From Thiorhodovibrio litoralis (GTDB lineage: Bacteria > Pseudomonadota > Gammaproteobacteria > Chromatiales > Chromatiaceae), in the NCBI RefSeq assembly GCF_033954455.1, contig NZ_CP121473.1, positions 3,024,501 to 3,088,500 of the forward strand: a stretch of 64,000 nucleotides of DNA. Reading direction: 5' to 3'. This document shows positions 1 through 64,000 of the stretch, in pieces (position 1 is the first letter of the stretch; every line of letters starts with the position of its first letter). The position numbers were made by a program, and so were the translations under genes. The notes below the pieces were generated by a model, which was given only the letters and a program-made list of their open reading frames with translations, searched no databases and was not told where the DNA came from.

Positions 1-1948
1 GCAATAGGGCTTCGGCGCCAAAACAGCAGCCATTCTGGTCGAACTGCGGCTGATAGTAGAGCTGCAATTCTCCCTTGAGCAGCGCCTGGCGCAGCGCGGT
101 TTCCAGTGCCATGCGCGACTCAATGGTCTTCTGCATGGCAGGGTTAAAGAAACGTGCCGTATTGCGCCCCGCGTCCTTGGCCTGATAAAGCGCCACGTCC
201 GCTTGCTTAAGCAGCACTTCAATCGAAATGTCGTGGCCGTAAAAGAGGGTCAGCCCGATGCTGGGCGTGCAGTAATAGGCCGGCTTGGCGGAGGTGAGCG
301 CGTAAGGTGCGTTGAGCGCGACCCGCACCTTTTCTGCGGCCATCTCGGTCATGTTGGCCGCCGCCTGCTCATCCGTTCCCAGATCTTCCAGAAGCACGAC
401 ATATTCGTCACCTCCCAGACGACTGATGGTGTCGCCTTCGCGCAGGCTCGCCGCCATGCGTTGCGCGGCTTCGATCAGCAGTCGGTCGCCGACATCATGG
501 CCTAGGGTATCGTTGATGGCTTTGAAACGATCCAGGTCGAGCATCATCAAGGCGCCATATTGGCGGCTGCGATGACTGGTCATCAGTGCGTGACCCAGCC
601 GATCGAACAGCAAGCGTCGGTTGGGAAGCTCTGTCAGCGGGTCGTAGTAGGCAAGGTTGCGAATCTGCTCCTCGTGCTTCTTGCGTGCGGTAATGTCCTG
701 GGCTGTGAAGGTCACGCCCTTGTCGAGATTCTTTGAGTCGATCGGCGACGAGGACAGGATGATGTTGAGCAGTGATCCATCCTTACACCGCCAGCGGGTT
801 TCCACGGAGCCGATACCTTGCTCCTGGATCTGGAGATATTTCTCGTGCCCGACAGACTCGAATTCCGCGTCGGACGGATAGAGTATGCGGGAGGACTTGC
901 CGATCAACTCGTCCTGGCTGTAACCCGTCATGCGCAGCAGGGTGTCGTTAACTTCGATGAAGCGACGGTTGACCACTACGCCGATGCCCACGGGCGCAGC
1001 GCGCAGGATGCTATTGGCTCGGGCCTCGCTGTCGGCAAGCTGGAGCTCCGCCCGGCGGCTCTCGGTGATATCCTCGCCGGCGCTGAGACTGCCGATCACC
1101 TGCCCCTCGGCATCCCGGATGCTGTTGTTGTGCCAGGCGATCAAGCGTTCCTCGCCCGAGCGAGTCCGAACCGGGTTCTCGACATATTCCGAGCCCGTCA
1201 ACTCTCCGCTCAAGACCTTGCGATGGATATCGCGGATTTCAGCCACATTGATGTCGTGGGGGAGGCAGATCGAGAACCAGTCCTGGCCGATCAGATCCGC
1301 TTCACGATAGCCCAGCAACTCGCGGCCCTTGCGGTTGATCAAGGTGACGCGGCCTTCGCGATCCAGAGCGACGATGATGGCCTCGACCGTCTGCAGGATG
1401 TTGTGGATGGTGTCGCGCTCCTGGCGCAGCCTTTCCATGGCCCCGCGCTGCTCGAACTCAGCGCCCGCGCGCGCCGCAAGGATGCGCAGGTTGGCATGGA
1501 CCAGATCGCTGTCGCTCAGCGGCACCCGGGTCATCCCGACGATGAGGCCCAGCACCTCGCCCGCTGAGTCGAGGATGGGCTCGCCGATGTAGCCCTTGGC
1601 ACCGAGCCGCTTCAAATCAAGGTCCTTGGGAAACTTGACGTCGACTTCGGATTCGATGATGCAGCGCCTCGTGCTCAACACCTGCTCGCACGGGGTGAAG
1701 GCGAGATCGTAGGACCAGTTTGGAATCGGCTGTCCGTCCCGCCAGGCGGCCTGGGTCGCGACACGCGGTTGCCCCGGAATCAGTCGGGCGACGTGGACAT
1801 GGTCGAGCCCCAGTGTCTCGGCGGCATGGCGGACGACGGCTTCGCAGAAGCGCCCGCGGTTCGGGGCTGAGACGAAATTCGCCGTCGCGGCTAAGGCGGA
1901 TTCAAACTGCCGACGCTCGTTCGTTTCCATTATTCGAGCCATTTCCAT
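1..1948 (-). CDS. GAF-PAS-PAS-GGDEF-EAL cyclic-di-GMP signalling protein (3' part outside window)
   Basis: Reading the minus strand gives an open frame from an ATG at 1948 to the window edge, about 649 codons. In order it shows a GAF-like domain (about residues 10-165), two PAS domains (about 180-300 and 300-425), a GGDEF domain with the active-site motif as GGDEY near residue 509 (preceded by YDPLTELPNRR and the LMMLDLDRFKAIND segment), and the start of an EAL domain (ELQLYYQPQFDQNG). The family makes and/or degrades cyclic-di-GMP in the cytoplasm in response to a ligand or redox signal sensed by GAF/PAS. The EAL catalytic residues lie outside the window, so phosphodiesterase activity cannot be judged. 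No transmembrane segment is seen, so it is probably soluble. The start is uncertain: an in-frame ATG at 1930 is the alternative and neither has a strong ribosome binding site. Confidence 0.9.
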   Translation of the reverse strand, partial: MEMARIMETNERRQFESALAATANFVSAPNRGRFCEAVVRHAAETLGLDHVHVARLIPGQPRVATQAAWRDGQPIPNWSYDLAFTPCEQVLSTRRCIIESEVDVKFPKDLDLKRLGAKGYIGEPILDSAGEVLGLIVGMTRVPLSDSDLVHANLRILAARAGAEFEQRGAMERLRQERDTIHNILQTVEAIIVALDREGRVTLINRKGRELLGYREADLIGQDWFSICLPHDINVAEIRDIHRKVLSGELTGSEYVENPVRTRSGEERLIAWHNNSIRDAEGQVIGSLSAGEDITESRRAELQLADSEARANSILRAAPVGIGVVVNRRFIEVNDTLLRMTGYSQDELIGKSSRILYPSDAEFESVGHEKYLQIQEQGIGSVETRWRCKDGSLLNIILSSSPIDSKNLDKGVTFTAQDITARKKHEEQIRNLAYYDPLTELPNRRLLFDRLGHALMTSHRSRQYGALMMLDLDRFKAINDTLGHDVGDRLLIEAAQRMAASLREGDTISRLGGDEYVVLLEDLGTDEQAAANMTEMAAEKVRVALNAPYALTSAKPAYYCTPSIGLTLFYGHDISIEVLLKQADVALYQAKDAGRNTARFFNPAMQKTIESRMALETALRQALLKGELQLYYQPQFDQNGCCFGAEALL

Positions 1949-1998
1949 GATAAACAGAGGGCTTTAATGCCGGAGTATCTCTGTCATTGGGGAGTCGT

Positions 1999-2757
1999 TC
2001 ATACGCTGTCCGATTTAAAGACCTTCGCCATGGCTTCGGAGAAGGCAATCGACGCGGTGAAGAGGGCATCGCCGGCGCGGTGTGCGAGCTGGGCCGCGAC
2101 CATCTGCTCAAGGCGCTGCTCGACCGTGGGTATCGACGACGGCCACAATTCGGCGTCTCCCGGGCAGTAGCGGATGTGGTGGCCTTCGTGCCGATAGTCC
2201 GCATGGCTGCCCGGCTGACCATCGCCGCTCCGCCAGGCGATCCGCATTCGGTCGATGTTCGGTCGCCCCTCGTCACGGCGATGCACCTCGATCCGGATTG
2301 GCCCACTGGACGACGCGAACTGCCAGACCAGCTGCTTGCCTGTGGCTACGCCCTTTTGCGGCTTCCAGTCGAGGCGTGAAGCCAGCCAGCCGAGGAGTAG
2401 CCATGCCAGCGGCAGCGCGTGGGGCCCGTGGTGCAGCTCGATCGAATCGATACGCTGGAGCGCGCCGGGGACCACGCTCGGGGCCAGGCTTTGGGACAGA
2501 ATCCGCCGCCAGGGTTTCAGGCGGCGCCAAGCCAGGTTGAAGATCACGGTGCGATTGTTCTTCGACCATTGGGTCATCGCCAGCACGCCACGCGGCGGGT
2601 CCGCCCAGCCGATGCTGTCGTAAATAATCTGGTTGGCCATGGGGCAAAGGCATCGAACACTGGCCCGGTGAGCGCTGGCGGTCTGGGTCTGAGCCACCAG
2701 AGGGCGGCTCCATCGCCACCAGCGACAGCAGCTGGAGGGTATGATTCTGAAATCAAA
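1999..2757 (-). pseudogene. opcA: opcA-like (glucose-6-phosphate dehydrogenase assembly protein) remnant, 5' truncated and frameshifted
   Basis: The C-terminal part (from MANQIIYDSIGWADP to KVFKSDSV) resembles the OpcA family, which activates glucose-6-phosphate dehydrogenase in the oxidative pentose phosphate pathway. The preceding stretch, with the typical LWWLRPRPP...GPVFDAF motif, lies in a different reading frame. The frames switch at about 2645-2655, so there is an indel. The N-terminal part of the gene is missing and is replaced by unassigned sequence followed by an IS110-type transposase remnant. A continuous 411-codon frame fuses the transposase piece to this piece, but I read that as an accident. 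Assignment to OpcA is from recognised sequence style rather than a search. It is almost certainly non-functional. Confidence 0.6.
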
Positions 2758-2925
2758 GGTACCACATATAGTCTGCCCCGCGATGCAAGAGGAAAATCGC
2801 TGATTTGGTAGAAGGAAACGTTGCGGCCATATATCCGGCATCTTCAGCGGAATCATTATCGAAGTGATCCGCGTGCCCTGATGGAATTCGCGTACCTCGC
2901 CGTCCTCAATCAGGTTCAGATCAGG

Positions 2926-3306
2926 TGCGCGAGCGCCATGGATCAGCAGCTGGCGCAGATAGACATCGCCACGCTTGCTGATGCCAAGGAGTCGCGGTTT
3001 GCCGCCGGTGGAATGCTGTCGCGGCACCAGCCCAAGCCAGGCCGCCAGCGCCCGGCCATTGTTAAACAGCCCCCACTGATCGCCCAGGGTGGCGAGCAAG
3101 ACGGTGGCCACCAGCGGGCCGATACCGGGAATGCTCATCAACAGCTGGGCCGGCTCGCTGGTGTCGGCGACAGTTTTGATGTGGGCATCGTAATGGGTCG
3201 CGCGTCCATCGAGGTGACGCAGTTCCTCGAGCAATCCATGGAGCTCGGCGCGAAAGCGCTCGCTCAGTCCATTGTCGGCGTCTTCCAGAATCTCAGGCAG
3301 CCGACG
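2926..3306 (-). mobile_element. IS110-family transposase remnant (C-terminal transposase_20 part)
   Basis: The minus-strand frame beginning RRLPEILEDADNGLSERF and continuing through SIPGIGPLVATVLLATLGD, AAWLGLVPRQHSTGGK and GDVYLRQLLIHGARA is the conserved C-terminal part of IS110-family transposases (helix-hairpin-helix-like SIPGIGP, then the LGLVPRQ..GGK block). The catalytic N-terminal DEDD domain is absent: homology starts abruptly one to a few bases beyond the stop codon of the adjacent dehydrogenase. At the other end homology stops after HGARA. About 170 bases (2758-2925) between this and the opcA remnant match nothing I recognise. This is a decayed insertion that probably caused the loss of the 5' half of opcA. 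Confidence 0.8.
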
Positions 3307-3307
3307 C

Positions 3308-4306
3308 TTAGCCGATCTCCACCCGATGACGGACCTGCCCAGCGAGAAAGGCCTGGATGTTGGCCGCGATCTCCTCGATCACCCGCTGGCGCGCCTCGCG
3401 GCTGGCCCAGGCGATATGCGGAGTCACGATCAGATTGGGGATGTCCGGCGCCAGCAGCGGATTGCCCTGGCGCGGTGGCTCGGCGCTCAGTACATCGACG
3501 CCGGCGCCGCCGATGGTCCCGGCACGCAGGGCGTTGGCCAGGGCTTGCTCATCGACGATGCCGCCGCGCGCGGTATTGATCAGCAAGGCATCAGAGCGCA
3601 TCAGGCCGAGCTCGCGCGCTCCGATCAGACCTCGGGTTGCATCAGTCAGCGGGCAATGCAGGCTCAGCACATCCACCAGGGGTAAGAGTGTCTCAAGCGG
3701 CAAACGGCCTTCGGCGGGTGCGCCACCTGGGCGCTGGGCAATTAGCACCTGCATGCCAAAGGCCTCGGCCACCCGCGCCACCGCCTGCCCGAGCTCGCCG
3801 TAGCCGACAATGCCCAGAGTACGTCCGGCCAGCTCACGGATTGGAAAATCCATCAGGCAGAAGCGCTCATGCTGCTGCCAGGCGCCACTGGCGACTGCAC
3901 GCTGGTAGTCTGGCAGGCGAGTCGTCAGGGCCAGAATCAGGGCGAAGACATGCTGCACCACCGACGGGGTGGCATAGCGCACCACATTGGCCACCGCGAT
4001 GCCCCGCTCACGGGCCGCGTCCAGATCGACATTGTTGGTGCCGGTGGCGGCGATGCAAATCAGCCGCAAGTCGCTAACACGCTCCAGGACCGGGCGGTCG
4101 AATACGACCTTGTTGGTCACCGCAATCTGCGCATGCCCGATCCGCTCCAGCACCTCGGCCGGTTTGCTGTGCGGATAGTGCCGCCAATGCCCGCACACCC
4201 GTTCCAACGCGGACAGATCAAGATCGCCCTGATCGATGGTGGCAACATCCAGCAACACCCCGCTGAACGCCGGCACATTGCCATCTTGCTCTGAAACCTC
4301 TGACAT
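3308..4306 (-). CDS. D-2-hydroxyacid dehydrogenase (hydroxypyruvate/glycerate dehydrogenase-like)
   Basis: This 332-residue protein has the usual length and architecture of NAD(P)-dependent D-2-hydroxyacid dehydrogenases: a substrate domain at both ends around a central Rossmann domain with GIVGYGELGQAVA, the LLINTARGGIVDE block containing the substrate-binding Arg, and a PHIAWAS segment containing the catalytic His. The IAATGTNNVDL block is typical of the HprA/glycerate dehydrogenase branch, which interconverts hydroxypyruvate and D-glycerate in serine or glyoxylate metabolism. Substrate specificity is inferred, so no symbol is given. The stop codon abuts the IS110 remnant, so the insertion landed immediately downstream without damaging the frame. 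The ATG at 4306 has only a weak ribosome binding site. Confidence 0.88.
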   Translation of the reverse strand: MSEVSEQDGNVPAFSGVLLDVATIDQGDLDLSALERVCGHWRHYPHSKPAEVLERIGHAQIAVTNKVVFDRPVLERVSDLRLICIAATGTNNVDLDAARERGIAVANVVRYATPSVVQHVFALILALTTRLPDYQRAVASGAWQQHERFCLMDFPIRELAGRTLGIVGYGELGQAVARVAEAFGMQVLIAQRPGGAPAEGRLPLETLLPLVDVLSLHCPLTDATRGLIGARELGLMRSDALLINTARGGIVDEQALANALRAGTIGGAGVDVLSAEPPRQGNPLLAPDIPNLIVTPHIAWASREARQRVIEEIAANIQAFLAGQVRHRVEIG

Positions 4307-4363
4307 CGCCTAACCCGCCGTCGTCGCCGAAAACCCTATGCTACCCGGCCGCGGGACTTCGCG

Positions 4364-5245
4364 TCACCGGGGCTTTGCTGGCGGCTGTTGGCCCGAGACC
4401 AAACCGGTCATCGCCTCGCTGAGTTGCCAGGCGCGGCGGTTGGCTTCCAGATCGCGCACCTGCTGCGGAAGCTTGAGGGGCTTTTGGCCATCGAAATAGC
4501 GGCCATTCATGTCCGCGAGTTCCGGGTCCCGCGCTGCGCGAAGCACCCGCCGAGCGGCTTGCTCGGGCTTGGGCAGTGCCCAGCCGAGAAACAGCGCAAT
4601 GGCTTTCCAAAACAACCCTTGCGCCCCATCTGTGCCACCGAGGTTGGACTTAAACACGCCGGGAAAGACACAGTTGACCGTCACCCCTGTCCCTTCGAGC
4701 CGCCGGGCCAGCTCAACGGTGGAATGCAACATGCCGAGCTTGGACTGGCCGTAGGCCTTCATCATGCTGTAGCGCCGGCGTTCCCAATTCAGGTCGCTGA
4801 AGTCCATCGCGGTGTCCATGCGCGTACCGACATTGATGATGCGAGCCGGGGCGCTGCGCTTGAGCCGCTCCAAGAGCAACGACGTCAATAGGAACGGCGC
4901 GAGATGGTTGACGGCCAGCGCGCATTCGATACCTTCAGGGCTCAAGCGGCGCTGCGGAAACGCGGTACCGGCATTGTTGATCAACAGCTGGAGCTGCTCG
5001 AAGTCCTTGAGCACGGCGGCGGCTAGGGCGCGCACATCGCTCTGGGAGGCGAGGTCTGCAACGTAAAGTTGCACCCGCGGGTTGCCTGTTTGCTGGCGGA
5101 TTTCCTCGCAAGCCGCCTCGCCCCGTGCCGCATCGCGCGCCACGATTCCAACCCGCATTCCTTCAGCCGCTAAGGCCGCGGCGACCGCCTTGCCCAAGCC
5201 CGAGTTCGCGCCTGTCACCAGCGCCGAGCAGTTGTCGTTGTTCAA
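4364..5245 (-). CDS. Short-chain dehydrogenase/reductase (retinol-dehydrogenase-like SDR)
   Basis: The protein has the classical SDR signature: cofactor motif TGANSGLGKAVA near the N-terminus, LINNAG after strand 4, the catalytic YGQSK pair (Tyr, Lys), and VNCVFPGVFKSNLGG after it. At 293 residues it is slightly long, as in the RDH/WW-oxidoreductase-like branch, with RD at the end of strand 2 suggesting NADP preference. The start is a TTG at 5245, chosen because GGAGAGAG sits at the right distance upstream and because it gives the canonical short N-terminus before the glycine motif. Substrate is unknown. It is transcribed away from the MscS-like gene on the other side. Confidence 0.88.
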   Translation of the reverse strand: MNNDNCSALVTGANSGLGKAVAAALAAEGMRVGIVARDAARGEAACEEIRQQTGNPRVQLYVADLASQSDVRALAAAVLKDFEQLQLLINNAGTAFPQRRLSPEGIECALAVNHLAPFLLTSLLLERLKRSAPARIINVGTRMDTAMDFSDLNWERRRYSMMKAYGQSKLGMLHSTVELARRLEGTGVTVNCVFPGVFKSNLGGTDGAQGLFWKAIALFLGWALPKPEQAARRVLRAARDPELADMNGRYFDGQKPLKLPQQVRDLEANRRAWQLSEAMTGLVSGQQPPAKPR

Positions 5246-5442
5246 TGATCTCTCTCCGAGGTTTCGGCCGCTTGAGCATATCCGATCTCGCTCGCTCAGA
5301 CCGAGCTAAGATTGCAAAACAGCAGAACAAGCATTTAACCTGCAACTCTGGCGCCTTGCATTGCCCGGCGCGCTATTTGATATTGGCCGGCATTGGCCCG
5401 CATTGGCCGTCACGCCATCCGCAGTTTTTTGGAATCCTAACG

Positions 5443-7293
5443 ATGCCTGACATTTGTTTCCGATACCAGCCGATGCTGGCGCTCTTTTTTGCGTTCTGTC
5501 TGACGCTCTTTTGCGGCCCAGCCGCGGCTGAATCGCCGAGCGATTCCGCTGCCACACCGCCCACGGACAAGTCGATTGACATATCGATTGAAGGGGATTC
5601 CGAGCAAGCCGCGTCGGACGCGACTGCAGCATCGGCCCCATCTGCTGACCAGCTCGAACCGACGGCTGATGGCCCGCTGGCGTCCGCGACCGACGCCCCG
5701 CTGACCAGCGAACTGCGCTCCCTTGAAGCGCTTGACCGCGCGCTGGCCAGCAAGGAGGCGCAGGTGCGTGAGGCGCAGCAGCAGCTGATCGCCGCCGAGG
5801 ACAGTGTGACCCAGCAGGAGCTGACCGAGCGGTTACGCGAGCTCAAGGCGGAGTTTGAAGAACAGCGCCTGCAGTTTGAGAAATTTGCGGTCAATATCGA
5901 TCTGCGCCCCTTCATCGATGAGGAAGAAAAGCCTTTCAACTGGCAGGATGAGCTGAGCAAGCTGCTCAAGCCGATCATCGCCGAGATTGAGAATGCGACC
6001 AAGGAGTCGCGCGCCATTGGCGAGTTGCGCGCGCAAATGAATGAAGTCGAGGAGCGCAAGAGGCTCGCAACCGAGGCCACTGAAAGACTCCAGACCCTGC
6101 TTGCTGAAGACCCAATCCCGGCCCTGCAAGCGCGTTTGCAGGAGCGGCTCGTCGACTGGGAGCGCACAGCCACCGACGCGGGCAACCGTTACGCCGCGCT
6201 GGAATTGCAGCTGAATAAGCGCCTGGCGGAGCGGGACTCGGTGCTGGAGGAAACCACGGGGTATGCCAAGCGCTTCGTGCGCACCCGGGGGCTGAATCTG
6301 GTCATCGCCATCGCCGCCTTCGCAGCGGTGTTTATTGGCGTGCGCTGGCTGGCCACAGCGCTGCGCCGGGTCTCGCCGACGGCGGAGAGCCGCTTCAGCA
6401 CCCGCCTGACCACCCTGCTGCTGCACGTCTTCAGCGTGCTCGGCGGGCTGGTTGCCATGCTGATCGTGTTCAACATGGCTGGCGACTGGTTCATGCTCGG
6501 CATTATTCTGATCTTCCTGATCGGCATCGGCTGGGCCAGCATCAACACCCTGCCCAGCCAGATCGAGACGGTGAAGCTCATCCTCAATATCGGCCCGGTG
6601 CGCGAGGGCGAGCGGCTGGTCTTCAACGGCCTGCCCTATCGGGTGGAATCCCTTGCCTTCACCGCCCGGCTGGTTAATCCGCTGCTCGACGGCGGCGTGC
6701 AACAAATGCCGGTCAAGCACCTGGTCGGGCATATCTCACGTCCGCCCGGTGACGAGGAGCCTTGGTTCCCCACGCAGACTGGCGATTGGGTCGAGCTAGC
6801 CGATGGTCGCTTAGGCCAGGTCATCCACCAAAGTCCCGCCAACGTCATTGTGAGGGAACCCGGCGGCGCCGAGGTGCCCTACCCGACCGATGGGTTTGTT
6901 GCGCTTAACCCGCGCAAACTCTCGCAGGGTTTCCGCGTCACTACTCGCTTTGGCATCGACTACCGCCACCAGGCCATCGCCACCACCGAGGTACCGGCAC
7001 GGATGCGCGAAGCCTTGGAGCAGGAACTGGCCACGGCCCTCGCCAACGAGGTAAGCGAAGGCACCAGCAAGCACGGCAGCAACGCCCACAGCATCAAAGC
7101 TATTGATGTTTTGTTCGCCCAGGCCAGCGCCTCGTCGCTGGAGTATCTGGTCCACCTCGATCTGAGCGGCGACGCGGCAGCTGCCACCCCGATTATCGAG
7201 GCCGCCATCCAGCGCATTCTCATCGATACCTGCAACACCCAGGGCTGGGAGATTCCGCTGACGCATATTGGCGTGCATCAGCTTCAGGCCTGA
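5443..7293 (+). CDS. MscS-like mechanosensitive-channel family membrane protein with periplasmic coiled-coil domain
   Basis: The 616-residue product starts with a signal peptide ([15 protein letters not shown]), then a Thr/Asp/Ala-rich stretch, then a long Glu/Arg-rich helical region (about residues 80-270) likely forming a periplasmic coiled coil. About three hydrophobic segments follow ([33 protein letters not shown] and [15 protein letters not shown]). The C-terminal half ([19 protein letters not shown]..., [19 protein letters not shown]) looks like a divergent MscS beta domain plus the alpha/beta C-terminal domain. Members gate ions or small solutes on membrane tension, but the pore helix is not the canonical Gly/Ala pattern, so the role may differ. 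An ATG at 5443 is preferred over longer upstream frames because it places the signal peptide near the N-terminus; ATG 5473 is an alternative. Confidence 0.7.
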
Positions 7294-7327
7294 ACCAGAG
7301 ATTTTGGCGGCACAGCAGACCAATACG

Positions 7328-7726
7328 ATGAAACTGACAGACAAAATCAAGCAGGCCGTGGATTTCTCTAAGGGGAATGGACTTATTACCGCCATTGCCC
7401 AGGATGCCGATAGCGGCGAGATCCTGATGGTGGCCAACATGAACGAGGAATCCTTGGCGCGGACCCTCGAGCTGGGCGAGGCGGTGTACTGGAGCCGCTC
7501 GCGACAAAAGCTTTGGCATAAGGGTGAGGAGAGTGGCAACACGCAAAAGCTTCGCGGGCTCTACATTGATTGCGACGGGGATGCCATCCTGCTGAAAGTC
7601 GAGCAGCGCGGTGGCGCGGCCTGCCACACCGGCAAGCGCAGTTGCTTTTTCCGACAGATCGAGAACGGCGATCTGATCGATGTGGGCGTGCAAGTGTTTG
7701 ATCCCGTTGAGGTCTACGGGTCGTGA
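7328..7726 (+). CDS. hisI: Phosphoribosyl-AMP cyclohydrolase
   Basis: HisI hydrolyses phosphoribosyl-AMP to ProFAR, the third step of histidine biosynthesis, as a cytoplasmic zinc and magnesium enzyme. The 132-residue sequence carries the family blocks [32 protein letters not shown], the metal site DCDGDAILL, and the zinc-ligand region [13 protein letters not shown]. It is a stand-alone HisI without the HisE domain. An ATG at 7328 gives the normal N-terminus; a longer frame upstream would overlap the MscS-like gene and adds non-homologous residues. It lies 34 bases after that gene, possibly co-transcribed, but no other his gene is in the window. Confidence 0.95.
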
Positions 7727-7744
7727 TACCGGCTGGCCAATGCG

Positions 7745-8332
7745 TCAACCTGTCGCATCCTGATAGAGCTCAGCATGGCGAAAACAGTCGACTAGGTGGT
7801 CGTTGACCAACCCGACCGCTTGCATCAGTGCATAGCAGATGGTCGGGCCGACGAATTTGAACCCGAGCGCGCGCAGATCACGGCTCATGGCGTCTGACTC
7901 CGCCGTGCTGGCGGGCACCTGCTCAAGGCTTTGCCAATGGTTTTGTCGCGGCTGGCCATCGACATGCTGCCACAGGCGGTCATGCAGGGTATCGCCGGCT
8001 TCCCAAAGCCGCACCAGGGCGCGCGCATTGCCGATGGCGGCTTCGATCTTGCGCCGATTGCGCACGATGGCGGGATTGGACAGCAGGCGTGCGATGTCTT
8101 GGTCGCCGAAGCGCGCGATGCGCTCGGGGTCGAACTCGGCAAAGGCCTCCCGGTAACCCTCGCGCTTGCGCAGAATGGTGATCCAGCTCAGGCCGGCCTG
8201 GGCGCCCTCAAGCAGCAGGAACTCGAACAGCCGCTGCTCCTTATGCTCGGGCACGCCCCATTCCTGGTCGTGATAGGCGGTATAGAGCGGATCGGTACCG
8301 CACCAGCCGCAGCGCGAAGGCGCTGTCATCAT
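7745..8332 (-). CDS. tag: DNA-3-methyladenine glycosylase I
   Basis: Tag removes 3-methyladenine from alkylated DNA as the first step of base excision repair. The 195-residue protein shows the family features: RCGWCGTDPLYTAYHDQEWG at the N-terminus (zinc Cys and His, and the Trp/His that start the fold), GLSWITILRKREGYREAF, KFVGPTICYALMQAVGLVNDH, and the C-terminal DHLVDCFRH zinc site. Length is normal. The start codon overlaps the stop codon of the upstream amidotransferase by one base (TGATG), so translation is probably coupled. Confidence 0.96.
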   Translation of the reverse strand: MMTAPSRCGWCGTDPLYTAYHDQEWGVPEHKEQRLFEFLLLEGAQAGLSWITILRKREGYREAFAEFDPERIARFGDQDIARLLSNPAIVRNRRKIEAAIGNARALVRLWEAGDTLHDRLWQHVDGQPRQNHWQSLEQVPASTAESDAMSRDLRALGFKFVGPTICYALMQAVGLVNDHLVDCFRHAELYQDATG

Positions 8333-9039
8333 CAGGTCTTGGCGCCCTGGTCAATGGCAGCATCAAGCAAGCGCTCGAGCGCGGCATGGATGCCCGCGAA
8401 GACTGTCCCAGGCGCGGCGGTCATCTGCGCCGCTGTCTGGACATAGGCACCGGGGCTGAGTTCATCGGCACAATGCTGGCACAAGGCGGCGACGCTGCTG
8501 GGAGTGGATTCCAGATGGCATTGCAGCCCCAGCACCCGCCCCTGATAGAGAAAGCCCTGCTGCTCGCACGCCTCGCTGCGCGCCAGATGCAGGGCGCCAT
8601 CCGGGATGTCGAAGCGATCGCCATGCCAATGAAAGGCATCAAGCCGCGGCGGCAGACCGGCGCAGGCGGAATCAGCCAGCGCTTCGGCGGTCAGTTCAAT
8701 GGGGAACCAGCCAATTTCGCGCTCGGCATTGCGGCTGACTCGCGCGCCGAGCACCTGCGCGATCAACTGCGCGCCAAGGCAGACGCCAACCATGGGGAGG
8801 CCGGCCGCGATGGCATTCTCGATGCAAGCTTTCTCCGCCCGCAGCCAGCTGTGCTCCGCCTCGTCATGCACCCCCATCGGGCCGCCCATCACCACCAGGG
8901 CGTCGAATTCATCCAGCAGCGGCGGCGGGTCGCCCGCATACAGGTGGCTCACGGCAATCCCATGCCCGCGATCCGCGGCCCAATCAGCAATCATGGCCGG
9001 GCCTTCAAAAGGGACATGTTGCAGCACATGTAGTCTCAT
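8332..9039 (-). CDS. Class I glutamine amidotransferase domain protein (GMP synthase-like)
   Basis: A 235-residue single-domain class I glutamine amidotransferase. The nucleophile elbow is GVCLGAQ (catalytic Cys near residue 86) and the catalytic His lies in LQCHLEST; the VVMGGPMGVHDE segment is the oxyanion strand typical of the GuaA-like/GATase1_GMP_Synthase subgroup. These proteins release ammonia from glutamine or act on gamma-glutamyl compounds, but there is no synthetase partner here, so the substrate is unknown. It forms a two-gene unit with tag. The ATG at 9039 is preceded by AAGGAGAACAACC, a good ribosome binding site. Confidence 0.88.
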   Translation of the reverse strand: MRLHVLQHVPFEGPAMIADWAADRGHGIAVSHLYAGDPPPLLDEFDALVVMGGPMGVHDEAEHSWLRAEKACIENAIAAGLPMVGVCLGAQLIAQVLGARVSRNAEREIGWFPIELTAEALADSACAGLPPRLDAFHWHGDRFDIPDGALHLARSEACEQQGFLYQGRVLGLQCHLESTPSSVAALCQHCADELSPGAYVQTAAQMTAAPGTVFAGIHAALERLLDAAIDQGAKT

Positions 9040-9111
9040 GGTTGTTCTCCTTATAGAGCAGGAACACGCCGAGCCGAGAATTTTTTCAGCCGAGCGACCA
9101 TCTCTTTTTCA

Positions 9112-9131
9112 CCAGTCCAGTCCAGTCCAGT
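9112..9131. repeat. Four-copy CCAGT tandem microrepeat
   Basis: The short gap between the amidotransferase and the arnD-like gene contains four perfect head-to-tail copies of the pentamer CCAGT, followed by the imperfect copy TCAGC. No function is assigned; it is the sort of repeat that can slip during replication. Confidence 0.7.
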
Positions 9132-9146
9132 TCAGCTCAAACCAAT

Positions 9147-10055
9147 TCATCCTCTAACCGCCGCTCCCTGGAGCGCGAGCTGGCCGGAGCGCCCCGGCAC
9201 CTTGCCCCACGCGATGCGGTGGCGTGGCAAACGGGTCAGGTCGAGGCTGTTGGCAATATCGCGCAATGGGACGACATCATCGCCGGCGCTTTGCCACATG
9301 ATCAGCAGGCGTTCAAGCACGGGTTGCAGCTTCATGCCCTCGAGCTCGGCGTGCACTGTCAGCACATGACCGGTGGGCGACAGCTCGCTGGCGCATTGAT
9401 ACAGCACCTGATGCAGCTCATAGTCCTGCACGTCGGGCTGGCCCATGATTTCTTCGAGTGTGGGCAGAGTGGTTGGCAGTTGTGCACAGGCCGCCTTTGC
9501 ACCATCAATAACTGGCAGAAAAGGGCAGTGCCCGCGGGTGTCGCTGGCATAGTGGAAACCGAGCTGGGCTTCCAGCGCGGGTAGCTGGTCGTTTATCTGC
9601 CAACCGGCGGCGCCATGCACCCGCGCGGGCTCGGCGAAAATGCGCTGAAAGGCCTCGCTCGCCAGCGTCAGTTCGGCACGGGTCCAGGCGCGGTCGCGGC
9701 GAGCGACCAAGTCTTGCCAGCGCACATGGTCATAGCCGTGAATACCGACCTCATGGCCCGCCGCGCGAACCTCGCGCATCATCTTGGCACCGCGCCGGCC
9801 GATGTCCGGCGCAGGCAGCAGCGTGCCGTTCAACAGGGTGCGCATCCCATAGTGACGCACGACGGACGGACGCTGCAGATTGGCCAAAAAGCCCGGTTGA
9901 AAAATCCGTCGCAGCGCACGGCCGGTATTGTCCGGCCCGAGGCTGAACAGAAAAGTCGCCCGCACCTCGAAGCGCTCAAACAGCCGCAACAGATTTGGCA
10001 CCCCTTCCAGCGTGCCGCGCAGGGTATCAACGTCAACCTTAAGCCCGATGCGCAT
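9147..10055 (-). CDS. arnD: ArnD-like polysaccharide deacetylase (4-deoxy-4-formamido-L-arabinose-undecaprenyl deformylase family)
   Basis: The protein follows ArnD over its full 302 residues: the IGLKVDVDTLRGTLEGVPNLL start with the DxD metal-binding pair, FLFSLGPDNTGRALRR, the GHEVGIHGYDHVRWQ block with metal-binding His residues, GAAGWQINDQ, and the HAELEGMK segment near the C-terminus. ArnD removes a formyl group from undecaprenyl-linked 4-formamido-arabinose so it can be transferred to lipid A, giving polymyxin resistance. No other arn gene is nearby, so this could be a solitary arnD with the rest elsewhere, or a relative acting on another polyprenyl-linked sugar. It is divergent from the following gene. 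Confidence 0.82.
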   Translation of the reverse strand: MRIGLKVDVDTLRGTLEGVPNLLRLFERFEVRATFLFSLGPDNTGRALRRIFQPGFLANLQRPSVVRHYGMRTLLNGTLLPAPDIGRRGAKMMREVRAAGHEVGIHGYDHVRWQDLVARRDRAWTRAELTLASEAFQRIFAEPARVHGAAGWQINDQLPALEAQLGFHYASDTRGHCPFLPVIDGAKAACAQLPTTLPTLEEIMGQPDVQDYELHQVLYQCASELSPTGHVLTVHAELEGMKLQPVLERLLIMWQSAGDDVVPLRDIANSLDLTRLPRHRIAWGKVPGRSGQLALQGAAVRG

Positions 10056-10191
10056 CCGTTATACCTGAACCATAGGGGATTTCCGCGTGTTTTGGGCCGG
10101 CGGCATGCAACAAAGCCGTTGACGCCAGAGTTCAGAACATTCATAAAAGAGCGCCATTGCGTCGCGCACTTCAGCCAACAGGAGCCGCCGG

Positions 10192-11046
10192 ATGTCAAAA
10201 CTGCGCCAGGCGATGACGGACAACGGCTTCGAGTCCAACGACGACTACGAATTCCAAGTCCGCTGCCTGCTCGAAGAACCGGCCCGACACATTCGCACCC
10301 TGAGCATTGAGGGCGACAGCGACAGGCGCAAGACTGCCTTTGCCCATGCGCTTGCCCAGGCGCTTGAATTTCCGCATGTGCTCTACTACGACTTCACCGA
10401 GCAGAACCCGCCGCCGCCCGAGATCATTTTGCCACCGAGCCGCGATGAGCTTGGCCGCGAGGAGTCGCCGATTGATCCGCTCGATGACATTGCCAGCAAA
10501 GCCTGCGCGCTCAGCGAAGCAGAAAAAGCCGTGCTGATTCTCGATCAGCTCCAGGCGGCGGATTTTCGCGAGCACATCCGCATTCACCGCTTGGTCAAGG
10601 AGCGGCGCTGGACCATCAATGATGCGCCCTTTTATGCCAAACCGGCCAATCTGCTGCTGTTTTTAATCAGCGACGAGCCGCTGTATCATTCACTCAAGCG
10701 CTATTGCTTTCGCGTCTGGATCAGCCGCGTCTCGGAGCGGCGTATCGACTTCCGCCCACGGGATTTCGGCCTCGGCTCCGACGCCGCGCCGGTGCTCGGC
10801 GCCCTGATTGATCTGTTTAGCGCGCTCAAAGCTGCGCCTACCCGCGGAGAGTTCGCGCGCATTCTCGATGATCTGCAACTGCGCATCACCGACGAGGACC
10901 ACTTGCGCCATTCGGTCTTCGGGCGCTGCGAGGGGATCTCGCACGAGGCCCTGCGCAGCGATGCCATCGCCCCACAGCTAAAACAAGTGATTGATGCCCT
11001 GCGGGACTATCTCGGCACCGAGCATATCGAGCTCAGCAGCGAGTAA
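10192..11046 (+). CDS. P-loop-NTPase-like protein with degenerate Walker A, function unknown
   Basis: I do not recognise a named family for this 284-residue cytoplasmic protein. It looks like a small AAA-type fold: GDSDRRKT at residues 41-48 sits where a Walker A would be but lacks the second Gly of GxxxxGK[ST]; VLILDQLQ (114-121) resembles a Walker B with Asp but no following Glu; and PANLLLFLISDEPLYHSLKRYCFRVWIS resembles the sensor-1 and arginine-finger region. The lack of an intact P-loop suggests it binds nucleotide weakly or has become structural. A good ribosome binding site (CAGGAG) precedes the ATG at 10192. Convergent with the next gene. Confidence 0.6.
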   Translation: MSKLRQAMTDNGFESNDDYEFQVRCLLEEPARHIRTLSIEGDSDRRKTAFAHALAQALEFPHVLYYDFTEQNPPPPEIILPPSRDELGREESPIDPLDDIASKACALSEAEKAVLILDQLQAADFREHIRIHRLVKERRWTINDAPFYAKPANLLLFLISDEPLYHSLKRYCFRVWISRVSERRIDFRPRDFGLGSDAAPVLGALIDLFSALKAAPTRGEFARILDDLQLRITDEDHLRHSVFGRCEGISHEALRSDAIAPQLKQVIDALRDYLGTEHIELSSE

Positions 11047-11050
11047 GCCG

Positions 11051-11079
11051 CCACCGCAAGGCCAGGCGCCTCGCGGTGG
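11051..11079. terminator. Possible bidirectional hairpin between convergent genes
   Basis: The stem arms CCACCGC (11051-11057) and GCGGTGG (11073-11079) enclose an inner AGGC/GCCT pairing and fall exactly in the 61-base gap between two convergent genes. There is no T-run on either side, so it may act only with Rho or as a stabilising 3' end. Confidence 0.4.
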
Positions 11080-11107
11080 TCGATGGCGAAAGGTTTAGGC
11101 TGCGACC

Positions 11108-11629
11108 TCAGGGGCAGCTGGCCTTGTCGCCGCCAAGGGTTCCGGTCAAGACCAAGAAGTCGTTAAAGGGGCCCATTACTCCCATGGCCTCCATCTTGGG
11201 GCCGCTGAACTTGAGCTTGCCGCTCATCATGGCACCCATAGCGCCGCAGCCGGATTTGCCCTCGCCCATGCAGGTCCAGTCCTCATCGCTGGCGTACATC
11301 AGGTAGTCGGCACCATAGTCAGGGTCTGTATTCGTCACCGCACCGCCATAGGTGCAGGTCGCCTTGCCGTTCTGAGACTCGATCTTCAACTCCACCTTGC
11401 TGCCGAGGCCGCATTTCGTGCGATACATTTGAATGGTCTTGAAACCTCGGCCCTCGTCGTTATCGATCCAACCGTCTCCAAGCTCGCCAGTCAGGGTCGC
11501 GTTCTGGTTCCAGGCTTCGCAGGCTTGTTTCGCCCACTCCTGGTCCATGAACACGGAGGCTTCCACCCCCAGGGCAGTCAGGCCAAACAGGCCGCCGATG
11601 ATCAATGATGCAGTCTTGGTTTGTTTCAT
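11108..11629 (-). CDS. Secreted small protein of unknown function
   Basis: A 173-residue protein with a clear signal peptide (SLIIGGLFGLTALGVEA). The mature part has Cys residues placed for disulfides (QACEAW, TKCGLG, ATCTYG, WTCMGEGKSGCGAM, KASCP), aromatic and acidic stretches, and a Gly/Met-rich segment near residues 125-145. The C-terminal pattern (MSGKLKFSGPKMEAMGVMG) is reminiscent of SCP2-type sterol-carrier domains, but this is a weak visual impression. The start at 11629 is fixed by GGAGGAG eight bases upstream; the frame extends further upstream but without a signal peptide at its start. Probably periplasmic. Confidence 0.75.
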   Translation of the reverse strand: MKQTKTASLIIGGLFGLTALGVEASVFMDQEWAKQACEAWNQNATLTGELGDGWIDNDEGRGFKTIQMYRTKCGLGSKVELKIESQNGKATCTYGGAVTNTDPDYGADYLMYASDEDWTCMGEGKSGCGAMGAMMSGKLKFSGPKMEAMGVMGPFNDFLVLTGTLGGDKASCP

Positions 11630-11954
11630 TATCGTGTTACTCCTCCAATGGTGATGCGCCAGCAGGCGACGCTGCATTCCGGTCGATGCAACACGCTGTC
11701 TGCCAGCGCCGGACGACTGACGCGGCGATGACGCAAATTCAGGGCGCCTTCGCTGCATCAACGCCAGATGCTGCCGTGTGACAAGCGCTTTGGCAAGGCC
11801 AATCTGATGGCAAGCTGAACAAAACACCGCATCATCGCATGGCGGCAACGCGCTGAACGCGCTACCCTGACTGACCAGATTGGTATCGCCAGCAAGGCGT
11901 GACCCGAGGCCTTAAGGCCAAATACGCCGAAGCGAATTCATTGCTGACACGTCA
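11630..11954. other. 325-base intergenic region between divergent genes
   Basis: No supported gene. It should contain the divergent promoters for the secreted protein (leftward) and the PepSY gene (rightward). A minus-strand frame continues through it upstream of the secreted protein but encodes no recognisable sequence. I see no clear sigma-70 hexamers or operator repeats. Confidence 0.5.
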
Positions 11955-12314
11955 GTGCAGAGACTGAGACGCGTGCTTCAATTCAAACTGCAACAAACGC
12001 CCAAGCGCACCGCAGCTGTCTGGATGGCAGCGGCCATGCTCGTGCTGTCCACTCAAGCCACCTGGGCATCGGAAGACGCCGAACGCGCCCGCATCCTGAC
12101 CGAGCGGGGGGAAATCCTGCCCCTGGAGCAGCTGATCGCGCAGGCACGCGAGCACAAGCCCGGCACCCTGATCGAGGCCGAGTTGGACTGGGAGCCGGAT
12201 CATGGTGTGGCCGTCTACGAGCTACTGATGCTCGGGGAGGACGGCGAATTGTGGGAGCTGGAACTCGACGCCCGCACCGGCAGACTATTGGAAGTGGAGC
12301 GCGAGCATGATTAG
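11955..12314 (+). CDS. Small periplasmic PepSY-domain protein
   Basis: A 119-residue protein with a signal peptide (VWMAAAMLVLSTQATWA) followed by one PepSY-like domain: ILPLEQLIAQAREHKPGTLIEAELDWE, then a strand pair ending ELDARTGRLLEVEREHD, the usual PepSY closing motif. PepSY proteins are small periplasmic inhibitor or sensor modules often encoded just before two-component systems for metal or envelope stress, as here (28 bases before the response regulator). The start is uncertain: GTG at 11955, GTG at 11973, or ATG at 12024; the longer ones leave a basic n-region in front of the hydrophobic core. Confidence 0.8.
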   Translation: MQRLRRVLQFKLQQTPKRTAAVWMAAAMLVLSTQATWASEDAERARILTERGEILPLEQLIAQAREHKPGTLIEAELDWEPDHGVAVYELLMLGEDGELWELELDARTGRLLEVEREHD

Positions 12315-12342
12315 CACATCGGCCCGCGTCTTGTATTAGACC

Positions 12343-13095
12343 ATGCGCCTGTTGTTGGCCGAAGACGATGACGCCCTCGCCGGCCCGCTCGCCGAGACGC
12401 TCGCGCGCGCCGGCTTCGCGGTCGATCGATTACACGACGGGCTGGAGGCGCAGCCCGCACCCTTGTTCACGGAGTATGACATCATCGTGCTCGATCTCGG
12501 CCTGCCGGGCCTGCCCGGGCTCGACCTGCTGCGCGACTGGCGCAAGCGCGGGTTGACCACCCCGGTGCTGGTTTTGACCGCGCGCAACGCCTGGCACGAG
12601 CGGGTCGATGGGCTCAAGGCCGGCGCGGACGACTACCTCGGCAAGCCGTTTCACACCGAGGAACTGCTCGCCCGCCTGCAAGCGCTGTTGCGGCGCGCGG
12701 CCGGCCAACCGCAAGAGCGCCTGCGCGTCGCCGGACTGAGCCTGGACGAAGACCGCCAGGAGGTCAGCCTAGCCGATGGCAGCGCCGTTGCGCTGACCGG
12801 CATGGAGTTTCGCCTGCTGCGCTATTTCATGTCCCACCCCGGCAAGGTGCTCGGCAAGGAACAGCTCACGGATCATCTTTATGATCAGCACAACGAGCGT
12901 GGCAGCAATCTGATAGAGGTCTATGTGCGCCGGCTGCGGGAGAAAATCGGCGCCGAGCTGATTCGCACCCAACGCGGACAGGGCTATCGGTTCGGCTCGA
13001 CAGGGGCGCTGACTGGTGAACCGGCTGGTGAACCGGCTGCCGCACCAACCGACCACCCTGCCGCCGATTCGGCACGCAACTCGGTCGCCCGTTAA
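12343..13095 (+). CDS. OmpR/PhoP-family response regulator
   Basis: A receiver domain (acidic pair EDDD at residues 7-10, phosphoacceptor Asp51 in [11 protein letters not shown], Thr in LVLTARN, Lys in LGKPF) is joined to an OmpR-type winged helix ([40 protein letters not shown]). The last 40 residues are an Ala/Pro/Glu-rich tail beyond the winged helix, longer than usual for the family. It is followed directly by its kinase and by efflux genes, so it probably activates them in response to metal. A candidate direct-repeat operator lies before the efflux genes (TTCAG repeats at 14475-14490). Confidence 0.92.
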
Positions 13096-13100
13096 ACCCC

Positions 13101-14423
13101 ATGAGCTCGCTCCAACGCCGTCTGAGTCTTGGCTTGTCGCTCAGTCTGCTGGTGCTGATCGCTGGTGCCTGGTGGCTAGGGCACTCCTCCCTGCACCGCA
13201 GCGCCGATGCGCTGGTGCTAAGCCGGCTCGAGCACGATGCCGGAACCTTGCTCGCGCACCTGAGCTTCGAGGATAACGGCGAACCGCGCGTGGCCGAAAC
13301 TCATCTGCCACCTGTGACCGAGCGCCCTTACTCCGGCCACTACCAGATGCTGCGCACAGCAAGCGGGGCTGAGTGGCACTCCCGTTCCCTGTGGGATTTC
13401 AGCCTGGCACCCCCGCTGTTGCCTGCCGGCACCCAGTCCAGCTGGAATCAGCCCGGTCCAGACGGCCAGGAACTCCTGGTGTGGAGTGCGGGTTATCGGC
13501 GCGGCGACGTTGAATTCACCCTCTCGATGGCCGAGGACGTGCGTCCAATCATGCGCGAGACGCGCGGTTTCGAGCACACCGTCGCCTTGCTCGCGCTACT
13601 CGGCTTTGCCGGTATGCTTTTGATTCACCATTGGATACTCAGGCGCGCCTTCGCCCGACTCGAACCTCTGTATCAGGACATCGATCGGCTGGAGGCCGGT
13701 GCCACCGGGCGACTGACCGAGGCCGTGCCGCGCGAGTTCCTGCCTCTAGTGCGCAAACTCAACGGGCTGCTCGCCGTCCAGACCGCGCGTCTGGAGCGTT
13801 CGCGCCAGGCGGCCGGCAATCTGGCCCATGCGCTCAAGGGACCGCTGGCGGTGGTGCTGCGTGCGCTGGAATCCGAGGCTCCGGCGGCCCAGGAACGCGA
13901 CGGTGCGCGCGCCCAGCTGGCCAAGGTCAATGCGCTGATCGAGCGCGAATTGCGTCGCGCCCGTTTGTCCGGCGCGCCAGCCGCCGGCGCCTGGTTCGAC
14001 GCGGATGCCGAGCTCGGCCCGCTGATCCGTCTGCTGCGACAAATCTATGCCGACAAGGCGCTGCGCATCGACTGGACCGCGCCGTATCCCGACCCGCTCC
14101 CGTTCGATCGCGAGGACATGCTCGAGCTGCTCGGCAATCTGCTCGATAACGCCTGCAAATGGGGTCGCCAGCGGATTCGGGTTGCGATTCGCGTGGCCGA
14201 TGGCGCCTGCCGGATCGAGGTCGAGGACGACGGGCCGGGCTGTCCCGAACCGGCGCTGAGCGAGATTCTCGCGCGTGGCTCGCGCCTTGATGAACGCACC
14301 GCTGGTCATGGGTTAGGATTGTCGATCGTGCGCGAGATCACCGGCCTGTATCGCGGCGAGCTTCGGCTTGGGCGCGCGTCCCTCGGCGGGCTGCGTGCCG
14401 AGCTGTCGCTGCCACTCGCGTAA
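13101..14423 (+). CDS. Sensor histidine kinase partner of the upstream regulator
   Basis: A 440-residue membrane kinase: TM1 near the N-terminus (LGLSLSLLVLIAGAWWLG), a periplasmic sensor of about 130 residues, TM2 (VALLALLGFAGMLLIHHWIL), a HAMP-like linker, an H-box (NLAHALKGPLAVVLRAL, catalytic His near residue 248), then N-box LGNLLDNACKWG, G1 VEDDGPGC and G2 GHGLGLSIV. The HALK form of the H-box resembles the PhoQ group, which includes several metal- or Mg-sensing kinases. It starts five bases after the regulator gene. Signal identity is inferred from the adjacent efflux genes. Confidence 0.92.
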   Translation: MSSLQRRLSLGLSLSLLVLIAGAWWLGHSSLHRSADALVLSRLEHDAGTLLAHLSFEDNGEPRVAETHLPPVTERPYSGHYQMLRTASGAEWHSRSLWDFSLAPPLLPAGTQSSWNQPGPDGQELLVWSAGYRRGDVEFTLSMAEDVRPIMRETRGFEHTVALLALLGFAGMLLIHHWILRRAFARLEPLYQDIDRLEAGATGRLTEAVPREFLPLVRKLNGLLAVQTARLERSRQAAGNLAHALKGPLAVVLRALESEAPAAQERDGARAQLAKVNALIERELRRARLSGAPAAGAWFDADAELGPLIRLLRQIYADKALRIDWTAPYPDPLPFDREDMLELLGNLLDNACKWGRQRIRVAIRVADGACRIEVEDDGPGCPEPALSEILARGSRLDERTAGHGLGLSIVREITGLYRGELRLGRASLGGLRAELSLPLA

Positions 14424-14474
14424 CCGGAAATCCGCGGCAACCTGCCTGCACCGCGCAGCCTCCGCCAGCGGATG

Positions 14475-14490
14475 TTCAGTTTGGATTCAG
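14475..14490 (+). promoter_or_regulatory. Candidate response-regulator operator (TTCAG direct repeat, 11-bp period)
   Basis: TTCAG occurs at 14475-14479 and again at 14486-14490, 11 bases apart, the one-turn spacing of direct repeats bound by OmpR-family dimers. It lies 24 bases before the preferred start of the TolC-like gene. This argues for the downstream ATG at 14514, since an upstream ATG at 14472 would place the operator inside the coding sequence. Confidence 0.5.
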
Positions 14491-14513
14491 CTTTACGGGA
14501 TACGCTAGTCAAC

Positions 14514-15743
14514 ATGAGTCCACACATGCACCCCCATTTCATGATCAGATCCCTGGCCGGGCTGCTCGTCCTCGTCTGGCTGGCCCCTGCGACCGGCGCG
14601 ACTCTGGGCGAGACCGTCACGGCGGCGCTTGCCCTGTCCAAGCAAGAGCGTCTCACTGCGGCAACGCGCGCCGAGAGCCAGGCGTTAGCGGCTCAGGCCG
14701 GCAGCTTGTTGGCCGAAGACCCGGCCTTGCGACTGAAAACGCTCACCGACCGCTTCAACAGCAACGACGGCGCCTTCGAGAACGAGGCCATGGTCGATCT
14801 ACCGCTGTGGTTGCCAGGACAGCCGGCAGCGCGCCGCGGCCAAGCCCAAGCGATGAACCTGCAAGCCGACCGGGACGCCGCCTGGCGGCGCTGGGAGATG
14901 GCCGGGCAAGTGCGCGAGATGGCCTGGACCGCCGCCCTCGCCGAGGGGCGGCTGCAACAGTCCGAGCAGGCGCTGGCCAGTGCCCGGGCGCTCGAATCCG
15001 AAATTGCTCAGCGCGCCGAGGCTGGCGAGTTGGCACGCATGGAGGTCGCGCTCGCGGAGCAGGACACCATGGCGCGCGAGCTTGACCGCGAGGACGCGCG
15101 ACTCGCTCTGGCCCAGGCCATGCAAGGGTTCCGATCGCTAAGCGGCCAGGATGCGCTGCCCAAGCCACTGCTCGAGACCCCGCCCGCCACACGCGAGTTG
15201 GCCGAGGACCACCCGGCTTTGCAGCGTGCAGACGCCATGAGCGCCCAAGCGCGAGCCGGGCGCGAGCGCGTGCGCCGGGATCGGTATGGTCAGCCGGTGG
15301 TGGGGCTGGGTGTCAAACAGGCGCGTGACCAACGCGGCATGGACACCACTGAGTCTCTGCAACTGGAAGTCAGCCTGCCGTGGTCGCTCAAACGCTTGCA
15401 TGCACCTGAGTTGGCCGCCGCCGAGCGCTCGCTGACCGAGGCTGAGGTCGAACAACTCCAAGCCCGGCGGGAGGTTGAGCGAACCCTGGCCGAGGCCGAG
15501 CTGGCCTGGCACAGCGCCGGCGCGGCCTTGAATCTCGCCGAGCGTCAACAGCAAACCGCCGCCCGGGCGCTCGCGCTGACCAAACGCGCCTTTGCCCTGG
15601 GAGAGCTGGATCTGAACCGCCTGCTGCGCGCGCGCGAGCAAGCGCGCCTAGCCGATCTGACCTTGGCCCTGCGCCGCCTGGAGCGCGGCCGGGCCAGCGC
15701 GCGCTTGAATCAGGCGCTGGGTGTGGTGCCGGGGCCCAAATAG
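14514..15743 (+). CDS. TolC/CzcC-type outer-membrane efflux protein
   Basis: A 409-residue outer-membrane efflux protein. The signal peptide (MIRSLAGLLVLVWLAPATGA) is followed by two long Ala/Glu/Arg-rich helical repeats (about 30-210 and 225-400), the OEP pattern of CzcC-like channels. The AGELARMEVALAEQD and LGELDLNRLLRAREQ segments are the equivalent helix-start positions in the two repeats. It would form the outer-membrane exit duct for the CzcB- and CzcA-like proteins encoded next. The start at 14514 is chosen for the operator upstream; ATGs at 14526 and 14541 are also possible. Confidence 0.88.
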   Translation: MSPHMHPHFMIRSLAGLLVLVWLAPATGATLGETVTAALALSKQERLTAATRAESQALAAQAGSLLAEDPALRLKTLTDRFNSNDGAFENEAMVDLPLWLPGQPAARRGQAQAMNLQADRDAAWRRWEMAGQVREMAWTAALAEGRLQQSEQALASARALESEIAQRAEAGELARMEVALAEQDTMARELDREDARLALAQAMQGFRSLSGQDALPKPLLETPPATRELAEDHPALQRADAMSAQARAGRERVRRDRYGQPVVGLGVKQARDQRGMDTTESLQLEVSLPWSLKRLHAPELAAAERSLTEAEVEQLQARREVERTLAEAELAWHSAGAALNLAERQQQTAARALALTKRAFALGELDLNRLLRAREQARLADLTLALRRLERGRASARLNQALGVVPGPK

Positions 15744-15821
15744 GGGTCCAGATAAGCGTCGATGCGCTTATGGCGTCGCTCTCTCATATTCATGATGTTT
15801 TCTCCAACTGTTGCAGACGAT

Positions 15822-16949
15822 ATGAAAAATAACGCCAGAAAGCACCGGGAATGGCTTCGCGCGGCAATGACCGCGCTGCTCTGCGCCCTACTCACCCCAA
15901 GCCTCGCCGCGGCCGCCGACCTCATCCCGCTCAGCACCACCCAGCGTGCCGCGTTCGGCATTGAGCTGGCCATACCCGAAGCGACCGGCGAGGCACGCTC
16001 GCGGCGCTATCCGGCGCGGGTAACGGTGCCCAACCCGCAGCTGCGGGTGGTCAGCGCGCCCCAGGACGGCATTCTCGATGCGCTGCTGGTAGCCGAGGGC
16101 GAGCGGGTCGAACAGGACCAATTGCTCGCCGAACTGCGCAGCCCCGGGCTGGTCGATCTACAAAGCGCCTTTCTTGAGGCCACCACCCGCCTGGAGCTGG
16201 CCACGAGCGAGCTTGAGCGCGACCAGCGTCTGGCGCGCGACGGGCTGATCGCCGAGCGCCGCCTGCTTGAGACCAAGTCCCGCCATCGCGAGCTGACCAC
16301 CAGCGCCGAGCAGCAACGCCAGCGCCTTGCCATCGCTGGGCTGTCCGACGCCGACATCGCCGCCCTGCGCGAGAGCCGCCAGCTGAGCAGCGCCCTGCCG
16401 ATCCGCGCGCCGCTCGCCGGTGTGGTGCTGGAGCAAATGGTGGCGACTGGCGAGTCGGTCGCCGCCGCCACGCCCCTGTATCGCATTGCCCGGCTCGATC
16501 CCTTGTGGCTGGAAGTGCATGTCCCCGTCACTGACTTGGCCGGGCTTATCATCGGTGGGCGTGCCTGGCTGCCGGAGATGGACCTCGACGGGAAAATTAT
16601 CACCATCGGCCGCATGGTGCATGAGCGCGATCAGGGCGTGCTGGTGCGCGCTGAAATTCGCGACAAATCCGGCCAACTGCGGCCCGGTCAGTTTGCTGAG
16701 GTGCAGCTCACCGCCAACGGCGACGGCTGGAAGGTGCCGGCAGATGCGCTGATTCGCCAAAGCGGACAGGCCTATCTGTTCGCTGCCCGTCCCGGCGGCT
16801 TCGCGCCGCTGCCTGTCACTGTCCTGAACGAACAGGACAGCAAGGCCCTGATCACCGGCGAACTGACAGCCGACGACCGCGTCGCCATCAGCGGTACCGT
16901 GGCGCTCAAAGCCATCTGGCTTGGCGCTGAAAGCAGCGGAGGCGAATAA
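15822..16949 (+). CDS. CzcB-like RND efflux periplasmic adaptor
   Basis: A membrane-fusion protein: signal peptide (MTALLCALLTPSLAAAA), a barrel-sandwich/lipoyl half (VVSAPQDGILDALLVAEGERV), a helical hairpin (SAFLEATTRLELATSELERD..RLLETKSRHRELTT), the second lipoyl half (IRAPLAGVVLEQMVATGESV), then beta-barrel (PLWLEVHVPVTD) and membrane-proximal domains. It links the RND pump to the outer-membrane channel. It lacks the CPMHP heavy-metal-binding domain found in the second adaptor at the right end of the window. The stop overlaps the start of the RND gene by one base (TAATG). ATG at 15822 is chosen for the signal peptide; in-frame ATGs at 15762, 15792 and 15795 exist and none has a convincing ribosome binding site. 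Confidence 0.9.
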   Translation: MKNNARKHREWLRAAMTALLCALLTPSLAAAADLIPLSTTQRAAFGIELAIPEATGEARSRRYPARVTVPNPQLRVVSAPQDGILDALLVAEGERVEQDQLLAELRSPGLVDLQSAFLEATTRLELATSELERDQRLARDGLIAERRLLETKSRHRELTTSAEQQRQRLAIAGLSDADIAALRESRQLSSALPIRAPLAGVVLEQMVATGESVAAATPLYRIARLDPLWLEVHVPVTDLAGLIIGGRAWLPEMDLDGKIITIGRMVHERDQGVLVRAEIRDKSGQLRPGQFAEVQLTANGDGWKVPADALIRQSGQAYLFAARPGGFAPLPVTVLNEQDSKALITGELTADDRVAISGTVALKAIWLGAESSGGE

Positions 16950-19900
16950 TGCTCGCGCGCCTGATTCAATTCGCGCTCACCCAGCGACTGTTAATGCTGC
17001 TCGCAGTGGCGTTGCTGATCGGCCTCGGCTGGCAAGCGATGCGCCAGACGCCCATCGACGCATTCCCGGATGTCTCCACCACCCAGGTCAAGATCATTGT
17101 CAAGGCGCCCGGTATGACGCCGGAGGAAGTCGAGTCGCGCATCACCAGCCGCATCGAGGTGGAGATGCTCGGCATTCCCCACCAGACCATGCTGCGCGCC
17201 ATCGCCAAATATGGCCTCACCGACATCACCATCGACTTCGCCGAGGGCACTGACATCTACTGGGCGCGCCAGCAGGTGGCCGAGCGGCTGAACGCGGTCT
17301 GGAGCGAGCTGCCGGACGGCGCCGAGGGCGGCATCGCCCCCATGACGACGCCGCTTGGGGAGATGTTCATGTTCAGCATCGACGGCGGCGGCCTGAGCCT
17401 GGCCGAGCGGCGCGACCTGCTCGACTGGACCATACGCCCGGCGTTGCGCTCGGTCTCCGGGGTGGCCGATGTGAATGCACTCGGCGGCTTCGTGACCACC
17501 TTTGAGGTGGTGCCGGACAATGGCCGCATGGCCAGCCGTGGCGTGTCCATGGATGACCTGAAGACGGCCGTGACCGCCAACAATCGCAACGACGGCGCCG
17601 GCCGGCTCGACGAGGGCGAGGAATCCCTGCTGGTGCGCAGTCAGGGCGCCATCCAGACGCTGGAGGATCTCGGCGGCATCGTTGTCGGCGGCGACAACGC
17701 CCAACCGGTTCGGGTCGCCGATGTGGCCGATGTGCGCTTGTCCGCCCTGACCCGCTATGGCGCGGTCACCAAGGACGGCAGTGGCGAGACGGTCGAGGGC
17801 CTGGTGCTCGGCCTGCGCGGCGCCAATGCCCGCACCCTGGTTCAGGGCGTGCGCGCCAAGCTCGATGAGCTCAAGCCCGGGCTGCCCGATGGGGTCGAGA
17901 TCCAGGTCTTCTACGACCGCGGCGTGCTGGTCGACAAAGCCGTGCATACCGTGTCAAAGGCGCTGATTGAGGCCATCGTGCTGGTGCTGGTGCTCTTGGT
18001 GCTCTTCCTCGGCGATCTGCGCGCAGCCCTGACGGTGGCGCTAATCCTACCGCTAGCGGCGCTCGCGACCTTCATCCTCATGAACCGGTTCGGGCTCTCG
18101 GCCAACCTCATGTCGCTCGGCGGTCTGGCCATCGCCATCGGCATGCTGGTCGATGCCGCCGTGGTGGTGGTCGAGAATATCGTCACCCAACTAGGCGCAC
18201 ACGGGGGGCGCAGCGGCGCTCGCTTGCCAAGATTGCACCTGATCTACCGCGCCACCCGCGAGGTAGCGCTACCGGTCGCCTCCGGCATCCTGATCATCAT
18301 CATCGTCTTTCTGCCTCTACTCACGCTCGAGGGACTGGAGGGCAAGCTGTTCGTCCCAGTGGCCCTGACCATCGTCTTCGCACTCAGTAGCTCCCTGCTG
18401 CTGTCGCTGACGGTGATCCCGGTGCTTGCCTCCTTCCTGCTTGGACCGGCCGAGCATGGCGAACCATGGCTGGTGCGCCAGCTGCTGGCGCTCTACACCC
18501 CAGCGCTGGAGTGGAGCCTGCGCCACCCGCTGCCGGTCATCGGCGTGGCCGTTGCAATGCTGCTCGGGGCCGGGGTGGTTTATACCCAGGTCGGTAAGTC
18601 CTTCATGCCGAGCATGGACGAGGGCGATCTGATCGTGCAGCTGGAAAAACTGCCGTCAATCAACCTCAAGGAATCCCTCGCCATCGACCAGCGCGTACAG
18701 CGGGCGATTCTCGCCGAGGTGCCGGAGGTGAAAGCGATCATCGCCCGCACCGGCTCCGACGAACTTGGCCTGGACCCGATGGGCTTGAACCAGACCGACA
18801 GCTTTCTGGTGCTCGCGCCGATGGACGCATGGCGCATGGACACCAAGGAAGAACTGATGGACGCCATCCGTGCGGTGATGGACCACTTCCCCGGCGTCGA
18901 CTACGCTTTCACCCAGCCGATTGAAATGCGCGTTTCGGAGATGCTGACCGGTGTGCGCGGCGATCTCGCCGTCAAGCTCTTCGGTCCCAATCAGGATCAG
19001 CTCAACAAGACCGCTGAGGAGATCGTCGCAGTGCTGCAAGGCCTCGAAGGCGCCGAGGATGTCTACACGCCACGCAACGAAGGCGCCCAGTATCTGAATC
19101 TCCAGATCGACCGTCTCGAGGCTGGTCGTTTAGGACTCGACATCGACGCCTTGGCCGCGCAGCTGCGCGCCGAGATTGAGGGCCTGCCGATCAGTATCGT
19201 CTATGGTGAGGGCAAGCGCCGGCCGCTGGTGATTCGCGGCCCAGAGTCGCTGCGCGAGAACCCCAGCCGGCTAGAGGCGCTGCGCATCGCCCTGCCCGAT
19301 GGCCGCGCGGTATCCCTGACCAACCTGGTCACCATGGAGCGCGGCGAAGGCCCGGTCGCACTCACCCGCGAGCGCGGCAATCGCCTGGCGGTGGCCATCG
19401 CCAATGTCTCCGGGCGCGACCTGGTCGGCTTTGTCGAGGAAGCCCGGGCGAAGGTTGCCGAGCAGGTCGATTTGCCGACCGGCTACTGGCTCGAGTGGGG
19501 CGGCGAGTTCGAGAATCAACAGCGCGCCGCGGCACGCCTAGCCTTGGTGGTGCCCATCGCCATCGGGCTGATTTTTCTGATCCTGTTTTCCACCTTCCGC
19601 TCGGTGACGCAGGCGGTGCTCATCCTGGCCATGGTGCCCTTCGCCATGATCGGTGGCATCGTCGGACTCTTCGTCACCGGCGAGTACATGTCGGTGCCGG
19701 CCTCAGTCGGATTTATCGCCCTGCTCGGCATCGCCGTGCTCAATGGCGTGGTGATGCTGACCTATTTCAATCAACTGCGCACCCTTGGTCGCCCCATTGC
19801 TGAAGTGGTGGTCGAAGGCGCCAAACGCCGTCTGCGCCCGGTGCTGATGACCGCCACCACCGCCACCTTCGGCCTGGTACCGCTGCTGTTCGCCAGCGGC

Positions 19901-20017
19901 CCGGGCTCGGAGATCCAGCGCCCGCTAGCCATAGTGGTGATCGGCGGGCTGGTGTCCGCCACCACGCTGACGCTGATCGTACTGCCGATGCTGTATCGGC
20001 GCTTTGGGGCGCGCTGA
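16949..20017 (+). CDS. Heavy-metal efflux RND transporter (CzcA/CusA-like)
   Basis: A full-length 1022-residue inner-membrane RND pump with the HME-family layout: TM1 near residue 10, a large periplasmic loop (about 35-335), a TM2-6 block including the proton-relay helix GGLAIAIGMLVDAAVVVVEN (around residues 390-409), a second periplasmic loop (about 555-850), and TM7-12. It exports metal ions using the proton gradient together with the two preceding proteins. The exact metal (Cu/Ag versus Co/Zn/Cd) cannot be fixed by eye. Its 3' end from about 19610 and the downstream DUF3240 gene are repeated exactly 8340 bp away, on the far side of the dnd-like island. Confidence 0.94.
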   Translation: MLARLIQFALTQRLLMLLAVALLIGLGWQAMRQTPIDAFPDVSTTQVKIIVKAPGMTPEEVESRITSRIEVEMLGIPHQTMLRAIAKYGLTDITIDFAEGTDIYWARQQVAERLNAVWSELPDGAEGGIAPMTTPLGEMFMFSIDGGGLSLAERRDLLDWTIRPALRSVSGVADVNALGGFVTTFEVVPDNGRMASRGVSMDDLKTAVTANNRNDGAGRLDEGEESLLVRSQGAIQTLEDLGGIVVGGDNAQPVRVADVADVRLSALTRYGAVTKDGSGETVEGLVLGLRGANARTLVQGVRAKLDELKPGLPDGVEIQVFYDRGVLVDKAVHTVSKALIEAIVLVLVLLVLFLGDLRAALTVALILPLAALATFILMNRFGLSANLMSLGGLAIAIGMLVDAAVVVVENIVTQLGAHGGRSGARLPRLHLIYRATREVALPVASGILIIIIVFLPLLTLEGLEGKLFVPVALTIVFALSSSLLLSLTVIPVLASFLLGPAEHGEPWLVRQLLALYTPALEWSLRHPLPVIGVAVAMLLGAGVVYTQVGKSFMPSMDEGDLIVQLEKLPSINLKESLAIDQRVQRAILAEVPEVKAIIARTGSDELGLDPMGLNQTDSFLVLAPMDAWRMDTKEELMDAIRAVMDHFPGVDYAFTQPIEMRVSEMLTGVRGDLAVKLFGPNQDQLNKTAEEIVAVLQGLEGAEDVYTPRNEGAQYLNLQIDRLEAGRLGLDIDALAAQLRAEIEGLPISIVYGEGKRRPLVIRGPESLRENPSRLEALRIALPDGRAVSLTNLVTMERGEGPVALTRERGNRLAVAIANVSGRDLVGFVEEARAKVAEQVDLPTGYWLEWGGEFENQQRAAARLALVVPIAIGLIFLILFSTFRSVTQAVLILAMVPFAMIGGIVGLFVTGEYMSVPASVGFIALLGIAVLNGVVMLTYFNQLRTLGRPIAEVVVEGAKRRLRPVLMTATTATFGLVPLLFASGPGSEIQRPLAIVVIGGLVSATTLTLIVLPMLYRRFGAR

Positions 20018-20350
20018 GCGTTGCAAAACCAGAAACCGACCTACCCCTAATCCACAGGCACAACCCGCGATGTCCGATTGCCTCCTATCCCTGATCGTCG
20101 CCCCCGAAGCCGAAGACGCCGTCGCCGAATGGCTGCTCGATGACGAGACCATCCCCGGCTTCTCCAGCAGCCCCATCGCCGGGCATGGCTCTTCGGAATC
20201 CTCCATGACCCTTGCCGAACAGGTCGCCGGGCGCCGCCAGCGGGTGATGTTCTTCACCCATCTGGAGCAATCCGTCGCCGAGCGGGTGCTCGAGCGCCTG
20301 CGCGAGGAACTCCCGGGCGCCGACATCCATTACTGGATGGTGCCAGTGCT
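19610..20350 (+). repeat. Left copy of long direct repeat flanking the dnd-like island
   Basis: Aligned line by line, this segment is identical to 27950-28690 (offset 8340). It covers the last part of czcA, the intergenic bases and nearly all of the DUF3240 gene. Outside the 741-bp core the copies still align but carry substitutions: at 19609, 19528 and 19519 on the left side and 20351, 20360 and 20364 on the right. Those six are synonymous in the genes. Confidence 0.95.
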
Positions 20351-20372
20351 AGTGGCGGGGCATTTGGGGTGA
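20070..20372 (+). CDS. DUF3240 family protein (first copy)
   Basis: A 100-residue protein (MSDCLLSLIVAPEAEDAVAE...) of the DUF3240 type, a small ferredoxin-like/PII-like fold frequently encoded at the end of CzcCBA operons. The HYWMVPVLVAGHLG ending is the usual family C-terminus. Its role is presumed to be a regulator or metal-binding accessory of the efflux pump; this is not established from the sequence. It lies 52 bases after czcA and is duplicated at 28410-28712 with an identical protein sequence. Confidence 0.85.
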   Translation: MSDCLLSLIVAPEAEDAVAEWLLDDETIPGFSSSPIAGHGSSESSMTLAEQVAGRRQRVMFFTHLEQSVAERVLERLREELPGADIHYWMVPVLVAGHLG

Positions 20373-20432
20373 TTACTTCGTCGCGACCGCGAAGCATTCA
20401 GCTCAGCGCATCGCCGACTTCGTCTTGCCCCG

Positions 20433-21323
20433 TTAGGTGGAGCGCGCAACAAGCTTGAACTCATCAATACGGTCGCGAATTTCCGCAGGTACCTTACCCA
20501 TTTCACGGATGCGTCGAGCAAGAAAGCCAATGTGTTCGTCGAAGCGCACCGGGCAGGTATGAGAGAGATACTTCAGCGCAGCCTTTCCGTCGAGCATTCT
20601 GGTCAGACGTTCCCACCGTTCTCGGGGTGATACGCTCGTTCGATCAAAGCGATCGATCTTTACACGCTCCTGATCCAATGCTGGTCCTGGATTGGGTATC
20701 CTCAGCTTGGTTAGGTGCCCAACGAGGTCGGCCTTGAGCTGGCTTCCGCGCTTCAACGGGGTACAGCCAAATCCGGGCTTCGGGGAGGGCTGGTTCGCCG
20801 TCGTGGCAGCAACTGTTGCCGCCGATTTATCCTTGAGTTCGTCGGCAAAGGCGAGACAGGCGTTGACCATGGCGTCGCCGGTTTGGCTTGATTTCAGTTC
20901 ATGGTCGTTCGCCACTTCCGCCATCGCATCCGGATCAAGCAGATAGTTTTCCAACTCCCAGCGCAACAGCACCCTGATGCTGTCTCCATGAGGCCGCGCC
21001 GCCAGAAACGCCTCGTCAGCTTCCTGCCACCAGAGCACCCAGTTGTGCATGCCGAGCAGCAGGTCTCGATCGACCAGGCCGAATGCCGCTACCCCATCGG
21101 CCCGCGCTCCCGCGACCAAAGCAATGACGGCCTCGCAGCCTCCGCCGCCGGTGTCAGGCTCGTGACGGTCGGCTGGCTCGAACAGTACATCGGCACCTTC
21201 ATCAAAGAACCAGCGTTTGGCGATGATCTCGTAATCGTCTTCCGATTCAAGAAAGACCACCGCGCCGCCGCGCTGCTTCCACAATAGGCGCTCCGGCGCC
21301 TTGACCTTCTTGAATGCACTCAT
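20433..21323 (-). CDS. DUF4435 (TOPRIM-like) protein, PARIS AriB-like effector candidate
   Basis: A 296-residue protein with the TOPRIM pattern of DUF4435: VVFLESEDDYEIIAKRW (residues 22-38, Glu26 as the first acidic residue), FGLVDRDLL (about 81-89, the DxD pair), and WELENYLLDPDAM (about 122-134). DUF4435 proteins are the toxic nuclease (AriB) of the PARIS anti-phage system, held by an ABC-type ATPase (AriA) until a phage trigger appears. The gene immediately upstream encodes just such an ATPase and overlaps by four bases (ATGA), the AriA-AriB order and coupling. Unlike stand-alone PARIS it is the last gene of a dndCD-containing operon, so it may be the restriction arm of a phosphorothioation system. 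Family call is by motif, not search. Confidence 0.72.
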   Translation of the reverse strand: MSAFKKVKAPERLLWKQRGGAVVFLESEDDYEIIAKRWFFDEGADVLFEPADRHEPDTGGGGCEAVIALVAGARADGVAAFGLVDRDLLLGMHNWVLWWQEADEAFLAARPHGDSIRVLLRWELENYLLDPDAMAEVANDHELKSSQTGDAMVNACLAFADELKDKSAATVAATTANQPSPKPGFGCTPLKRGSQLKADLVGHLTKLRIPNPGPALDQERVKIDRFDRTSVSPRERWERLTRMLDGKAALKYLSHTCPVRFDEHIGFLARRIREMGKVPAEIRDRIDEFKLVARST

Positions 21324-22483
21324 CTTCCTATCTCTTCTGAACGCAGGCCAGGCTCGATGATCCAGCCACCCTTGATGAGATCCGGCTCGGCAATGTCGAC
21401 CGGAAAGGCTTCCAGAATTTCCACCGAATGGGTTGCGGCGATGACCGTCGTACCCCGGTGCCGACGAACCTGCGCCTTCATCAGATTGAGCGCCTTATGC
21501 TGCCAGCGGACATGCAGATGGACATCGAGTTCGTCCACAAGCACCCAAGTGTTGCGAGTGCTATGAGCGCCAATGCGCAAGAATAGCTGGGCTAGGTTTT
21601 TCTCCCCGCTGGAAAGCCGATCCAATCGATGGGTCTGTTCCGAGCTGTGGACGATAGCCTCGGGCGGTACCCGCCGGATCTTGGTGTCGAGAAACCTATC
21701 CGGGGACTTGTCGAAGACGGTCTCGTTGACTGTCTTCACCGCGGCTTCAAAGCTGCCATCGCTTAACCAGGCGAGCCAGACGAGCAGGTTATCCAGAGAC
21801 GCGGTCCAGTGCGTGCCATGCGGGGCAAACTCATGTGCCGTGCGATAGGCCCAATGCTCCGGCTGGATGATTGCCCGTTCGGTGGCATCTTGGAGACGTG
21901 GGATGTCGCGATAGGCCGAGAAATACAGAGCGGTCGGCAGGCTGAGCGTGGCGTTGGCGAAGGCACCGGGCGTCAGGCCGCTGGAATCGTCGAGGGTGCG
22001 CCGGAGATCCTGCACCAGGTCGTCCTGACGATCGATCTCTACCAGTCGACCTGGAGCCCGCTGGCGGAAGCCGGTCCGATGCCATGCTTGCGCTCCGTAT
22101 TGCTTCAGTAACTCGTCGTCCCATACCTTCAAAAAGGTCTCTTCTCCGAGATTTCCGGCGACCATGGACAGCACGATCCTGTGGTCTCGCCCCTGCCAAA
22201 AGAGCCGAGTCAGCACGTCGAGTTGGACTCGTCCCTTCCCGTCGTCCAGGTCCTCGTGACCAAAGTGCTGGGGACTCAGCGTTCCAAGCTGGCGCATCAG
22301 CAAGGCGAAGCACTCCAGCACCGTTGTCTTGCCCTGCCCGTTCTCGGACATCAGCAGAAAGACATTGCATGGGCGGTCTTGGTCGTCGGTGAAATCGATC
22401 TCGTAGGGCGAACCCTGAAATGGACCGACGCGGTCCAGCGTCAGCCAAAGGGGTTGGAACTCGTAGACGGTCATGTCGCTCAT
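21320..22483 (-). CDS. ABC/AAA_15-type ATPase, PARIS AriA-like
   Basis: A 387-residue SMC/RecF-like ATPase without a long coiled coil. Walker A is SENGQGKT (residues 46-53), the signature motif LSSGEKNL (290-297), Walker B WVLVDELDVH (313-322) and the switch His in AATHS (349-353). Size, motif order and the DUF4435 partner resemble AriA of PARIS, a scaffold ATPase that senses phage proteins and releases the nuclease. Its start overlaps the stop of the FtsK-like gene by four bases and its stop overlaps the DUF4435 start by four, so all are translated together. It could also be an OLD/Septu-like ATPase; the partner gene is the main reason for preferring AriA. Confidence 0.75.
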   Translation of the reverse strand: MSDMTVYEFQPLWLTLDRVGPFQGSPYEIDFTDDQDRPCNVFLLMSENGQGKTTVLECFALLMRQLGTLSPQHFGHEDLDDGKGRVQLDVLTRLFWQGRDHRIVLSMVAGNLGEETFLKVWDDELLKQYGAQAWHRTGFRQRAPGRLVEIDRQDDLVQDLRRTLDDSSGLTPGAFANATLSLPTALYFSAYRDIPRLQDATERAIIQPEHWAYRTAHEFAPHGTHWTASLDNLLVWLAWLSDGSFEAAVKTVNETVFDKSPDRFLDTKIRRVPPEAIVHSSEQTHRLDRLSSGEKNLAQLFLRIGAHSTRNTWVLVDELDVHLHVRWQHKALNLMKAQVRRHRGTTVIAATHSVEILEAFPVDIAEPDLIKGGWIIEPGLRSEEIGR

Positions 22484-24015
22484 CGCTGTTCACCGCGGAC
22501 GTGCCTTAGGCACTGTTTGATGTCATCGCCGGTGACAAGCACCCCATGGGCACGGCGCAGCGGCACCCCAGCGCGCGGCCGCAACAGCATGTCGCCGGCT
22601 CCAAGGAGCTTTTCCGCACCGACCTCATCGAGGATGATCTTGGATTCGGCCGCAGTGCGCACGGACAGCGCAATTCGTGCCGGGACGTTGCTGCGGAGCA
22701 GACCGGTGAAGGTCTCCGCGTCTGGGCGTTGTGTCGCGAGCAGCAGATGGATGCCGACCGCACGGGCCTTCTGTGCCAAGCGCACCAGTGGCGTTTCGGC
22801 CTCGCGCGACTGGAACAGCAAGTCCGCCAACTCCTCGACCACGACGACGATATAGGGTAGGTCCATTCGGCCTTGAGCCCGGCCTTGGGCCAGGTTCGAG
22901 ACACCTTGCTCACGCAGCAGACCGGTGCGCCGCTCCATCTCGCCGACCAAATCATCAAGGGTGTCCAATGCTTCCCCCATATCCTCCAGCACATGCCCGT
23001 CGCGCAGGTGCGGCAGCCCGGTGTACTGGCCGAGTTCGACGCGCTTTGGATCGATCATGACCAAATGGAGGTCTTTGGGTTCCAGACGCCACAGCAGCGA
23101 CAACAGCAGCGCATGCAAGCACACACTCTTGCCGCTGCCGGTGGTCCCGCCCAGCAGCAGATGCGGCGCCTCGGCCAAATCGAACGCCACCGGGGCACCC
23201 AGCACGTCCACCCCCGGCCAGACCGTGAGTAGCGGTAGATCCTCTGCCGTGCGCGCCCAGTCACGCAGGCGCGCACCGGGTACGCTTTGCCAGGTCTCGC
23301 GCGGTCTGGGCACATCCAGAGCCAGCACCCGAGCCTCGCGTTCGCGCTCTTCGTCCTCTTGCAGCAAGATGCCCTGCCGCGTCGACAGGCCCAGGTAAAG
23401 CCCGAGTTTCTCGAGTCCACGCTTGACCCGGTCGTAGTGATTGACGTCGTCCAGATAGACACGGTAGCGGCTGATGCGCGGCCCTTCGTCGACACCACGA
23501 ATCTGGGCGATGACGCCGATCTCGCGCAGTCCGGCAAGTATCTCCTGTGCTCGATCCACCCGTGCTGGAGCCGGTGACGCTGCCACGAACAGGTCTTGAT
23601 ACAAATAACTGGCGAAATCGTGCCCCGGTCGCCAGCTGGTTCTAATCTCGCGGAGACCGCGGCGCACATGACGCTGTAGATAGCGCTTGTAGCGTGGTTC
23701 GGCCTCCTCGTCCTGGAACATATCCTCGCCGTGGTAGATACTCAGCAGCGCGCGGATGGCGAGGTCGTAGTCCTGTCGGCCACGCTCGTCCGCAGCGAGA
23801 CCGCTGCCGGTCACACGCGTCAGCCAGTATTCGCCACCGCTGGGGCCGAGGGTGCTGCCATCCAAATCCTCCGGCGGCGGTGTCGGTATTTGCAGAGAGC
23901 GTGCCAGCGCGATACGGAGCACACGCAACTTCGGGGCATTTGGCGTGCCGAGCCCATGGGACAGCACATCATTGATGGTCTGCTCGTCGGCCGCGTCGGT
24001 ATATATGTCTGGCAT
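22480..24015 (-). CDS. FtsK/SpoIIIE-type DNA translocase with possible DndE-like N-terminus
   Basis: A 511-residue soluble motor. Residues 155-240 (IGVIAQIRGVDEGPRISRYRVYL ... VLALDVPRPRE) match the FtsK beta domain, and 250-510 the alpha domain: Walker A GTTGSGKS (290-297), DPKRVEL (322-328), Walker B VVVVEELADLL, and LLLATQRPDAETFTGLLRSN. It has no membrane segments and no gamma (KOPS-reading) domain. Residues 1-60 (INDVLSHGLGTPNAPKLRVLRIALARSL) resemble DndE, a small DNA-nick-binding protein of phosphorothioation systems. That would explain why no separate dndE is present, but the similarity is weak. It starts three bases after dndD. Role is inferred as DNA loading or translocation for modification or restriction. 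Confidence 0.82.
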   Translation of the reverse strand: MPDIYTDAADEQTINDVLSHGLGTPNAPKLRVLRIALARSLQIPTPPPEDLDGSTLGPSGGEYWLTRVTGSGLAADERGRQDYDLAIRALLSIYHGEDMFQDEEAEPRYKRYLQRHVRRGLREIRTSWRPGHDFASYLYQDLFVAASPAPARVDRAQEILAGLREIGVIAQIRGVDEGPRISRYRVYLDDVNHYDRVKRGLEKLGLYLGLSTRQGILLQEDEEREREARVLALDVPRPRETWQSVPGARLRDWARTAEDLPLLTVWPGVDVLGAPVAFDLAEAPHLLLGGTTGSGKSVCLHALLLSLLWRLEPKDLHLVMIDPKRVELGQYTGLPHLRDGHVLEDMGEALDTLDDLVGEMERRTGLLREQGVSNLAQGRAQGRMDLPYIVVVVEELADLLFQSREAETPLVRLAQKARAVGIHLLLATQRPDAETFTGLLRSNVPARIALSVRTAAESKIILDEVGAEKLLGAGDMLLRPRAGVPLRRAHGVLVTGDDIKQCLRHVRGEQR

Positions 24016-24018
24016 CGC

Positions 24019-26058
24019 TTATACCCCGGCAGCCAGTTCGGCGACGTCAACAGCCACAGGAACAGTGTGCTCCCCATCGGGGTTGGTCAGCCGAAAAGCA
24101 GCGTACACATGCTCCGCTACGAGTCCAAGCTTGCGGGCATCCAATTCCGAATCGGTCGGTAACACGATGACCTGGTCGGCGGCATTCGGATAGTACTGCG
24201 TGAGAATCGCCTTCTGATTCCCGGCATCAATACGGGCCAAGGGGGTATCGATGATCACGGGAACCTGCTTGCCGGATGCCTCGCTCAGCGCCCAGAGGAG
24301 GGCTGTGGCCATCAGCTGCTTCATGCCAGCGGAAAGGGCGCCCATTGCGATTGGGTGGCCATCGCGATCAAGGTAATGCAGGCCGAATTCGTCATCGACT
24401 TCGATCTTATCGATCAGATGGTGCGATGTCATCAAGAGCCTGAAGTGGCGGTTGATGGCGTTCTCCAGTGCTTCCCGCTGCTCCTTCTTGCGCTGATCCT
24501 TCAGCTTGCTGAACAGACTCCCGAGTCGCCGAGCCAGGTAAATCTTGTCTTTCGCAATTCCGCCTGCTTGGACAACGCTTTGTATCTCCGTGATCATTTT
24601 CTTGGTCTCATCGAGCTTGCGCTGCTTTTGGCCGAATTCGTTCTCCAGCGCGCCGATGCGCTGTTGCTTGTCGGTCAATGCCCGCTCCAACTGATCGCGT
24701 TCTTCGACGTAGCGCTCAAATTGCTTACGTTCCTCGTCCGATAGTGAGCCGACATTCAGCAGGTCCGTCTCCAGTTTCCGCAGCTCGGCCGTCTGCTGTT
24801 GCAGCCTCCGTAAGGCTTCGGCGCGCAACGTGCGCAGACCTTCCGCTTCCGCGTAGGGGGCGAGCTGATCGCGTGCACGCGCACCGGCTTGCGGGTCCGG
24901 TGCGAAGTTTGGGTCCATCACCGAACCAGCGTCGGTCATGTCCTTTTCCAGCAAGCGGACGAGTTTGTATTGGTAGAAGGCGCGCTGACCTTCGCGGATA
25001 TCGGGATCGGGCCGGTCTGGGCCGTCAAATAGACGCTCGGGCAGCGTCCGCGTCAGCGTCTCCAGCACTCGGCTGCGGGCACCGGCGTCGCTGCGCAGCA
25101 CCTGATCCAGGCGGTCGATCGCTCGGCGCACCAGGCTGGGATTAGCCAAGAGCACGACATCGCGGGGCAGCTCCGCAGAGAGCCGCTCGCGCCCATCGGC
25201 AAACTCGGCCTGAATCCGTCTGAGGGCTTGCTTCAGCTCGTTCTCGTCATGACGATGCACGTAGGCGCTGACACCCTCGATACGCCGACGGACGCGACGC
25301 AGCTCCTCCTGATCGTCCTCGACCTCTTGCTCCAGTATGGCCTGGGTGTCTTCCAGCGCTCTCAGCTCCTCCGAGAGGGCTCGTGCGCTGCCCTCCAGAC
25401 GTTGCAGCTCGGCCTTGGCCTCGGGCTTCAACTCGTTGCGTTGCCAGCCATTGACGGATTGCTTCAGGGCCTCCCGCAGGGCGTCGATCGCACCGATACC
25501 GAGGATGCGCTCCATCTCGCGTTGTTGCGTGTCGCGGTTGGCCTCGGCCAGGGCCTGGATCTGCTCACCGTCGAAGAAGAAAAAGTCGACATAGTCCGGA
25601 GGCAATCGGCGGTCCAGAAACTCCTGGGCCGCCTCGTCGTCGAAGCGGGCCTCGCCGGCCTGCACCGCCAACTGCTCTTGCCAGGTGTCGCCTTCGATGG
25701 TCCAACTGCGCTCCGCCCTGACCATTTGCCCGTTCTCCGTCCAGCGCAGTTCCACAGCGCAGCGCGTCTCTCCGTCTATGCGGGCGCGTCGGTTCATGAT
25801 TCCCCACCAGTCGTCACCTGCCCCAAGTACATACTGCTGAACGGTGGGCATACGCTTGCGCTGAACTGCTCGCCGCAGGGGTTCGTTGCATGCGCCGGTG
25901 AACAAGAGCTTCAGCGCGTTCAGCAGGCTGGTCTTGCCGAATCCGTTTTGGCCCATTATCAGGCAGATGTTACGCCCCGGTCCCGGTTGGCCGAGCTCGA
26001 AACGCTGCGGACCGCAGTAGGAGAACAGGTTGGTGAGCTGAATCCGCTCGATGATCAT
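24019..26058 (-). CDS. dndD: DndD-like SMC/Rad50-type ATPase of DNA phosphorothioation
   Basis: A 679-residue ATPase: Walker A GQNGFGKT (36-43) in a RecF/Rad50-like N-terminus, the DndD hallmark VDFFFFDGEQIQALAE, a long Glu/Arg/Leu coiled-coil region (about 200-540), then the signature LSAGMKQLMATALLWAL and the Walker B/D-loop PVIIDTPLARIDAGN. DndD works with DndC and DndE to introduce the non-bridging sulfur into the DNA backbone and may nick or remodel DNA. Its start overlaps dndC by four bases (ATGA). Length agrees with DndD. No dndB or dndA lies beside it. Confidence 0.9.
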   Translation of the reverse strand: MIIERIQLTNLFSYCGPQRFELGQPGPGRNICLIMGQNGFGKTSLLNALKLLFTGACNEPLRRAVQRKRMPTVQQYVLGAGDDWWGIMNRRARIDGETRCAVELRWTENGQMVRAERSWTIEGDTWQEQLAVQAGEARFDDEAAQEFLDRRLPPDYVDFFFFDGEQIQALAEANRDTQQREMERILGIGAIDALREALKQSVNGWQRNELKPEAKAELQRLEGSARALSEELRALEDTQAILEQEVEDDQEELRRVRRRIEGVSAYVHRHDENELKQALRRIQAEFADGRERLSAELPRDVVLLANPSLVRRAIDRLDQVLRSDAGARSRVLETLTRTLPERLFDGPDRPDPDIREGQRAFYQYKLVRLLEKDMTDAGSVMDPNFAPDPQAGARARDQLAPYAEAEGLRTLRAEALRRLQQQTAELRKLETDLLNVGSLSDEERKQFERYVEERDQLERALTDKQQRIGALENEFGQKQRKLDETKKMITEIQSVVQAGGIAKDKIYLARRLGSLFSKLKDQRKKEQREALENAINRHFRLLMTSHHLIDKIEVDDEFGLHYLDRDGHPIAMGALSAGMKQLMATALLWALSEASGKQVPVIIDTPLARIDAGNQKAILTQYYPNAADQVIVLPTDSELDARKLGLVAEHVYAAFRLTNPDGEHTVPVAVDVAELAAGV

Positions 26059-27386
26059 GCAGTCGGGTCCGCGCGCTCGGCCTGCCGGACGGCGTTGCCG
26101 ATGACCTTTTCCACATCATCGAGCAACTGCCGGCGGCTGGCGGGAGTATCCAGGGTCGGGTAGCGCTCGCTGACCAGCCGATACAGCTCAGTAGCCCAGA
26201 TGGATTGCACCCCGAACACGGGTGCCAATTGTTCGATCAGCGCTAGGTCGGTTGCATGGTCTTCCGGTGTCGTTGGCAAAGCGGCAACCTCCCGTCCAGC
26301 GGCGCGCGCGAGACCCAGCGCGCTCTCGTTGGCATCAAAGTCTTTTGTCCACTGCTGTTGGATGTAGGCCAGCTCCGCGTCGCTGATTAACGGCCGCCCG
26401 ACGCGCCTTTCCAATTCCAGCAGGCGTTGCAGTATGGTCTTACGAGTCTCCGAGCGAAACGGGCCCGGTCCGACGCGGTTATCGCGGCGAAGGCCGTCGC
26501 GTTGTTCGTGGTCATCGCGGATCAACTTCAGCCAGTTGCGAAACTCGTTCAGCGGTTCCATCCAGGTCTCGCCCGAGTCGATGAAGCCGCGCATGGAACG
26601 GTCTTCCTTTACCACGGTGCAGGTCCAGCAGCCGAAACGGCTGCCGCCGCAAGAAGGCGTACCGAGGTCCAACACGACCGGGCATTCGCCGCCACTCGCC
26701 TGGCGATACAGGTTGAGCATGAAGTCGTGGCTGCCGCCCCAGGGAGGAGGATTATGCGAAAACAGATACTCCCAAACCGCATCAGTACTCCAGTCCGCAA
26801 TGGGTGTCATCACCAGCGCGTTGGGTATCTCGTGATGTGGGTTTAGGCCGCGCGCATTGGATTGTCGCGCCTCCATGCGTTGCGCCCGCCCGCTGCTCTC
26901 GTCCAGTCTTGTGCCCAGTAGCAACACGACGCTGCCGTGATCGCTTACGACATCGTCGATCACTGCGCGCGATGGCTTGATTTTCATTTTTGTCGTGCAC
27001 CAACGGAACCAGCGCGTCGGTGCCGGATAGCCCTTGCCGATCAGATTGCCCCAGAAACTCTGTTCGGGAAACGGCTGCACTCGGTGCACGGTAACAGATA
27101 TTCCGTGGGCGCTAGCGTGGGCGTCAAGCAGCGTTAGCCGTTCGGCGAGGTAATCCTCGACGTTTGGTGCTTCAACGCGGGTATCGGCGGCGACGACGTG
27201 GATTGGCTTGTTGGCCCCACGACCGAGTTCAAGCAATAATTCGTAGACCAGTTGAAGCACCAGCGTCGAGTCTTTACCGCCCGAGTAAGCGACAACCCAA
27301 GGACGCTGATCCGCGAGATAATGGTCACGAAGATTCCTCATCGTAACTTGTGCGCAGCTTTCCGTTGAAACAGAGCTTTCCTTCAT
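26055..27386 (-). CDS. dndC: DndC-like PAPS-reductase-family sulfurtransferase of DNA phosphorothioation
   Basis: DndC activates the DNA backbone with ATP and carries the sulfur. The PP-loop SGGKDST is at residues 35-41 after LADQRPWVVAY. Cys130 (WFRWCTTKMKIKP) and the cluster Cys235, Cys246, Cys253 and Cys256 (TPSCGGSRFGCWTC) match the Fe-S and catalytic Cys region of DndC. The conserved GTRLDESSGRA and ADWSTDAVWEYL blocks are also there. It is the first gene of the leftward operon dndC-dndD-ftsK-ATPase-DUF4435. The start is uncertain: ATG 27386 gives the usual short N-terminus, and ATGs at 27404, 27461 and 27542 extend it with sequence that does not look conserved. Confidence 0.9.
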   Translation of the reverse strand: MKESSVSTESCAQVTMRNLRDHYLADQRPWVVAYSGGKDSTLVLQLVYELLLELGRGANKPIHVVAADTRVEAPNVEDYLAERLTLLDAHASAHGISVTVHRVQPFPEQSFWGNLIGKGYPAPTRWFRWCTTKMKIKPSRAVIDDVVSDHGSVVLLLGTRLDESSGRAQRMEARQSNARGLNPHHEIPNALVMTPIADWSTDAVWEYLFSHNPPPWGGSHDFMLNLYRQASGGECPVVLDLGTPSCGGSRFGCWTCTVVKEDRSMRGFIDSGETWMEPLNEFRNWLKLIRDDHEQRDGLRRDNRVGPGPFRSETRKTILQRLLELERRVGRPLISDAELAYIQQQWTKDFDANESALGLARAAGREVAALPTTPEDHATDLALIEQLAPVFGVQSIWATELYRLVSERYPTLDTPASRRQLLDDVEKVIGNAVRQAERADPTA

Positions 27387-27748
27387 TAACGATGAGCAGC
27401 CCATTGGCGACCGATTGTTCTCCCAATTAGCAGCGACACGCTCGACGAAATCGTGTTCCATCAGGCTTGGACGACCCCGTACCCGTGGAACAATACCACA
27501 CATCGGCGCAGAGGTTGAGCAAATAAGGCTACCACAATCCACGTCTTAGGATTATTGTCGATTATGGAGCCTAGTGGACCAGCAAGCGGGGGTCAAGGTT
27601 AGGGTGAGCCCGCATCCAAGTCCGCCAATGTTCCAAAGCCAGACCTCGTGGGAACTTTGCCGGCCCCATATCCGTCACCGGGTAGCACTGACACCGATGA
27701 CATGGCATTCAGGCTATTCGCCACAGCGAGCCTTGTCTGGTACGACGG
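27387..27748. other. Right boundary of the island and leader of dndC; candidate promoter
   Basis: No supported gene lies between dndC and the truncated czcA copy. On the minus strand TTGACC (27591-27596) and TAGGCT (27568-27573) are 17 bases apart and could be a sigma-70 promoter for the operon, about 180 bases before the chosen start; this is a weak match. Part of the region may code for a longer DndC N-terminus. Recognisable CzcA homology resumes only at about 27757, so the junction between island DNA and the czcA copy lies near 27750. Confidence 0.4.
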
Positions 27749-28357
27749 TTGGGGCAAGAATTAGTCGGCTTTGTTGAGGAAGCGCCCACGCAAGTGGCTG
27801 CCGAGGTCGAGCTGCGGACCGGCTACTGGCTCGAGTGGGGCGGCGAGTTCGAGAATCAGCAGCGCGCTGCGGCACGCCTAGCCTTGGTGGTGCCCATCGC
27901 CATCGGGCTGATTTTTCTGATCCTGTTTTCCACCTTCCGCTCGGTGACCCAGGCGGTGCTCATCCTGGCCATGGTGCCCTTCGCCATGATCGGTGGCATC
28001 GTCGGACTCTTCGTCACCGGCGAGTACATGTCGGTGCCGGCCTCAGTCGGATTTATCGCCCTGCTCGGCATCGCCGTGCTCAATGGCGTGGTGATGCTGA
28101 CCTATTTCAATCAACTGCGCACCCTTGGTCGCCCCATTGCTGAAGTGGTGGTCGAAGGCGCCAAACGCCGTCTGCGCCCGGTGCTGATGACCGCCACCAC
28201 CGCCACCTTCGGCCTGGTACCGCTGCTGTTCGCCAGCGGCCCGGGCTCGGAGATCCAGCGCCCGCTAGCCATAGTGGTGATCGGCGGGCTGGTGTCCGCC
28301 ACCACGCTGACGCTGATCGTACTGCCGATGCTGTATCGGCGCTTTGGGGCGCGCTGA
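27749..28357 (+). pseudogene. 5'-truncated czcA copy (C-terminal ~200 codons) at the right end of the island
   Basis: The frame encodes only the last 200 residues of the RND pump (from LVGFVEEA to the normal C-terminus), covering TM8-TM12. It cannot be functional alone. The first 30 codons differ clearly from the left copy (EEAPTQVAAEVELRTGYW versus EEARAKVAEQVDLPTGYW), then the DNA becomes identical from 27950 onward. The divergent start shows it is not a simple copy of the left gene: it began as a different czcA allele and the middle was then homogenised or exchanged. Confidence 0.9.
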
Positions 28358-28690
28358 GCGTTGCAAAACCAGAAACCGACCTACCCCTAATCCACAGGCA
28401 CAACCCGCGATGTCCGATTGCCTCCTATCCCTGATCGTCGCCCCCGAAGCCGAAGACGCCGTCGCCGAATGGCTGCTCGATGACGAGACCATCCCCGGCT
28501 TCTCCAGCAGCCCCATCGCCGGGCATGGCTCTTCGGAATCCTCCATGACCCTTGCCGAACAGGTCGCCGGGCGCCGCCAGCGGGTGATGTTCTTCACCCA
28601 TCTGGAGCAATCCGTCGCCGAGCGGGTGCTCGAGCGCCTGCGCGAGGAACTCCCGGGCGCCGACATCCATTACTGGATGGTGCCAGTGCT
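27950..28690 (+). repeat. Right copy of long direct repeat flanking the dnd-like island
   Basis: This is identical over 741 bases to 19610-20350, including the non-coding bases between the two genes. The nearest differences are at 27949 on the left side and 28691, 28700 and 28704 on the right side, after which the flanks diverge completely. Confidence 0.95.
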
Positions 28691-28712
28691 GGTGGCGGGT
28701 CATCTGGGGTGA
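28410..28712 (+). CDS. DUF3240 family protein (second copy)
   Basis: The 100-residue product is identical to that of 20070-20372; the DNA differs only by three synonymous changes in the last eight codons. It follows the truncated czcA copy with the same 52-base gap. Because the truncated gene has lost its operon promoter, expression would need a new promoter from the island side. Function as for the first copy is unproven. Confidence 0.85.
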   Translation: MSDCLLSLIVAPEAEDAVAEWLLDDETIPGFSSSPIAGHGSSESSMTLAEQVAGRRQRVMFFTHLEQSVAERVLERLREELPGADIHYWMVPVLVAGHLG

Positions 28713-28853
28713 TCAATCGGTCGCCAGCGCGCGATGACCAGCGCCGCTGCTCAGCCAGTCTTTCATCGCCGATAAGGCTAGCAGGTTGAATTTGATCTTC
28801 TCGGCTCCATCAAGCCTCAGATAGGTTTGCATCACCCATCATAGGAGGTCGGA

Positions 28854-29279
28854 ATGAATTGGAAAGAACAACTTGATAAGGCCGTCGCCACTGTCAGGGA
28901 CGCGGCCGAAAGCGACCGGGCGCGCCAGATTGCCGATCAGGCTAAAGCGACGGCGAGTTCCCTGCTCGACCGGGCCAAGGCCGGCGCCATCGGCGCGGCC
29001 CAGACCTTTGTCGAGGCAAACCGTGATCCGTCCGCGCTTGAGGTGAAATTCCTGCACGCCCAGCTCACGGTGGTCTCGCCCGCCGATGGTTTGACCATCA
29101 CTCGCCCCCAGGAAGGCTCCCTGGTCATCGACGACGGGCAGGGTAACGGGCTAGTTGTTAATGCCGCCGCTGATCCTGCCTTTATCGTCGATCGCATCGG
29201 CCAAGTGACCCAGATCAGCGGAAACACCTACGATCTTGGCGCCGAGGACAGTGTCAACCTTGTCGTCACCAAGTTCTGA
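28854..29279 (+). CDS. Hypothetical 141-residue protein with amphipathic N-terminus
   Basis: I recognise no family. The first 65 residues are Ala/Lys/Glu/Gln-rich amphipathic helix (AKATASSLLDRAKAGAIGAA), resembling helical repeats that lie on membranes or form bundles. The rest (VKFLHAQLTVVSPADGLTI ... EGSLVIDDGQGNGLVVNAAADP ... SGNTYDLGAEDSVNLVVTKF) alternates strands and turns like a small beta domain. No signal peptide or transmembrane segment. A very good ribosome binding site (AGGAGGTCGGA) precedes the ATG at 28854. It has its own 5' region and is probably the first gene of the original chromosome beyond the duplication. Confidence 0.7.
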   Translation: MNWKEQLDKAVATVRDAAESDRARQIADQAKATASSLLDRAKAGAIGAAQTFVEANRDPSALEVKFLHAQLTVVSPADGLTITRPQEGSLVIDDGQGNGLVVNAAADPAFIVDRIGQVTQISGNTYDLGAEDSVNLVVTKF

Positions 29280-29420
29280 CAAGAGCGCGCGGCCTCTCGG
29301 GTCGGGGCCGCTCATGTTCCATGCAGGCATTAGGGAACCCGGCCGCGGCCAGAAGTGGCAGCTCGGTTCGCATGGTTGAAGACGCAATCGCCGTCAATCC
29401 AGCCCCCGGATGCGGGCAGG

Positions 29421-30275
29421 TTATCGGGTCGCGCGGCGGCGGCGTTCAAGCATTACCAGTCCAATGCCGCCGAGCACGGCGGCAGAGGCAATCAGCAGGC
29501 GCAATGTCATCGGCTCGCGGAGCAGGACGACCCCACCGATGGCGACAATGACCGGCACGCTGAGCTGAACCGTCGCGGCACTGAAGGCGGGCAAGTGCGG
29601 CATGATGCTGTACCAGAGCGCATAACCAAGCGCGGAGGTGACAGCGCCAGACGTGACCGCGTACCCAACACCAATGGGATCGAGCGATCTTTCAGTGAAC
29701 AGTAACAGACTCAGTAACAAGGTAATCGGCACAGTGCGCGCGAAGTTACCGGCAGTGACCCGGGTCGGATCACCAGCACCCTTGCCGCGCACAGAGTAGA
29801 CTCCCCAACCGATGCCGGCGCCGATCATCATCATTGCGCCGAGCAGCGGAGGCGCCGAAAGCCCCGGCAGCAGCAAAATTGCCAGGCCGCTGAACGCGAG
29901 CAGCACACCCACCAGCTGAACCGCGTCGAGCCGTTCGCCCTGGCGCACGCCGATGGCGATCATGGTGACCTGCACCGCCCCGAATAACAGCAGTGCCCCC
30001 GTGGCGGCCGTCAGGCTCAGGTAGGCGAAGGAAAAGAGCGCGGCATAGCCAAAGAGCGCAAACGCAGAAGGCCAATTACCAGAGCCAGCGCTCCGCAGCC
30101 GCCCGCTAAACCACAAAAGCACCCAGAGCATCAGCGCCCCGGAGAGCAGGCGCAGGCTGGTGAAGCTGGCGGGGTCGATCGCGGTATCCCTCAACGCGGC
30201 GCGACATAACCAGGAATTTGCCGCGAGCGGAATCATGGCGAAGGCTGTGAGCGCAATCAGGCGAGCTCTCGACAT
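29421..30275 (-). CDS. EamA/DMT-superfamily transporter
   Basis: A 284-residue protein with about ten hydrophobic helices in two EamA repeats, the layout of the drug/metabolite transporter superfamily. The start (LIALTAFAMIPLAANSWLCRAAL) and the second-half motif YALWYSIMPHLPAFSAATVQLSVPVIVAIGG are typical; the C-terminus is short and basic (LERRRRATR). Members export amino acids, drugs or metabolites; the substrate is unknown. It is isolated from its neighbours by gaps of about 140 and 240 bases. Confidence 0.88.
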   Translation of the reverse strand: MSRARLIALTAFAMIPLAANSWLCRAALRDTAIDPASFTSLRLLSGALMLWVLLWFSGRLRSAGSGNWPSAFALFGYAALFSFAYLSLTAATGALLLFGAVQVTMIAIGVRQGERLDAVQLVGVLLAFSGLAILLLPGLSAPPLLGAMMMIGAGIGWGVYSVRGKGAGDPTRVTAGNFARTVPITLLLSLLLFTERSLDPIGVGYAVTSGAVTSALGYALWYSIMPHLPAFSAATVQLSVPVIVAIGGVVLLREPMTLRLLIASAAVLGGIGLVMLERRRRATR

Positions 30276-30512
30276 TCACCGCCTCCGGTTTTCATTATCA
30301 CGCTCAATCACATCGTCCAACTCGCCAAGCCGGCGCAGGCAGGCTTCAGATCCTCCAGAGGATCCGGCCATTGGTCAATCTTAGCTGATAGGCGGCCTGC
30401 AAGCGGGGAAAAACGCCGTGCGTGGTGAAAGCCGGCGATTAGGGCCGAGTGCGATGCGCTCAGGGCACCCGTGATTCGAGGCACCCTGAGCAAACGCTGT
30501 CGTTTCCTCCCC

Positions 30513-33188
30513 CTAGTCGTCTTGCTCCCCACGACTGAGCACCAAGTTGCGCTCCGGGCGGGAGAAATTGTGGCAGGCGGCGCAGTCCTTGCCTTCTTTG
30601 CGCACATGCCGCTCATGCACCCCGTTAAAGTCGCGGTCCTCGCGCTCGTTCTCGTGGCACTGGGTGCAGATGGCGTCCAGATTCCCGTTCAGGTCGGTAA
30701 CGCGCGTCCCAATGACCGCGCTTGGCAGGGTTCTGAGTCCATAGCCCATACTGGCCAGGTCGAGTTGCTCGGGGCCGCCGCTCAGTGCGCCGTGACAGGA
30801 GCCGCAGCCGCGCGCATCGCCACCTAGGGCATTATCCTCAGGCTCAACGCCGTGGTTGATGGTCTGGTAGGTAAACACCGGCACGATTGAGGTGTTCGGC
30901 GGCATTTCCAGATCGCCCGGTATTCCGGTGCAGACGCTGCTGACCAGGGCATTGGGCTCATCCAGACCAAGCCCCACCGCGACGGCGCGACAGAAGCTGC
31001 CAGTGCGGAAGAACTCGAAGGTTGAGTGACCGACCAGCTTGTTGTCGATTTCATTGCGGGCCAGCTTGCTCCAGTGCGGTTTCATCGGATAGAGCTTGGC
31101 AGCTGAGCTAGACACATCGCCGTTGGGCTGGCCCAGGACGTAGGCCGGGTCGCCGGCGTTGAAGTTGCCGGCGAAACTCGCCGCGACTGTTGCATCCAGC
31201 GGAACCGTCGGCACGCCGTCCAGGGACTCTTCCAGGTAGAGCACCTCGCTGGTGCCATCGAACCAGGCGTAGGTCGGGATCAGCGACTCAGCGCCAAGTC
31301 CGCCCTTGTCCTCACGCGGCAGCCAGCCGCCACGCCCATTGCAAGCCGCCGCTGATGGATGCGGGTCCTGCCAATCGCGTGCCACCTCGGTGCCGACATT
31401 GGCTTTGGCATAGGATGGGATGTGGCAGGTCTGACAGGCGACCTTCATGGCATGCTTGTCACGGCTGCCGCCATCGGTGTTGCTGAAGTCGCCATGCGGG
31501 CGATTGTCGTGACAGCCACCCGTCTCACAGGTGAAGCGTTCTGCCACGTCATTGGGCCTGAGATCGAGACCGCGGCCGCGCATCCGGTGCCCCTCGCCTG
31601 CATCGCCAACGGCGTTGTGGCAATCCGAACAGGTCATATCCTCACCCTGTGGGCTCATGTGCATGTCGAGCGTGATGCTGGGGCTCGCGTTCTCTTTGGC
31701 CATGTCGCCGCGCTTGGTTCCGTCACCGCCTCCAGCGCCGGCGTGGCAACTGAGGCATGACTTCCGCGTGGTGGCATGGACGTTTTGGGCCGCTTGCAGC
31801 GTGGTGATAGCCATGGGTGTCATGGGCACCTCAGCCGGAAGGGTATCGCTACCGGCAGTCAGGAATTGGAAGTCCCCACTGACGGGGTCAACCCGGGGAA
31901 TGCCGGAGAAGCCAGTGCGTAACAGCGCGGCACCGTCGAATCGCTCCAGGTTTCCATCCGCATCCTCGGTCATGTTCAGCAGCGAGAAATTCTCGAAGCC
32001 CAAGCCACTCGCGGTCCAGTCCGGGAAGCGTTTGTAGACTTCCTGGTGGCAGGTGAGGCAGTCAATGTTGGCCAGTTGAGCATGGGCCTCGGCGGAGGCG
32101 GGATCGAGCTGCTCGAACTGGGACTGCGCCATGGGGAAGCGGCCGTTGCCGACGTGACAGCCGGCGCAGGTAAAGCGCGGTGAGTTCTCATGGGTGCCGC
32201 AGTAGGTGTTGATGCCCGTGGCGACCAGATCGCCGGCGGCCTTCGCTGGGCGCTCGCCGGCGGCGGCAAAGTAGCCTGGAATGTTGGTGGTGTAATCAAA
32301 GCGACCGCCTTGCTGATAGTGCACCGAGCCGTGCATATCGCGCGCCGCACCCTCGTGGCAAGCGACGCAGACCTCGGGGCCTGAGTAGGCGGTGATGTTG
32401 CAGTGCTCGGAGATGGATGACGTGCAGCCCACAGGGGTGTTGGTGACGCTTGCCGTGGTGATCGATGGGCCTGAAACGGCGCCCTGGTTGTCGGTGACAG
32501 TCAGGGTAACCTGGTAGGTTCCGGGCGCTCCGTAGGTATAGCTCGGATTGGCCTCCGAACTGGTTCCGCCATCGCCGAACGTCCAGGCGTAGCCGGTGAT
32601 GTTACCGTCGGGAGCCGTCGAACCGGCACTGCTGAAGCTGATCGCTGCGCCCGGTGTGGCGCTGTAGGGACCGTTGGCATTTGGGTTGGCGTTACCGTCG
32701 CCGCCTGGGGGTGGATTGCCGCCGCCACCATCTCCGGAGCCTTTGGGCGCGCAATCAGAAGGCGCGCGATCGACATCACGCTCGGCCGTCTGGCCGTCGG
32801 ACTGGATGGCACGCACGCGGCATGGCACTGGGCTGGGGCGTTCCTCCTTAATCGACCAGGAGCCATCGCGGCTCTCGGCCTCGTCGCTGCCGAGCCGCTG
32901 TTCGGGATCATAGGCATTGACCAAGGTGACGCGTGATCGGGAGGCAGCGGTTCCCGAGGCGCGAAGGCGTCGCTCCTCGCTGTCCCAAGATGCGCGTTCG
33001 ATGGTGATCTGGCCGCTGGAGTCGCCATGATCGCTGTGGTCGTCATCGTCATCATCGGCAAGAGCCAGCGCTGGCAACAGGAATGCGACGGTTGCAAGCA
33101 CGATAAGCGCCAACCAAGCTCTTGCGCTGAGTCGCTGCTGGTGCCGTGGCGGGGCTTCGGGAACCTGGTAGTTTTCGACTGTCTTCAT
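30513..33188 (-). CDS. PKD-domain multihaem c-type cytochrome (ten candidate haem sites)
   Basis: An 891-residue exported cytochrome. After the signal peptide (AWLALIVLATVAFLLPALALA) comes an Asp/His stretch (ADDDDDDHSDHGD), a beta region, a Gly/Pro/Asn-rich linker, and one PKD domain (about 170-255; AWTFGDGGTSSEANPSYTYG). Then follow nine CxxCH haem sites (starting at residues 274, 341, 377, 478, 520, 585, 795, 841, 869) and one CX4CH site (CETGGCH, 554-560). It probably moves electrons outside the inner membrane, for which the divergent hydrogenase cluster is a likely partner. ATG 33188 is fixed by AGAGGAGAG upstream; a 12-codon extension is unlikely. A 17-bp element shared with the hydrogenase promoter lies about 60 bases upstream. 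I cannot place it in a named cytochrome family. Confidence 0.88.
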   Translation of the reverse strand: MKTVENYQVPEAPPRHQQRLSARAWLALIVLATVAFLLPALALADDDDDDHSDHGDSSGQITIERASWDSEERRLRASGTAASRSRVTLVNAYDPEQRLGSDEAESRDGSWSIKEERPSPVPCRVRAIQSDGQTAERDVDRAPSDCAPKGSGDGGGGNPPPGGDGNANPNANGPYSATPGAAISFSSAGSTAPDGNITGYAWTFGDGGTSSEANPSYTYGAPGTYQVTLTVTDNQGAVSGPSITTASVTNTPVGCTSSISEHCNITAYSGPEVCVACHEGAARDMHGSVHYQQGGRFDYTTNIPGYFAAAGERPAKAAGDLVATGINTYCGTHENSPRFTCAGCHVGNGRFPMAQSQFEQLDPASAEAHAQLANIDCLTCHQEVYKRFPDWTASGLGFENFSLLNMTEDADGNLERFDGAALLRTGFSGIPRVDPVSGDFQFLTAGSDTLPAEVPMTPMAITTLQAAQNVHATTRKSCLSCHAGAGGGDGTKRGDMAKENASPSITLDMHMSPQGEDMTCSDCHNAVGDAGEGHRMRGRGLDLRPNDVAERFTCETGGCHDNRPHGDFSNTDGGSRDKHAMKVACQTCHIPSYAKANVGTEVARDWQDPHPSAAACNGRGGWLPREDKGGLGAESLIPTYAWFDGTSEVLYLEESLDGVPTVPLDATVAASFAGNFNAGDPAYVLGQPNGDVSSSAAKLYPMKPHWSKLARNEIDNKLVGHSTFEFFRTGSFCRAVAVGLGLDEPNALVSSVCTGIPGDLEMPPNTSIVPVFTYQTINHGVEPEDNALGGDARGCGSCHGALSGGPEQLDLASMGYGLRTLPSAVIGTRVTDLNGNLDAICTQCHENEREDRDFNGVHERHVRKEGKDCAACHNFSRPERNLVLSRGEQDD

Positions 33189-33246
33189 CACGCTCTCCTC
33201 TGGAATGTCAGAACCTATCTCCACGCTGACAGGCTAACCCGCGCTG

Positions 33247-33264
33247 CCTTAAGAAAACCTTAAG
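33247..33264 (-). promoter_or_regulatory. Response-regulator operator upstream of the multihaem cytochrome
   Basis: On the minus strand this reads CTTAAGGTTTTCTTAAGG, a TTAAG direct repeat with an 11-bp period, 59 bases before the cytochrome start. The same 17 bases TTAAGGTTTTCTTAAGG occur on the plus strand before the hydrogenase genes (35548-35564). Direct repeats at one helical turn are the usual target of OmpR-family regulators, and the regulator gene of that type lies between the two sites. Confidence 0.75.
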
Positions 33265-33370
33265 ACCAGGGGCGTTTTGCCGAGCAACGGAGAGCGGAGT
33301 CGATAAAGGTGACGGGGTTCGCAGTTCTATTGAGCGATTTGCAATTGGCGATTGGCGAGCGGCGGCGGGC

Positions 33371-34750
33371 TTATACCAAGCGGCGGAAGCGGACTTCGAC
33401 GAGCAGCCCCGCGCCAGTGTCGGAGCCAGTCTCGGTGCCAGTTTCTGCGCCAGCGTCGGCATCAAGCAGCTCGATGTCGGTGTCGTAGAGATCACAGATC
33501 CGACGCACAATCGAGAGACCCAGCCCGGCGCCAGGCTCGCTCTGACCCACCGGTCGATAGAAGCGATCGAAAACGCGCGCGCGGTTCGCGGCTGGAATGC
33601 CAGGCCCGGAGTCCAGGACATGAAGCAGCAGATGATCGCGTCTCGCCAGGACCATAACCTGCACCTGCCCGCCCGCAGGGCTGTACTTGATGGCGTTGTC
33701 CAGCAGATTGCCGAGCAGGATCGCGAGCGGTGACGGCGGAATATCGGCAAGCGCGTCTTCGCCGGGAGGCGTCTTCAACGTTAGAGTGATCTTTTTGGCT
33801 TGCGCGACGGGTGACTTGTCCTCCACGACCTGAGCGGCCACCGCGATGAGCGAGCAGTTGAGCGCCTCGCCATCGCTCACCCGCTGGTGCAGACGCGAGA
33901 GAATCAGCAACTGCGAGATCAAGTGGCTCGCCCGGTCAATGCCGCGGATGAGCTGCGCTAAGGCCTGGTCGCGCTCTTGCCGATCCTGGCTACGCTGGGC
34001 GATCTGCGCATGGGTGCGAATCGCGGCGAAGGGGGTGCGCAGCTCGTGCGAGGCATCGGCGGCGAAATGCCGCTCGGCGCTCAGCGCCCGATCCAGCCGC
34101 TTCATGAGTCCATTCAGCGCGGCGGTCAGCGGGCGAATCTCGGCCGGGATGCTGCGCATTTCAATCGGGTCGAGCTGTTCGGCCGAGCGATGGGTGATCT
34201 GGCTGCGCAGACGCCGCAGCGGACGCAGCCCCTCGGTCACCGCCAGCCAGATCAGCAGCACGGAAAGCGGCAGCGACCACAGTATCGGGCTCAGCGCATG
34301 GAGCGTCAGGTACTCGATCAGCTCCTGGCGAATGGCGTAGCTCTGGCCGACATAAAGGATTTCGCCCGCCTGATCCGTCGGCAGCCCGAACACGCGCCAC
34401 TGCGTATCGGCGATGTCGTGGTTGGAAAACCCCGGCGTATGGCCAAGCGGCACTTCGGGCGCCGCACCAAAGCTGCTGATGAGCGTCTCTTCACGCCAGA
34501 GCTGAAAACTGATCATCGACTCATAGGCGTGACCAATCGGCGAGAGTGCCTGGGAGGCAGTGACGACATCGGGCAGGTTGCCGGCCCGCGTGATCTGTCG
34601 TAACACATGCGCAGTCTGGGCCAGTTGGGCGTCCATCAGCTCGCCGACTTCGTGGTTGGAACGATTGACGGAGATGACCGCGACAGCGATCCAAGTCGTC
34701 GCCCAGACCACGAGCAGCGAGAGCAAAAGCCGGTGTCGAATGGAATTCAT
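33371..34750 (-). CDS. Sensor histidine kinase (QseC/TctE-like)
   Basis: A 459-residue kinase: TM1 (RLLLSLLVVWATTWIAVAVISV), a periplasmic sensor of about 130 residues, TM2 (LSPILWSLPLSVLLIWLAVTEGL), a HAMP-type linker, an H-box FAADASHELRTPFAAIRTHAQ, N-box LGNLLDNAIKYSPAGG, G1 VLDSGPGIP and G2 GAGLGLSIV. The overall order and the LRRLRSQI linker are QseC-like. The last residues (DADAGAETGTETGSDTGAG) form a low-complexity tail. Its ATG overlaps the regulator stop by four bases. The signal is unknown; the shared operator beside its operon ties it to hydrogen/electron-transfer genes. Confidence 0.93.
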   Translation of the reverse strand: MNSIRHRLLLSLLVVWATTWIAVAVISVNRSNHEVGELMDAQLAQTAHVLRQITRAGNLPDVVTASQALSPIGHAYESMISFQLWREETLISSFGAAPEVPLGHTPGFSNHDIADTQWRVFGLPTDQAGEILYVGQSYAIRQELIEYLTLHALSPILWSLPLSVLLIWLAVTEGLRPLRRLRSQITHRSAEQLDPIEMRSIPAEIRPLTAALNGLMKRLDRALSAERHFAADASHELRTPFAAIRTHAQIAQRSQDRQERDQALAQLIRGIDRASHLISQLLILSRLHQRVSDGEALNCSLIAVAAQVVEDKSPVAQAKKITLTLKTPPGEDALADIPPSPLAILLGNLLDNAIKYSPAGGQVQVMVLARRDHLLLHVLDSGPGIPAANRARVFDRFYRPVGQSEPGAGLGLSIVRRICDLYDTDIELLDADAGAETGTETGSDTGAGLLVEVRFRRLV

Positions 34751-35421
34751 GGCGATGGGTTCGAGACCAGCCGGTAGCCGACGCCGCGCACGGTCAGGAT
34801 GCGCTCTTTACCGAGCTTGGCGCGCAAGTGATGGATGTGTACTTCCAGGGCGTTGCTCTCAAGCTGATCCTCCCAGCTATAGCCGGTGGCCAGCAGGCGC
34901 GTTCGGGGAACCACTTGATCGGCCTGCGCGATCAGGGTCTCAACCAAGGCGTATTCCTTTGGCGACAGCGGCAAGACCTCGCCGTCCAGGCTGAGACTCC
35001 GGTTTTGGGTATCCAGCGCCAGGGTGCCCGCGCGCAGGATCGGAGTGGCATGGCCGCTGCCCCGGCGGGTCAGGGCGCGGATGCGGGCGGTCAGTTCATC
35101 CAGATCGAAAGGCTTGGTCAGGTAGTCATCCGCCCCCGCATCCAGCCCGGCGACTTTGTCAGCCACGGTGTCCCGCGCCGTCAGGATGAGAATCGGAAGC
35201 GTCAGGCCAGCGGCGCGCAAATCGCGCAGCAGCGTGAGACCGTCGCGACCGGGAAGCCCCAGGTCGAGCACGGCGACATCGAAAGGCTCAACCCGCAGGG
35301 CATGCTCCGCAAGCGCGGCGGTCTGGACCCAATCGGCAGCGTAGCCGTCTTGGGCAAGCCCGGTCTTGAGTCCCGGACCGAGCAAGGTATCGTCTTCGAC
35401 AATGAGAATGCGCATGGTCAT
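34747..35421 (-). CDS. OmpR-family response regulator of the hydrogenase/cytochrome cluster
   Basis: A receiver domain (MRILIVEDDTLLGPGLK, phosphoacceptor Asp in [24 protein letters not shown]) plus a winged-helix domain (LSPKEYALVETLI, SNALEVHIHHLRAKLG, ILTVRGVGYRLV), 224 residues. Start ATG 35421 or 35415; upstream codons are not conserved in style. With its kinase it forms a small operon between the divergent cytochrome and hydrogenase genes, both of which carry the same TTAAG direct repeat, so it is the best candidate for their regulator. The ATG lies about 125 bases from the right-hand operator copy, so it may also regulate its own gene. Confidence 0.93.
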   Translation of the reverse strand: MTMRILIVEDDTLLGPGLKTGLAQDGYAADWVQTAALAEHALRVEPFDVAVLDLGLPGRDGLTLLRDLRAAGLTLPILILTARDTVADKVAGLDAGADDYLTKPFDLDELTARIRALTRRGSGHATPILRAGTLALDTQNRSLSLDGEVLPLSPKEYALVETLIAQADQVVPRTRLLATGYSWEDQLESNALEVHIHHLRAKLGKERILTVRGVGYRLVSNPSP

Positions 35422-35545
35422 TGACAAGCATAGCTGATTCGATGACCGCCCGCCGATTTGGGTTACCGCAGCAACTGGTGACTGATGCCGGCGGACAAGC
35501 TCACACCGGACAGGCAAGGCTGGGGGCGCACAAATAACTTAACCG

Positions 35546-35564
35546 CTTTAAGGTTTTCTTAAGG
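35546..35564 (+). promoter_or_regulatory. Response-regulator operator upstream of the hydrogenase genes
   Basis: CTTTAAGGTTTTCTTAAGG contains the 17-mer TTAAGGTTTTCTTAAGG (35548-35564) found also before the cytochrome gene. A further TTAAC at 35539 may be a third weaker half-site. It lies 78 bases before the hydrogenase small-subunit start, a sensible place for an activator overlapping or near a -35 region. The element also faces the regulator gene on the other strand, allowing autoregulation. Confidence 0.75.
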
Positions 35565-35641
35565 TCCGCTGGATTACCGTCAGTCATGTGGAGTCATGTT
35601 CCAGGATGGCTGGGACCATGCGCAATGGGAGGGCATGCCAG

Positions 35642-36652
35642 ATGAGTCACGACGAAACCTTTACCGAATTCCTCACCCGCCGGGGTGTCTCGCGCCGGTC
35701 GTTTCTGGCCTTCTGCACAGCGACCGCCGCAGCGCTCGCCTTGCCGGCCGCGGCGGCCAGAGAATTGGCCGCCAATCTTGCGGTCGCCAGACGACCAAGC
35801 GTCATTTGGCTGTCGTTTCAGGAATGCACCGGATGCACCGAATCCCTGACGCGCTCCGGCGAGCCGACCGTGGAGGCGCTGATCCTGGATCACCTGTCGC
35901 TGGATTACCACCACACCCTGCAGGCGGCCTCCGGTGAGGCGGCCGAGCAGGCCCGGCGCGATGCCATGGCGGCCAACTGGGGCAGCTATGTCCTAGTGGT
36001 CGATGGGTCGATCCCCACCGCAGACGGCGGGGTCTGGTCCACCATCGCCGGCGTCACCAACCTGGAGATGCTGCGCGAGACTATCGAAGGGGCCGCCTTG
36101 GTGATCGCCGTCGGCACCTGCGCCGCCTTTGGTGGCATCCCGGCCGCAGCGGCGGTGACCGCGCCCAATATCAATCAGAGCGGCGCACGCAGCGTCGGCG
36201 AACTAATGGATGCCGGCGAGATCGTGACGCGCACCCTCATCAACGTGCCAGGCTGCCCGCCGGTACCGGATGTGATCTCCGGCACCATCGCTTACTTCCT
36301 CGCCTACGGGACAGCCCCCGAGCTGGATGATCAGCGCCGCCCGATCCCCTATTACGGCACGACGGTGCATGAGCAATGTCCGCGGATCTGGCATTACCGA
36401 AACGGCGAGTTTGCCTTCGCCTTCGACGATGAGCGGGCGCAACAGGGGTATTGCCTCTATCTGCTCGGCTGCAAGGGACCGGAAACCCGTAATGCCTGCC
36501 CAAGAGTGCGCTGGAACCTCAACACCAGCTTTCCGATGCACTCGGGACACGGCTGTTTGGGTTGCTCCGAGGCCGCCTTTTGGGATCGTGCCCTGGCGGT
36601 GGACGGCAGCGGTTTCACCGGCAGCTGCTTCTACCCGGATGTTCGCCCCTGA
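35642..36652 (+). CDS. [NiFe] uptake hydrogenase small subunit (Tat-exported, no C-terminal anchor)
   Basis: A 336-residue small subunit. A twin-arginine signal (VSRRSFLAFC, residues 16-25) is followed by the proximal-cluster ligands ECTGCTES (Cys62, Cys65), GTCAAFGG and VPGCPP, the distal cluster HEQC with GYCLYLLGC, and the medial-cluster NACP...HGCLGC, all as in group 1 enzymes. The proximal site is CTGC without the two extra Cys of oxygen-tolerant enzymes. The protein ends at FTGSCFYPDVRP, without the C-terminal transmembrane helix that anchors most membrane uptake hydrogenases, so the mature enzyme should be periplasmic and soluble. Start ATG 35642 follows GGGAGGGC. The large subunit begins 78 bases later. 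Confidence 0.93.
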   Translation: MSHDETFTEFLTRRGVSRRSFLAFCTATAAALALPAAAARELAANLAVARRPSVIWLSFQECTGCTESLTRSGEPTVEALILDHLSLDYHHTLQAASGEAAEQARRDAMAANWGSYVLVVDGSIPTADGGVWSTIAGVTNLEMLRETIEGAALVIAVGTCAAFGGIPAAAAVTAPNINQSGARSVGELMDAGEIVTRTLINVPGCPPVPDVISGTIAYFLAYGTAPELDDQRRPIPYYGTTVHEQCPRIWHYRNGEFAFAFDDERAQQGYCLYLLGCKGPETRNACPRVRWNLNTSFPMHSGHGCLGCSEAAFWDRALAVDGSGFTGSCFYPDVRP

Positions 36653-36730
36653 GCCAACCGGAGCCGAATGCCAACCGCGCCCGTCTAGCATCTAAAGCGC
36701 CCACAGGGCGTCATCGAATGGAGAGAACCC

Positions 36731-38455
36731 ATGAGCACCATCGTCGTCGACCCGGTCACCCGCATTGAAGGGCACCTGCGTATCGAAGCGGAGACCGAGA
36801 ACGGCATCATCTCCCGCGCCGCCAGCACCGGCACCATGCTGCGCGGCATCGAAAATGTCCTGATCGGTCGCGACCCGCGTGATGCCTGGGCCGTCGCTCA
36901 GCGCATCTGCGGGGTCTGCACCCTGGTTCATGGCATCGCCTCAGTACGGGCGGTGGAAAACGCCCTGGCTTATCCGATACCGCCCAACGCAGAGCTGATC
37001 CGCAATCTGATGATCAGCGCCCAGTTCGTCCATGATCATGTCATGCACTTCTATCACCTGCACGCCATGGACTGGGTCGACGTGGTCTCCGCCCTGTCGG
37101 CCGACCCGCAGGCCGCCGCCGATCTCCAGCAGTGCCTGAGCCCCTGGCCCAATTCGTCGGCGTCCTATTTTTCGGATGTGAAACAACGCCTGAGCGGATT
37201 TATCGGCAGCGGCCAGCTCGGTATTTTCGCCAATGGCTATTGGGGCCATCCTGAGTACAAGCTCCCGCCCGAGCTGAACCTGATCGCTTTCGCGCACTAT
37301 CTCGAAGCGCTCGACTGGCAGCGCAAGGTCGCGCGCCTGCATGCGCTCTTTGGCGGCAAGAATCCGCATCCGAACTTCATCGTCGGCGGCGCCCCCTGCG
37401 CTCTGGGTGGCACAGCGGGTGCCACCGCCGTGGATGACCAAGGCCTGGCCCTGGTTGGCGAGATCATCACGGACATGCGCCGCTTCGTCGACGAAGTCTA
37501 TATCCCGGACACCCTCGCCATCGCCCGCTATTACAAGGACTGGGCGCAGCGCGGCGAGGGCGTTGGTAACTTCATGACCTACGGCGAGTTCCCGGACCCC
37601 TTGTCCGGAGCCGACGAGATGGGCCGGCTGTTCATCCCGCGTGGGGTCATCCTCAACCGGGATCTCTCCACCATCCATCCGGTCGATCTGAGCGACGAAA
37701 CCCAAATCCAGGAGTACGTCAGTCACTCCTGGTACAACTACAGCGGCGGCCAGGATCAGCCGCTGCATCCCTATGCGGGTGAGACGCGGCCCAATTACAC
37801 CGGCCCCCAACCGCCCTACGATAACCTCGCAATGGATCAGGCCTATTCCTGGCTCAAGTCGCCGCGCTGGAAGGGCAAGCCGATGGAAGTCGGCCCCCTG
37901 GCGCGGGTGCTCATGCTCTATGCCTCCGGACACGAGACCACCCAAACGCTGGTCAATGAGACGCTCACGGAACTCAAACTTCCCCTGAGCGCGCTCTACT
38001 CAACGCTCGGGCGCGTCGCTGCGCGCACCCTGGAGACCAAGCTGATTGGCGATCAGATGGCGGTCTGGTACGACCAACTGCTCGGCAACCTCCAGAGCGG
38101 CGACAGCCGCACCCATAACGACGAGCTGTTCTATCCGGACACTTGGCCCAGCAGTGCTCAGGGCGCCGGTTACACCGAAGCCCCGCGCGGCGCGCTGGCC
38201 CACTGGATCGTGATCCAGGATCGGCGCATCGCCAACTACCAGGCCGTGGTTCCCAGCACCTGGAACGCCGGGCCGCGGGATGCCCAGGGTCAGGAGGGGC
38301 CGTATGAGGCCGCCCTCAAAGGCCATCGTATCCACGACCCCCAGCAGCCGCTGGAGATCCTGCGCACCATCCACAGCTTCGACCCCTGTCTGGCCTGTGC
38401 GGTGCATCTGATGGATCTCGATGGTGGGTCGCAAATCCGGGTGACGGTCAGCTAA
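36731..38455 (+). CDS. [NiFe] uptake hydrogenase large subunit
   Basis: A 574-residue catalytic subunit holding the NiFe(CN)2CO centre. Metal ligands are RICGVC (L1 motif, about residues 58-63) and DPCLACAVH (L2) near the end; conserved VDPVTRIEGHLRIE starts the protein and YNYSGGQDQPLHPY lies mid-chain. Cleavage after the L2 His would remove a 15-residue peptide (LMDLDGGSQIRVTVS) during maturation, so a dedicated endopeptidase is needed; neither it nor any hyp gene is in the window. A small hairpin (GCGCCC-ACA-GGGCGT, 36697-36711) lies between the two subunit genes. There is no cytochrome b (HupC) or Isp gene following; a PKD/MopE protein is next. Confidence 0.95.
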   Translation: MSTIVVDPVTRIEGHLRIEAETENGIISRAASTGTMLRGIENVLIGRDPRDAWAVAQRICGVCTLVHGIASVRAVENALAYPIPPNAELIRNLMISAQFVHDHVMHFYHLHAMDWVDVVSALSADPQAAADLQQCLSPWPNSSASYFSDVKQRLSGFIGSGQLGIFANGYWGHPEYKLPPELNLIAFAHYLEALDWQRKVARLHALFGGKNPHPNFIVGGAPCALGGTAGATAVDDQGLALVGEIITDMRRFVDEVYIPDTLAIARYYKDWAQRGEGVGNFMTYGEFPDPLSGADEMGRLFIPRGVILNRDLSTIHPVDLSDETQIQEYVSHSWYNYSGGQDQPLHPYAGETRPNYTGPQPPYDNLAMDQAYSWLKSPRWKGKPMEVGPLARVLMLYASGHETTQTLVNETLTELKLPLSALYSTLGRVAARTLETKLIGDQMAVWYDQLLGNLQSGDSRTHNDELFYPDTWPSSAQGAGYTEAPRGALAHWIVIQDRRIANYQAVVPSTWNAGPRDAQGQEGPYEAALKGHRIHDPQQPLEILRTIHSFDPCLACAVHLMDLDGGSQIRVTVS

Positions 38456-38476
38456 CACTTTGTTGCGAGAATCGCT

Positions 38477-40195
38477 ATGCCTCATTCAAAGATGCTTCAG
38501 TCGATCAACAAACCTTTGTGGGCGGGTCTGATCGTTTTGCTCACGGTGTGCCTTGGCCACAATGCCGTTTTCGCCAGCGGGAGCTTTGGGACAACGGTCG
38601 ATACGGCCTGCTTCAGTTATGACGGATCGCAGCCTTATCGGGATCAAGGGTGTCGTCTCTGTCACAACAGCAGCTCGCCCTCGAACTCCGATGTCAGCGC
38701 AACGGCGGGAAGCTGGTGGAGTAGCCGGCAATACACCAATTTCTGCACCGGTCCCGTCGTCGTCGCCAATCGCGCCCCCAACGGCACCATCACTGCCCCA
38801 GCATCCGACCAACAAATTTCGGTTGGCGGCACTATGACCTTCCAGGGCACCGGCTCGGACCCGGATGGGGATGCCATCAGCTATGCCTGGAACTTCGGCG
38901 TCTCCAGCGCGACCGGTCCCGGTCCGCATGTGGTGTCCTACCCGAACCCGGGAAGCTATACCGCCACCCTGACGGTTTCCGACGGCACGCTCGCCGACCC
39001 GACCCCGGCGACCCGAACCATTACGGTTCAGGCGCCATGCACCGGCACGGATGCCGATGGCGATGGCTACTATGTCGGTGATGCAAACTGTGGTCTGACC
39101 GACTGCGACGACACCAATGCCGCCATCCATCCCGGTGCCACAGAGGTTTGCGGCGATGGGATCGATAACAATTGCAGTGGCAATGATGCCTCCTGTTCAG
39201 CCGCCTGTAGCGATGCCGATGGCGACGGTTACAGTCCGGACGGCGGGATCTGCGGACCCTGGGATTGCGACGATTACAGTGCGGCGGTCAATCCCGGCGT
39301 TGTCGAGATTTGCACAGATCGGATCGACAACGACTGTGACTGGGAGCTGGACGAGAGCGACAAGGAATGCAATGGCCAGGACTGTCTCGCGAACTTCCCG
39401 GCCACCGCCCCTGATACCACTCTCCGCCTGCCAGACACCAACGACCGTGTTCTGATCGATGGAACCTACTCGCGCATCCTCGATTTCGGCGGGCAGGATA
39501 CCTACAGCCTCACTGCGGCCTTCACCGGCAATGTGCGGCTTGTCGACAACCAGGCCAGCATCGTTAATCTGCCGGAGGGATTGGTGATTACCGGTGCGCG
39601 CCTCTTGGCCGACGGGCTAGAGCTTAGCCTGCCCGGCGGTACCCTCAGGCTGCTTGGGTTGCCGCAGGCCCACAGCTATGTTTTCGGCGGCGATCCGGAC
39701 AATCCCGCTGCGGGCACCCCGCTCAATCACACCGCACTGGCGCAAGCCCTCGGCACCGCCGTCCCCGCCCCCGGTAGCGCCGAGCCGCATCAAGCCACCA
39801 TTCTCGGTGCGGTGCAGGCCAACGGCACCATCGCCGGCGATCCTGGACTCTCCCAGAATCAGGCGCCGACCTGCATCATCGACATCCCGACCGGGGATAT
39901 GACCATCGCCGAACGAGCCACCTTGAACGTCGCCGGTACAGGAACCGACCCCGACGGGAACCTGCCTTTGACCTACGCCTGGGATTTCGGCGGGGCCGCC
40001 TCAGGCTCCAGCGCCGAAGATCCCGGCGTGGTGACCTTCAGCCAAGAGGGCCGTTATCAGATCACCTTCGTGGTCACCGACATCGCCGGTCTGTCCTGCC
40101 TCGAACCCGCCACGCGACGGATTACGGTCGTGAGCGGCGACGATGACGACGATGATGATGGAGAAAACGATCACGGGGACGACGATGAGCACTAG
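38477..40195 (+). CDS. Secreted PKD/MopE-repeat protein with one CxxCH haem site
   Basis: A 572-residue exported protein. A signal sequence (LIVLLTVCLGHNAVFA) precedes a single haem motif CRLCHNS near residue 60 and a PKD domain (about 100-190; DPDGDAISYAWNFG). Two MopE-like repeats follow (about 195-295; DADGDGY...DCDD...PGA.EVCGDGIDNNC), Asp/Cys-rich metal-binding motifs. Then come a beta-rich middle, a second PKD domain (about 465-550; DPDGNLPLTYAWDFG) and an acidic tail (SGDDDDDDDGENDHGDDDEH). It starts 21 bases after the hydrogenase large subunit, so it is likely co-transcribed. Role as an electron acceptor or metal-binding scaffold for the hydrogenase is inference. Confidence 0.85.
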   Translation: MPHSKMLQSINKPLWAGLIVLLTVCLGHNAVFASGSFGTTVDTACFSYDGSQPYRDQGCRLCHNSSSPSNSDVSATAGSWWSSRQYTNFCTGPVVVANRAPNGTITAPASDQQISVGGTMTFQGTGSDPDGDAISYAWNFGVSSATGPGPHVVSYPNPGSYTATLTVSDGTLADPTPATRTITVQAPCTGTDADGDGYYVGDANCGLTDCDDTNAAIHPGATEVCGDGIDNNCSGNDASCSAACSDADGDGYSPDGGICGPWDCDDYSAAVNPGVVEICTDRIDNDCDWELDESDKECNGQDCLANFPATAPDTTLRLPDTNDRVLIDGTYSRILDFGGQDTYSLTAAFTGNVRLVDNQASIVNLPEGLVITGARLLADGLELSLPGGTLRLLGLPQAHSYVFGGDPDNPAAGTPLNHTALAQALGTAVPAPGSAEPHQATILGAVQANGTIAGDPGLSQNQAPTCIIDIPTGDMTIAERATLNVAGTGTDPDGNLPLTYAWDFGGAASGSSAEDPGVVTFSQEGRYQITFVVTDIAGLSCLEPATRRITVVSGDDDDDDDGENDHGDDDEH

Positions 40196-40267
40196 GGGGC
40201 GCTGTCTGAGGAATTAGCCACCCAGCTGAATTGAGACTGAAAACCACGGTCGCACAGAGAGGGCATT

Positions 40268-40283
40268 GGCGATTAAAATCGCC
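40268..40283. promoter_or_regulatory. Perfect inverted repeat upstream of the peroxidase-like gene
   Basis: GGCGATT-AA-AATCGCC has seven paired bases on each side. It lies 111 bases before the chosen start of the dihaem protein in a 198-base gap after the PKD/MopE gene. It is not followed by T residues, so an operator is more likely than a terminator. The TTGGCGATT-like half-sites do not match FNR. Confidence 0.4.
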
Positions 40284-40393
40284 CGATCAGATTCTTGTCC
40301 TGGGGCTCGCGGGCCCCTGGGCGAGCGATCTTGCGCAGCGGCCTGTCCGCACCCGGTTTTCTTTGCATTCTCAATTCGAGCGATCCCAGACTC

Positions 40394-41644
40394 ATGCAAG
40401 CTTTATCCCCTCGCACTGCGGCTTTGGCCCTTACAACGGGCCTGACAGCCGGCCTTACCCCAACGGCGCTCCTTGCCGAGACCAAGCTCACTGCGCTCGA
40501 GCAACTCGGCAAGGCGCTCTTCTTCGACACCCAGCTTTCCCAGCCGCCGGGCCAGGCCTGCGCGAGCTGCCACAGCCCAATCAGCGGCTGGACCAGCCCG
40601 CAGTCTGGTTCCGATCCTGCATCGGCCGTGGTCGAGGGCGCGGTGCGCGGGCGCTTCGGCAATCGCCGCCCGCCGATGGCAGCCTATGCCTCCTTCAGCC
40701 CGCCGCTGCACCTGGACCCGGAAGAGGATCACTTCGTCGGCGGCAACTTCTGGGACGGGCGCGCCTCCGGCTGGCTGCTTGGCCATGCCACAGCCGATCA
40801 GGCACAGGGGCCGTTCTTGAATCCAGTTGAGCAGAATCTGTCCGATGGCGCCGATGTGGTCCATCGGGTCTGCCATGGGGACAATAGCGAGGCCTTCCTC
40901 GCCTACTTTGGCACGCAGGCGTGCGACAATCCTGTGGCCGGCTTCAACGCCATCGCCCGGGCCATCGCGGCCTTTGAATCGTCTGCGGAGATGAACGCCT
41001 TCAGCTCCAAATACGACTACTACCTAAAAGATCCGGAGCGCTATCCGCTGACCGAGCAGGAAGCGCTCGGTCTGGAATTGTTTGTGCGCGACGACAAGGG
41101 CATGTGCGCCGCCTGTCATCCGCATGAGCCAGGCCCCAATGGCGAGCCGCCGCTCTTTACCGATTTCACCTACGACAACCTCGGCGTTGGGCGCAACCTG
41201 GACAACCCCTGGTACGGGATGAAAGACTTCAACCCCGAGGGCGCCGACTGGGTCGACCCGGGTTTGGGCGGCTTTCTGAAGACCGTCCCGCGCTTTGCTG
41301 ATCGGGTGGAGGAGAACATCGGCAAGTACAAGGTGCCGAGCCTGCGCAATGCCGATCAGCGCCCGGCCCCGGGGTTCGTGAAGCGCTTCATGCACAATGG
41401 CGCCCAGGCGAGCCTGGAAGAAGTCACGCACTTCTATAACACCCGGGATATCAAGCCGGTGTGCGAGGAGATCGATGATCCCAAGCCCGCAGAGAATTGT
41501 TGGCCAGCGCCCGAAATCAGCGCCAATCTCAACACGGAGGAGCTGGGCGACCTGGGACTGACCGCCGAGGAAGAAGCCGCCATCGTGGCCTTCATGCGCA
41601 CGCTAAACGACGGCTGGACGCCGCCGAAAGGCGCCGAACGCTAG
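40394..41644 (+). CDS. Dihaem cytochrome c peroxidase/MauG-family protein
   Basis: A 416-residue exported dihaem protein. After the signal sequence (LALTTGLTAGLTPTALLA) come two haem sites, CASCHSP (residues 56-62) and CAACHPH, as in bacterial cytochrome c peroxidases and MauG; ALFFDTQLSQPPGQACASCH and KVPSLRNADQRPAPGFVKRFMHNGA are standard family blocks. Long insertions around residues 80-170 and 215-300 give a longer chain than classical CcpA and fit the MauG-like/BthA-type branch. The reaction is hydrogen-peroxide reduction or protein oxidation. It is the last gene of the rightward cluster beginning with the hydrogenase; an own promoter in the preceding gap is possible. Confidence 0.88.
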   Translation: MQALSPRTAALALTTGLTAGLTPTALLAETKLTALEQLGKALFFDTQLSQPPGQACASCHSPISGWTSPQSGSDPASAVVEGAVRGRFGNRRPPMAAYASFSPPLHLDPEEDHFVGGNFWDGRASGWLLGHATADQAQGPFLNPVEQNLSDGADVVHRVCHGDNSEAFLAYFGTQACDNPVAGFNAIARAIAAFESSAEMNAFSSKYDYYLKDPERYPLTEQEALGLELFVRDDKGMCAACHPHEPGPNGEPPLFTDFTYDNLGVGRNLDNPWYGMKDFNPEGADWVDPGLGGFLKTVPRFADRVEENIGKYKVPSLRNADQRPAPGFVKRFMHNGAQASLEEVTHFYNTRDIKPVCEEIDDPKPAENCWPAPEISANLNTEELGDLGLTAEEEAAIVAFMRTLNDGWTPPKGAER

Positions 41645-41657
41645 AGTCCTAGAGTCA

Positions 41658-41684
41658 AACAAAAACGGGGCCCAGAGGGCCCCG
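41658..41684 (-). terminator. Rho-independent terminator of the torF-glnK-amtB operon
   Basis: The stem CGGGGCCC (41666-41673), loop TCT (AGA on plus strand), and stem GGGCCCCG (41677-41684) is followed on the minus strand by TTTTTGTTT. The T-run direction matches the leftward amtB transcript, which ends at 41715. The stem also lies just after the peroxidase gene and may slow readthrough from that side. Confidence 0.85.
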
Positions 41685-41714
41685 TGCAAGCATGGCGCAA
41701 TCCCTAGCGCACGA

Positions 41715-42971
41715 TCACTTCCCAGCGCCCACGAACTCTGGATAGGCTTCCAGTCCGCATTCGCCGATGTCGACGCCCTCGTACTCCTCTTCCTCGCTGA
41801 CGCGCAGGCCCATGGCCAGCTTGATCAGGAACCATACCAGCAGCGAGGTGGCAAACACCCAGGCCAGAATGGTGAAGAGACCGATGAACTGAGCGACGAA
41901 TGACGCCTCACTGTTGGTCAGAGCCACAGCAATCAGGCCCCACATGCCAACCACGCCATGGACGGAAATGGCGCCGACCGGATCATCGATGCGAATCTTA
42001 TCCATGGTGACGATGGCAAAGACCACGATCACGCCGCCAACGCCGCCGATCAGGGTCGCGGCGATCGGGCTCGGCGTGAGAGGCTCCGCGGTGATAGCGA
42101 CCAGCCCCGCCAGCGCGCCGTTCAGGGCCATGGTGAGATCGGCCTTACCGAACATAATGCGCGCGGTGATCAACGCCAGCACCAGACCACCAGCCGCAGC
42201 CATGTTGGTGTTAACGAAGACTGCGGCTACCGCATTGGCCTCGCCGATGTCAGAGATTTTCAGCTCCGAACCACCGTTAAAGCCGAACCAGCCCAACCAC
42301 AGGATGAAGGTGCCCAAGGTCGCCAGCGGCAAATTGGAGCCAGGAATGGCGTTAATGCTACCGTCCTTGCCGTACTTGCCTTTACGTGCACCAAGCAGGA
42401 GCACACCGGCCAGAGCCGCCGAGGCACCACACAGATGGACGATGCCTGATCCTGCGAAGTCATTGAAGCCGATGCCGTCGAGCCAGCCGCCGCCCCACTT
42501 CCAATATCCCTGCACCGGATAAATAAAGCCGGTCATGACCACCGCGAAGGCGAGAAAGGCCCAGAGCTTCATGCGCTCGGCCACAGCACCGGAGACGATT
42601 GACATGGCGGTTGCGACAAAGACAACCTGAAAGAAGAAGTCCGACATGCCGGAGTAGTAGGTCTCGCCCTCACTCGCGAGCACAGCGGCGACTTCATGGT
42701 CACCACCGAACATGAAGGTCCACTTAATGTTCGGAATGACGCCGTTACCACCGTCAGGATACATGATGCCATAGCCAATCAGCATGTACATGATGCAGCT
42801 GATGGCAAAGAGCGCGACATTCTTGGTGAGAATTTCAGCGGTATTCTTGGCGCGGACCAGCCCCGCCTCGAGCATCGCGAAGCCGGCGGCCATCCACATA
42901 ACAAGCGCGCCGGAAACGAGAAAGTAAAAGGTATCCAGCGCGTAGGCGAGATGTGCAATTGGTTCTTCCAC
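41715..42971 (-). CDS. amtB: Ammonium transporter
   Basis: A 418-residue Amt/MEP/Rh channel for ammonium uptake. About eleven helices are seen, beginning LDTFYFLVSGALVMWMAAGF. Conserved blocks include FAISCIMYMLIGYGIMY, FNDFAGSGIVHLCGASAAL with a pore His, and the second His in AISVHGVVGMWGLI. The start is a GTG at 42971, shown by AGGAGGAATTACCC just before it; longer upstream frames would run into the glnK gene. It lies 26 bases after glnK, the classic PII-Amt pair in which GlnK plugs the channel when nitrogen is plentiful. Confidence 0.95.
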   Translation of the reverse strand: MEEPIAHLAYALDTFYFLVSGALVMWMAAGFAMLEAGLVRAKNTAEILTKNVALFAISCIMYMLIGYGIMYPDGGNGVIPNIKWTFMFGGDHEVAAVLASEGETYYSGMSDFFFQVVFVATAMSIVSGAVAERMKLWAFLAFAVVMTGFIYPVQGYWKWGGGWLDGIGFNDFAGSGIVHLCGASAALAGVLLLGARKGKYGKDGSINAIPGSNLPLATLGTFILWLGWFGFNGGSELKISDIGEANAVAAVFVNTNMAAAGGLVLALITARIMFGKADLTMALNGALAGLVAITAEPLTPSPIAATLIGGVGGVIVVFAIVTMDKIRIDDPVGAISVHGVVGMWGLIAVALTNSEASFVAQFIGLFTILAWVFATSLLVWFLIKLAMGLRVSEEEEYEGVDIGECGLEAYPEFVGAGK

Positions 42972-42996
42972 GGGTAATTCCTCCTGCAAAGGCCGC

Positions 42997-43356
<360 letters not shown>

Positions 43357-43428
43357 TTACTGCGGGAGACTACCGCTGGCAGTCACCCGCGCAATTAACC
43401 TGTCAGAAAGTCAGGATATCCGAGTGAC

Positions 43429-44319
43429 TCAGAACTCTTTGGACCAGCCGACCCAGACCTTCGGATCCTGGTTATAAAGATCGCCCTCGTTGGTTGAATC
43501 ACCATCGACTTGCTCGTAAGTCAAGTTGAAGCTGCCGAAGTCACCGGCATCTTTGCTTATGGACGCGCCCCAGTGCCAATAGTCGTAAGTGGCAGACTTT
43601 ATGAACCCGTTCTCTCTGTAGAGCTCTTTGTCATTCTTGAAGTCATAGTAGCCACCGAAGACCCCGAAACTGAAATCTTGGGGAAGCGGAATATCCAGGC
43701 CGGCGCTGTAGTAGAGGTCACCGGAATCGTAGAGGGCATCCTCATTGGCCTTACCGCCCCAGGCAGTGTATTGAATTCCGGCTGATATCGCTGCTGCGCC
43801 GAAATCATAGCCAGCGGAAATGCCAATTTCCCAAAAATCAACGTCATCTGGGCTGTCAGGGTAGGCGTAGTAGATGGTGTTGATGCCCAGACTGGCGTTT
43901 TCGTCGGGCAATGAAAAATCATAGCCCGCATAAAAATCCAGCTCATAGTTCGGCGCACTGTCACCGGATGTTGTGCCCACAACAGTTGGCTGCCCCGTGA
44001 CTGGGTCGCGTACTATTGTCCCGATCACATCTTGGGCACCATTATCCCAATCGATGTTCGACGCCCAGGTGCCGGCATAAAAACCGCTCTCATGGGCGGC
44101 GTCCACACCACCCTGCACGGCTGCGCCGTCACTGGTCTGTGTGACACCGCGCCACATGTAATTTGAAACAGCACCGATATTGGCACTGAACGACCAAGGC
44201 CCTTGCGCGAGCGCGACACTGGTTCCGGCCAGGGACAGCGCGACCGCGGCTGCCAGACTGCTAAGTTGACGCTGCGACCTCTTGGTCGCTTTGGTGTTTG
44301 TCATGGCAATGTTCTTCAT
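43429..44319 (-). CDS. TorF-family putative porin
   Basis: A 296-residue outer-membrane protein. The signal peptide (LSSLAAAVALSLAGTSVALA) is followed by WSFSANIGAVSNYMWRGVTQTSDGAAVQGG, the family signature, then alternating aromatic beta strands and a C-terminal Phe (VWVGWSKEF) as in outer-membrane barrels. This family (Gcw_chp/TorF) is often encoded next to glnK-amtB and is assumed to admit small nitrogen compounds. Start at 44319 (ATGAAGAACATT) has AAGGA upstream; ATG 44337 would add six codons with no ribosome binding site. The upstream region carries NtrC-like sites and a sigma-54-type promoter. Confidence 0.9.
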   Translation of the reverse strand: MKNIAMTNTKATKRSQRQLSSLAAAVALSLAGTSVALAQGPWSFSANIGAVSNYMWRGVTQTSDGAAVQGGVDAAHESGFYAGTWASNIDWDNGAQDVIGTIVRDPVTGQPTVVGTTSGDSAPNYELDFYAGYDFSLPDENASLGINTIYYAYPDSPDDVDFWEIGISAGYDFGAAAISAGIQYTAWGGKANEDALYDSGDLYYSAGLDIPLPQDFSFGVFGGYYDFKNDKELYRENGFIKSATYDYWHWGASISKDAGDFGSFNLTYEQVDGDSTNEGDLYNQDPKVWVGWSKEF

Positions 44320-44420
44320 GCGCTTCTCATCCTTCATTTGTTTGCGAGTGAGACTGAATGGGCACTAGGCTCCGCTTTGAGCTCCGCAAAACGGGAGCAG
44401 TTGAACCTCGACCACCTCAC

Positions 44421-44437
44421 TAGCAGGACGCATGCCA
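44421..44437 (-). promoter_or_regulatory. Candidate sigma-54 promoter of torF-glnK-amtB
   Basis: On the minus strand the sequence reads TGGCAT-GCGTC-CTGCTA, giving the required GG-N10-GC spacing and close agreement with TGGCAC-N5-TTGC. It lies about 100 bases before the porin start and 60 to 120 bases downstream of two NtrC-like sites, as expected for enhancer-driven transcription. Confidence 0.55.
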
Positions 44438-44499
44438 GCCGCAAATGTTACGAAAAGACAACGGTTTTACGCATTTGTTGCAAAAATACATCACCATAA

Positions 44500-44516
44500 T
44501 GCACCACAACCGTGCA
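44500..44516. promoter_or_regulatory. NtrC-like binding site 1
   Basis: TGCACC-ACAAC-CGTGCA matches the NtrC consensus TGCACC-N5-GGTGCA with one mismatch. It sits about 63 bases upstream of the candidate -24 element of the porin promoter. Confidence 0.6.
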
Positions 44517-44543
44517 TCAAATGCGTGCAAGCAGGCTATTAGC

Positions 44544-44558
44544 GCACCAATCAGGTGC
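44544..44558. promoter_or_regulatory. NtrC-like binding site 2
   Basis: GCACC-AATCA-GGTGC is a perfect inverted repeat of the NtrC half-site with the correct 5-base spacer, followed by an A. Centre-to-centre it is about 43 bases (four helical turns) from site 1, a typical enhancer arrangement. It also lies about 80 bases before ubiK on the opposite strand. Confidence 0.65.
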
Positions 44559-44637
44559 ACCAATCCCCGGCGACGCGACACCTGATCAGGCTCTATAATG
44601 GACGGTATTTCCTTTACCAAGAACAGGTAGACGCGAT

Positions 44638-44895
44638 ATGTTGGACCCGAAACAACTCGATGACCTCGCCCGCCGTCTTAGCGCCGCGATGCCTAAAGGC
44701 GTGCAGGTGTTGCAAGAAGACCTACAGCGCAGCATGCGCGCAACGCTGGAGGCGGGCCTGAGTCGGCTCGACCTGGTCACCCGTGAGGAGTTCGACATCC
44801 AGGCTGCGGTGCTGGCGCGCTCTCGCGCCAAACTCGAAGCGCTCGAGGCGCGCGTGGCCGAACTCGAGGAAGCGGCGCGCGCCGCCCGGACCTGA
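44638..44895 (+). CDS. ubiK: Ubiquinone biosynthesis accessory factor UbiK (BMFP domain)
   Basis: An 85-residue helical protein with the BMFP pattern: MLDPKQLDDLARRLSAAMP at the amphipathic N-terminus, LEAGLSRLDLVTREEFDIQAAVL in the middle, and a coiled coil ARSRAKLEALEARVAELE that trimerises. UbiK assists the Ubi complex in aerobic ubiquinone synthesis and binds lipid. Length matches. It lies at the head of a rightward gene set with yifB, ABC-F and DUF2939. Confidence 0.9.
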   Translation: MLDPKQLDDLARRLSAAMPKGVQVLQEDLQRSMRATLEAGLSRLDLVTREEFDIQAAVLARSRAKLEALEARVAELEEAARAART

Positions 44896-44972
44896 GCCGT
44901 CGCCGCGCAATGGCCCGTCGCTCCTCAGCAAAATCGCCGAAACACCGCGACTGATCGGCAAGCAAGCGGCAC

Positions 44973-46520
44973 GTGGGTCTCTGCATTCTCCATAGCCGTG
45001 CGCCCTATGGCATTCAGGCACTCGAGGTGATTGTCGAGGTGCAGACCGCCGGCGGGCTGCCTGCCCTTTCCATCGTCGGGCTGCCGGAGATGGCTGTGCG
45101 CGAGAGCAAGGACCGCGTGCGCGGCGCGCTGCGTAGTGGCAGCTTTCAGTTTCCGGACGGTCGCGTGACCATCAATCTGGCACCCGCGGATTTGCCCAAG
45201 GAGGGTGGCCGTTTCGATCTGCCCATCGCGCTCGGCATTCTCGGCGCCTCCGGTCAGCTGCAGCCCGAGACCATTGCTGAGCATGAGTTCGTCGGCGAAC
45301 TGGCCTTGTCTGGCGCCCTGCGGCCGGTTTCTGGCGTGCTGCCCTCGGCGCTGGCCGCGCGCGACGCCGGGCGCACCCTGGTGCTACCCGCCGAGAACGC
45401 CGATGAGGCCAGCCTGGTCCGCGGCCTGCGCATCCTGCCTGCCCGCCATCTGCTCGAGATCTGCCATCATCTCAATCAGCTCGAGCCGCTCGCGCCTTAC
45501 CAGCCGCAACCTGTCTCGACCACAGACAAGTCCCCGCTGGCGGATTTGGCGGAAGTTCGCGGTCAGCCCCAAGCCAAGCGCGCGCTCGAAATTGCCGCCG
45601 CCGGCGCGCACAGCCTGCTATTTATCGGCCCGCCCGGCACCGGCAAGTCGATGCTCGCCAGCCGCCTGCCAGGCATTCTGCCCCCATTGACGGAAGACGA
45701 AGCCCTGCAAACTGCAGCGGTGCGCTCGGTGGTAGGGCGCGACCAGCCTGATCGCAGTCGCTGGCGCGAGCGCCCTTTTCGTGCGCCCCATCACACCGCA
45801 TCGGGCCCGGCGCTGGTCGGTGGTGGCAGTCACCCGCGCCCGGGAGAGATTTCCCTCGCCCACCACGGCGTGCTTTTTCTTGACGAGTTGCCGGAGTTCG
45901 ACCGTCGGGTGCTGGAGGTACTACGCGAGCCTATGGAAACCGGGCGCATCCATATCTCGCGTGCCGCGCGCCAGGCGGAGTTCCCGGCGCGCTTTCAGCT
46001 GCTGGCGGCGATGAATCCCTGCCCCTGCGGCCACCTTGGAGACCCCAGCGGGCGCTGCCATTGCACTGCCGAGCAGGTCGCGCGCTATCGCGGCCGGATT
46101 TCAGGCCCGCTGCTCGATCGCATCGACATGCAGTTGGATGTCCCGAGACTCGCCCCAAGCGAGCTGACTGAGTCGTGCCCGCCGGGCGAATCCAGCACTG
46201 CGGTGCGCGAGCGCGTCTGTGCCGCGCGAGCCCGCGCCGAAGCGCGCAGCGGCGGCCCCAACAGCCACCTGCAACCGGCAGACATCGACCAGCACTGCCA
46301 ACTCGACACGACCGGGCGCAAGCTGATCGGCACCGCCATGCAGCGCCTCGCGCTCTCGGCGCGCGCCTACCATCGGATTCTGAAACTCGCGCGCACCATT
46401 GCCGACCTTGATGACAGCGCGACCATCACCCCCGCCCACCTGAGCGAGGCCATCGGCTACCGCCGCCTCGATCGCGGTGACCTGGCGGATCAACACTTAA
46501 GCAGGACGCAGCGGCCATGA
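44973..46520 (+). CDS. YifB-family Mg-chelatase-like AAA+ ATPase
   Basis: A 515-residue ATPase of the ComM/YifB family. N-terminal ChlI-type Lon-substrate-like domain (VEVQTAGGLPALSIVGLPEMAVRESKDRVR), then AAA+ with Walker A GPPGTGKS, Walker B GVLFLDELPEF, and the NPCPCGHLGDPSGRC zinc-like block, with a C-terminal helix bundle (RAYHRILKLARTIADL). ComM acts as a branch-migration helicase in natural transformation. Start GTG at 44973 gives the standard N-terminus (VGLCILHSRA). Its stop overlaps the ABC-F start by four bases (ATGA). Confidence 0.95.
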   Translation: MGLCILHSRAPYGIQALEVIVEVQTAGGLPALSIVGLPEMAVRESKDRVRGALRSGSFQFPDGRVTINLAPADLPKEGGRFDLPIALGILGASGQLQPETIAEHEFVGELALSGALRPVSGVLPSALAARDAGRTLVLPAENADEASLVRGLRILPARHLLEICHHLNQLEPLAPYQPQPVSTTDKSPLADLAEVRGQPQAKRALEIAAAGAHSLLFIGPPGTGKSMLASRLPGILPPLTEDEALQTAAVRSVVGRDQPDRSRWRERPFRAPHHTASGPALVGGGSHPRPGEISLAHHGVLFLDELPEFDRRVLEVLREPMETGRIHISRAARQAEFPARFQLLAAMNPCPCGHLGDPSGRCHCTAEQVARYRGRISGPLLDRIDMQLDVPRLAPSELTESCPPGESSTAVRERVCAARARAEARSGGPNSHLQPADIDQHCQLDTTGRKLIGTAMQRLALSARAYHRILKLARTIADLDDSATITPAHLSEAIGYRRLDRGDLADQHLSRTQRP

Positions 46521-48469
46521 TCGAGCTGCGCGATCTTTGCCTCAGACGCGGCACCAAGGTTTTGTTTGAGCAGGCCGAGTTGCGCGTCCACCCGGGACAG
46601 CGTATCGGCGTGGTGGGCCCCAATGGCTGCGGCAAGTCCAGCCTGTTCGCGCTCTTGCAAGGCGAGATCACGCCAGATCGCGGCGAACTCAGCCTGCCGC
46701 CGGCCTGGCAGCTGGCGGCAGTCGCGCAGCAAACCCCGTCGGGCAGCCTGCGCGCGCTGGATTTTGTGCTGGATGGCGATCACGCATGGCGTCGCCTGCA
46801 GACTGAGATGGAAGCCGCTCGCCTAGCCGACGACGGCCTGCGCCTGGCCGAACTGCACGATGCCTTCGAGGCCATCGACGGCTATCGCGCCGAGAGCCGC
46901 GCGGCGCGGCTGCTGCAAGGTCTTGGCTTTGTCTCCGACAGCGAGGAGCGTCCGGTCGACAGCTTCTCAGGAGGCTGGCGGATGCGCCTGGCGCTGGCGC
47001 AAGCGCTCATGTGCCGCTCTGATCTTTTATTGCTCGACGAACCGACCAACCATCTCGACCTTGATGCCGTGATCTGGCTCGAGAGCTGGCTGCGCGACTA
47101 TCCCGGCACCCTGCTGCTGATCTCACACGACCGCGACTTTCTCGATGCCATCGCCACGCACGTGTGCTACTTCGAACAGGGCCGTCTGGGGCTGGTCAAC
47201 GGCGGTTATTCAGCCTACGAGCGCCAGCGGGGCGAGCGTCTCGCCCAGCAACAAGCCGCCTACGGCAAACAGCAGCGCGAAATCGCCCACGCGCGCGCCT
47301 TCGTCGACCGCTTCCGCGCCAAGGCCACCAAGGCACGCCAGGCGCAGAGCCGACTCAAGGCGCTCGAGCGCATGGAACTGATTGCGCCGGCCCACATCGA
47401 CTCGCCGTTCAGCTTCTCCTTCCCCGAGCCCGCGCGCGCCGCCAACCCACTGCTGCGGCTCGACGGCGTCAGCGTCGGCTATGGAGAGACCCCAGTCTTG
47501 CGCGATCTGTGCCTAAGCCTCACGCCCGGCGCCCAGATCGGCCTGCTCGGCCCCAATGGCGCCGGCAAATCGACCCTCATCAAGCTGCTGGCGAACCAGC
47601 TGCAGCCAGTCAGCGGCGAAAAGCTGGAATCAGAGGGCCTGGCCATCGGCTATTTCGCCCAGCACCAGCTCGATCAACTGGTGCCGGAAGACTCGGCGTT
47701 GAAGCATCTGCGCCGGCTCGACCCTAACCGGCCCGACCAGCAACTGCGCGATTATCTCGGCGGTTTCGGCTTTAGCGGCGAGCGTGTCACCGAGTCCATC
47801 GCTCCTTTTTCTGGCGGCGAGAAGGCGCGCCTGAGTCTGGCGTTGCTGGTCTATCAGCGCCCCAACCTGTTGCTGCTCGACGAGCCGACCAATCATCTCG
47901 ACATCGACATGCGCCTGGCCATCAGCCGCGCCTTGCAGGCCTTTTCCGGCGCGCTGGTGCTGGTGTCGCATGACCGCCACCTGCTGCGGCTGAGCTGCGA
48001 CGAGCTCTGGCTGGTCGATGACGGCCAGGTGACCCGCTTCGATGGGGATCTCGACGACTACCCCGCCTGGCTGGCTGCCCGCGCCCAGGCGCGCGCTGCC
48101 GCCGGCTCCGCTGACAGCACCGGCACCACAGCGCCAAGCGGAGGACAGAGTAGCGCGACCAATAGCGCCAAAACCACCGAGCGCGACGCCCGCCGCGATC
48201 AGCGCCGACGTGATGCCGACGCCCGCGCCCGAACCCTGCCTCTTCGCCGGCGCCTGACCGAGCTGGAAAAACGCCTGGACCACCTCAGCACGCGCCAATC
48301 CGAGCTGGAAATCGCACTCGGGGATGTCGCCTTGTACCAGGACGACGCCAAACCCCGGCTACTGTCGCTGATCGCCGAAAAACAGCAGGTCGATACCGAC
48401 CTGGCCGCCGTCGAACAGGACTGGCTCGGCGTCAGCGAAGCCCTTGAGGACGCGGAGGCTGCCGCATGA
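46517..48469 (+). CDS. ABC-F family ATP-binding protein (YheS/Uup-like)
   Basis: A 650-residue soluble ABC-F protein with two ATPase domains. Domain 1: Walker A GPNGCGKSS, signature FSGGWRMRLALAQAL, Walker B LLLLDEPTNHLDLDA. Domain 2: GPNGAGKST, FSGGEKARLSLALLVYQ, LLLLDEPTNHLDIDM. The interdomain linker (about 235-300) is basic and helical (RAFVDRFRAKATKARQAQSRL), and a C-terminal coiled coil follows a Gly/Ser/Thr-rich spacer. ABC-F proteins act on the ribosome; YheS-like members relieve nascent-chain stalling. Coupled to both neighbours by four-base overlaps. Confidence 0.93.
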   Translation: MIELRDLCLRRGTKVLFEQAELRVHPGQRIGVVGPNGCGKSSLFALLQGEITPDRGELSLPPAWQLAAVAQQTPSGSLRALDFVLDGDHAWRRLQTEMEAARLADDGLRLAELHDAFEAIDGYRAESRAARLLQGLGFVSDSEERPVDSFSGGWRMRLALAQALMCRSDLLLLDEPTNHLDLDAVIWLESWLRDYPGTLLLISHDRDFLDAIATHVCYFEQGRLGLVNGGYSAYERQRGERLAQQQAAYGKQQREIAHARAFVDRFRAKATKARQAQSRLKALERMELIAPAHIDSPFSFSFPEPARAANPLLRLDGVSVGYGETPVLRDLCLSLTPGAQIGLLGPNGAGKSTLIKLLANQLQPVSGEKLESEGLAIGYFAQHQLDQLVPEDSALKHLRRLDPNRPDQQLRDYLGGFGFSGERVTESIAPFSGGEKARLSLALLVYQRPNLLLLDEPTNHLDIDMRLAISRALQAFSGALVLVSHDRHLLRLSCDELWLVDDGQVTRFDGDLDDYPAWLAARAQARAAAGSADSTGTTAPSGGQSSATNSAKTTERDARRDQRRRDADARARTLPLRRRLTELEKRLDHLSTRQSELEIALGDVALYQDDAKPRLLSLIAEKQQVDTDLAAVEQDWLGVSEALEDAEAAA

Positions 48470-49017
48470 TGCACCTGCGGCCAAAGCACCCCTGGCAGTG
48501 GTGGATGCACGAATGGCACGAGCTGCGCGACCGTCGCCTGCGCCTGCCGAAATGGGCCTGGCGCGGGCTGGCTGGCGCATTGCTTGGCATGCTCCTGTTG
48601 TTCGCCTCGCCCTACTGGACCATCTGGCGCATGAGCCGCGCGGCCGGCTCCGCCACTCCGGAGGCGCTCGGCCCCTTCGTCGATCTCGCCGCGGTCCGCG
48701 ACCAGATTCGCCGCCGTCTCAACAAGAACCTAAGCAGCCATATTGGCGAAGTATCAGACCCCTTTATTCACTGGATCGAGCAGGGTCTGCAGCGCAACGA
48801 CGGTGCCGCCCTCGAACATATAGTCACCTTGGAATGGGTTGCATCACTGCTGCGCGATGAAGCCAGCCAGAGGTCACTGATCGATCGCACCCAGTATGCT
48901 TTTTTTGACCTCCCCAAGGGTTTTCTCATCAAGCTTGAGAACCATGGAGGTCAGCAGGTCTTCCTGCTGCTGCAGCCAGCCCCCCTGCGCTGGCGCATTA
49001 CTGCAGTCTATTACTGA
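48466..49017 (+). CDS. DUF2939 membrane-anchored protein
   Basis: A 183-residue protein with a basic N-terminus, one transmembrane helix (GLAGALLGMLLLFASPYWTIW, about 35-55), then a soluble domain (SRAAGSATPEALGPFVDLAAVRDQIRRRLN...) of the DUF2939 type. Function is unknown. It ends the ubiK-yifB-ABCF gene set, overlapping the ABC-F stop by four bases, so it may be co-expressed only for convenience. Confidence 0.8.
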   Translation: MMHLRPKHPWQWWMHEWHELRDRRLRLPKWAWRGLAGALLGMLLLFASPYWTIWRMSRAAGSATPEALGPFVDLAAVRDQIRRRLNKNLSSHIGEVSDPFIHWIEQGLQRNDGAALEHIVTLEWVASLLRDEASQRSLIDRTQYAFFDLPKGFLIKLENHGGQQVFLLLQPAPLRWRITAVYY

Positions 49018-49260
49018 CGCGCATGATCCCGGCCGCCGCGGATCATGGATCCCCGCCATCGATGCCAAGCGCACTTGCCGAAAGCCTGTGCGATCGGTCA
49101 ACAACAACCCCAGGTCCTTTGTTACACTTTCTCCGTTCCCAGAATCCGTTGCCAGAGCTGGAGCGCCCGTTCACTGATGCCCTGTGCGCATGCGCCATGG
49201 CCCCAAGGCCGCCGAAACAGCTCTTGTTCTCTCTTGATTTCACTTTTTTAAGGTTCCTCC

Positions 49261-51774
49261 ATGTCGCCGTTTAAAGACCTCAGCGAAGGCTCACCCAACG
49301 ACAGCCTGTTCGATCTGCCGCCACTGGCGATGGATGGTCCAGGACTGGCGCGGGATTTTCAGCACTATTACGCGCACAACTTCGGGCGCGATCGCGACTG
49401 CCGCTCCACCTACTACCCGTACAAGGCGCTGGCCGTGGCGCTGCGCGACCGCCTGATGGAGCGCTGGAAGAACACCCGCGCCGCTCAGGACGACGCCAAC
49501 TGCAAGCGCACCCATTACCTGTCGCTCGAGTTTCTGATGGGCCGCGCCATGGGCAACGCCCTGATGAACCTCGGTCTAACCGACGGGGCCGAGAAAAGCC
49601 TGCACGAGCTTGGGCTGATGCTTGAGGAGATCGAAGCCGCAGAGATGGATGCCGGTCTCGGCAACGGCGGCCTCGGGCGACTGGCGGCCTGCTTCCTTGA
49701 CAGCTGCGCGACGCTGCAACTGCCGGTCAAGGGCTACGGACTGCGCTACGAATACGGCATGTTCCGACAGCTCATCGAAAATGGTCACCAGATCGAAGAG
49801 CCCGATCACTGGCTGCGCGATGGCGTGCCATGGGAGCTGGAACGCCCGGAATACACTCAGCGGATCAAATTCGGCGGCCACACCGAGGACACCGTCGATG
49901 ACAACGGGCGCACGCACAAGCGCTGGGTCGACACCCACGACGTACTGGCCGTGCCCTACGACATTTTGATACCCGGCTATCAGAACAACACCGTCAACAC
50001 GCTAAGACTCTGGTCCTCCGCGGCGACCGATGAGTTCGACCTCGGTGAGTTCAACGCCGGCAGCTACCCGGAGTCCGTCGCCGCGAAAAACGACGCCGAG
50101 CACATCACCATGGTGCTCTATCCCAACGACGCAAACGAATGCGGTAAGGAATTGCGCCTGCGCCAGCAGTATTTCCTCGCCAGCGCCAGCATCAAGGACG
50201 TGATGCGCGACTGGATCAGACTCTACGGCAAGGACTTTACTCAGTTTGCCGCGAAGAACTGCTTCCAGCTCAACGACACGCATCCCGCGGTGTCGGTACC
50301 GGAGCTGATGCGCCAGCTCATCGACGAGCATCACATGGAGTGGAAGGACGCCTGGGCCATTACCAGTCAGACCATGGCCTATACCAACCATACCCTGCTG
50401 CCGGAGGCGCTGGAGCGCTGGCCAGTGCGCCTGTTCGCGCAGTTGCTGCCGCGGGTGCTTGAGATCATCTACGAGATCAACGCACGCTTCCTGTCCGAGG
50501 TCGCCGGGCGCTGGCCGGGCGATATGGATCGCCAGCGACGCATGTCGCTGATCGAGGAAGGCGATGACCCGCAAGTGCGCATGGCCTATCTGGCCATTGT
50601 CGGCAGCTTCTCGGTCAATGGCGTGGCCGCGCTGCATTCTGATCTGTTGATCCATGGCCTGTTCCGCGACTTTCACGAAATCTGGCCGGACAAGTTCAAC
50701 AACAAGACCAATGGCGTCACACCTCGCCGCTGGCTCGCCATGTGCAACCCCGGTCTGCGTGATCTGCTTGAGGAGACCATCGGGACCGACTGGGTCAATG
50801 ATCTCTCACAACTCGAGCGCCTCGCCCCCCATGCCGAAGACGCCGCCATGCGCGAGCGTTGGCACAAGATCAAGCAGGCCAACAAGGAACGGGTTGCGGC
50901 CATGGTTGCCAAGACCTGCCATGTTGACTTCCCCACCGATGCCATCTTCGACGTGCAGGTGAAGCGCATCCATGAATACAAGCGCCAGCTGCTCAATGCC
51001 CTGCATCTGATCTACCTCTACGCCCGCATCAAGCGCGGCGAGGATATCGGCACCCCGCGCTGCGCGCTGATCGGCGGCAAGGCCGCACCGGGCTATGAGA
51101 TGGCCAAACGCATCATCAAGCTGATCAACAGCGTCGCCTCTGTGGTCAACGCTGACCCCAAGGTCAATCAGCAGCTGCGCATTGCGTTCATTCCGAATTA
51201 CCGCGTCTCGGTGATGGAAGTATTGGCCCCAGGGACCGACCTGTCCGAGCAGATATCCACCGCCGGCAAGGAAGCTTCGGGCACCGGCAACATGAAGTTC
51301 ATGATGAACGGTGCACTCACCATCGGCACCCTCGACGGCGCCAATATCGAGATCCGCGAGAAGGTTGGCGATGAGAACTTCTTCCTGTTCGGTCTGACCG
51401 CCGAGGAAGTCGAGCACACCCGTGGCAACTACGACCCCAACGGCATCATCGAGCGCACCCCGGTGCTGGCCGAGACCATGGCGCTGCTTGAGTCCGGGCA
51501 TTTCTGCCAGTTCGAGCAAGGCATTTTTGACCCCATCATCCACAGCATTCGCGACCCCAACGACCCCTGGCTGACGGCCGCCGACTTCGACAGCTATCGC
51601 CTGTCCCAAGAGCAGGTAGCCGAAGCCTATCAAGACCGTGAGCGCTGGTTGCGGATGAGTATGCTGAATACCGCACACAGCGGCTTTTTCTCCTCCGACC
51701 GCACCATTGCCGATTACAACCGCGATATCTGGCGGCTTGAGACGGTCAAGCCACCCGCTCCCGGCAAAGGTTGA
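49261..51774 (+). CDS. glgP: Glycogen/starch/alpha-glucan phosphorylase
   Basis: An 837-residue enzyme of normal length that releases glucose-1-phosphate from stored glycogen using pyridoxal phosphate. Family blocks: YYLSLEFLMGRAMGNALMN near residue 80, EMDAGLGNGGLGRLAACFLDS, QLNDTHPAVSVPELMR, RIHEYKRQLLNALHLIYLY, and the PLP-Lys site EASGTGNMKFMMNGALTIGT. No other glycogen gene is nearby, and it is followed 11 bases later by glutamate dehydrogenase, so the two may be co-transcribed. The 243-base leader upstream holds no gene I can support. Confidence 0.96.
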   Translation: MSPFKDLSEGSPNDSLFDLPPLAMDGPGLARDFQHYYAHNFGRDRDCRSTYYPYKALAVALRDRLMERWKNTRAAQDDANCKRTHYLSLEFLMGRAMGNALMNLGLTDGAEKSLHELGLMLEEIEAAEMDAGLGNGGLGRLAACFLDSCATLQLPVKGYGLRYEYGMFRQLIENGHQIEEPDHWLRDGVPWELERPEYTQRIKFGGHTEDTVDDNGRTHKRWVDTHDVLAVPYDILIPGYQNNTVNTLRLWSSAATDEFDLGEFNAGSYPESVAAKNDAEHITMVLYPNDANECGKELRLRQQYFLASASIKDVMRDWIRLYGKDFTQFAAKNCFQLNDTHPAVSVPELMRQLIDEHHMEWKDAWAITSQTMAYTNHTLLPEALERWPVRLFAQLLPRVLEIIYEINARFLSEVAGRWPGDMDRQRRMSLIEEGDDPQVRMAYLAIVGSFSVNGVAALHSDLLIHGLFRDFHEIWPDKFNNKTNGVTPRRWLAMCNPGLRDLLEETIGTDWVNDLSQLERLAPHAEDAAMRERWHKIKQANKERVAAMVAKTCHVDFPTDAIFDVQVKRIHEYKRQLLNALHLIYLYARIKRGEDIGTPRCALIGGKAAPGYEMAKRIIKLINSVASVVNADPKVNQQLRIAFIPNYRVSVMEVLAPGTDLSEQISTAGKEASGTGNMKFMMNGALTIGTLDGANIEIREKVGDENFFLFGLTAEEVEHTRGNYDPNGIIERTPVLAETMALLESGHFCQFEQGIFDPIIHSIRDPNDPWLTAADFDSYRLSQEQVAEAYQDRERWLRMSMLNTAHSGFFSSDRTIADYNRDIWRLETVKPPAPGKG

Positions 51775-51785
51775 CAGGAAATCCC

Positions 51786-53132
51786 ATGAGCAGTCCCCAG
51801 CAACCCACCCCTTCGGGTAAGGAACCGGTCCCACACGAACTCGACCCCGAACGCATCATTGATGTGCAGTTCGAGCGTGCCTGCGCGCACCTGACCGACA
51901 TCGACCCGGGCCTGATCCAGGTGCTGCGGCGGCCAAGGCGCACCCTCACCGTCAATGTGCCCATTGAGCGCGATGACGGCAGCCTGGCGAATTTCGTTGG
52001 CTACCGGGTGCTGCACAACCGCCTGCTTGGTCCTGGCAAGGGCGGCATTCGCTATCACCCGCGCGTATCCTTGCCCGAAGTCGGCGCCTTGGCCGCGCTC
52101 ATGACCTGGAAATGCGCCCTGGTGCGGGTGCCCTTCGGCGGTGCTAAGGGTGGGGTGACCTGCGACCCGAAGCACTTGAGCGAGCGCGAACTGCGCCACA
52201 TCACCCGGCGCTTTATCTCTGAACTTGGCGACAATATCGGCCCTTATACCGACATCCCGGCGCCGGATCTCTACACCAGCTCCCAGACCATGGCCTGGAT
52301 TCTGGACACCTTCGACGCCATGCACCCGGGCAAAAACAATCTGCCTGTGGTCACTGGCAAGCCGCTGGAGCTCGGCGGCTCCGAGGGGCGTGACGAGGCC
52401 ACAGGACGCGGCTGCGTCTACAGCGCCGAGCGGCTGGTTTCCCTGGGCGCGGTGCCGGGCTTGAGTGAGCTGAACGGCGCGAGCGTGGTCATCCAGGGCT
52501 ACGGTGAGGTCGGACGGGTTGCCGGGCATCTGCTGCACGAACTTGGGGCGCGCATCATCGCCGTCAGCGACTCGCGCGGAGCTGTTCTCGACCCCGAGGG
52601 ACTGGATCTGTCCGCGCTCGCCCGTCACAAGGCCAACACCGGCAGCGTGCTTGGCTTTGACGAGAGCCGCAGCATCAGTGCTGCGGAACTGCTGGCACTG
52701 GAGTGCGATCTGCTGATTCCGGCCGCGCTCGGCGGGCAGATTCATTCCGGCAACGCTGGGCAGGTCAAGGCCCGGCTGATCGTGGAAGGCGCCAATCGGC
52801 CCATCACGCCGGAGGCCGATGACATCCTGATCGACAAGGGTATTCTGGTGCTGCCGGACATTCTCGCCAATGCCGGTGGCGTCACCGTGAGCTACTACGA
52901 GTGGGTGCAGAACATTGAGCACCACACCTGGCCGCTGGAGGAAATTAACAGCAAGCTGCGGGTGCGCATGAACGATGCCACCGACCGGGTGGCAGCGCGC
53001 TGGCGTCAATTTACCCCGCCTGCGGATGAAGCGGCGCCCGACTCCCAGCGCCGCGATCTGCGCACCGCAGCGCTGGTGGAATCACTCGAACGCCTGGCCC
53101 ACGTATTGCGCCAGCGCGGCATCTGGCCGTAA
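51786..53132 (+). CDS. Glu/Leu/Phe/Val-family (glutamate) dehydrogenase
   Basis: A 448-residue NAD(P)-dependent dehydrogenase that interconverts glutamate and 2-oxoglutarate plus ammonia. The substrate domain holds GPGKGGIRYHPRVSLPEV, the catalytic-Lys segment VPFGGAKGGVTCDP, and DIPAPDLYTSSQTMAWILD; the cofactor domain holds VIQGYGEVGRVAGHLL and ALGGQIHSGNAGQVKARLIVEGAN. Family assignment is firm; substrate could be another amino acid. ATG 51786 follows CAGGAAATCCC, a usable ribosome binding site; a TTG five codons earlier is less likely. Confidence 0.93.
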   Translation: MSSPQQPTPSGKEPVPHELDPERIIDVQFERACAHLTDIDPGLIQVLRRPRRTLTVNVPIERDDGSLANFVGYRVLHNRLLGPGKGGIRYHPRVSLPEVGALAALMTWKCALVRVPFGGAKGGVTCDPKHLSERELRHITRRFISELGDNIGPYTDIPAPDLYTSSQTMAWILDTFDAMHPGKNNLPVVTGKPLELGGSEGRDEATGRGCVYSAERLVSLGAVPGLSELNGASVVIQGYGEVGRVAGHLLHELGARIIAVSDSRGAVLDPEGLDLSALARHKANTGSVLGFDESRSISAAELLALECDLLIPAALGGQIHSGNAGQVKARLIVEGANRPITPEADDILIDKGILVLPDILANAGGVTVSYYEWVQNIEHHTWPLEEINSKLRVRMNDATDRVAARWRQFTPPADEAAPDSQRRDLRTAALVESLERLAHVLRQRGIWP

Positions 53133-53268
53133 AAATAATATCCGACCTACCATCTCGGACTCTAACCTGCTTTAATCTGTCGGACAAGGGTCAGCGCCGC
53201 GCGGTCAGATCGCTCACGCCTGGACCCCGAGCCACCCAAATTCTCACCATCTCTGAGGAAACAGCGCG

Positions 53269-54885
53269 ATGCTTGACAGTACGATGATCGAGCTATCGCG
53301 GTGGCAGTTCGCCGCCACTGCGATGTATCACTTCCTCTTCGTGCCCCTGACACTCGGACTCTCCTGGATTCTGGTCATCATGGAGAGTGTGTATGTCATG
53401 ACCGGGCGCGAAATCTACCGCGACATGACCAAGTTCTGGGGCAAGTTGTTCGGCATCAACTTCGCGCTCGGGGTCACCACCGGACTCACCATGGAGTTCC
53501 AGTTCGGCACCAACTGGTCCTACTACTCGCACTATGTCGGCGATGTGTTCGGCGCCCCGCTGGCCATCGAGGGGCTGATGGCCTTCTTCCTCGAGTCCAC
53601 CTTCATCGGCCTGTTCTTCCTCGGCTGGGAGCGTCTGTCCAAGCGTCAGCATCTCACCGTCACCTTTCTGACCGCGCTGGGGTCCAACCTCTCAGCGCTC
53701 TGGATTCTGATCGCCAACGGCTGGATGCAGAATCCGGTCGGGGCCGAGTTCAGCTACGAAACCATGCGCATGGAAATGACCAGCTTCTGGGATCTGCTAA
53801 TGAACCCGGTCGCCCAGGTCAAGTTCGTGCATACGGTCGCCGCCGGCTATGTCACCGCGTCGATGTTCGTGATGGGCATCTCGGCCTGGTACATGCTCAA
53901 GGGGCGCGATCTAGCCTTTGCCAAACGCTCATTCTCTGTCGCCGTTGGCTTTGCCCTGGCATCGATCCTGTCGGTCATCTTGCTCGGTGACGAATCTGGC
54001 TATGAAGTGGGCGACGTACAAAAGGTCAAACTCGCTGCGGTGGAGGCCGAATGGGACACGGAAATGGCACCGGCTGCCTTCACCCTTTACGGTCGCCCAA
54101 GCAACGAGGACGAGGAAACCCACGACGCCATCAAGGTCCCCTGGGCACTGGGGCTGATCGCCACCCGCTCGCTGAATGAGGAAGTCGTCGGGCTCAAAGA
54201 CCTGATGCGCGATCACGAAGTACGCATCCGCTCGGGCATGATTGCTTACGACTATCTGCAAAAACTGCGCGGCGACGAAGATACCGAGGCCAATCGCGCG
54301 GTCTTCGAGGAGCATGTCGATGACCTCGGCTATGGACTGCTACTCAAGCGCTACACCGAAAATCCGGCCGAAGCCACTGAGGAGCAGATTGCCCTGGCGG
54401 TTAAAGACTCCATCCCCGAGGTTGCGCCGCTGTTCTGGAGCTTCCGCGTCATGGTTGGCGCCGGCTTCTGGATGCTGTTCTTAATCCTGCTCGGCTTCTA
54501 CTACAACGCCGCGCGCCGCATCGAGCAGAAACGCTGGCTGCTGCGCGCCTTCCTGTGGAGCATTCCGGTGCCCTGGATTGCGGCTGAAACCGGCTGGTTC
54601 GTGGCGGAATTCGGCCGCCAGCCCTGGGCTATCGGTGAGGTGTTACCCACCAGCATCGCGGCCTCCAGCCTGACCGCCAATCAGGTGATGACCAGCCTGA
54701 CCGCCTTTATCGTCTTCTACACCGCGCTCTTTTTGATCGAGATGTTCCTGATGATCAAGTTCAGCCGCCTGGGTCCGAGCTCATTGCATACCGGGCGCTA
54801 TCATCACGAGCGCGATCACCGAGGCGAAACAGGGGGCGGTACCATCCCCGCAAGCGCACCGAGCAAGGAAAACGCAGGAGACTGA
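53269..54885 (+). CDS. cydA: Cytochrome bd ubiquinol oxidase subunit I
   Basis: A 538-residue quinol oxidase subunit carrying haems b558, b595 and d. The start WQFAATAMYHFLFVPLTLGLS holds the first haem ligand His; others are FVHTVAAGY and FRVMVGAG (Met). The quinol loop GDESGYEVGDVQKVKLAAVEAEWDTE...LGYGLLLKRY is the long E. coli-type form, and EFGRQPWAIGEVLPT is the GRQPW quinol motif. It supports microaerobic respiration with high oxygen affinity. Five bases before cydB. Confidence 0.97.
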   Translation: MLDSTMIELSRWQFAATAMYHFLFVPLTLGLSWILVIMESVYVMTGREIYRDMTKFWGKLFGINFALGVTTGLTMEFQFGTNWSYYSHYVGDVFGAPLAIEGLMAFFLESTFIGLFFLGWERLSKRQHLTVTFLTALGSNLSALWILIANGWMQNPVGAEFSYETMRMEMTSFWDLLMNPVAQVKFVHTVAAGYVTASMFVMGISAWYMLKGRDLAFAKRSFSVAVGFALASILSVILLGDESGYEVGDVQKVKLAAVEAEWDTEMAPAAFTLYGRPSNEDEETHDAIKVPWALGLIATRSLNEEVVGLKDLMRDHEVRIRSGMIAYDYLQKLRGDEDTEANRAVFEEHVDDLGYGLLLKRYTENPAEATEEQIALAVKDSIPEVAPLFWSFRVMVGAGFWMLFLILLGFYYNAARRIEQKRWLLRAFLWSIPVPWIAAETGWFVAEFGRQPWAIGEVLPTSIAASSLTANQVMTSLTAFIVFYTALFLIEMFLMIKFSRLGPSSLHTGRYHHERDHRGETGGGTIPASAPSKENAGD

Positions 54886-54889
54886 TGCC

Positions 54890-56032
54890 ATGATCCTCGA
54901 CTACGAAGTGCTAAAACTCATCTGGTGGGTGCTGGTCGGCGTGCTCTTCATTGGCTTTGCCGTCACCGACGGCATGGACATGGGCGTCGGCACCTTGCTG
55001 CCCTTTCTGGGCAAGAATGACCTGGAACGCCGGGTGATCATCAACACCGTTGGCCCGCACTGGGACGGCAACCAGGTGTGGCTGATAACCGCCGGCGGCG
55101 CCATCTTTGCCGCCTGGCCGCTGGTCTATGCAGCGGCCTTCAGCGGGTTTTATTTCGCCATGCTGCTGGCCTTGTTTGCCTTGTTCTTCCGGCCAGTCGG
55201 CTTCGACTACCGCAGTAAGATCGAAAACAAAGTCTGGCGCAGCGCCTGGGATTGGGGCCTGTTCATTGGCGGTGCGGTACCGGCGCTGGTGTTCGGCATC
55301 GCCTTTGGCAACCTGTTGCAGGGGGTGCCCTTCCATCTCGATGAACTGCTGCGACCCTACTACACCGGCAGTTTCTTCGGCTTGCTCAACCCCTTCGCGC
55401 TGCTGGTGGGCGTCGTCAGTCTTGCCATGCTGACCATGCACGGGGCCATCTGGCTGCAACTGCGCACCGCCGAGCCCGTGGCCGAGCGCGCCAAGGCAGC
55501 GGCCAAGGTGTTCGGTTACGTTACCATCGCCACCTTCGCCGCCGCTGGCGTCTGGCTAGCAATAGCCGGATATGGCTATTCGGTAGTCGATATGCCGGGG
55601 GCGGATGCCGTTCCCAATCCGCTCACCAAAGAGGTGATCGCCGACCGCTGGGGCTGGTTGAACAGCTACAAGGACTGGCCGCTGACCCTGATCTTCCCGA
55701 TCCTGGGTTTTGCCGGAGTCGGCGGGGCGATTGTCATGTCCATGCGCGATCGCGCGGGGCTGGGACTGATCCTCAGCGGGCTTGGCATCACCGGCATCAT
55801 CATGACCGCCGGCTCAGCCATGTTCCCCTTCATCATGCCCTCGAGCACCAACCCTAACAGCAGTCTGACCGCCTGGGACGCGACATCCAGCCATCTGACA
55901 CTCACGGTGATGTTCTGGGCCGCGATGATCTTCATCCCTATCATCCTCGCCTACACCACCTGGACCTACGCGAAGATGTGGCGACGCATCACCACCGAGG
56001 AGATCGACGCCCAGAAGAACCTGGCCTACTGA
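54890..56032 (+). CDS. cydB: Cytochrome bd ubiquinol oxidase subunit II
   Basis: A 380-residue membrane subunit with about eight helices. Typical blocks: VLFIGFAVTDGMDMGVGTLLPFL, NTVGPHWDGNQVWLITAGGAIFAAWP, FRPVGFDYRSK, and the C-terminal FPFIMPSSTNPNSSLTAWDA. It pairs with CydA in the bd oxidase. It is followed by cydX 29 bases later, and all three share a terminator. Confidence 0.97.
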   Translation: MILDYEVLKLIWWVLVGVLFIGFAVTDGMDMGVGTLLPFLGKNDLERRVIINTVGPHWDGNQVWLITAGGAIFAAWPLVYAAAFSGFYFAMLLALFALFFRPVGFDYRSKIENKVWRSAWDWGLFIGGAVPALVFGIAFGNLLQGVPFHLDELLRPYYTGSFFGLLNPFALLVGVVSLAMLTMHGAIWLQLRTAEPVAERAKAAAKVFGYVTIATFAAAGVWLAIAGYGYSVVDMPGADAVPNPLTKEVIADRWGWLNSYKDWPLTLIFPILGFAGVGGAIVMSMRDRAGLGLILSGLGITGIIMTAGSAMFPFIMPSSTNPNSSLTAWDATSSHLTLTVMFWAAMIFIPIILAYTTWTYAKMWRRITTEEIDAQKNLAY

Positions 56033-56061
56033 GACGTTCAACCTGATTTGGAGGATCCATC

Positions 56062-56175
56062 ATGTGGTATTTCGCCTGGATACTTGGCGTCCTGCTGGCC
56101 ATCGCCTTCGGTATCATCAATGTCATGTGGTATGAGTCTGAGCAATGCCTCAGCCCAGCCAATGACGATACCTGA
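56062..56175 (+). CDS. cydX: Cytochrome bd oxidase small subunit CydX
   Basis: A 37-residue frame starting MWYFAWILGVLLAIAFG and ending ESEQCLSPANDDT. It matches CydX (short single-helix subunit, MWYFAWILG start, acidic Glu after the helix), which stabilises the bd oxidase haems. A good ribosome binding site (TTTGGAGGATCC) precedes the ATG at 56062. It sits exactly where cydX lies in other cydABX operons. Confidence 0.9.
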   Translation: MWYFAWILGVLLAIAFGIINVMWYESEQCLSPANDDT

Positions 56176-56207
56176 GCCGACCAGCGATAGCTGAACGCTG
56201 ACTCACA

Positions 56208-56230
56208 GGGGCGCCAAGGCGCCCCTTTTT
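56208..56230 (+). terminator. Rho-independent terminator of cydABX
   Basis: Stem GGGGCGCC (56208-56215), loop AA, stem GGCGCCCC (56218-56225), then TTTTT. An eight-base GC stem with a T-run 33 bases after the cydX stop is a textbook terminator. Confidence 0.93.
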
Positions 56231-56285
56231 CATGGCTAACAGCCGAGGCAATCGCGTTGCGATACCTCCAGCGGCAATTCCATAG

Positions 56286-56849
56286 TTAGTCCCTCGCCGC
56301 GACCCGCGCGATGACCCATTCGCGCGGAAAGGCCCGCCCTGGGTCTTGTTTGCGCTTAATGACGACACCGTTGCACACGATCGTCGAATCATCGAGCTCA
56401 TCGTGCGTCTTGATCGCATCGACACCAAGCCCGTGGCGCTCGAGCAGCCCGCGCAGCAGCTCGATCAGGGAATCGATCTGGGGGTCGGTGTATTGATCGA
56501 TCCCATCGCCGTCGTTGACCAGTTCGATACCGATGGAGTCCTGATTGTGCCCGCGCACATGCCAGGCGATCTGCGACTCCGGCACCATGGCAACGACGCG
56601 ACCATCGCGCCCAATCACATAATGGATGCTAATGCGTGAGCGATTGCGCAGGAAGTGCTGCACAATGCCATCCAGGCTGCCGCCGCGAAAACTGCGCGAG
56701 GCATCGCAATCCGGCCCGCCGGTGGCATGCAGCACGATCTTGCGCACAGACCCCTCGCGCGCCTTGCCGGTGACCGGCACTCTGTCATCGACCGCAGCAA
56801 TCGGCATGACAACCCCAAACAACAAAGACAGCAGGACTATGCCTTTCAT
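56286..56849 (-). CDS. Periplasmic N-acetylmuramoyl-L-alanine amidase (AmpD/amidase_2 family)
   Basis: A 187-residue exported amidase. Signal peptide (IVLLSLLFGVVMPIAAV) precedes an amidase_2 domain: zinc His in KIVLHATGG, SIHYVIGRDGRVVAMVPESQIAWHVRG, NQDSIGIELVND, and the second metal His in IKTHDELDD with Asp in KQDPG. It cleaves the bond between the glycan and the stem peptide of peptidoglycan. It lies opposite the L,D-transpeptidase gene, suggesting a cell-wall remodelling neighbourhood. A 13-bp tandem repeat overlaps the start codon. Confidence 0.9.
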   Translation of the reverse strand: MKGIVLLSLLFGVVMPIAAVDDRVPVTGKAREGSVRKIVLHATGGPDCDASRSFRGGSLDGIVQHFLRNRSRISIHYVIGRDGRVVAMVPESQIAWHVRGHNQDSIGIELVNDGDGIDQYTDPQIDSLIELLRGLLERHGLGVDAIKTHDELDDSTIVCNGVVIKRKQDPGRAFPREWVIARVAARD

Positions 56850-56886
56850 CGCAGCACCTCATCGCAGCACCCCATCGCAGCACCCA
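56848..56886. repeat. Three copies of a 13-bp tandem repeat over the amidase start codon
   Basis: ATCGCAGCACC followed by two variable bases occurs three times with a 13-bp period (starts 56848, 56861, 56874). The first copy overlaps the ATG of the leftward amidase gene, so copy number could shift the ribosome binding site spacing or upstream start choice. Confidence 0.75.
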
Positions 56887-57113
56887 GGGGTTCGGGCCAA
56901 GACCATGACCAAAAAAAGCGCGTCCGATCAGTCGCATTCGCGCGACGCGCTGCTAAACTTAACATCGGATCGTAAATAACATCGATCGGACCATCGATAA
57001 CACCAGCACTTCCCCCAAAGCCTGGATCGGCCCTGAGAACACGCCGGCGTTTTGGTTGTTTTATCATAGTCCGCGGTCAGAATCTTTCCCGCCGACAAGA
57101 CCTGCAAAAAATC

Positions 57114-58535
57114 ATGATGTTTCGAGTACCGAAGCGCGGCCTGTGGCTGCCTGTCATCGCCGCGGCCTACCTTGCGCCCAGTCACCCGGCGCTCGCGGAA
57201 CCCCATTCCGTCGTCCACATTGACGACCACCCTCAAGAAGCCGCAGCCTGGTCCGCCTGGCGTTCACTCCAAAAACACTATTCGCAAGCCGTCTCAGGTC
57301 TGCAACCCCAGGTGGTCGAGCGCGACTGGGTCTACACCCTGATCGGGCTCCCGGGCGATGGCGACGCCCAAGGCGGCTGCCAGCGACTGCGGGAGGCAGG
57401 CCATCAATGTTTCGTCACTCAAGCGAATTTCACCGGGGCCCCGGACTCTTCAGCCGCACGCCCGAACCCGGAGCCGATCGCATCGACAACCGATCAAGGC
57501 GACACGCCGCCGCCCTCCCGTCCCCAATCCCAGCAGCAAAGCCAGCCGCAACGCCAGCCGCAAAGCCCCTCCCAAATCCGGCCTCCGACAGGGGACCGCC
57601 CTGGCATCCAACTCGCGCTCTACCACCAGCGCAACATCGCCGAGCAGGGCTGGCAGTCGCTGTTGGCGCGTTTTCCGGATCTGCTGACGGACGCGCTTCC
57701 GGTCTACCGAAGTCTCCACGGCTATATCGCGCTGCAGGCCGTCGCCGGCAATGCCGCCGAGCGCGATGCGCTGTGCGCCAGCCTGCGCCAGCGCGGGGCC
57801 GAATGTCTGCCGGCTACCGTACCCCTCCCCGAGGGCCTGTCAGCCTGGCCCGACGCCGATGACCCAGCGGCAGACGAGATCGCACCAAATAATGCCCCCA
57901 ACCCCGATTCGACCGCAGCAGCCAATTCGGCCACCGCTGCCGATACCCCGCCCGAAAGCCCCCAATCAGGCCTGGAAAATGCGCCGCCCGAAGGCGAACG
58001 ACCAGCCGCGCAGGCGCCACCAACTCCCCCCAAGCCGCCACCGCATTTCGGACAAGGCGGACCCACCTTCGACTATGCCGCCTCCCCGCTGGGACCGGAT
58101 TCCATTCTCATTTCCGTCTCCGACCGCAAACTTCTTTATCAAGCGAGAGATGGAACCGTTTACGTCTGGCCTGTCGCCGTCGGACGCCATTGGTCTTACC
58201 ACGTCTTTGGCGAAACCGAGATCACCCAGAAACGCTCTCACCCCACATGGACGCCGCCGCCAGAAATGCGCAAGCGCAACCCGAAGCTCCCCCGCAGCAT
58301 GGGCCCTGGACCACACAATCCACTCGGTGCCTATGCGCTCAACCTGGGCTTTCCCTACATCCGCATTCACGGCACCAATAAACCCCATAGCGTCGGGCAC
58401 GCCGCATCCTCCGGTTGCTACCGCATGCACGCCGACGCGATAAAATTTCTCTTTCAATCCGTCTCAGTCGGAACCCAGGTCCGGGTCACCCCGGACCCTC
58501 TGGCCGCGCACATGCAAATGACGGCGGCTGAATAA
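57114..58535 (+). CDS. L,D-transpeptidase (YkuD domain) with two SPOR-like domains
   Basis: A 473-residue exported enzyme. After a signal sequence come two SPOR-like segments (about 35-105, VVERDWVYTLIGLPGDGDAQ; about 160-240, GIQLALYHQRNIAEQGWQSL) separated by a Gln/Pro/Ser-rich spacer. A Pro/Ala-rich linker and a C-terminal YkuD domain follow (about 310-460) with the catalytic block HGTNKPHSVGHAASSGCYRM; Cys is about residue 435. SPOR domains bind denuded glycan at the septum; YkuD enzymes make 3-3 cross-links or attach proteins to peptidoglycan. The two-SPOR-plus-YkuD order is unusual. A long second half of Pro/Gln-rich sequence is unlikely to fold alone. Confidence 0.8.
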   Translation: MMFRVPKRGLWLPVIAAAYLAPSHPALAEPHSVVHIDDHPQEAAAWSAWRSLQKHYSQAVSGLQPQVVERDWVYTLIGLPGDGDAQGGCQRLREAGHQCFVTQANFTGAPDSSAARPNPEPIASTTDQGDTPPPSRPQSQQQSQPQRQPQSPSQIRPPTGDRPGIQLALYHQRNIAEQGWQSLLARFPDLLTDALPVYRSLHGYIALQAVAGNAAERDALCASLRQRGAECLPATVPLPEGLSAWPDADDPAADEIAPNNAPNPDSTAAANSATAADTPPESPQSGLENAPPEGERPAAQAPPTPPKPPPHFGQGGPTFDYAASPLGPDSILISVSDRKLLYQARDGTVYVWPVAVGRHWSYHVFGETEITQKRSHPTWTPPPEMRKRNPKLPRSMGPGPHNPLGAYALNLGFPYIRIHGTNKPHSVGHAASSGCYRMHADAIKFLFQSVSVGTQVRVTPDPLAAHMQMTAAE

Positions 58536-58577
58536 GAACTTGGTCAACAGAGCACCTTTCGTTCAGAATCTGCATCC

Positions 58578-60260
58578 ATGTCCTACACGTCATCAAAATC
58601 CTTGCTGCTCGTCGCGCTGGCATTCCTGTTATGCAGCCCGTCATTCGCCCAAGAGCCAGAATCCCCAGCTAACCCGTCAGCCAGCTCTAACTCAAGCACT
58701 CACCCCAGACTGGCCATGGTCAGCCCTGCCGATCCCGAGGCTCTGGCCAAACAAGCCGTTAGCGTCCGCTCCAACCCGCTGAACGATTCGATCCGCATCC
58801 TGGCCGGTCTTAAGGTCAGCGAAAGCTCCCCCCATGCCGACCTGATGGATTCCGCCGCCTGGCAAAACTACCATCAACAAATCCAGCGGACCTGGCAGCG
58901 TTACAACACCCAACAGCATGACAAGGTGGAAAGCTTCCGCGACCAGTGGTTGCCGCCTGACGTGAACCAGGGGCGCGACCTGCTTTATCCCTTTGCCGGT
59001 GCCGATTTCCTCTATGCCGATCTGTTCTTTCCGCGGGCCACCAACATTTACATGTTCGGTCTCGAGCCACTCGGGGAGATTCCCGGCCGTGAGCGACTCA
59101 ACAGCACCTATTACAACGGCGTGATTCGCTCAACCGAGGATCTTCTGCGCCTGACCTTTTTCCGCACCAAGGCCATGCGCGAGGACTTTCGCCACAATGG
59201 CACCGTGCCGCTGCTGTCCTACTTCATCGTCCATCGTGGCCATACCATCAAGGACATCACTTATCTGCGCCTCGATGAGGACGGCATCCCGCATCAGGCC
59301 CCGTTGCCTGAAGCCACAGGCGCGCGTATCGCCTTTCAGGACGGGCGCAGTGGTCGCATGCGCCATGTCTGGTACTGGCGCGGCGATCTCGGCAATCAGG
59401 CTTTCGCCAATACGCCCGGCCTCAAACACTATGTCGCGGGGCTGCCGCCATCGAACCTGTACATGAAAGCCGCAAGCTATCTGTGCCATCACCGGGGCTT
59501 TGAAGACGCCTGCTCTCTGTTTCGCGACCGTGCGGTACTGAGCCTGCAGGAGGACTCCGGCATGCCGCTGCGCTATTTCCCCGAGGAGGTCTGGGATCAG
59601 ACCTTTTTCGGCCAATATCGCGAGCCCATTTCCGTCTTCACCGACCAACTCTACCGCCAGGGCAACGCGTTGCGGAACGCCTTCGCCACCGCTGAGCAGG
59701 TCCATGAACTCCCCTTCCCGCTCGGCTATCACGCCTCGGCGCGCACCGATAACCTGATGCTTGCAGTGCGCAAGGATCAGATAGACCAGCAGCCAGTGCC
59801 GCCGCAACAAGCCCCGGCACCGAGCGCCGAAACCGAGCCGCCGGCTCAGCCGGCAGGGCTTCGCCAACAACTTGAAGCCGCTGGAATCGCTTACAAAACT
59901 CATTCCAGCGGAACCATCTCGCTCGTCCAATCCGTCGACAACAGCCGCACTCAGCTGACATTTATTGCCCCGGAGCCCAAGCCGGTGGGTGGGCTTGCGA
60001 TGCGCGAAATCTGGTCCGTGGGCTACCTGTCAGACGACGACGAGCTGTCAGTTGACACGACCGTGCAACTCCTTAAGGAAAATGCCGCTACCGACCAAGG
60101 CGCCTGGGAGCTCGGGCAATTCCTCGGCAAGGCGGCGGGCATCTTCCGCACCCGCATTCCCGCCGATGCCAACTGGCAGACACTCGCCAATGCCTTGCAG
60201 AGTGTCTCAGCCACCGCCGACCGCAAAGAGCAGACGCTCATGGGAACCGACGAACTTTAA
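58578..60260 (+). CDS. Large secreted protein of unknown family
   Basis: I do not recognise this 560-residue protein. It has a signal peptide (LLLVALAFLLCSPSFA), a Ser/Pro/Asn-rich start and a globular region (about 75-400) with many aromatic residues and three Cys. Notable stretches are YPFAGADFLYADLFFPRATN, MFGLEPLGEIPG and VHRGHTIKDITYLRLDEDG. A Pro/Ala/Gln-rich linker (about 405-425, QQAPAPSAETEPPAQP) leads to a C-terminal domain of about 130 residues. It starts 42 bases after the L,D-transpeptidase stop and is in the same direction, so it may act with it in the envelope. The GREDLLY-type aromatic clusters suggest binding rather than a known active site. Confidence 0.7.
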   Translation: MSYTSSKSLLLVALAFLLCSPSFAQEPESPANPSASSNSSTHPRLAMVSPADPEALAKQAVSVRSNPLNDSIRILAGLKVSESSPHADLMDSAAWQNYHQQIQRTWQRYNTQQHDKVESFRDQWLPPDVNQGRDLLYPFAGADFLYADLFFPRATNIYMFGLEPLGEIPGRERLNSTYYNGVIRSTEDLLRLTFFRTKAMREDFRHNGTVPLLSYFIVHRGHTIKDITYLRLDEDGIPHQAPLPEATGARIAFQDGRSGRMRHVWYWRGDLGNQAFANTPGLKHYVAGLPPSNLYMKAASYLCHHRGFEDACSLFRDRAVLSLQEDSGMPLRYFPEEVWDQTFFGQYREPISVFTDQLYRQGNALRNAFATAEQVHELPFPLGYHASARTDNLMLAVRKDQIDQQPVPPQQAPAPSAETEPPAQPAGLRQQLEAAGIAYKTHSSGTISLVQSVDNSRTQLTFIAPEPKPVGGLAMREIWSVGYLSDDDELSVDTTVQLLKENAATDQGAWELGQFLGKAAGIFRTRIPADANWQTLANALQSVSATADRKEQTLMGTDEL

Positions 60261-60514
60261 CAACACCCACCGTTCATGCCCCGCCCACCCCGGATGAATT
60301 CATGAGTTCTAACCCGAGCGGCCCCTTAGGGACATCGCCCCGCCACATCCGCATTCGCCGAGTGCCCCGAATATTGCAATGATGTGACAGAAGGCAGATG
60401 ATGAATGGCTGAGTTGTCGCGTTTCAGGGTTTCGCGCAACTCCGACCGTTTGGGCTTTCGCCGCAGCACCCACATTGAGTCACGTACATTTCCCTGCACG
60501 CTCTTCTCACACCC

Positions 60515-61756
60515 ATGCTCAAAAAAATCCGTGTCAATCAGCTCGTCATGGGCATGCACATCCATGAGCTCTGCGGGTCCTGGATGGAACACCCGTTCTG
60601 GCGATCCAATTTTCTGCTCAGCGATGAGAAAGACCTCCATACCCTGCGCACCAGCAGCATTCAGGAGGTCTGGATCGACACTAGCAAAGGCGGTGATGTC
60701 CCGAGCGGAACCAAAGTCGTTAACGCATCAGAGAACAAGGCCAGGGTCGAGCAGCGCATCCAGCAGGCTGCAGCCAAGCCCGTAAAGCCAGAATCTACGC
60801 CGATTAGCGATGAACTGAGCCGCGCGGCAAAAATCTGCGCCCATTCCAAGGAAGCCGTCACCTCCATGTTCGAGGACGCGCGCATGGGCAAGGCCGTGGA
60901 CTCAGCGCAAGCGCGGGTTCTGGTCGAGGAGATTTCCGAGTCAGTCAACCGCAACTCGGCCGCGCTTTTGAGTCTCGCCCGACTGAAAACCGCTGATGAC
61001 TACACCTACATGCACTCGGTTGCCGTCTGCGCCTTGATGATGGCCCTGGGGCGGCAGTTGAATTTGAACACGGATCAACTCCGGCAAGCCGGAATGGCCG
61101 GTCTGCTGCACGATCTCGGCAAGGCGAAAATGCCGTCCGAAGTTCTCAACAAACCCGGCAAGCTGACCGACGAAGAATTCGCCATCATGAAACGCCACCC
61201 GGCTGAAGGCCATCGCATGCTGCTCAAGGTGGCCAAATCAATCGGAGCGGTCACCCTGGATGTCTGTCTGCATCATCATGAAAAAACCAACGGCTCTGGT
61301 TACCCGGAGCGCTTAAACGACTCCAAGATCAGTTTGTTCGCCAAAATGGGCGCAGTCTGCGACGTCTACGATGCCATCACCTCCAACCGGCCCTACAAAG
61401 AGGGCTGGGACCCGGCAGAATCCCTGCGCAAAATGGCGGAATGGGCCGATGGTCATTTCGATCAGCGCATCTTCCAGGCATTCGTCAAAAGCTTAGGGAT
61501 ATATCCGGTGGGTTCCCTGGTCAGGCTCGAATCCGGCAAGCTCGCCGTGGTCTTGGAGCAGTCGCGCGGGTCCCTGCTCAAGCCCAAGGTCAAGGCGTTC
61601 TACTCCACCCGCTCCCGTGCCCGCATTGCACCCAAAGTCATCGACCTCTCCGGGGCAGGCGCCACCGAATCCATCGCCGGACGCGAAGACCCGGCCGAGT
61701 GGGACTTCTCGGACTTGAACGAGTTATGGTCCGGCATGCAAGGCGCTCCCGCCTGA
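60515..61756 (+). CDS. HD-GYP cyclic-di-GMP phosphodiesterase (DUF3391 N-terminus)
   Basis: A 413-residue protein. The first 60 residues (MLKKIRVNQLVMGMHIHELCG...) are a DUF3391 domain, then a linker and an HD-GYP domain (about 145-330): YMHSVAVCALMMALG, GLLHDLGKAKMP (HD pair), HHHEKTNGSGYPERL (HHE plus the GYP motif), and VYDAITSNRPYK. This domain hydrolyses cyclic-di-GMP. It lacks a receiver or membrane segment. Start ATG 60515. It is 37 bases from a convergent PilZ gene that presumably reads the same messenger. Confidence 0.95.
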   Translation: MLKKIRVNQLVMGMHIHELCGSWMEHPFWRSNFLLSDEKDLHTLRTSSIQEVWIDTSKGGDVPSGTKVVNASENKARVEQRIQQAAAKPVKPESTPISDELSRAAKICAHSKEAVTSMFEDARMGKAVDSAQARVLVEEISESVNRNSAALLSLARLKTADDYTYMHSVAVCALMMALGRQLNLNTDQLRQAGMAGLLHDLGKAKMPSEVLNKPGKLTDEEFAIMKRHPAEGHRMLLKVAKSIGAVTLDVCLHHHEKTNGSGYPERLNDSKISLFAKMGAVCDVYDAITSNRPYKEGWDPAESLRKMAEWADGHFDQRIFQAFVKSLGIYPVGSLVRLESGKLAVVLEQSRGSLLKPKVKAFYSTRSRARIAPKVIDLSGAGATESIAGREDPAEWDFSDLNELWSGMQGAPA

Positions 61757-61793
61757 AAGACCAAAGCTAACTGTTCAGCCGAGCAATCCATCC

Positions 61794-62477
61794 TTACCAA
61801 ATCGAACGGATGTCATCCATGAGTTGATCGATCATCAGTTGCTGATCCTGATCGAGATGCTCAAACATCACACCGCATTTGGGACTCTTCTCCTTAGTCA
61901 TGCTCTTGATTCGGCCGCGAATCAACTGTTTGCCCGCAGTAGCGGTCGAGATATCCATCGAGATTTCCACATCCGCCTCGATACCAAGCTCGGCGGCATC
62001 CCCGCCCTTGCTGAACGCCATACGACAGCCACCAGCGGATAAGTCTGTAATCACTACCTCACGGCGCTGATCATTGCAGGCGACGCCCGCATTCAAGAAG
62101 CACGGCACCCGCTCGTGCACGCGCAATTGTACGGATTTAACATCGTGTGGCCACTTTACAAACACTACCGAGGGATTCTCCAAAGTCCCCAAAATCGGTG
62201 ACTTAAAGCCGTAGACATTGCCCTCGACAGCAAAGCGCATGACCACATCGGGCCAATTGTCGCGAATATCCTTAAAAATATCGCTCGGCGCCACCCGCAC
62301 CATGAGCACCTCGCCCTCACTCACGCCAATAATCCGGCCCATCACGCGCTCTGAATCATTGGAAATCTGAATGGTCGCGCGAATCCCACAAGACACTTTG
62401 AAATCCTGATTTCCCTTCTCGGACTCTGATGCACTTTCAAGCATCGCACTACTGTTGCGACGATCATGGGCAGTCAT
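61794..62477 (-). CDS. PilZ-domain cyclic-di-GMP receptor (YcgR-like)
   Basis: A 227-residue two-domain protein. The N-terminal part (VSCGIRATIQISNDSERVMGRIIGVSEGEVLMVRV) is YcgR-N-like; the PilZ domain shows the c-di-GMP motif RVHERVPC (RxxxR) then DLSAGGCRMAF (D/NxSxxG). YcgR-type receptors slow flagella or affect surface behaviour. Start ATG 62477 (TTGGTTATG upstream) is preferred, since the extension to 62564 adds non-conserved sequence. Convergent with the HD-GYP gene. Confidence 0.88.
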   Translation of the reverse strand: MTAHDRRNSSAMLESASESEKGNQDFKVSCGIRATIQISNDSERVMGRIIGVSEGEVLMVRVAPSDIFKDIRDNWPDVVMRFAVEGNVYGFKSPILGTLENPSVVFVKWPHDVKSVQLRVHERVPCFLNAGVACNDQRREVVITDLSAGGCRMAFSKGGDAAELGIEADVEISMDISTATAGKQLIRGRIKSMTKEKSPKCGVMFEHLDQDQQLMIDQLMDDIRSIW

Positions 62478-62833
62478 AACCAGAAACCTATTGATAACCG
62501 AATTATGTAAGAAAGCATGTCCTAGAATTCTACTTGAATCAGTCCGTGAATGGCAGACCTTCAATCACCCTTCGTCGTGATCGGCCACCGCTGAGGCGGT
62601 CTGACCGCCCGCCCTTGTCCATCCTCTCAGCCCCCCTCATCTTATCGAGTCTATGTTTCCCGGCTTGTCCGGCGCTTTCGGCCTCGTGATCGACCTGAGA
62701 AGAACCGATTGAACCTCAGGGACAGCCTCCCAGTTGGCAACAAGGCCGATAGGCCCTTTGAGCGCGGAGATTGAGCATGTTCCTATCACGAATCGAACCC
62801 GTTACAGGCTTGGTTCTGACCTCATCAGCCCGC
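62478..62833. other. 356-base intergenic region before the second metal-efflux gene
   Basis: No supported gene. It must hold the promoter of the PilZ gene (leftward) and of the adaptor (rightward). It contains an inverted repeat at 62595-62609. A 19-codon upstream extension of the adaptor frame (from ATG 62777) is possible but lacks a ribosome binding site. Confidence 0.5.
62595..62609. promoter_or_regulatory. Perfect inverted repeat GGCGGT-CTG-ACCGCC
   Basis: Six paired bases on each side of CTG; ACCGC just before it (62587-62591) can pair with the left arm to form an alternative hairpin. It lies 225 bases before the metal-efflux adaptor start, and could be an operator for a regulator of those genes. 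No T-run follows. Confidence 0.35.
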
Positions 62834-64000
62834 ATGACCAGGGTGTTCCTCATCCTTTGGACTCCCCTTCTCTGGGGCGGCACCGGCGGCGTGGCAATCG
62901 CGGCCCAATCGCCAGCGGACAGCACTGCCCCAAGCGAATCTCGGGCCGAGGCGCAAGACGACAGCCTGATCGAGCATGCGCGCAAGCATGCCGATCCGAA
63001 ATATGTCTGCCCCATGCATCCGCAGATCATCAAGAACGAACCCGGCACCTGCCCCATCTGCGGCATGGATCTGGTCGAGAAATGGCTCGACCCCATGACC
63101 GGCAAGCATCCGGAGGTAAGCCTGGCTTCTGCGGTGGTGCAAACGCTCGGGGTGCGCACGGCGGCGGCTGAGCGCGGCACCCTGTGGCGCTATATCCGCA
63201 CCCTCGGGCGCGTGACCTATGACGAGACGCGCCTTGCGCATGTGCATCCGCGCGCGCCGGGCTGGATCGAGGCGCTCGACCTGCGCGCCGAGGGCGAGCC
63301 GGTGAAACAGGGAGAGACGCTGGCGGAGCTCTATGCGCCGCAGATATTGTCCGCCCAGGTCGATTTTCTGCTCTCGCGCGAAGGCGGCGGCCAACGCCGC
63401 ATCAGCGCGGACAAGGCGCGCAATCTGCTGCGGCTGCTGGCGGTGCCGGACGATGTGATCGCCGCCATCGAGCGCGACGGCGAACCGCGCAACCGAGTTC
63501 CCATCCGCGCGCCCATGGACGGGATCGTCACCCACATCGCCGCGCGCGAGGGGATGTATGTCACCGAGGCCACCGAGATGTTTCGGGTGGCGGACTTAAG
63601 CCGCGTGTGGGTGATGGTCGATGTCTACGAGCACCAGATCGACTGGCTCAAGCCGGGCGCCGCAGCGGAGATGCGCGTGCCGGCGCGGCCTGGGCGGACA
63701 TGGAAAGGCAAGGTCGACTATCTCTACCCAGAGCTGGACCCAAACACCCGCACCCTGCGCGTGCGCTTAATCTTCGACAACCCGGACCTGAGCCTGAAGC
63801 CGAATATGTTCGCCGATGTGGAGATCTTTGGTGGGCCCAAGAAGGAGGTGCTCAAGATCCCAGCCGAGGCGTTGATCATGACCGGCGAGCGCGAGAGCGT
63901 GGTGCTGGCGCTCGGCGACGGACGCTTCCAGCCGGTCGACGTGGTCACCGGCATGCAGCGTGATGGCGCGGTGGAGATTCTCTCCGGCCTTGAGGCGGGC
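62834..64000 (+). CDS. Metal-efflux RND adaptor with N-terminal heavy-metal-binding domain (CusB-like, 3' part outside window)
   Basis: At least 389 codons. A signal peptide (VFLILWTPLLWGGTGGVAIAA) is followed by a heavy-metal-binding domain YVCPMHPQIIKNEPGTCPIC (Cys and His ligands), then the adaptor proper: VHPRAPGWIEALDLRAEGEPV, IRAPMDGIVTHIAAREGMYV, VWVMVDVYEHQIDWLKPG, and YLYPELDPNTRTLRVRLIF. CusB-type adaptors deliver Cu(I)/Ag(I) to a CusA-like pump, which probably lies just beyond the window. This is different from the CzcB-like protein at 15822-16949, which lacks the metal-binding domain, so the cell has two efflux systems. Start ATG 62834 is preferred; ATG 62777 is in frame. Confidence 0.92.
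   Translation, partial: MTRVFLILWTPLLWGGTGGVAIAAQSPADSTAPSESRAEAQDDSLIEHARKHADPKYVCPMHPQIIKNEPGTCPICGMDLVEKWLDPMTGKHPEVSLASAVVQTLGVRTAAAERGTLWRYIRTLGRVTYDETRLAHVHPRAPGWIEALDLRAEGEPVKQGETLAELYAPQILSAQVDFLLSREGGGQRRISADKARNLLRLLAVPDDVIAAIERDGEPRNRVPIRAPMDGIVTHIAAREGMYVTEATEMFRVADLSRVWVMVDVYEHQIDWLKPGAAAEMRVPARPGRTWKGKVDYLYPELDPNTRTLRVRLIFDNPDLSLKPNMFADVEIFGGPKKEVLKIPAEALIMTGERESVVLALGDGRFQPVDVVTGMQRDGAVEILSGLEAG

Follow-up and report, generated by a model that had tools for sequence, protein, structure and literature searches.

A dndC-dndD-dndE-ftsK operon in Thiorhodovibrio litoralis that ends in genes for a PtuA-type ATPase and a predicted AriB-like TOPRIM protein

The window, a stretch of 64,000 nucleotides from the Thiorhodovibrio litoralis genome, contains five minus-strand open reading frames that form one operon in the order dndC, dndD, dndE-ftsK, ABC ATPase gene, and TOPRIM gene (Table 1). 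An earlier note on this DNA had described five leftward genes with three four-base overlaps and one three-base gap, and our coordinates agree with it: the overlaps lie at 26055-26058 (dndC/dndD), 22480-22483 (dndE-ftsK/ATPase), and 21320-21323 (ATPase/TOPRIM), and the gap lies at 24016-24018, between dndD and dndE-ftsK. The start codon of dndC is an inferred choice, and its open frame extends to 27542. A scan for promoters and terminators gave a result near chance level.

Table 1 Genes of the operon and flanking repeats, in positions of the window.
Feature	Position	Strand	Basis
dndC, PP-loop sulfurtransferase, 443 aa	26055..27386	-	TIGR03183; SGGKDS motif in sequence
dndD, SMC/Rad50-like ABC ATPase, 679 aa	24019..26058	-	TIGR03185
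dndE-ftsK fusion, 511 aa	22480..24015	-	FtsK_SpoIIIE and DndE Pfam matches
OLD/PtuA-type ABC ATPase, 387 aa, putative sensor/scaffold	21320..22483	-	AAA_21, Foldseek
AriB-like TOPRIM (DUF4435-type) nuclease, 296 aa, putative effector	20433..21323	-	AF2, Foldseek, alignment
Direct repeat, left copy: 3' end of RND efflux pump gene and small downstream gene	19412..20372	+	names by eye
Direct repeat, right copy: truncated pump gene and small gene	27752..28712	+	names by eye

The initial naming of the first two products as DndC-like and DndD-like was borne out by curated profiles, as both proteins score above the respective cut-offs (360.1 vs 290.4 bits for DndC and TIGR03183; 276.6 vs 245.85 bits for DndD and TIGR03185). 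Among the PADLOC models, DndD matched PbeC best (2e-109), followed by DndD (3e-83). The third gene had been taken to encode a separate FtsK protein. Its FtsK/SpoIIIE motor is evident (Pfam FtsK_SpoIIIE, residues 258-431, 2.5e-47), but the gene encodes a DndE-FtsK fusion with the DndE domain at the N-terminus (approximately residues 32-126). The DndE Pfam match of the window protein is itself below the cut-off of 25 (E = 0.03, 15.0 bits). Homologues back the assignment: DndE was found in the N-terminus of a G025 protein that is 80% identical to that of the window (E = 7.7e-5), the L037 homologue scores 23.4, and L055 has a stand-alone DndE homologue that exceeds the Pfam cut-off with 25.2 bits and shares 50% identity with the window protein over 147 amino acids. 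Judged by homology, the DndE component is thus present as a fused domain, which completes the predicted modification core DndC-DndD-DndE. No cysteine desulfurase gene lies within the operon, and a search of genome G000 for IscS gave no match over the cut-off (best 1.7e-9); a cysteine desulfurase gene is present in a Mesorhizobium locus.

The last two proteins had been proposed to resemble AriA and AriB of PARIS, and a structure search bore this out for the second protein but not demonstrably for the first. As given in the excerpt of PMC9122126, a PARIS assignment requires AAA_15 with at least 32 bits or AAA_21 with at least 27 bits, together with DUF4435 with at least 27 bits. The ATPase passes its half of this rule, matching Pfam AAA_21 with 50.7 bits (3.5e-13), and 24 of 24 sequences match AAA_21 at E <= 0.001. 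In Foldseek, however, ranks 1-44 were all taken by chains from PtuA complexes of retrons or Septu, and AriA was absent among the best 50 of 1082 matches. Sequence scores of the ATPase to PtuA, UvrA, and AriA were alike. A PADLOC match to AriA was set aside because that model looks like generic Pfam AAA_21 (equal profile length, same match). According to these predictions, the partner of the TOPRIM protein is an OLD/PtuA-type ABC ATPase and not demonstrably AriA.

The AriB part of the proposal fared better. The predicted TOPRIM structure (AF2, pLDDT 91.9) matched AriB chain 8ux9_A in Foldseek with a probability of 1.00 (E = 2.3e-3, TM 0.44) and 8v46_D with 0.99, the next match having 0.06. The match spans nearly the full length of the model, with TM-scores of only 0.42-0.44, and at the level of the model, AriB is the sole convincing structural match in the PDB. 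Residues E26, D30, and D85 are invariant in 21/21 aligned sequences. The designation as a DUF4435 protein was less well supported: the window TOPRIM protein scored 15.1 bits, a weak match below the cut-off of 27, and so falls short of the second half of the PARIS rule. A DUF4435 match at E <= 1 was obtained for 10 of the 21 TOPRIM sequences, and among 10 singly scanned homologues, those of L056 (33.5) and L055 (28.7) passed the cut-off. PDB sequence searches with TOPRIM profiles returned no TOPRIM protein, and the 21-homologue profile found no AriB. Searching plasmids by tblastn with the TOPRIM protein gave no match; a diverged homologue on a Mesorhizobium plasmid, missed by tblastn, was recognized by its position.

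To place the operon among other genomes, we used a pattern-based scan with one genome per species, conditioned on the ATPase family. The pattern was matched by 414 stretches, of which 87 encoded a relative, and the best 80 of these 87 were examined. Before counting, we left out 55 of these (L070-L124) as generic; they matched at E 3e-7 or worse, most of them over part of the ATPase. In a different scan, the five loci L040-L044 contained FtsK-type matches alone and were likewise set aside. At least 25 loci of the ATPase family were found, a lower bound because the scan was pattern-based. All five genes are intact and in order in 10 of the 25, while eight more keep the order although one gene, in most cases dndC, is broken or runs off the contig; the remainder comprise five loci with large dnd losses, one rearranged, and one uninformative. 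The five-gene order is therefore kept in 18/25 loci across several classes, with hosts in Gamma- and Alphaproteobacteria, Magnetococcales, and Desulfobacterota among others; Thiocystis violacea DSM 207 and Thiorhodococcus minor are examples of cultured hosts. This recurrence argues against a chance arrangement, and the earlier view of a Dnd core with an AriAB-like pair is supported, in an order that is conserved. The TOPRIM gene follows the ATPase gene in 23 of the 25 loci, L050 and L068 ending before it could appear. Across 13 loci, all five proteins co-diverge (r 0.947-0.989; none of 999 permutations was as high), namely the window, L037, and 11 loci that passed the length limits for all five proteins, with the DndC of L059 shortened by a stop. 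The fastest-changing of the five is the TOPRIM protein (mean identity 0.33 vs 0.41-0.59 for the others).

Eleven of the 25 loci have damaged or missing dnd genes next to open frames for the ATPase and the TOPRIM protein (in L058, the TOPRIM frame is open as far as the contig reaches). Many of these lesions come from MAGs or draft assemblies, in which an apparent frame break may be an error; L058, L059, and L061 are isolates. L045, from one MAG, has only dndC truncated and the other four genes open. On the ATPase tree, the five large losses fall at separate places. In two of these five, L057 and L061, the ATPase-TOPRIM pair stands alone, and searches of both genomes for the DndC and DndD families revealed no match. 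The L061 pair shows a dN/dS of 0.11-0.13 relative to that of L060, with dS near saturation. The 9-kb contig of L057 carries no dnd match, and L057 is only 55-59% identical to L055, its nearest relative on the tree, which suggests that this loss is old. The idea that the nuclease is triggered by lost or absent sulfur marking or by a blocked modification complex fits poorly with these loci. Instead, the open frames next to dnd lesions indicate that losing the sulfur marks probably fails to set the nuclease free, and suggest that the ATPase-TOPRIM switch can be kept without such marks. Orphan pairs may nevertheless be silent, as an upstream promoter may be lost and the loss in L061 seems to be recent.

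Several characterized systems share parts of this arrangement. Like PARIS, the pair consists of an ABC ATPase and a TOPRIM protein from separate genes and can stand alone; the TOPRIM glutamate also carries the number E26, as in E. coli AriB, a likeness of number and not of a residue-by-residue alignment. In contrast to PARIS, the ATPase has 387 instead of 464 amino acids, and the pair usually sits at the end of a dnd operon. PtuA is the nearest solved fold of the ATPase among the best 50 of 1082 matches, but PtuA is paired with PtuB, an HNH nuclease (PMC12409363, excerpt), and not with a TOPRIM protein, and, unlike retron PtuA systems, the five-gene operon has no reverse transcriptase. DndE-FtsK fusions have been published: clade 3 Dnd systems with a DndE-HerA/FtsK fusion likewise have a DndD-type ATPase beside it (PMC10853773), whereas the nucleases named in its section on these systems (section 17) are HKD, HNH, REase/NERD, URI, HEPN, and PIN; two mentions of TOPRIM and one of OLD in the main text of that paper concern other things. 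DndABCDE-FGH, IscS-DndBCDE-DndI, DndCDEA-PbeABCD, and SspABCD-E also couple a phosphorothioation core to an anti-phage effector, but one that differs from the ATPase-TOPRIM pair. The genome of the window gave no match to DndB. It gave none either to TIGR03237, which we take to be of DndH type and which matched 0/6 genomes; this negative is weak because the profile was also silent in 14/14 control genomes. Literature searches, within article texts and the matches listed, revealed no report of a dnd operon with an AriB-like TOPRIM/ATPase pair.

Our best reading, to which we give about an even chance, is a two-layer anti-phage system in which a phosphorothioation operon has recruited an AriAB-like guard that responds to a phage factor. 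DndC, DndD, and DndE/FtsK would phosphorothioate DNA, along which the FtsK motor would carry DndE. The ATPase would keep the TOPRIM nuclease inactive and, we infer, release it upon sensing a factor of the phage, for which an anti-restriction protein or a DNA mimic is the likeliest candidate. The freed nuclease would then abort the infection by cutting host tRNA in the manner of AriB or DNA in the manner of OLD nucleases. PARIS senses an anti-restriction protein, and its two genes suffice (PMC9122126, excerpt); phages make anti-Dnd proteins such as JSS1_004 (PMC12345140, excerpt). If the guard needs no Dnd proteins, its near-constant linkage to them needs another reason, for example sensing via the DndE-FtsK complex. 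In a more specific form, which we hold only tentatively and somewhat short of even, the effector would be blind to phosphorothioates: the PtuA-like ATPase would hold an abortive switch of AriB type, itself detachable, that guards DndC-DndD-DndE/FtsK and fires if phages inhibit this machinery or if its DndE-FtsK motor runs into phage DNA.

The pair follows dndE-ftsK immediately, across junctions that overlap slightly or leave a short gap, and the proteins co-diverge; this would also suit a true restriction arm, in which DndE-FtsK recognizes DNA that lacks the modification and passes it to the ATPase and TOPRIM proteins for cutting, while phosphorothioates protect self as with DndFGH or DndI. 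FtsK motors suit translocating restriction, and OLD-type TOPRIM enzymes can cut DNA (PMC12409363, excerpt). We nevertheless regard this as unlikely, given that DndI is toxic in cells without phosphorothioates (PMC11662687, excerpt) and that 11 loci with dnd lesions, L045 included, keep the pair open. Survivable dnd loss as well as linkage would be accounted for if phosphorothioates or the assembled Dnd complex activated the pair, as phosphorothioates are required for SspE nuclease activation (PMC11662687, excerpt), so that dnd loss would silence it harmlessly. A silenced pair should decay, however, yet both frames are open in those 11 loci, and the loss in L057 appears to be old, which makes such an effector improbable in our judgment.

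The orphan pairs of L057 and L061 would be expected of an independent PARIS-like cassette that shares the operon by chance without functional coupling, and there is precedent in BREX and other defence loci, which recruit modules of the PARIS type (PMC12839542, excerpt). Against this stand the constant position and order in 18/25 loci across several classes, the agreement of distances, and the fact that the same slot holds different genes in other DndE-FtsK operons; we consider a mere passenger very unlikely.

The Dnd-type effectors considered here either attack unmodified DNA (DndFGH, DndI) or are activated by the mark (SspE). The operon architecture suggests guard logic in place of a mark-protected or mark-activated nuclease. 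If true, this would be a third logic of sulfur-based immunity, beside the modification-protected and the modification-activated one, and AriB-type effectors would gain a further partner ATPase and a further host system. Whether the nuclease needs sulfur marks is directly testable, thanks to the natural knock-outs that several lineages offer.

A scan of IMG/VR with the ATPase profile gave only four partial matches (E 8e-6 or worse), and hence no phage-borne copy was seen. In the window, the operon sits between the two copies of the direct repeat (Table 1), and a single, near-full-length copy is present in G001, a genome of the same genus.

The minus-strand operon of five genes described in the earlier note was found; three of its junctions are 4-base overlaps and the fourth is a 3-base gap. 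Both DndC and DndD of the window passed the NCBI curated equivalog cut-offs. The third gene had been read as FtsK; the motor part held up, but the protein is not a standalone FtsK, as its N-terminus is a DndE domain. Taken alone, the window's protein had a weak Pfam DndE score; the N-terminus of its 80% identical homologue in genome G025 matched the domain at E=7.7e-5, and a 146-aa stand-alone homologue on a Thiomargarita contig (L055), 50% identical to the window over 147 aa, passed the Pfam cut-off. With this domain, the phosphorothioation core DndC-DndD-DndE is, as judged from sequence, complete. In the window's genome, DndB had no match and the IscS family cut-off was not reached (best E 1.7e-9). 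DndE fused to a HerA/FtsK domain beside a DndD-related ATPase has already been published (PMC10853773, in the available passages of which TOPRIM concerns primases). The literature searched contained no report of a Dnd core with an ATPase-TOPRIM pair, a possible supplementary listing aside, and the available passages of three PARIS papers (PMC12839542, PMC9122126, PMC12707154) hold no Dnd link.

The last two genes had been likened to AriA and AriB of PARIS, which stood for the TOPRIM protein but not for the ATPase. The AlphaFold2 model of the TOPRIM protein (input 21 sequences) was confident (pLDDT 91.9), and its top two matches among 350,542 PDB chains were AriB of PARIS (8ux9_A, probability 1.00, E 2.3e-3; 8v46_D, probability 0.99), the third-best match reaching only 0.06. 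TM-scores with AriB were moderate (0.42-0.44), which makes the protein a distant AriB relative; E26, D30 and D85 are invariant in its alignment (21/21). For the predicted ATPase model (pLDDT 85.3), the first 44 structural matches were chains from PtuA complexes of retrons or Septu and the next six (ranks 45-50) Rad50-type chains, AriA being absent among these best 50 of 1082 matches; the ATPase sequence profile scored similarly for PtuA, UvrA and AriA. On these comparisons, we call the pair AriAB-like rather than PARIS proper, with a putative AriB-type effector and an OLD/PtuA-type ATPase. In the detection rule of PMC9122126, the ATPase part recognized the window pair and the DUF4435 part did not; the latter recognized 2 of 10 homologues scanned singly.

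A scan of genome contigs with the ATPase alignment listed 80 loci. Its top 25 (L045-L069, E <= 9e-38) are clear members of the ATPase family; the remainder (E 3e-7 or worse), mostly partial generic matches, lie outside this set. The five-gene order recurs in other genomes: it is intact in 10 of the 25 loci and kept with some gene cut or broken in 8. Hosts are Chromatiaceae, Accumulibacter, Marinobacter, Thiomargarita, Rhizobiales, Magnetococcales and Desulfobacterota, and G025 also carries a complete operon copy. Rhizobial loci have two dndD-dndE sets and also encode a cysteine desulfurase; their DndC is as short as that of L059, which may thus be functional. Pairwise distances of the five proteins in 13 sequence sets correlated at r 0.947-0.989 (0/999 permutations as high), with the TOPRIM protein the most divergent. 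Close to its contig edge, L055 also retains a short piece of dndC; from its DndE without FtsK, the motor seems dispensable.

Features of the window and of related loci (fractions refer to the 25 ATPase-family loci)
Locus	Position	Feature
Window	20433-27386	five-gene operon, minus strand
Window	19412-20351	direct repeat copy
Window	27752-28691	direct repeat copy
L046, L049, L051, L056, L060, L062, L064-L067		all five genes open, in order (10/25)
L050		order kept; contig too short
L047		order kept; dndD start lost next to transposase-like frame (label by eye), contig end; contig without dndC
L048		order kept; dndC start lost next to transposase-like frame (label by eye), contig end
L053, L058, L063		order kept; dndC frame breaks
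L059		order kept; dndC stop ~97 codons early
L069		order kept; several genes broken, ATPase among them
L045, L052, L054, L057, L061		large losses (5/25)
L055		rearranged (1/25): dndD, ATPase, TOPRIM, then DndE without FtsK
L055	4643-5083	stand-alone DndE without FtsK, 3' of TOPRIM gene
L068		too short for assignment (1/25)
L045, L047, L048, L052, L053, L054, L057, L058, L059, L061, L063		dnd genes damaged, ATPase and TOPRIM frames open
L039 (G013)	3761-5589	DndB family protein and 176-aa protein after dndE-ftsK
L032	9503-9706	TusA-family gene after dndE-ftsK
L034	9422-9658	TusA-family gene after dndE-ftsK

The dnd genes are damaged beside open ATPase and TOPRIM frames in 11/25 loci, where the scan conditions the presence of the ATPase and leaves that of TOPRIM free; the 11 come mostly from MAGs or draft genomes, in which frame breaks can be errors, and the L058 TOPRIM frame is open up to the contig end. 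L069, with dnd lesions plus a broken ATPase, is the counter-example. The five large losses are separate changes on the ATPase tree. In Allochromatium palmeri (L061), a decayed ftsK end with a stop is the only dnd remnant beside open ATPase and TOPRIM genes; the L057 contig has no dnd match, and DndC and DndD families are without match in either whole genome. L045 has a dndC ~317 residues shorter, four other open genes and no further DndC matched in its genome; the dnd genes of L052 are reduced to scraps, and an HNH gene occupies the former place of dndD and dndE-ftsK in L054. Between L061 and L060, dN/dS is 0.11-0.13, a figure spanning the whole divergence. The orphan pairs may be unexpressed. 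In otherwise conserved copies, dndC is most often the broken gene (L045, L048, L053, L058, L059, L063), which gives the impression that the modification step goes first.

Cells without phosphorothioates find DndI toxic, and SspE requires them for its action (PMC11662687). That loss of dnd is survivable here argues against a DndI-like restriction arm and against the trigger proposed earlier, loss or absence of sulfur marks or a blocked modification complex. An SspE-like arm, dependent on phosphorothioates, is argued against less strongly by the persistence of the pair without dnd. Best left standing is a guard model, in which the ATPase would hold the TOPRIM nuclease until a phage factor releases it, as in PARIS (PMC9122126, PMC12409363); cleavage of a nucleic acid substrate would presumably be abortive. 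Phage-encoded inhibitors of Dnd systems are known (PMC12345140).

The slot after dndE-ftsK can hold other genes. The 176-aa protein in G013 has no Pfam match and shows what we take to be a GIY...YIG-looking motif. In Rhizobium phaseoli and Aureimonas (L032, L034), the TusA-family sulfur carrier replaces the pair, a hint that phosphorothioation there draws its sulfur from another source.

The operon is bracketed by a direct repeat of ~940 bp, in which the tail of an RND pump gene is joined by a small gene. Genome G001 of the same genus has one near-full-length repeat copy and, close to it, a shorter match that has diverged; DndE-FtsK has no full-length match there. This suggests that the operon arrived at this site by recombination or duplication. 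The repeat copies share ~740 identical central bp between diverged edges, a pattern suggestive of gene conversion or recombination when the operon arrived.
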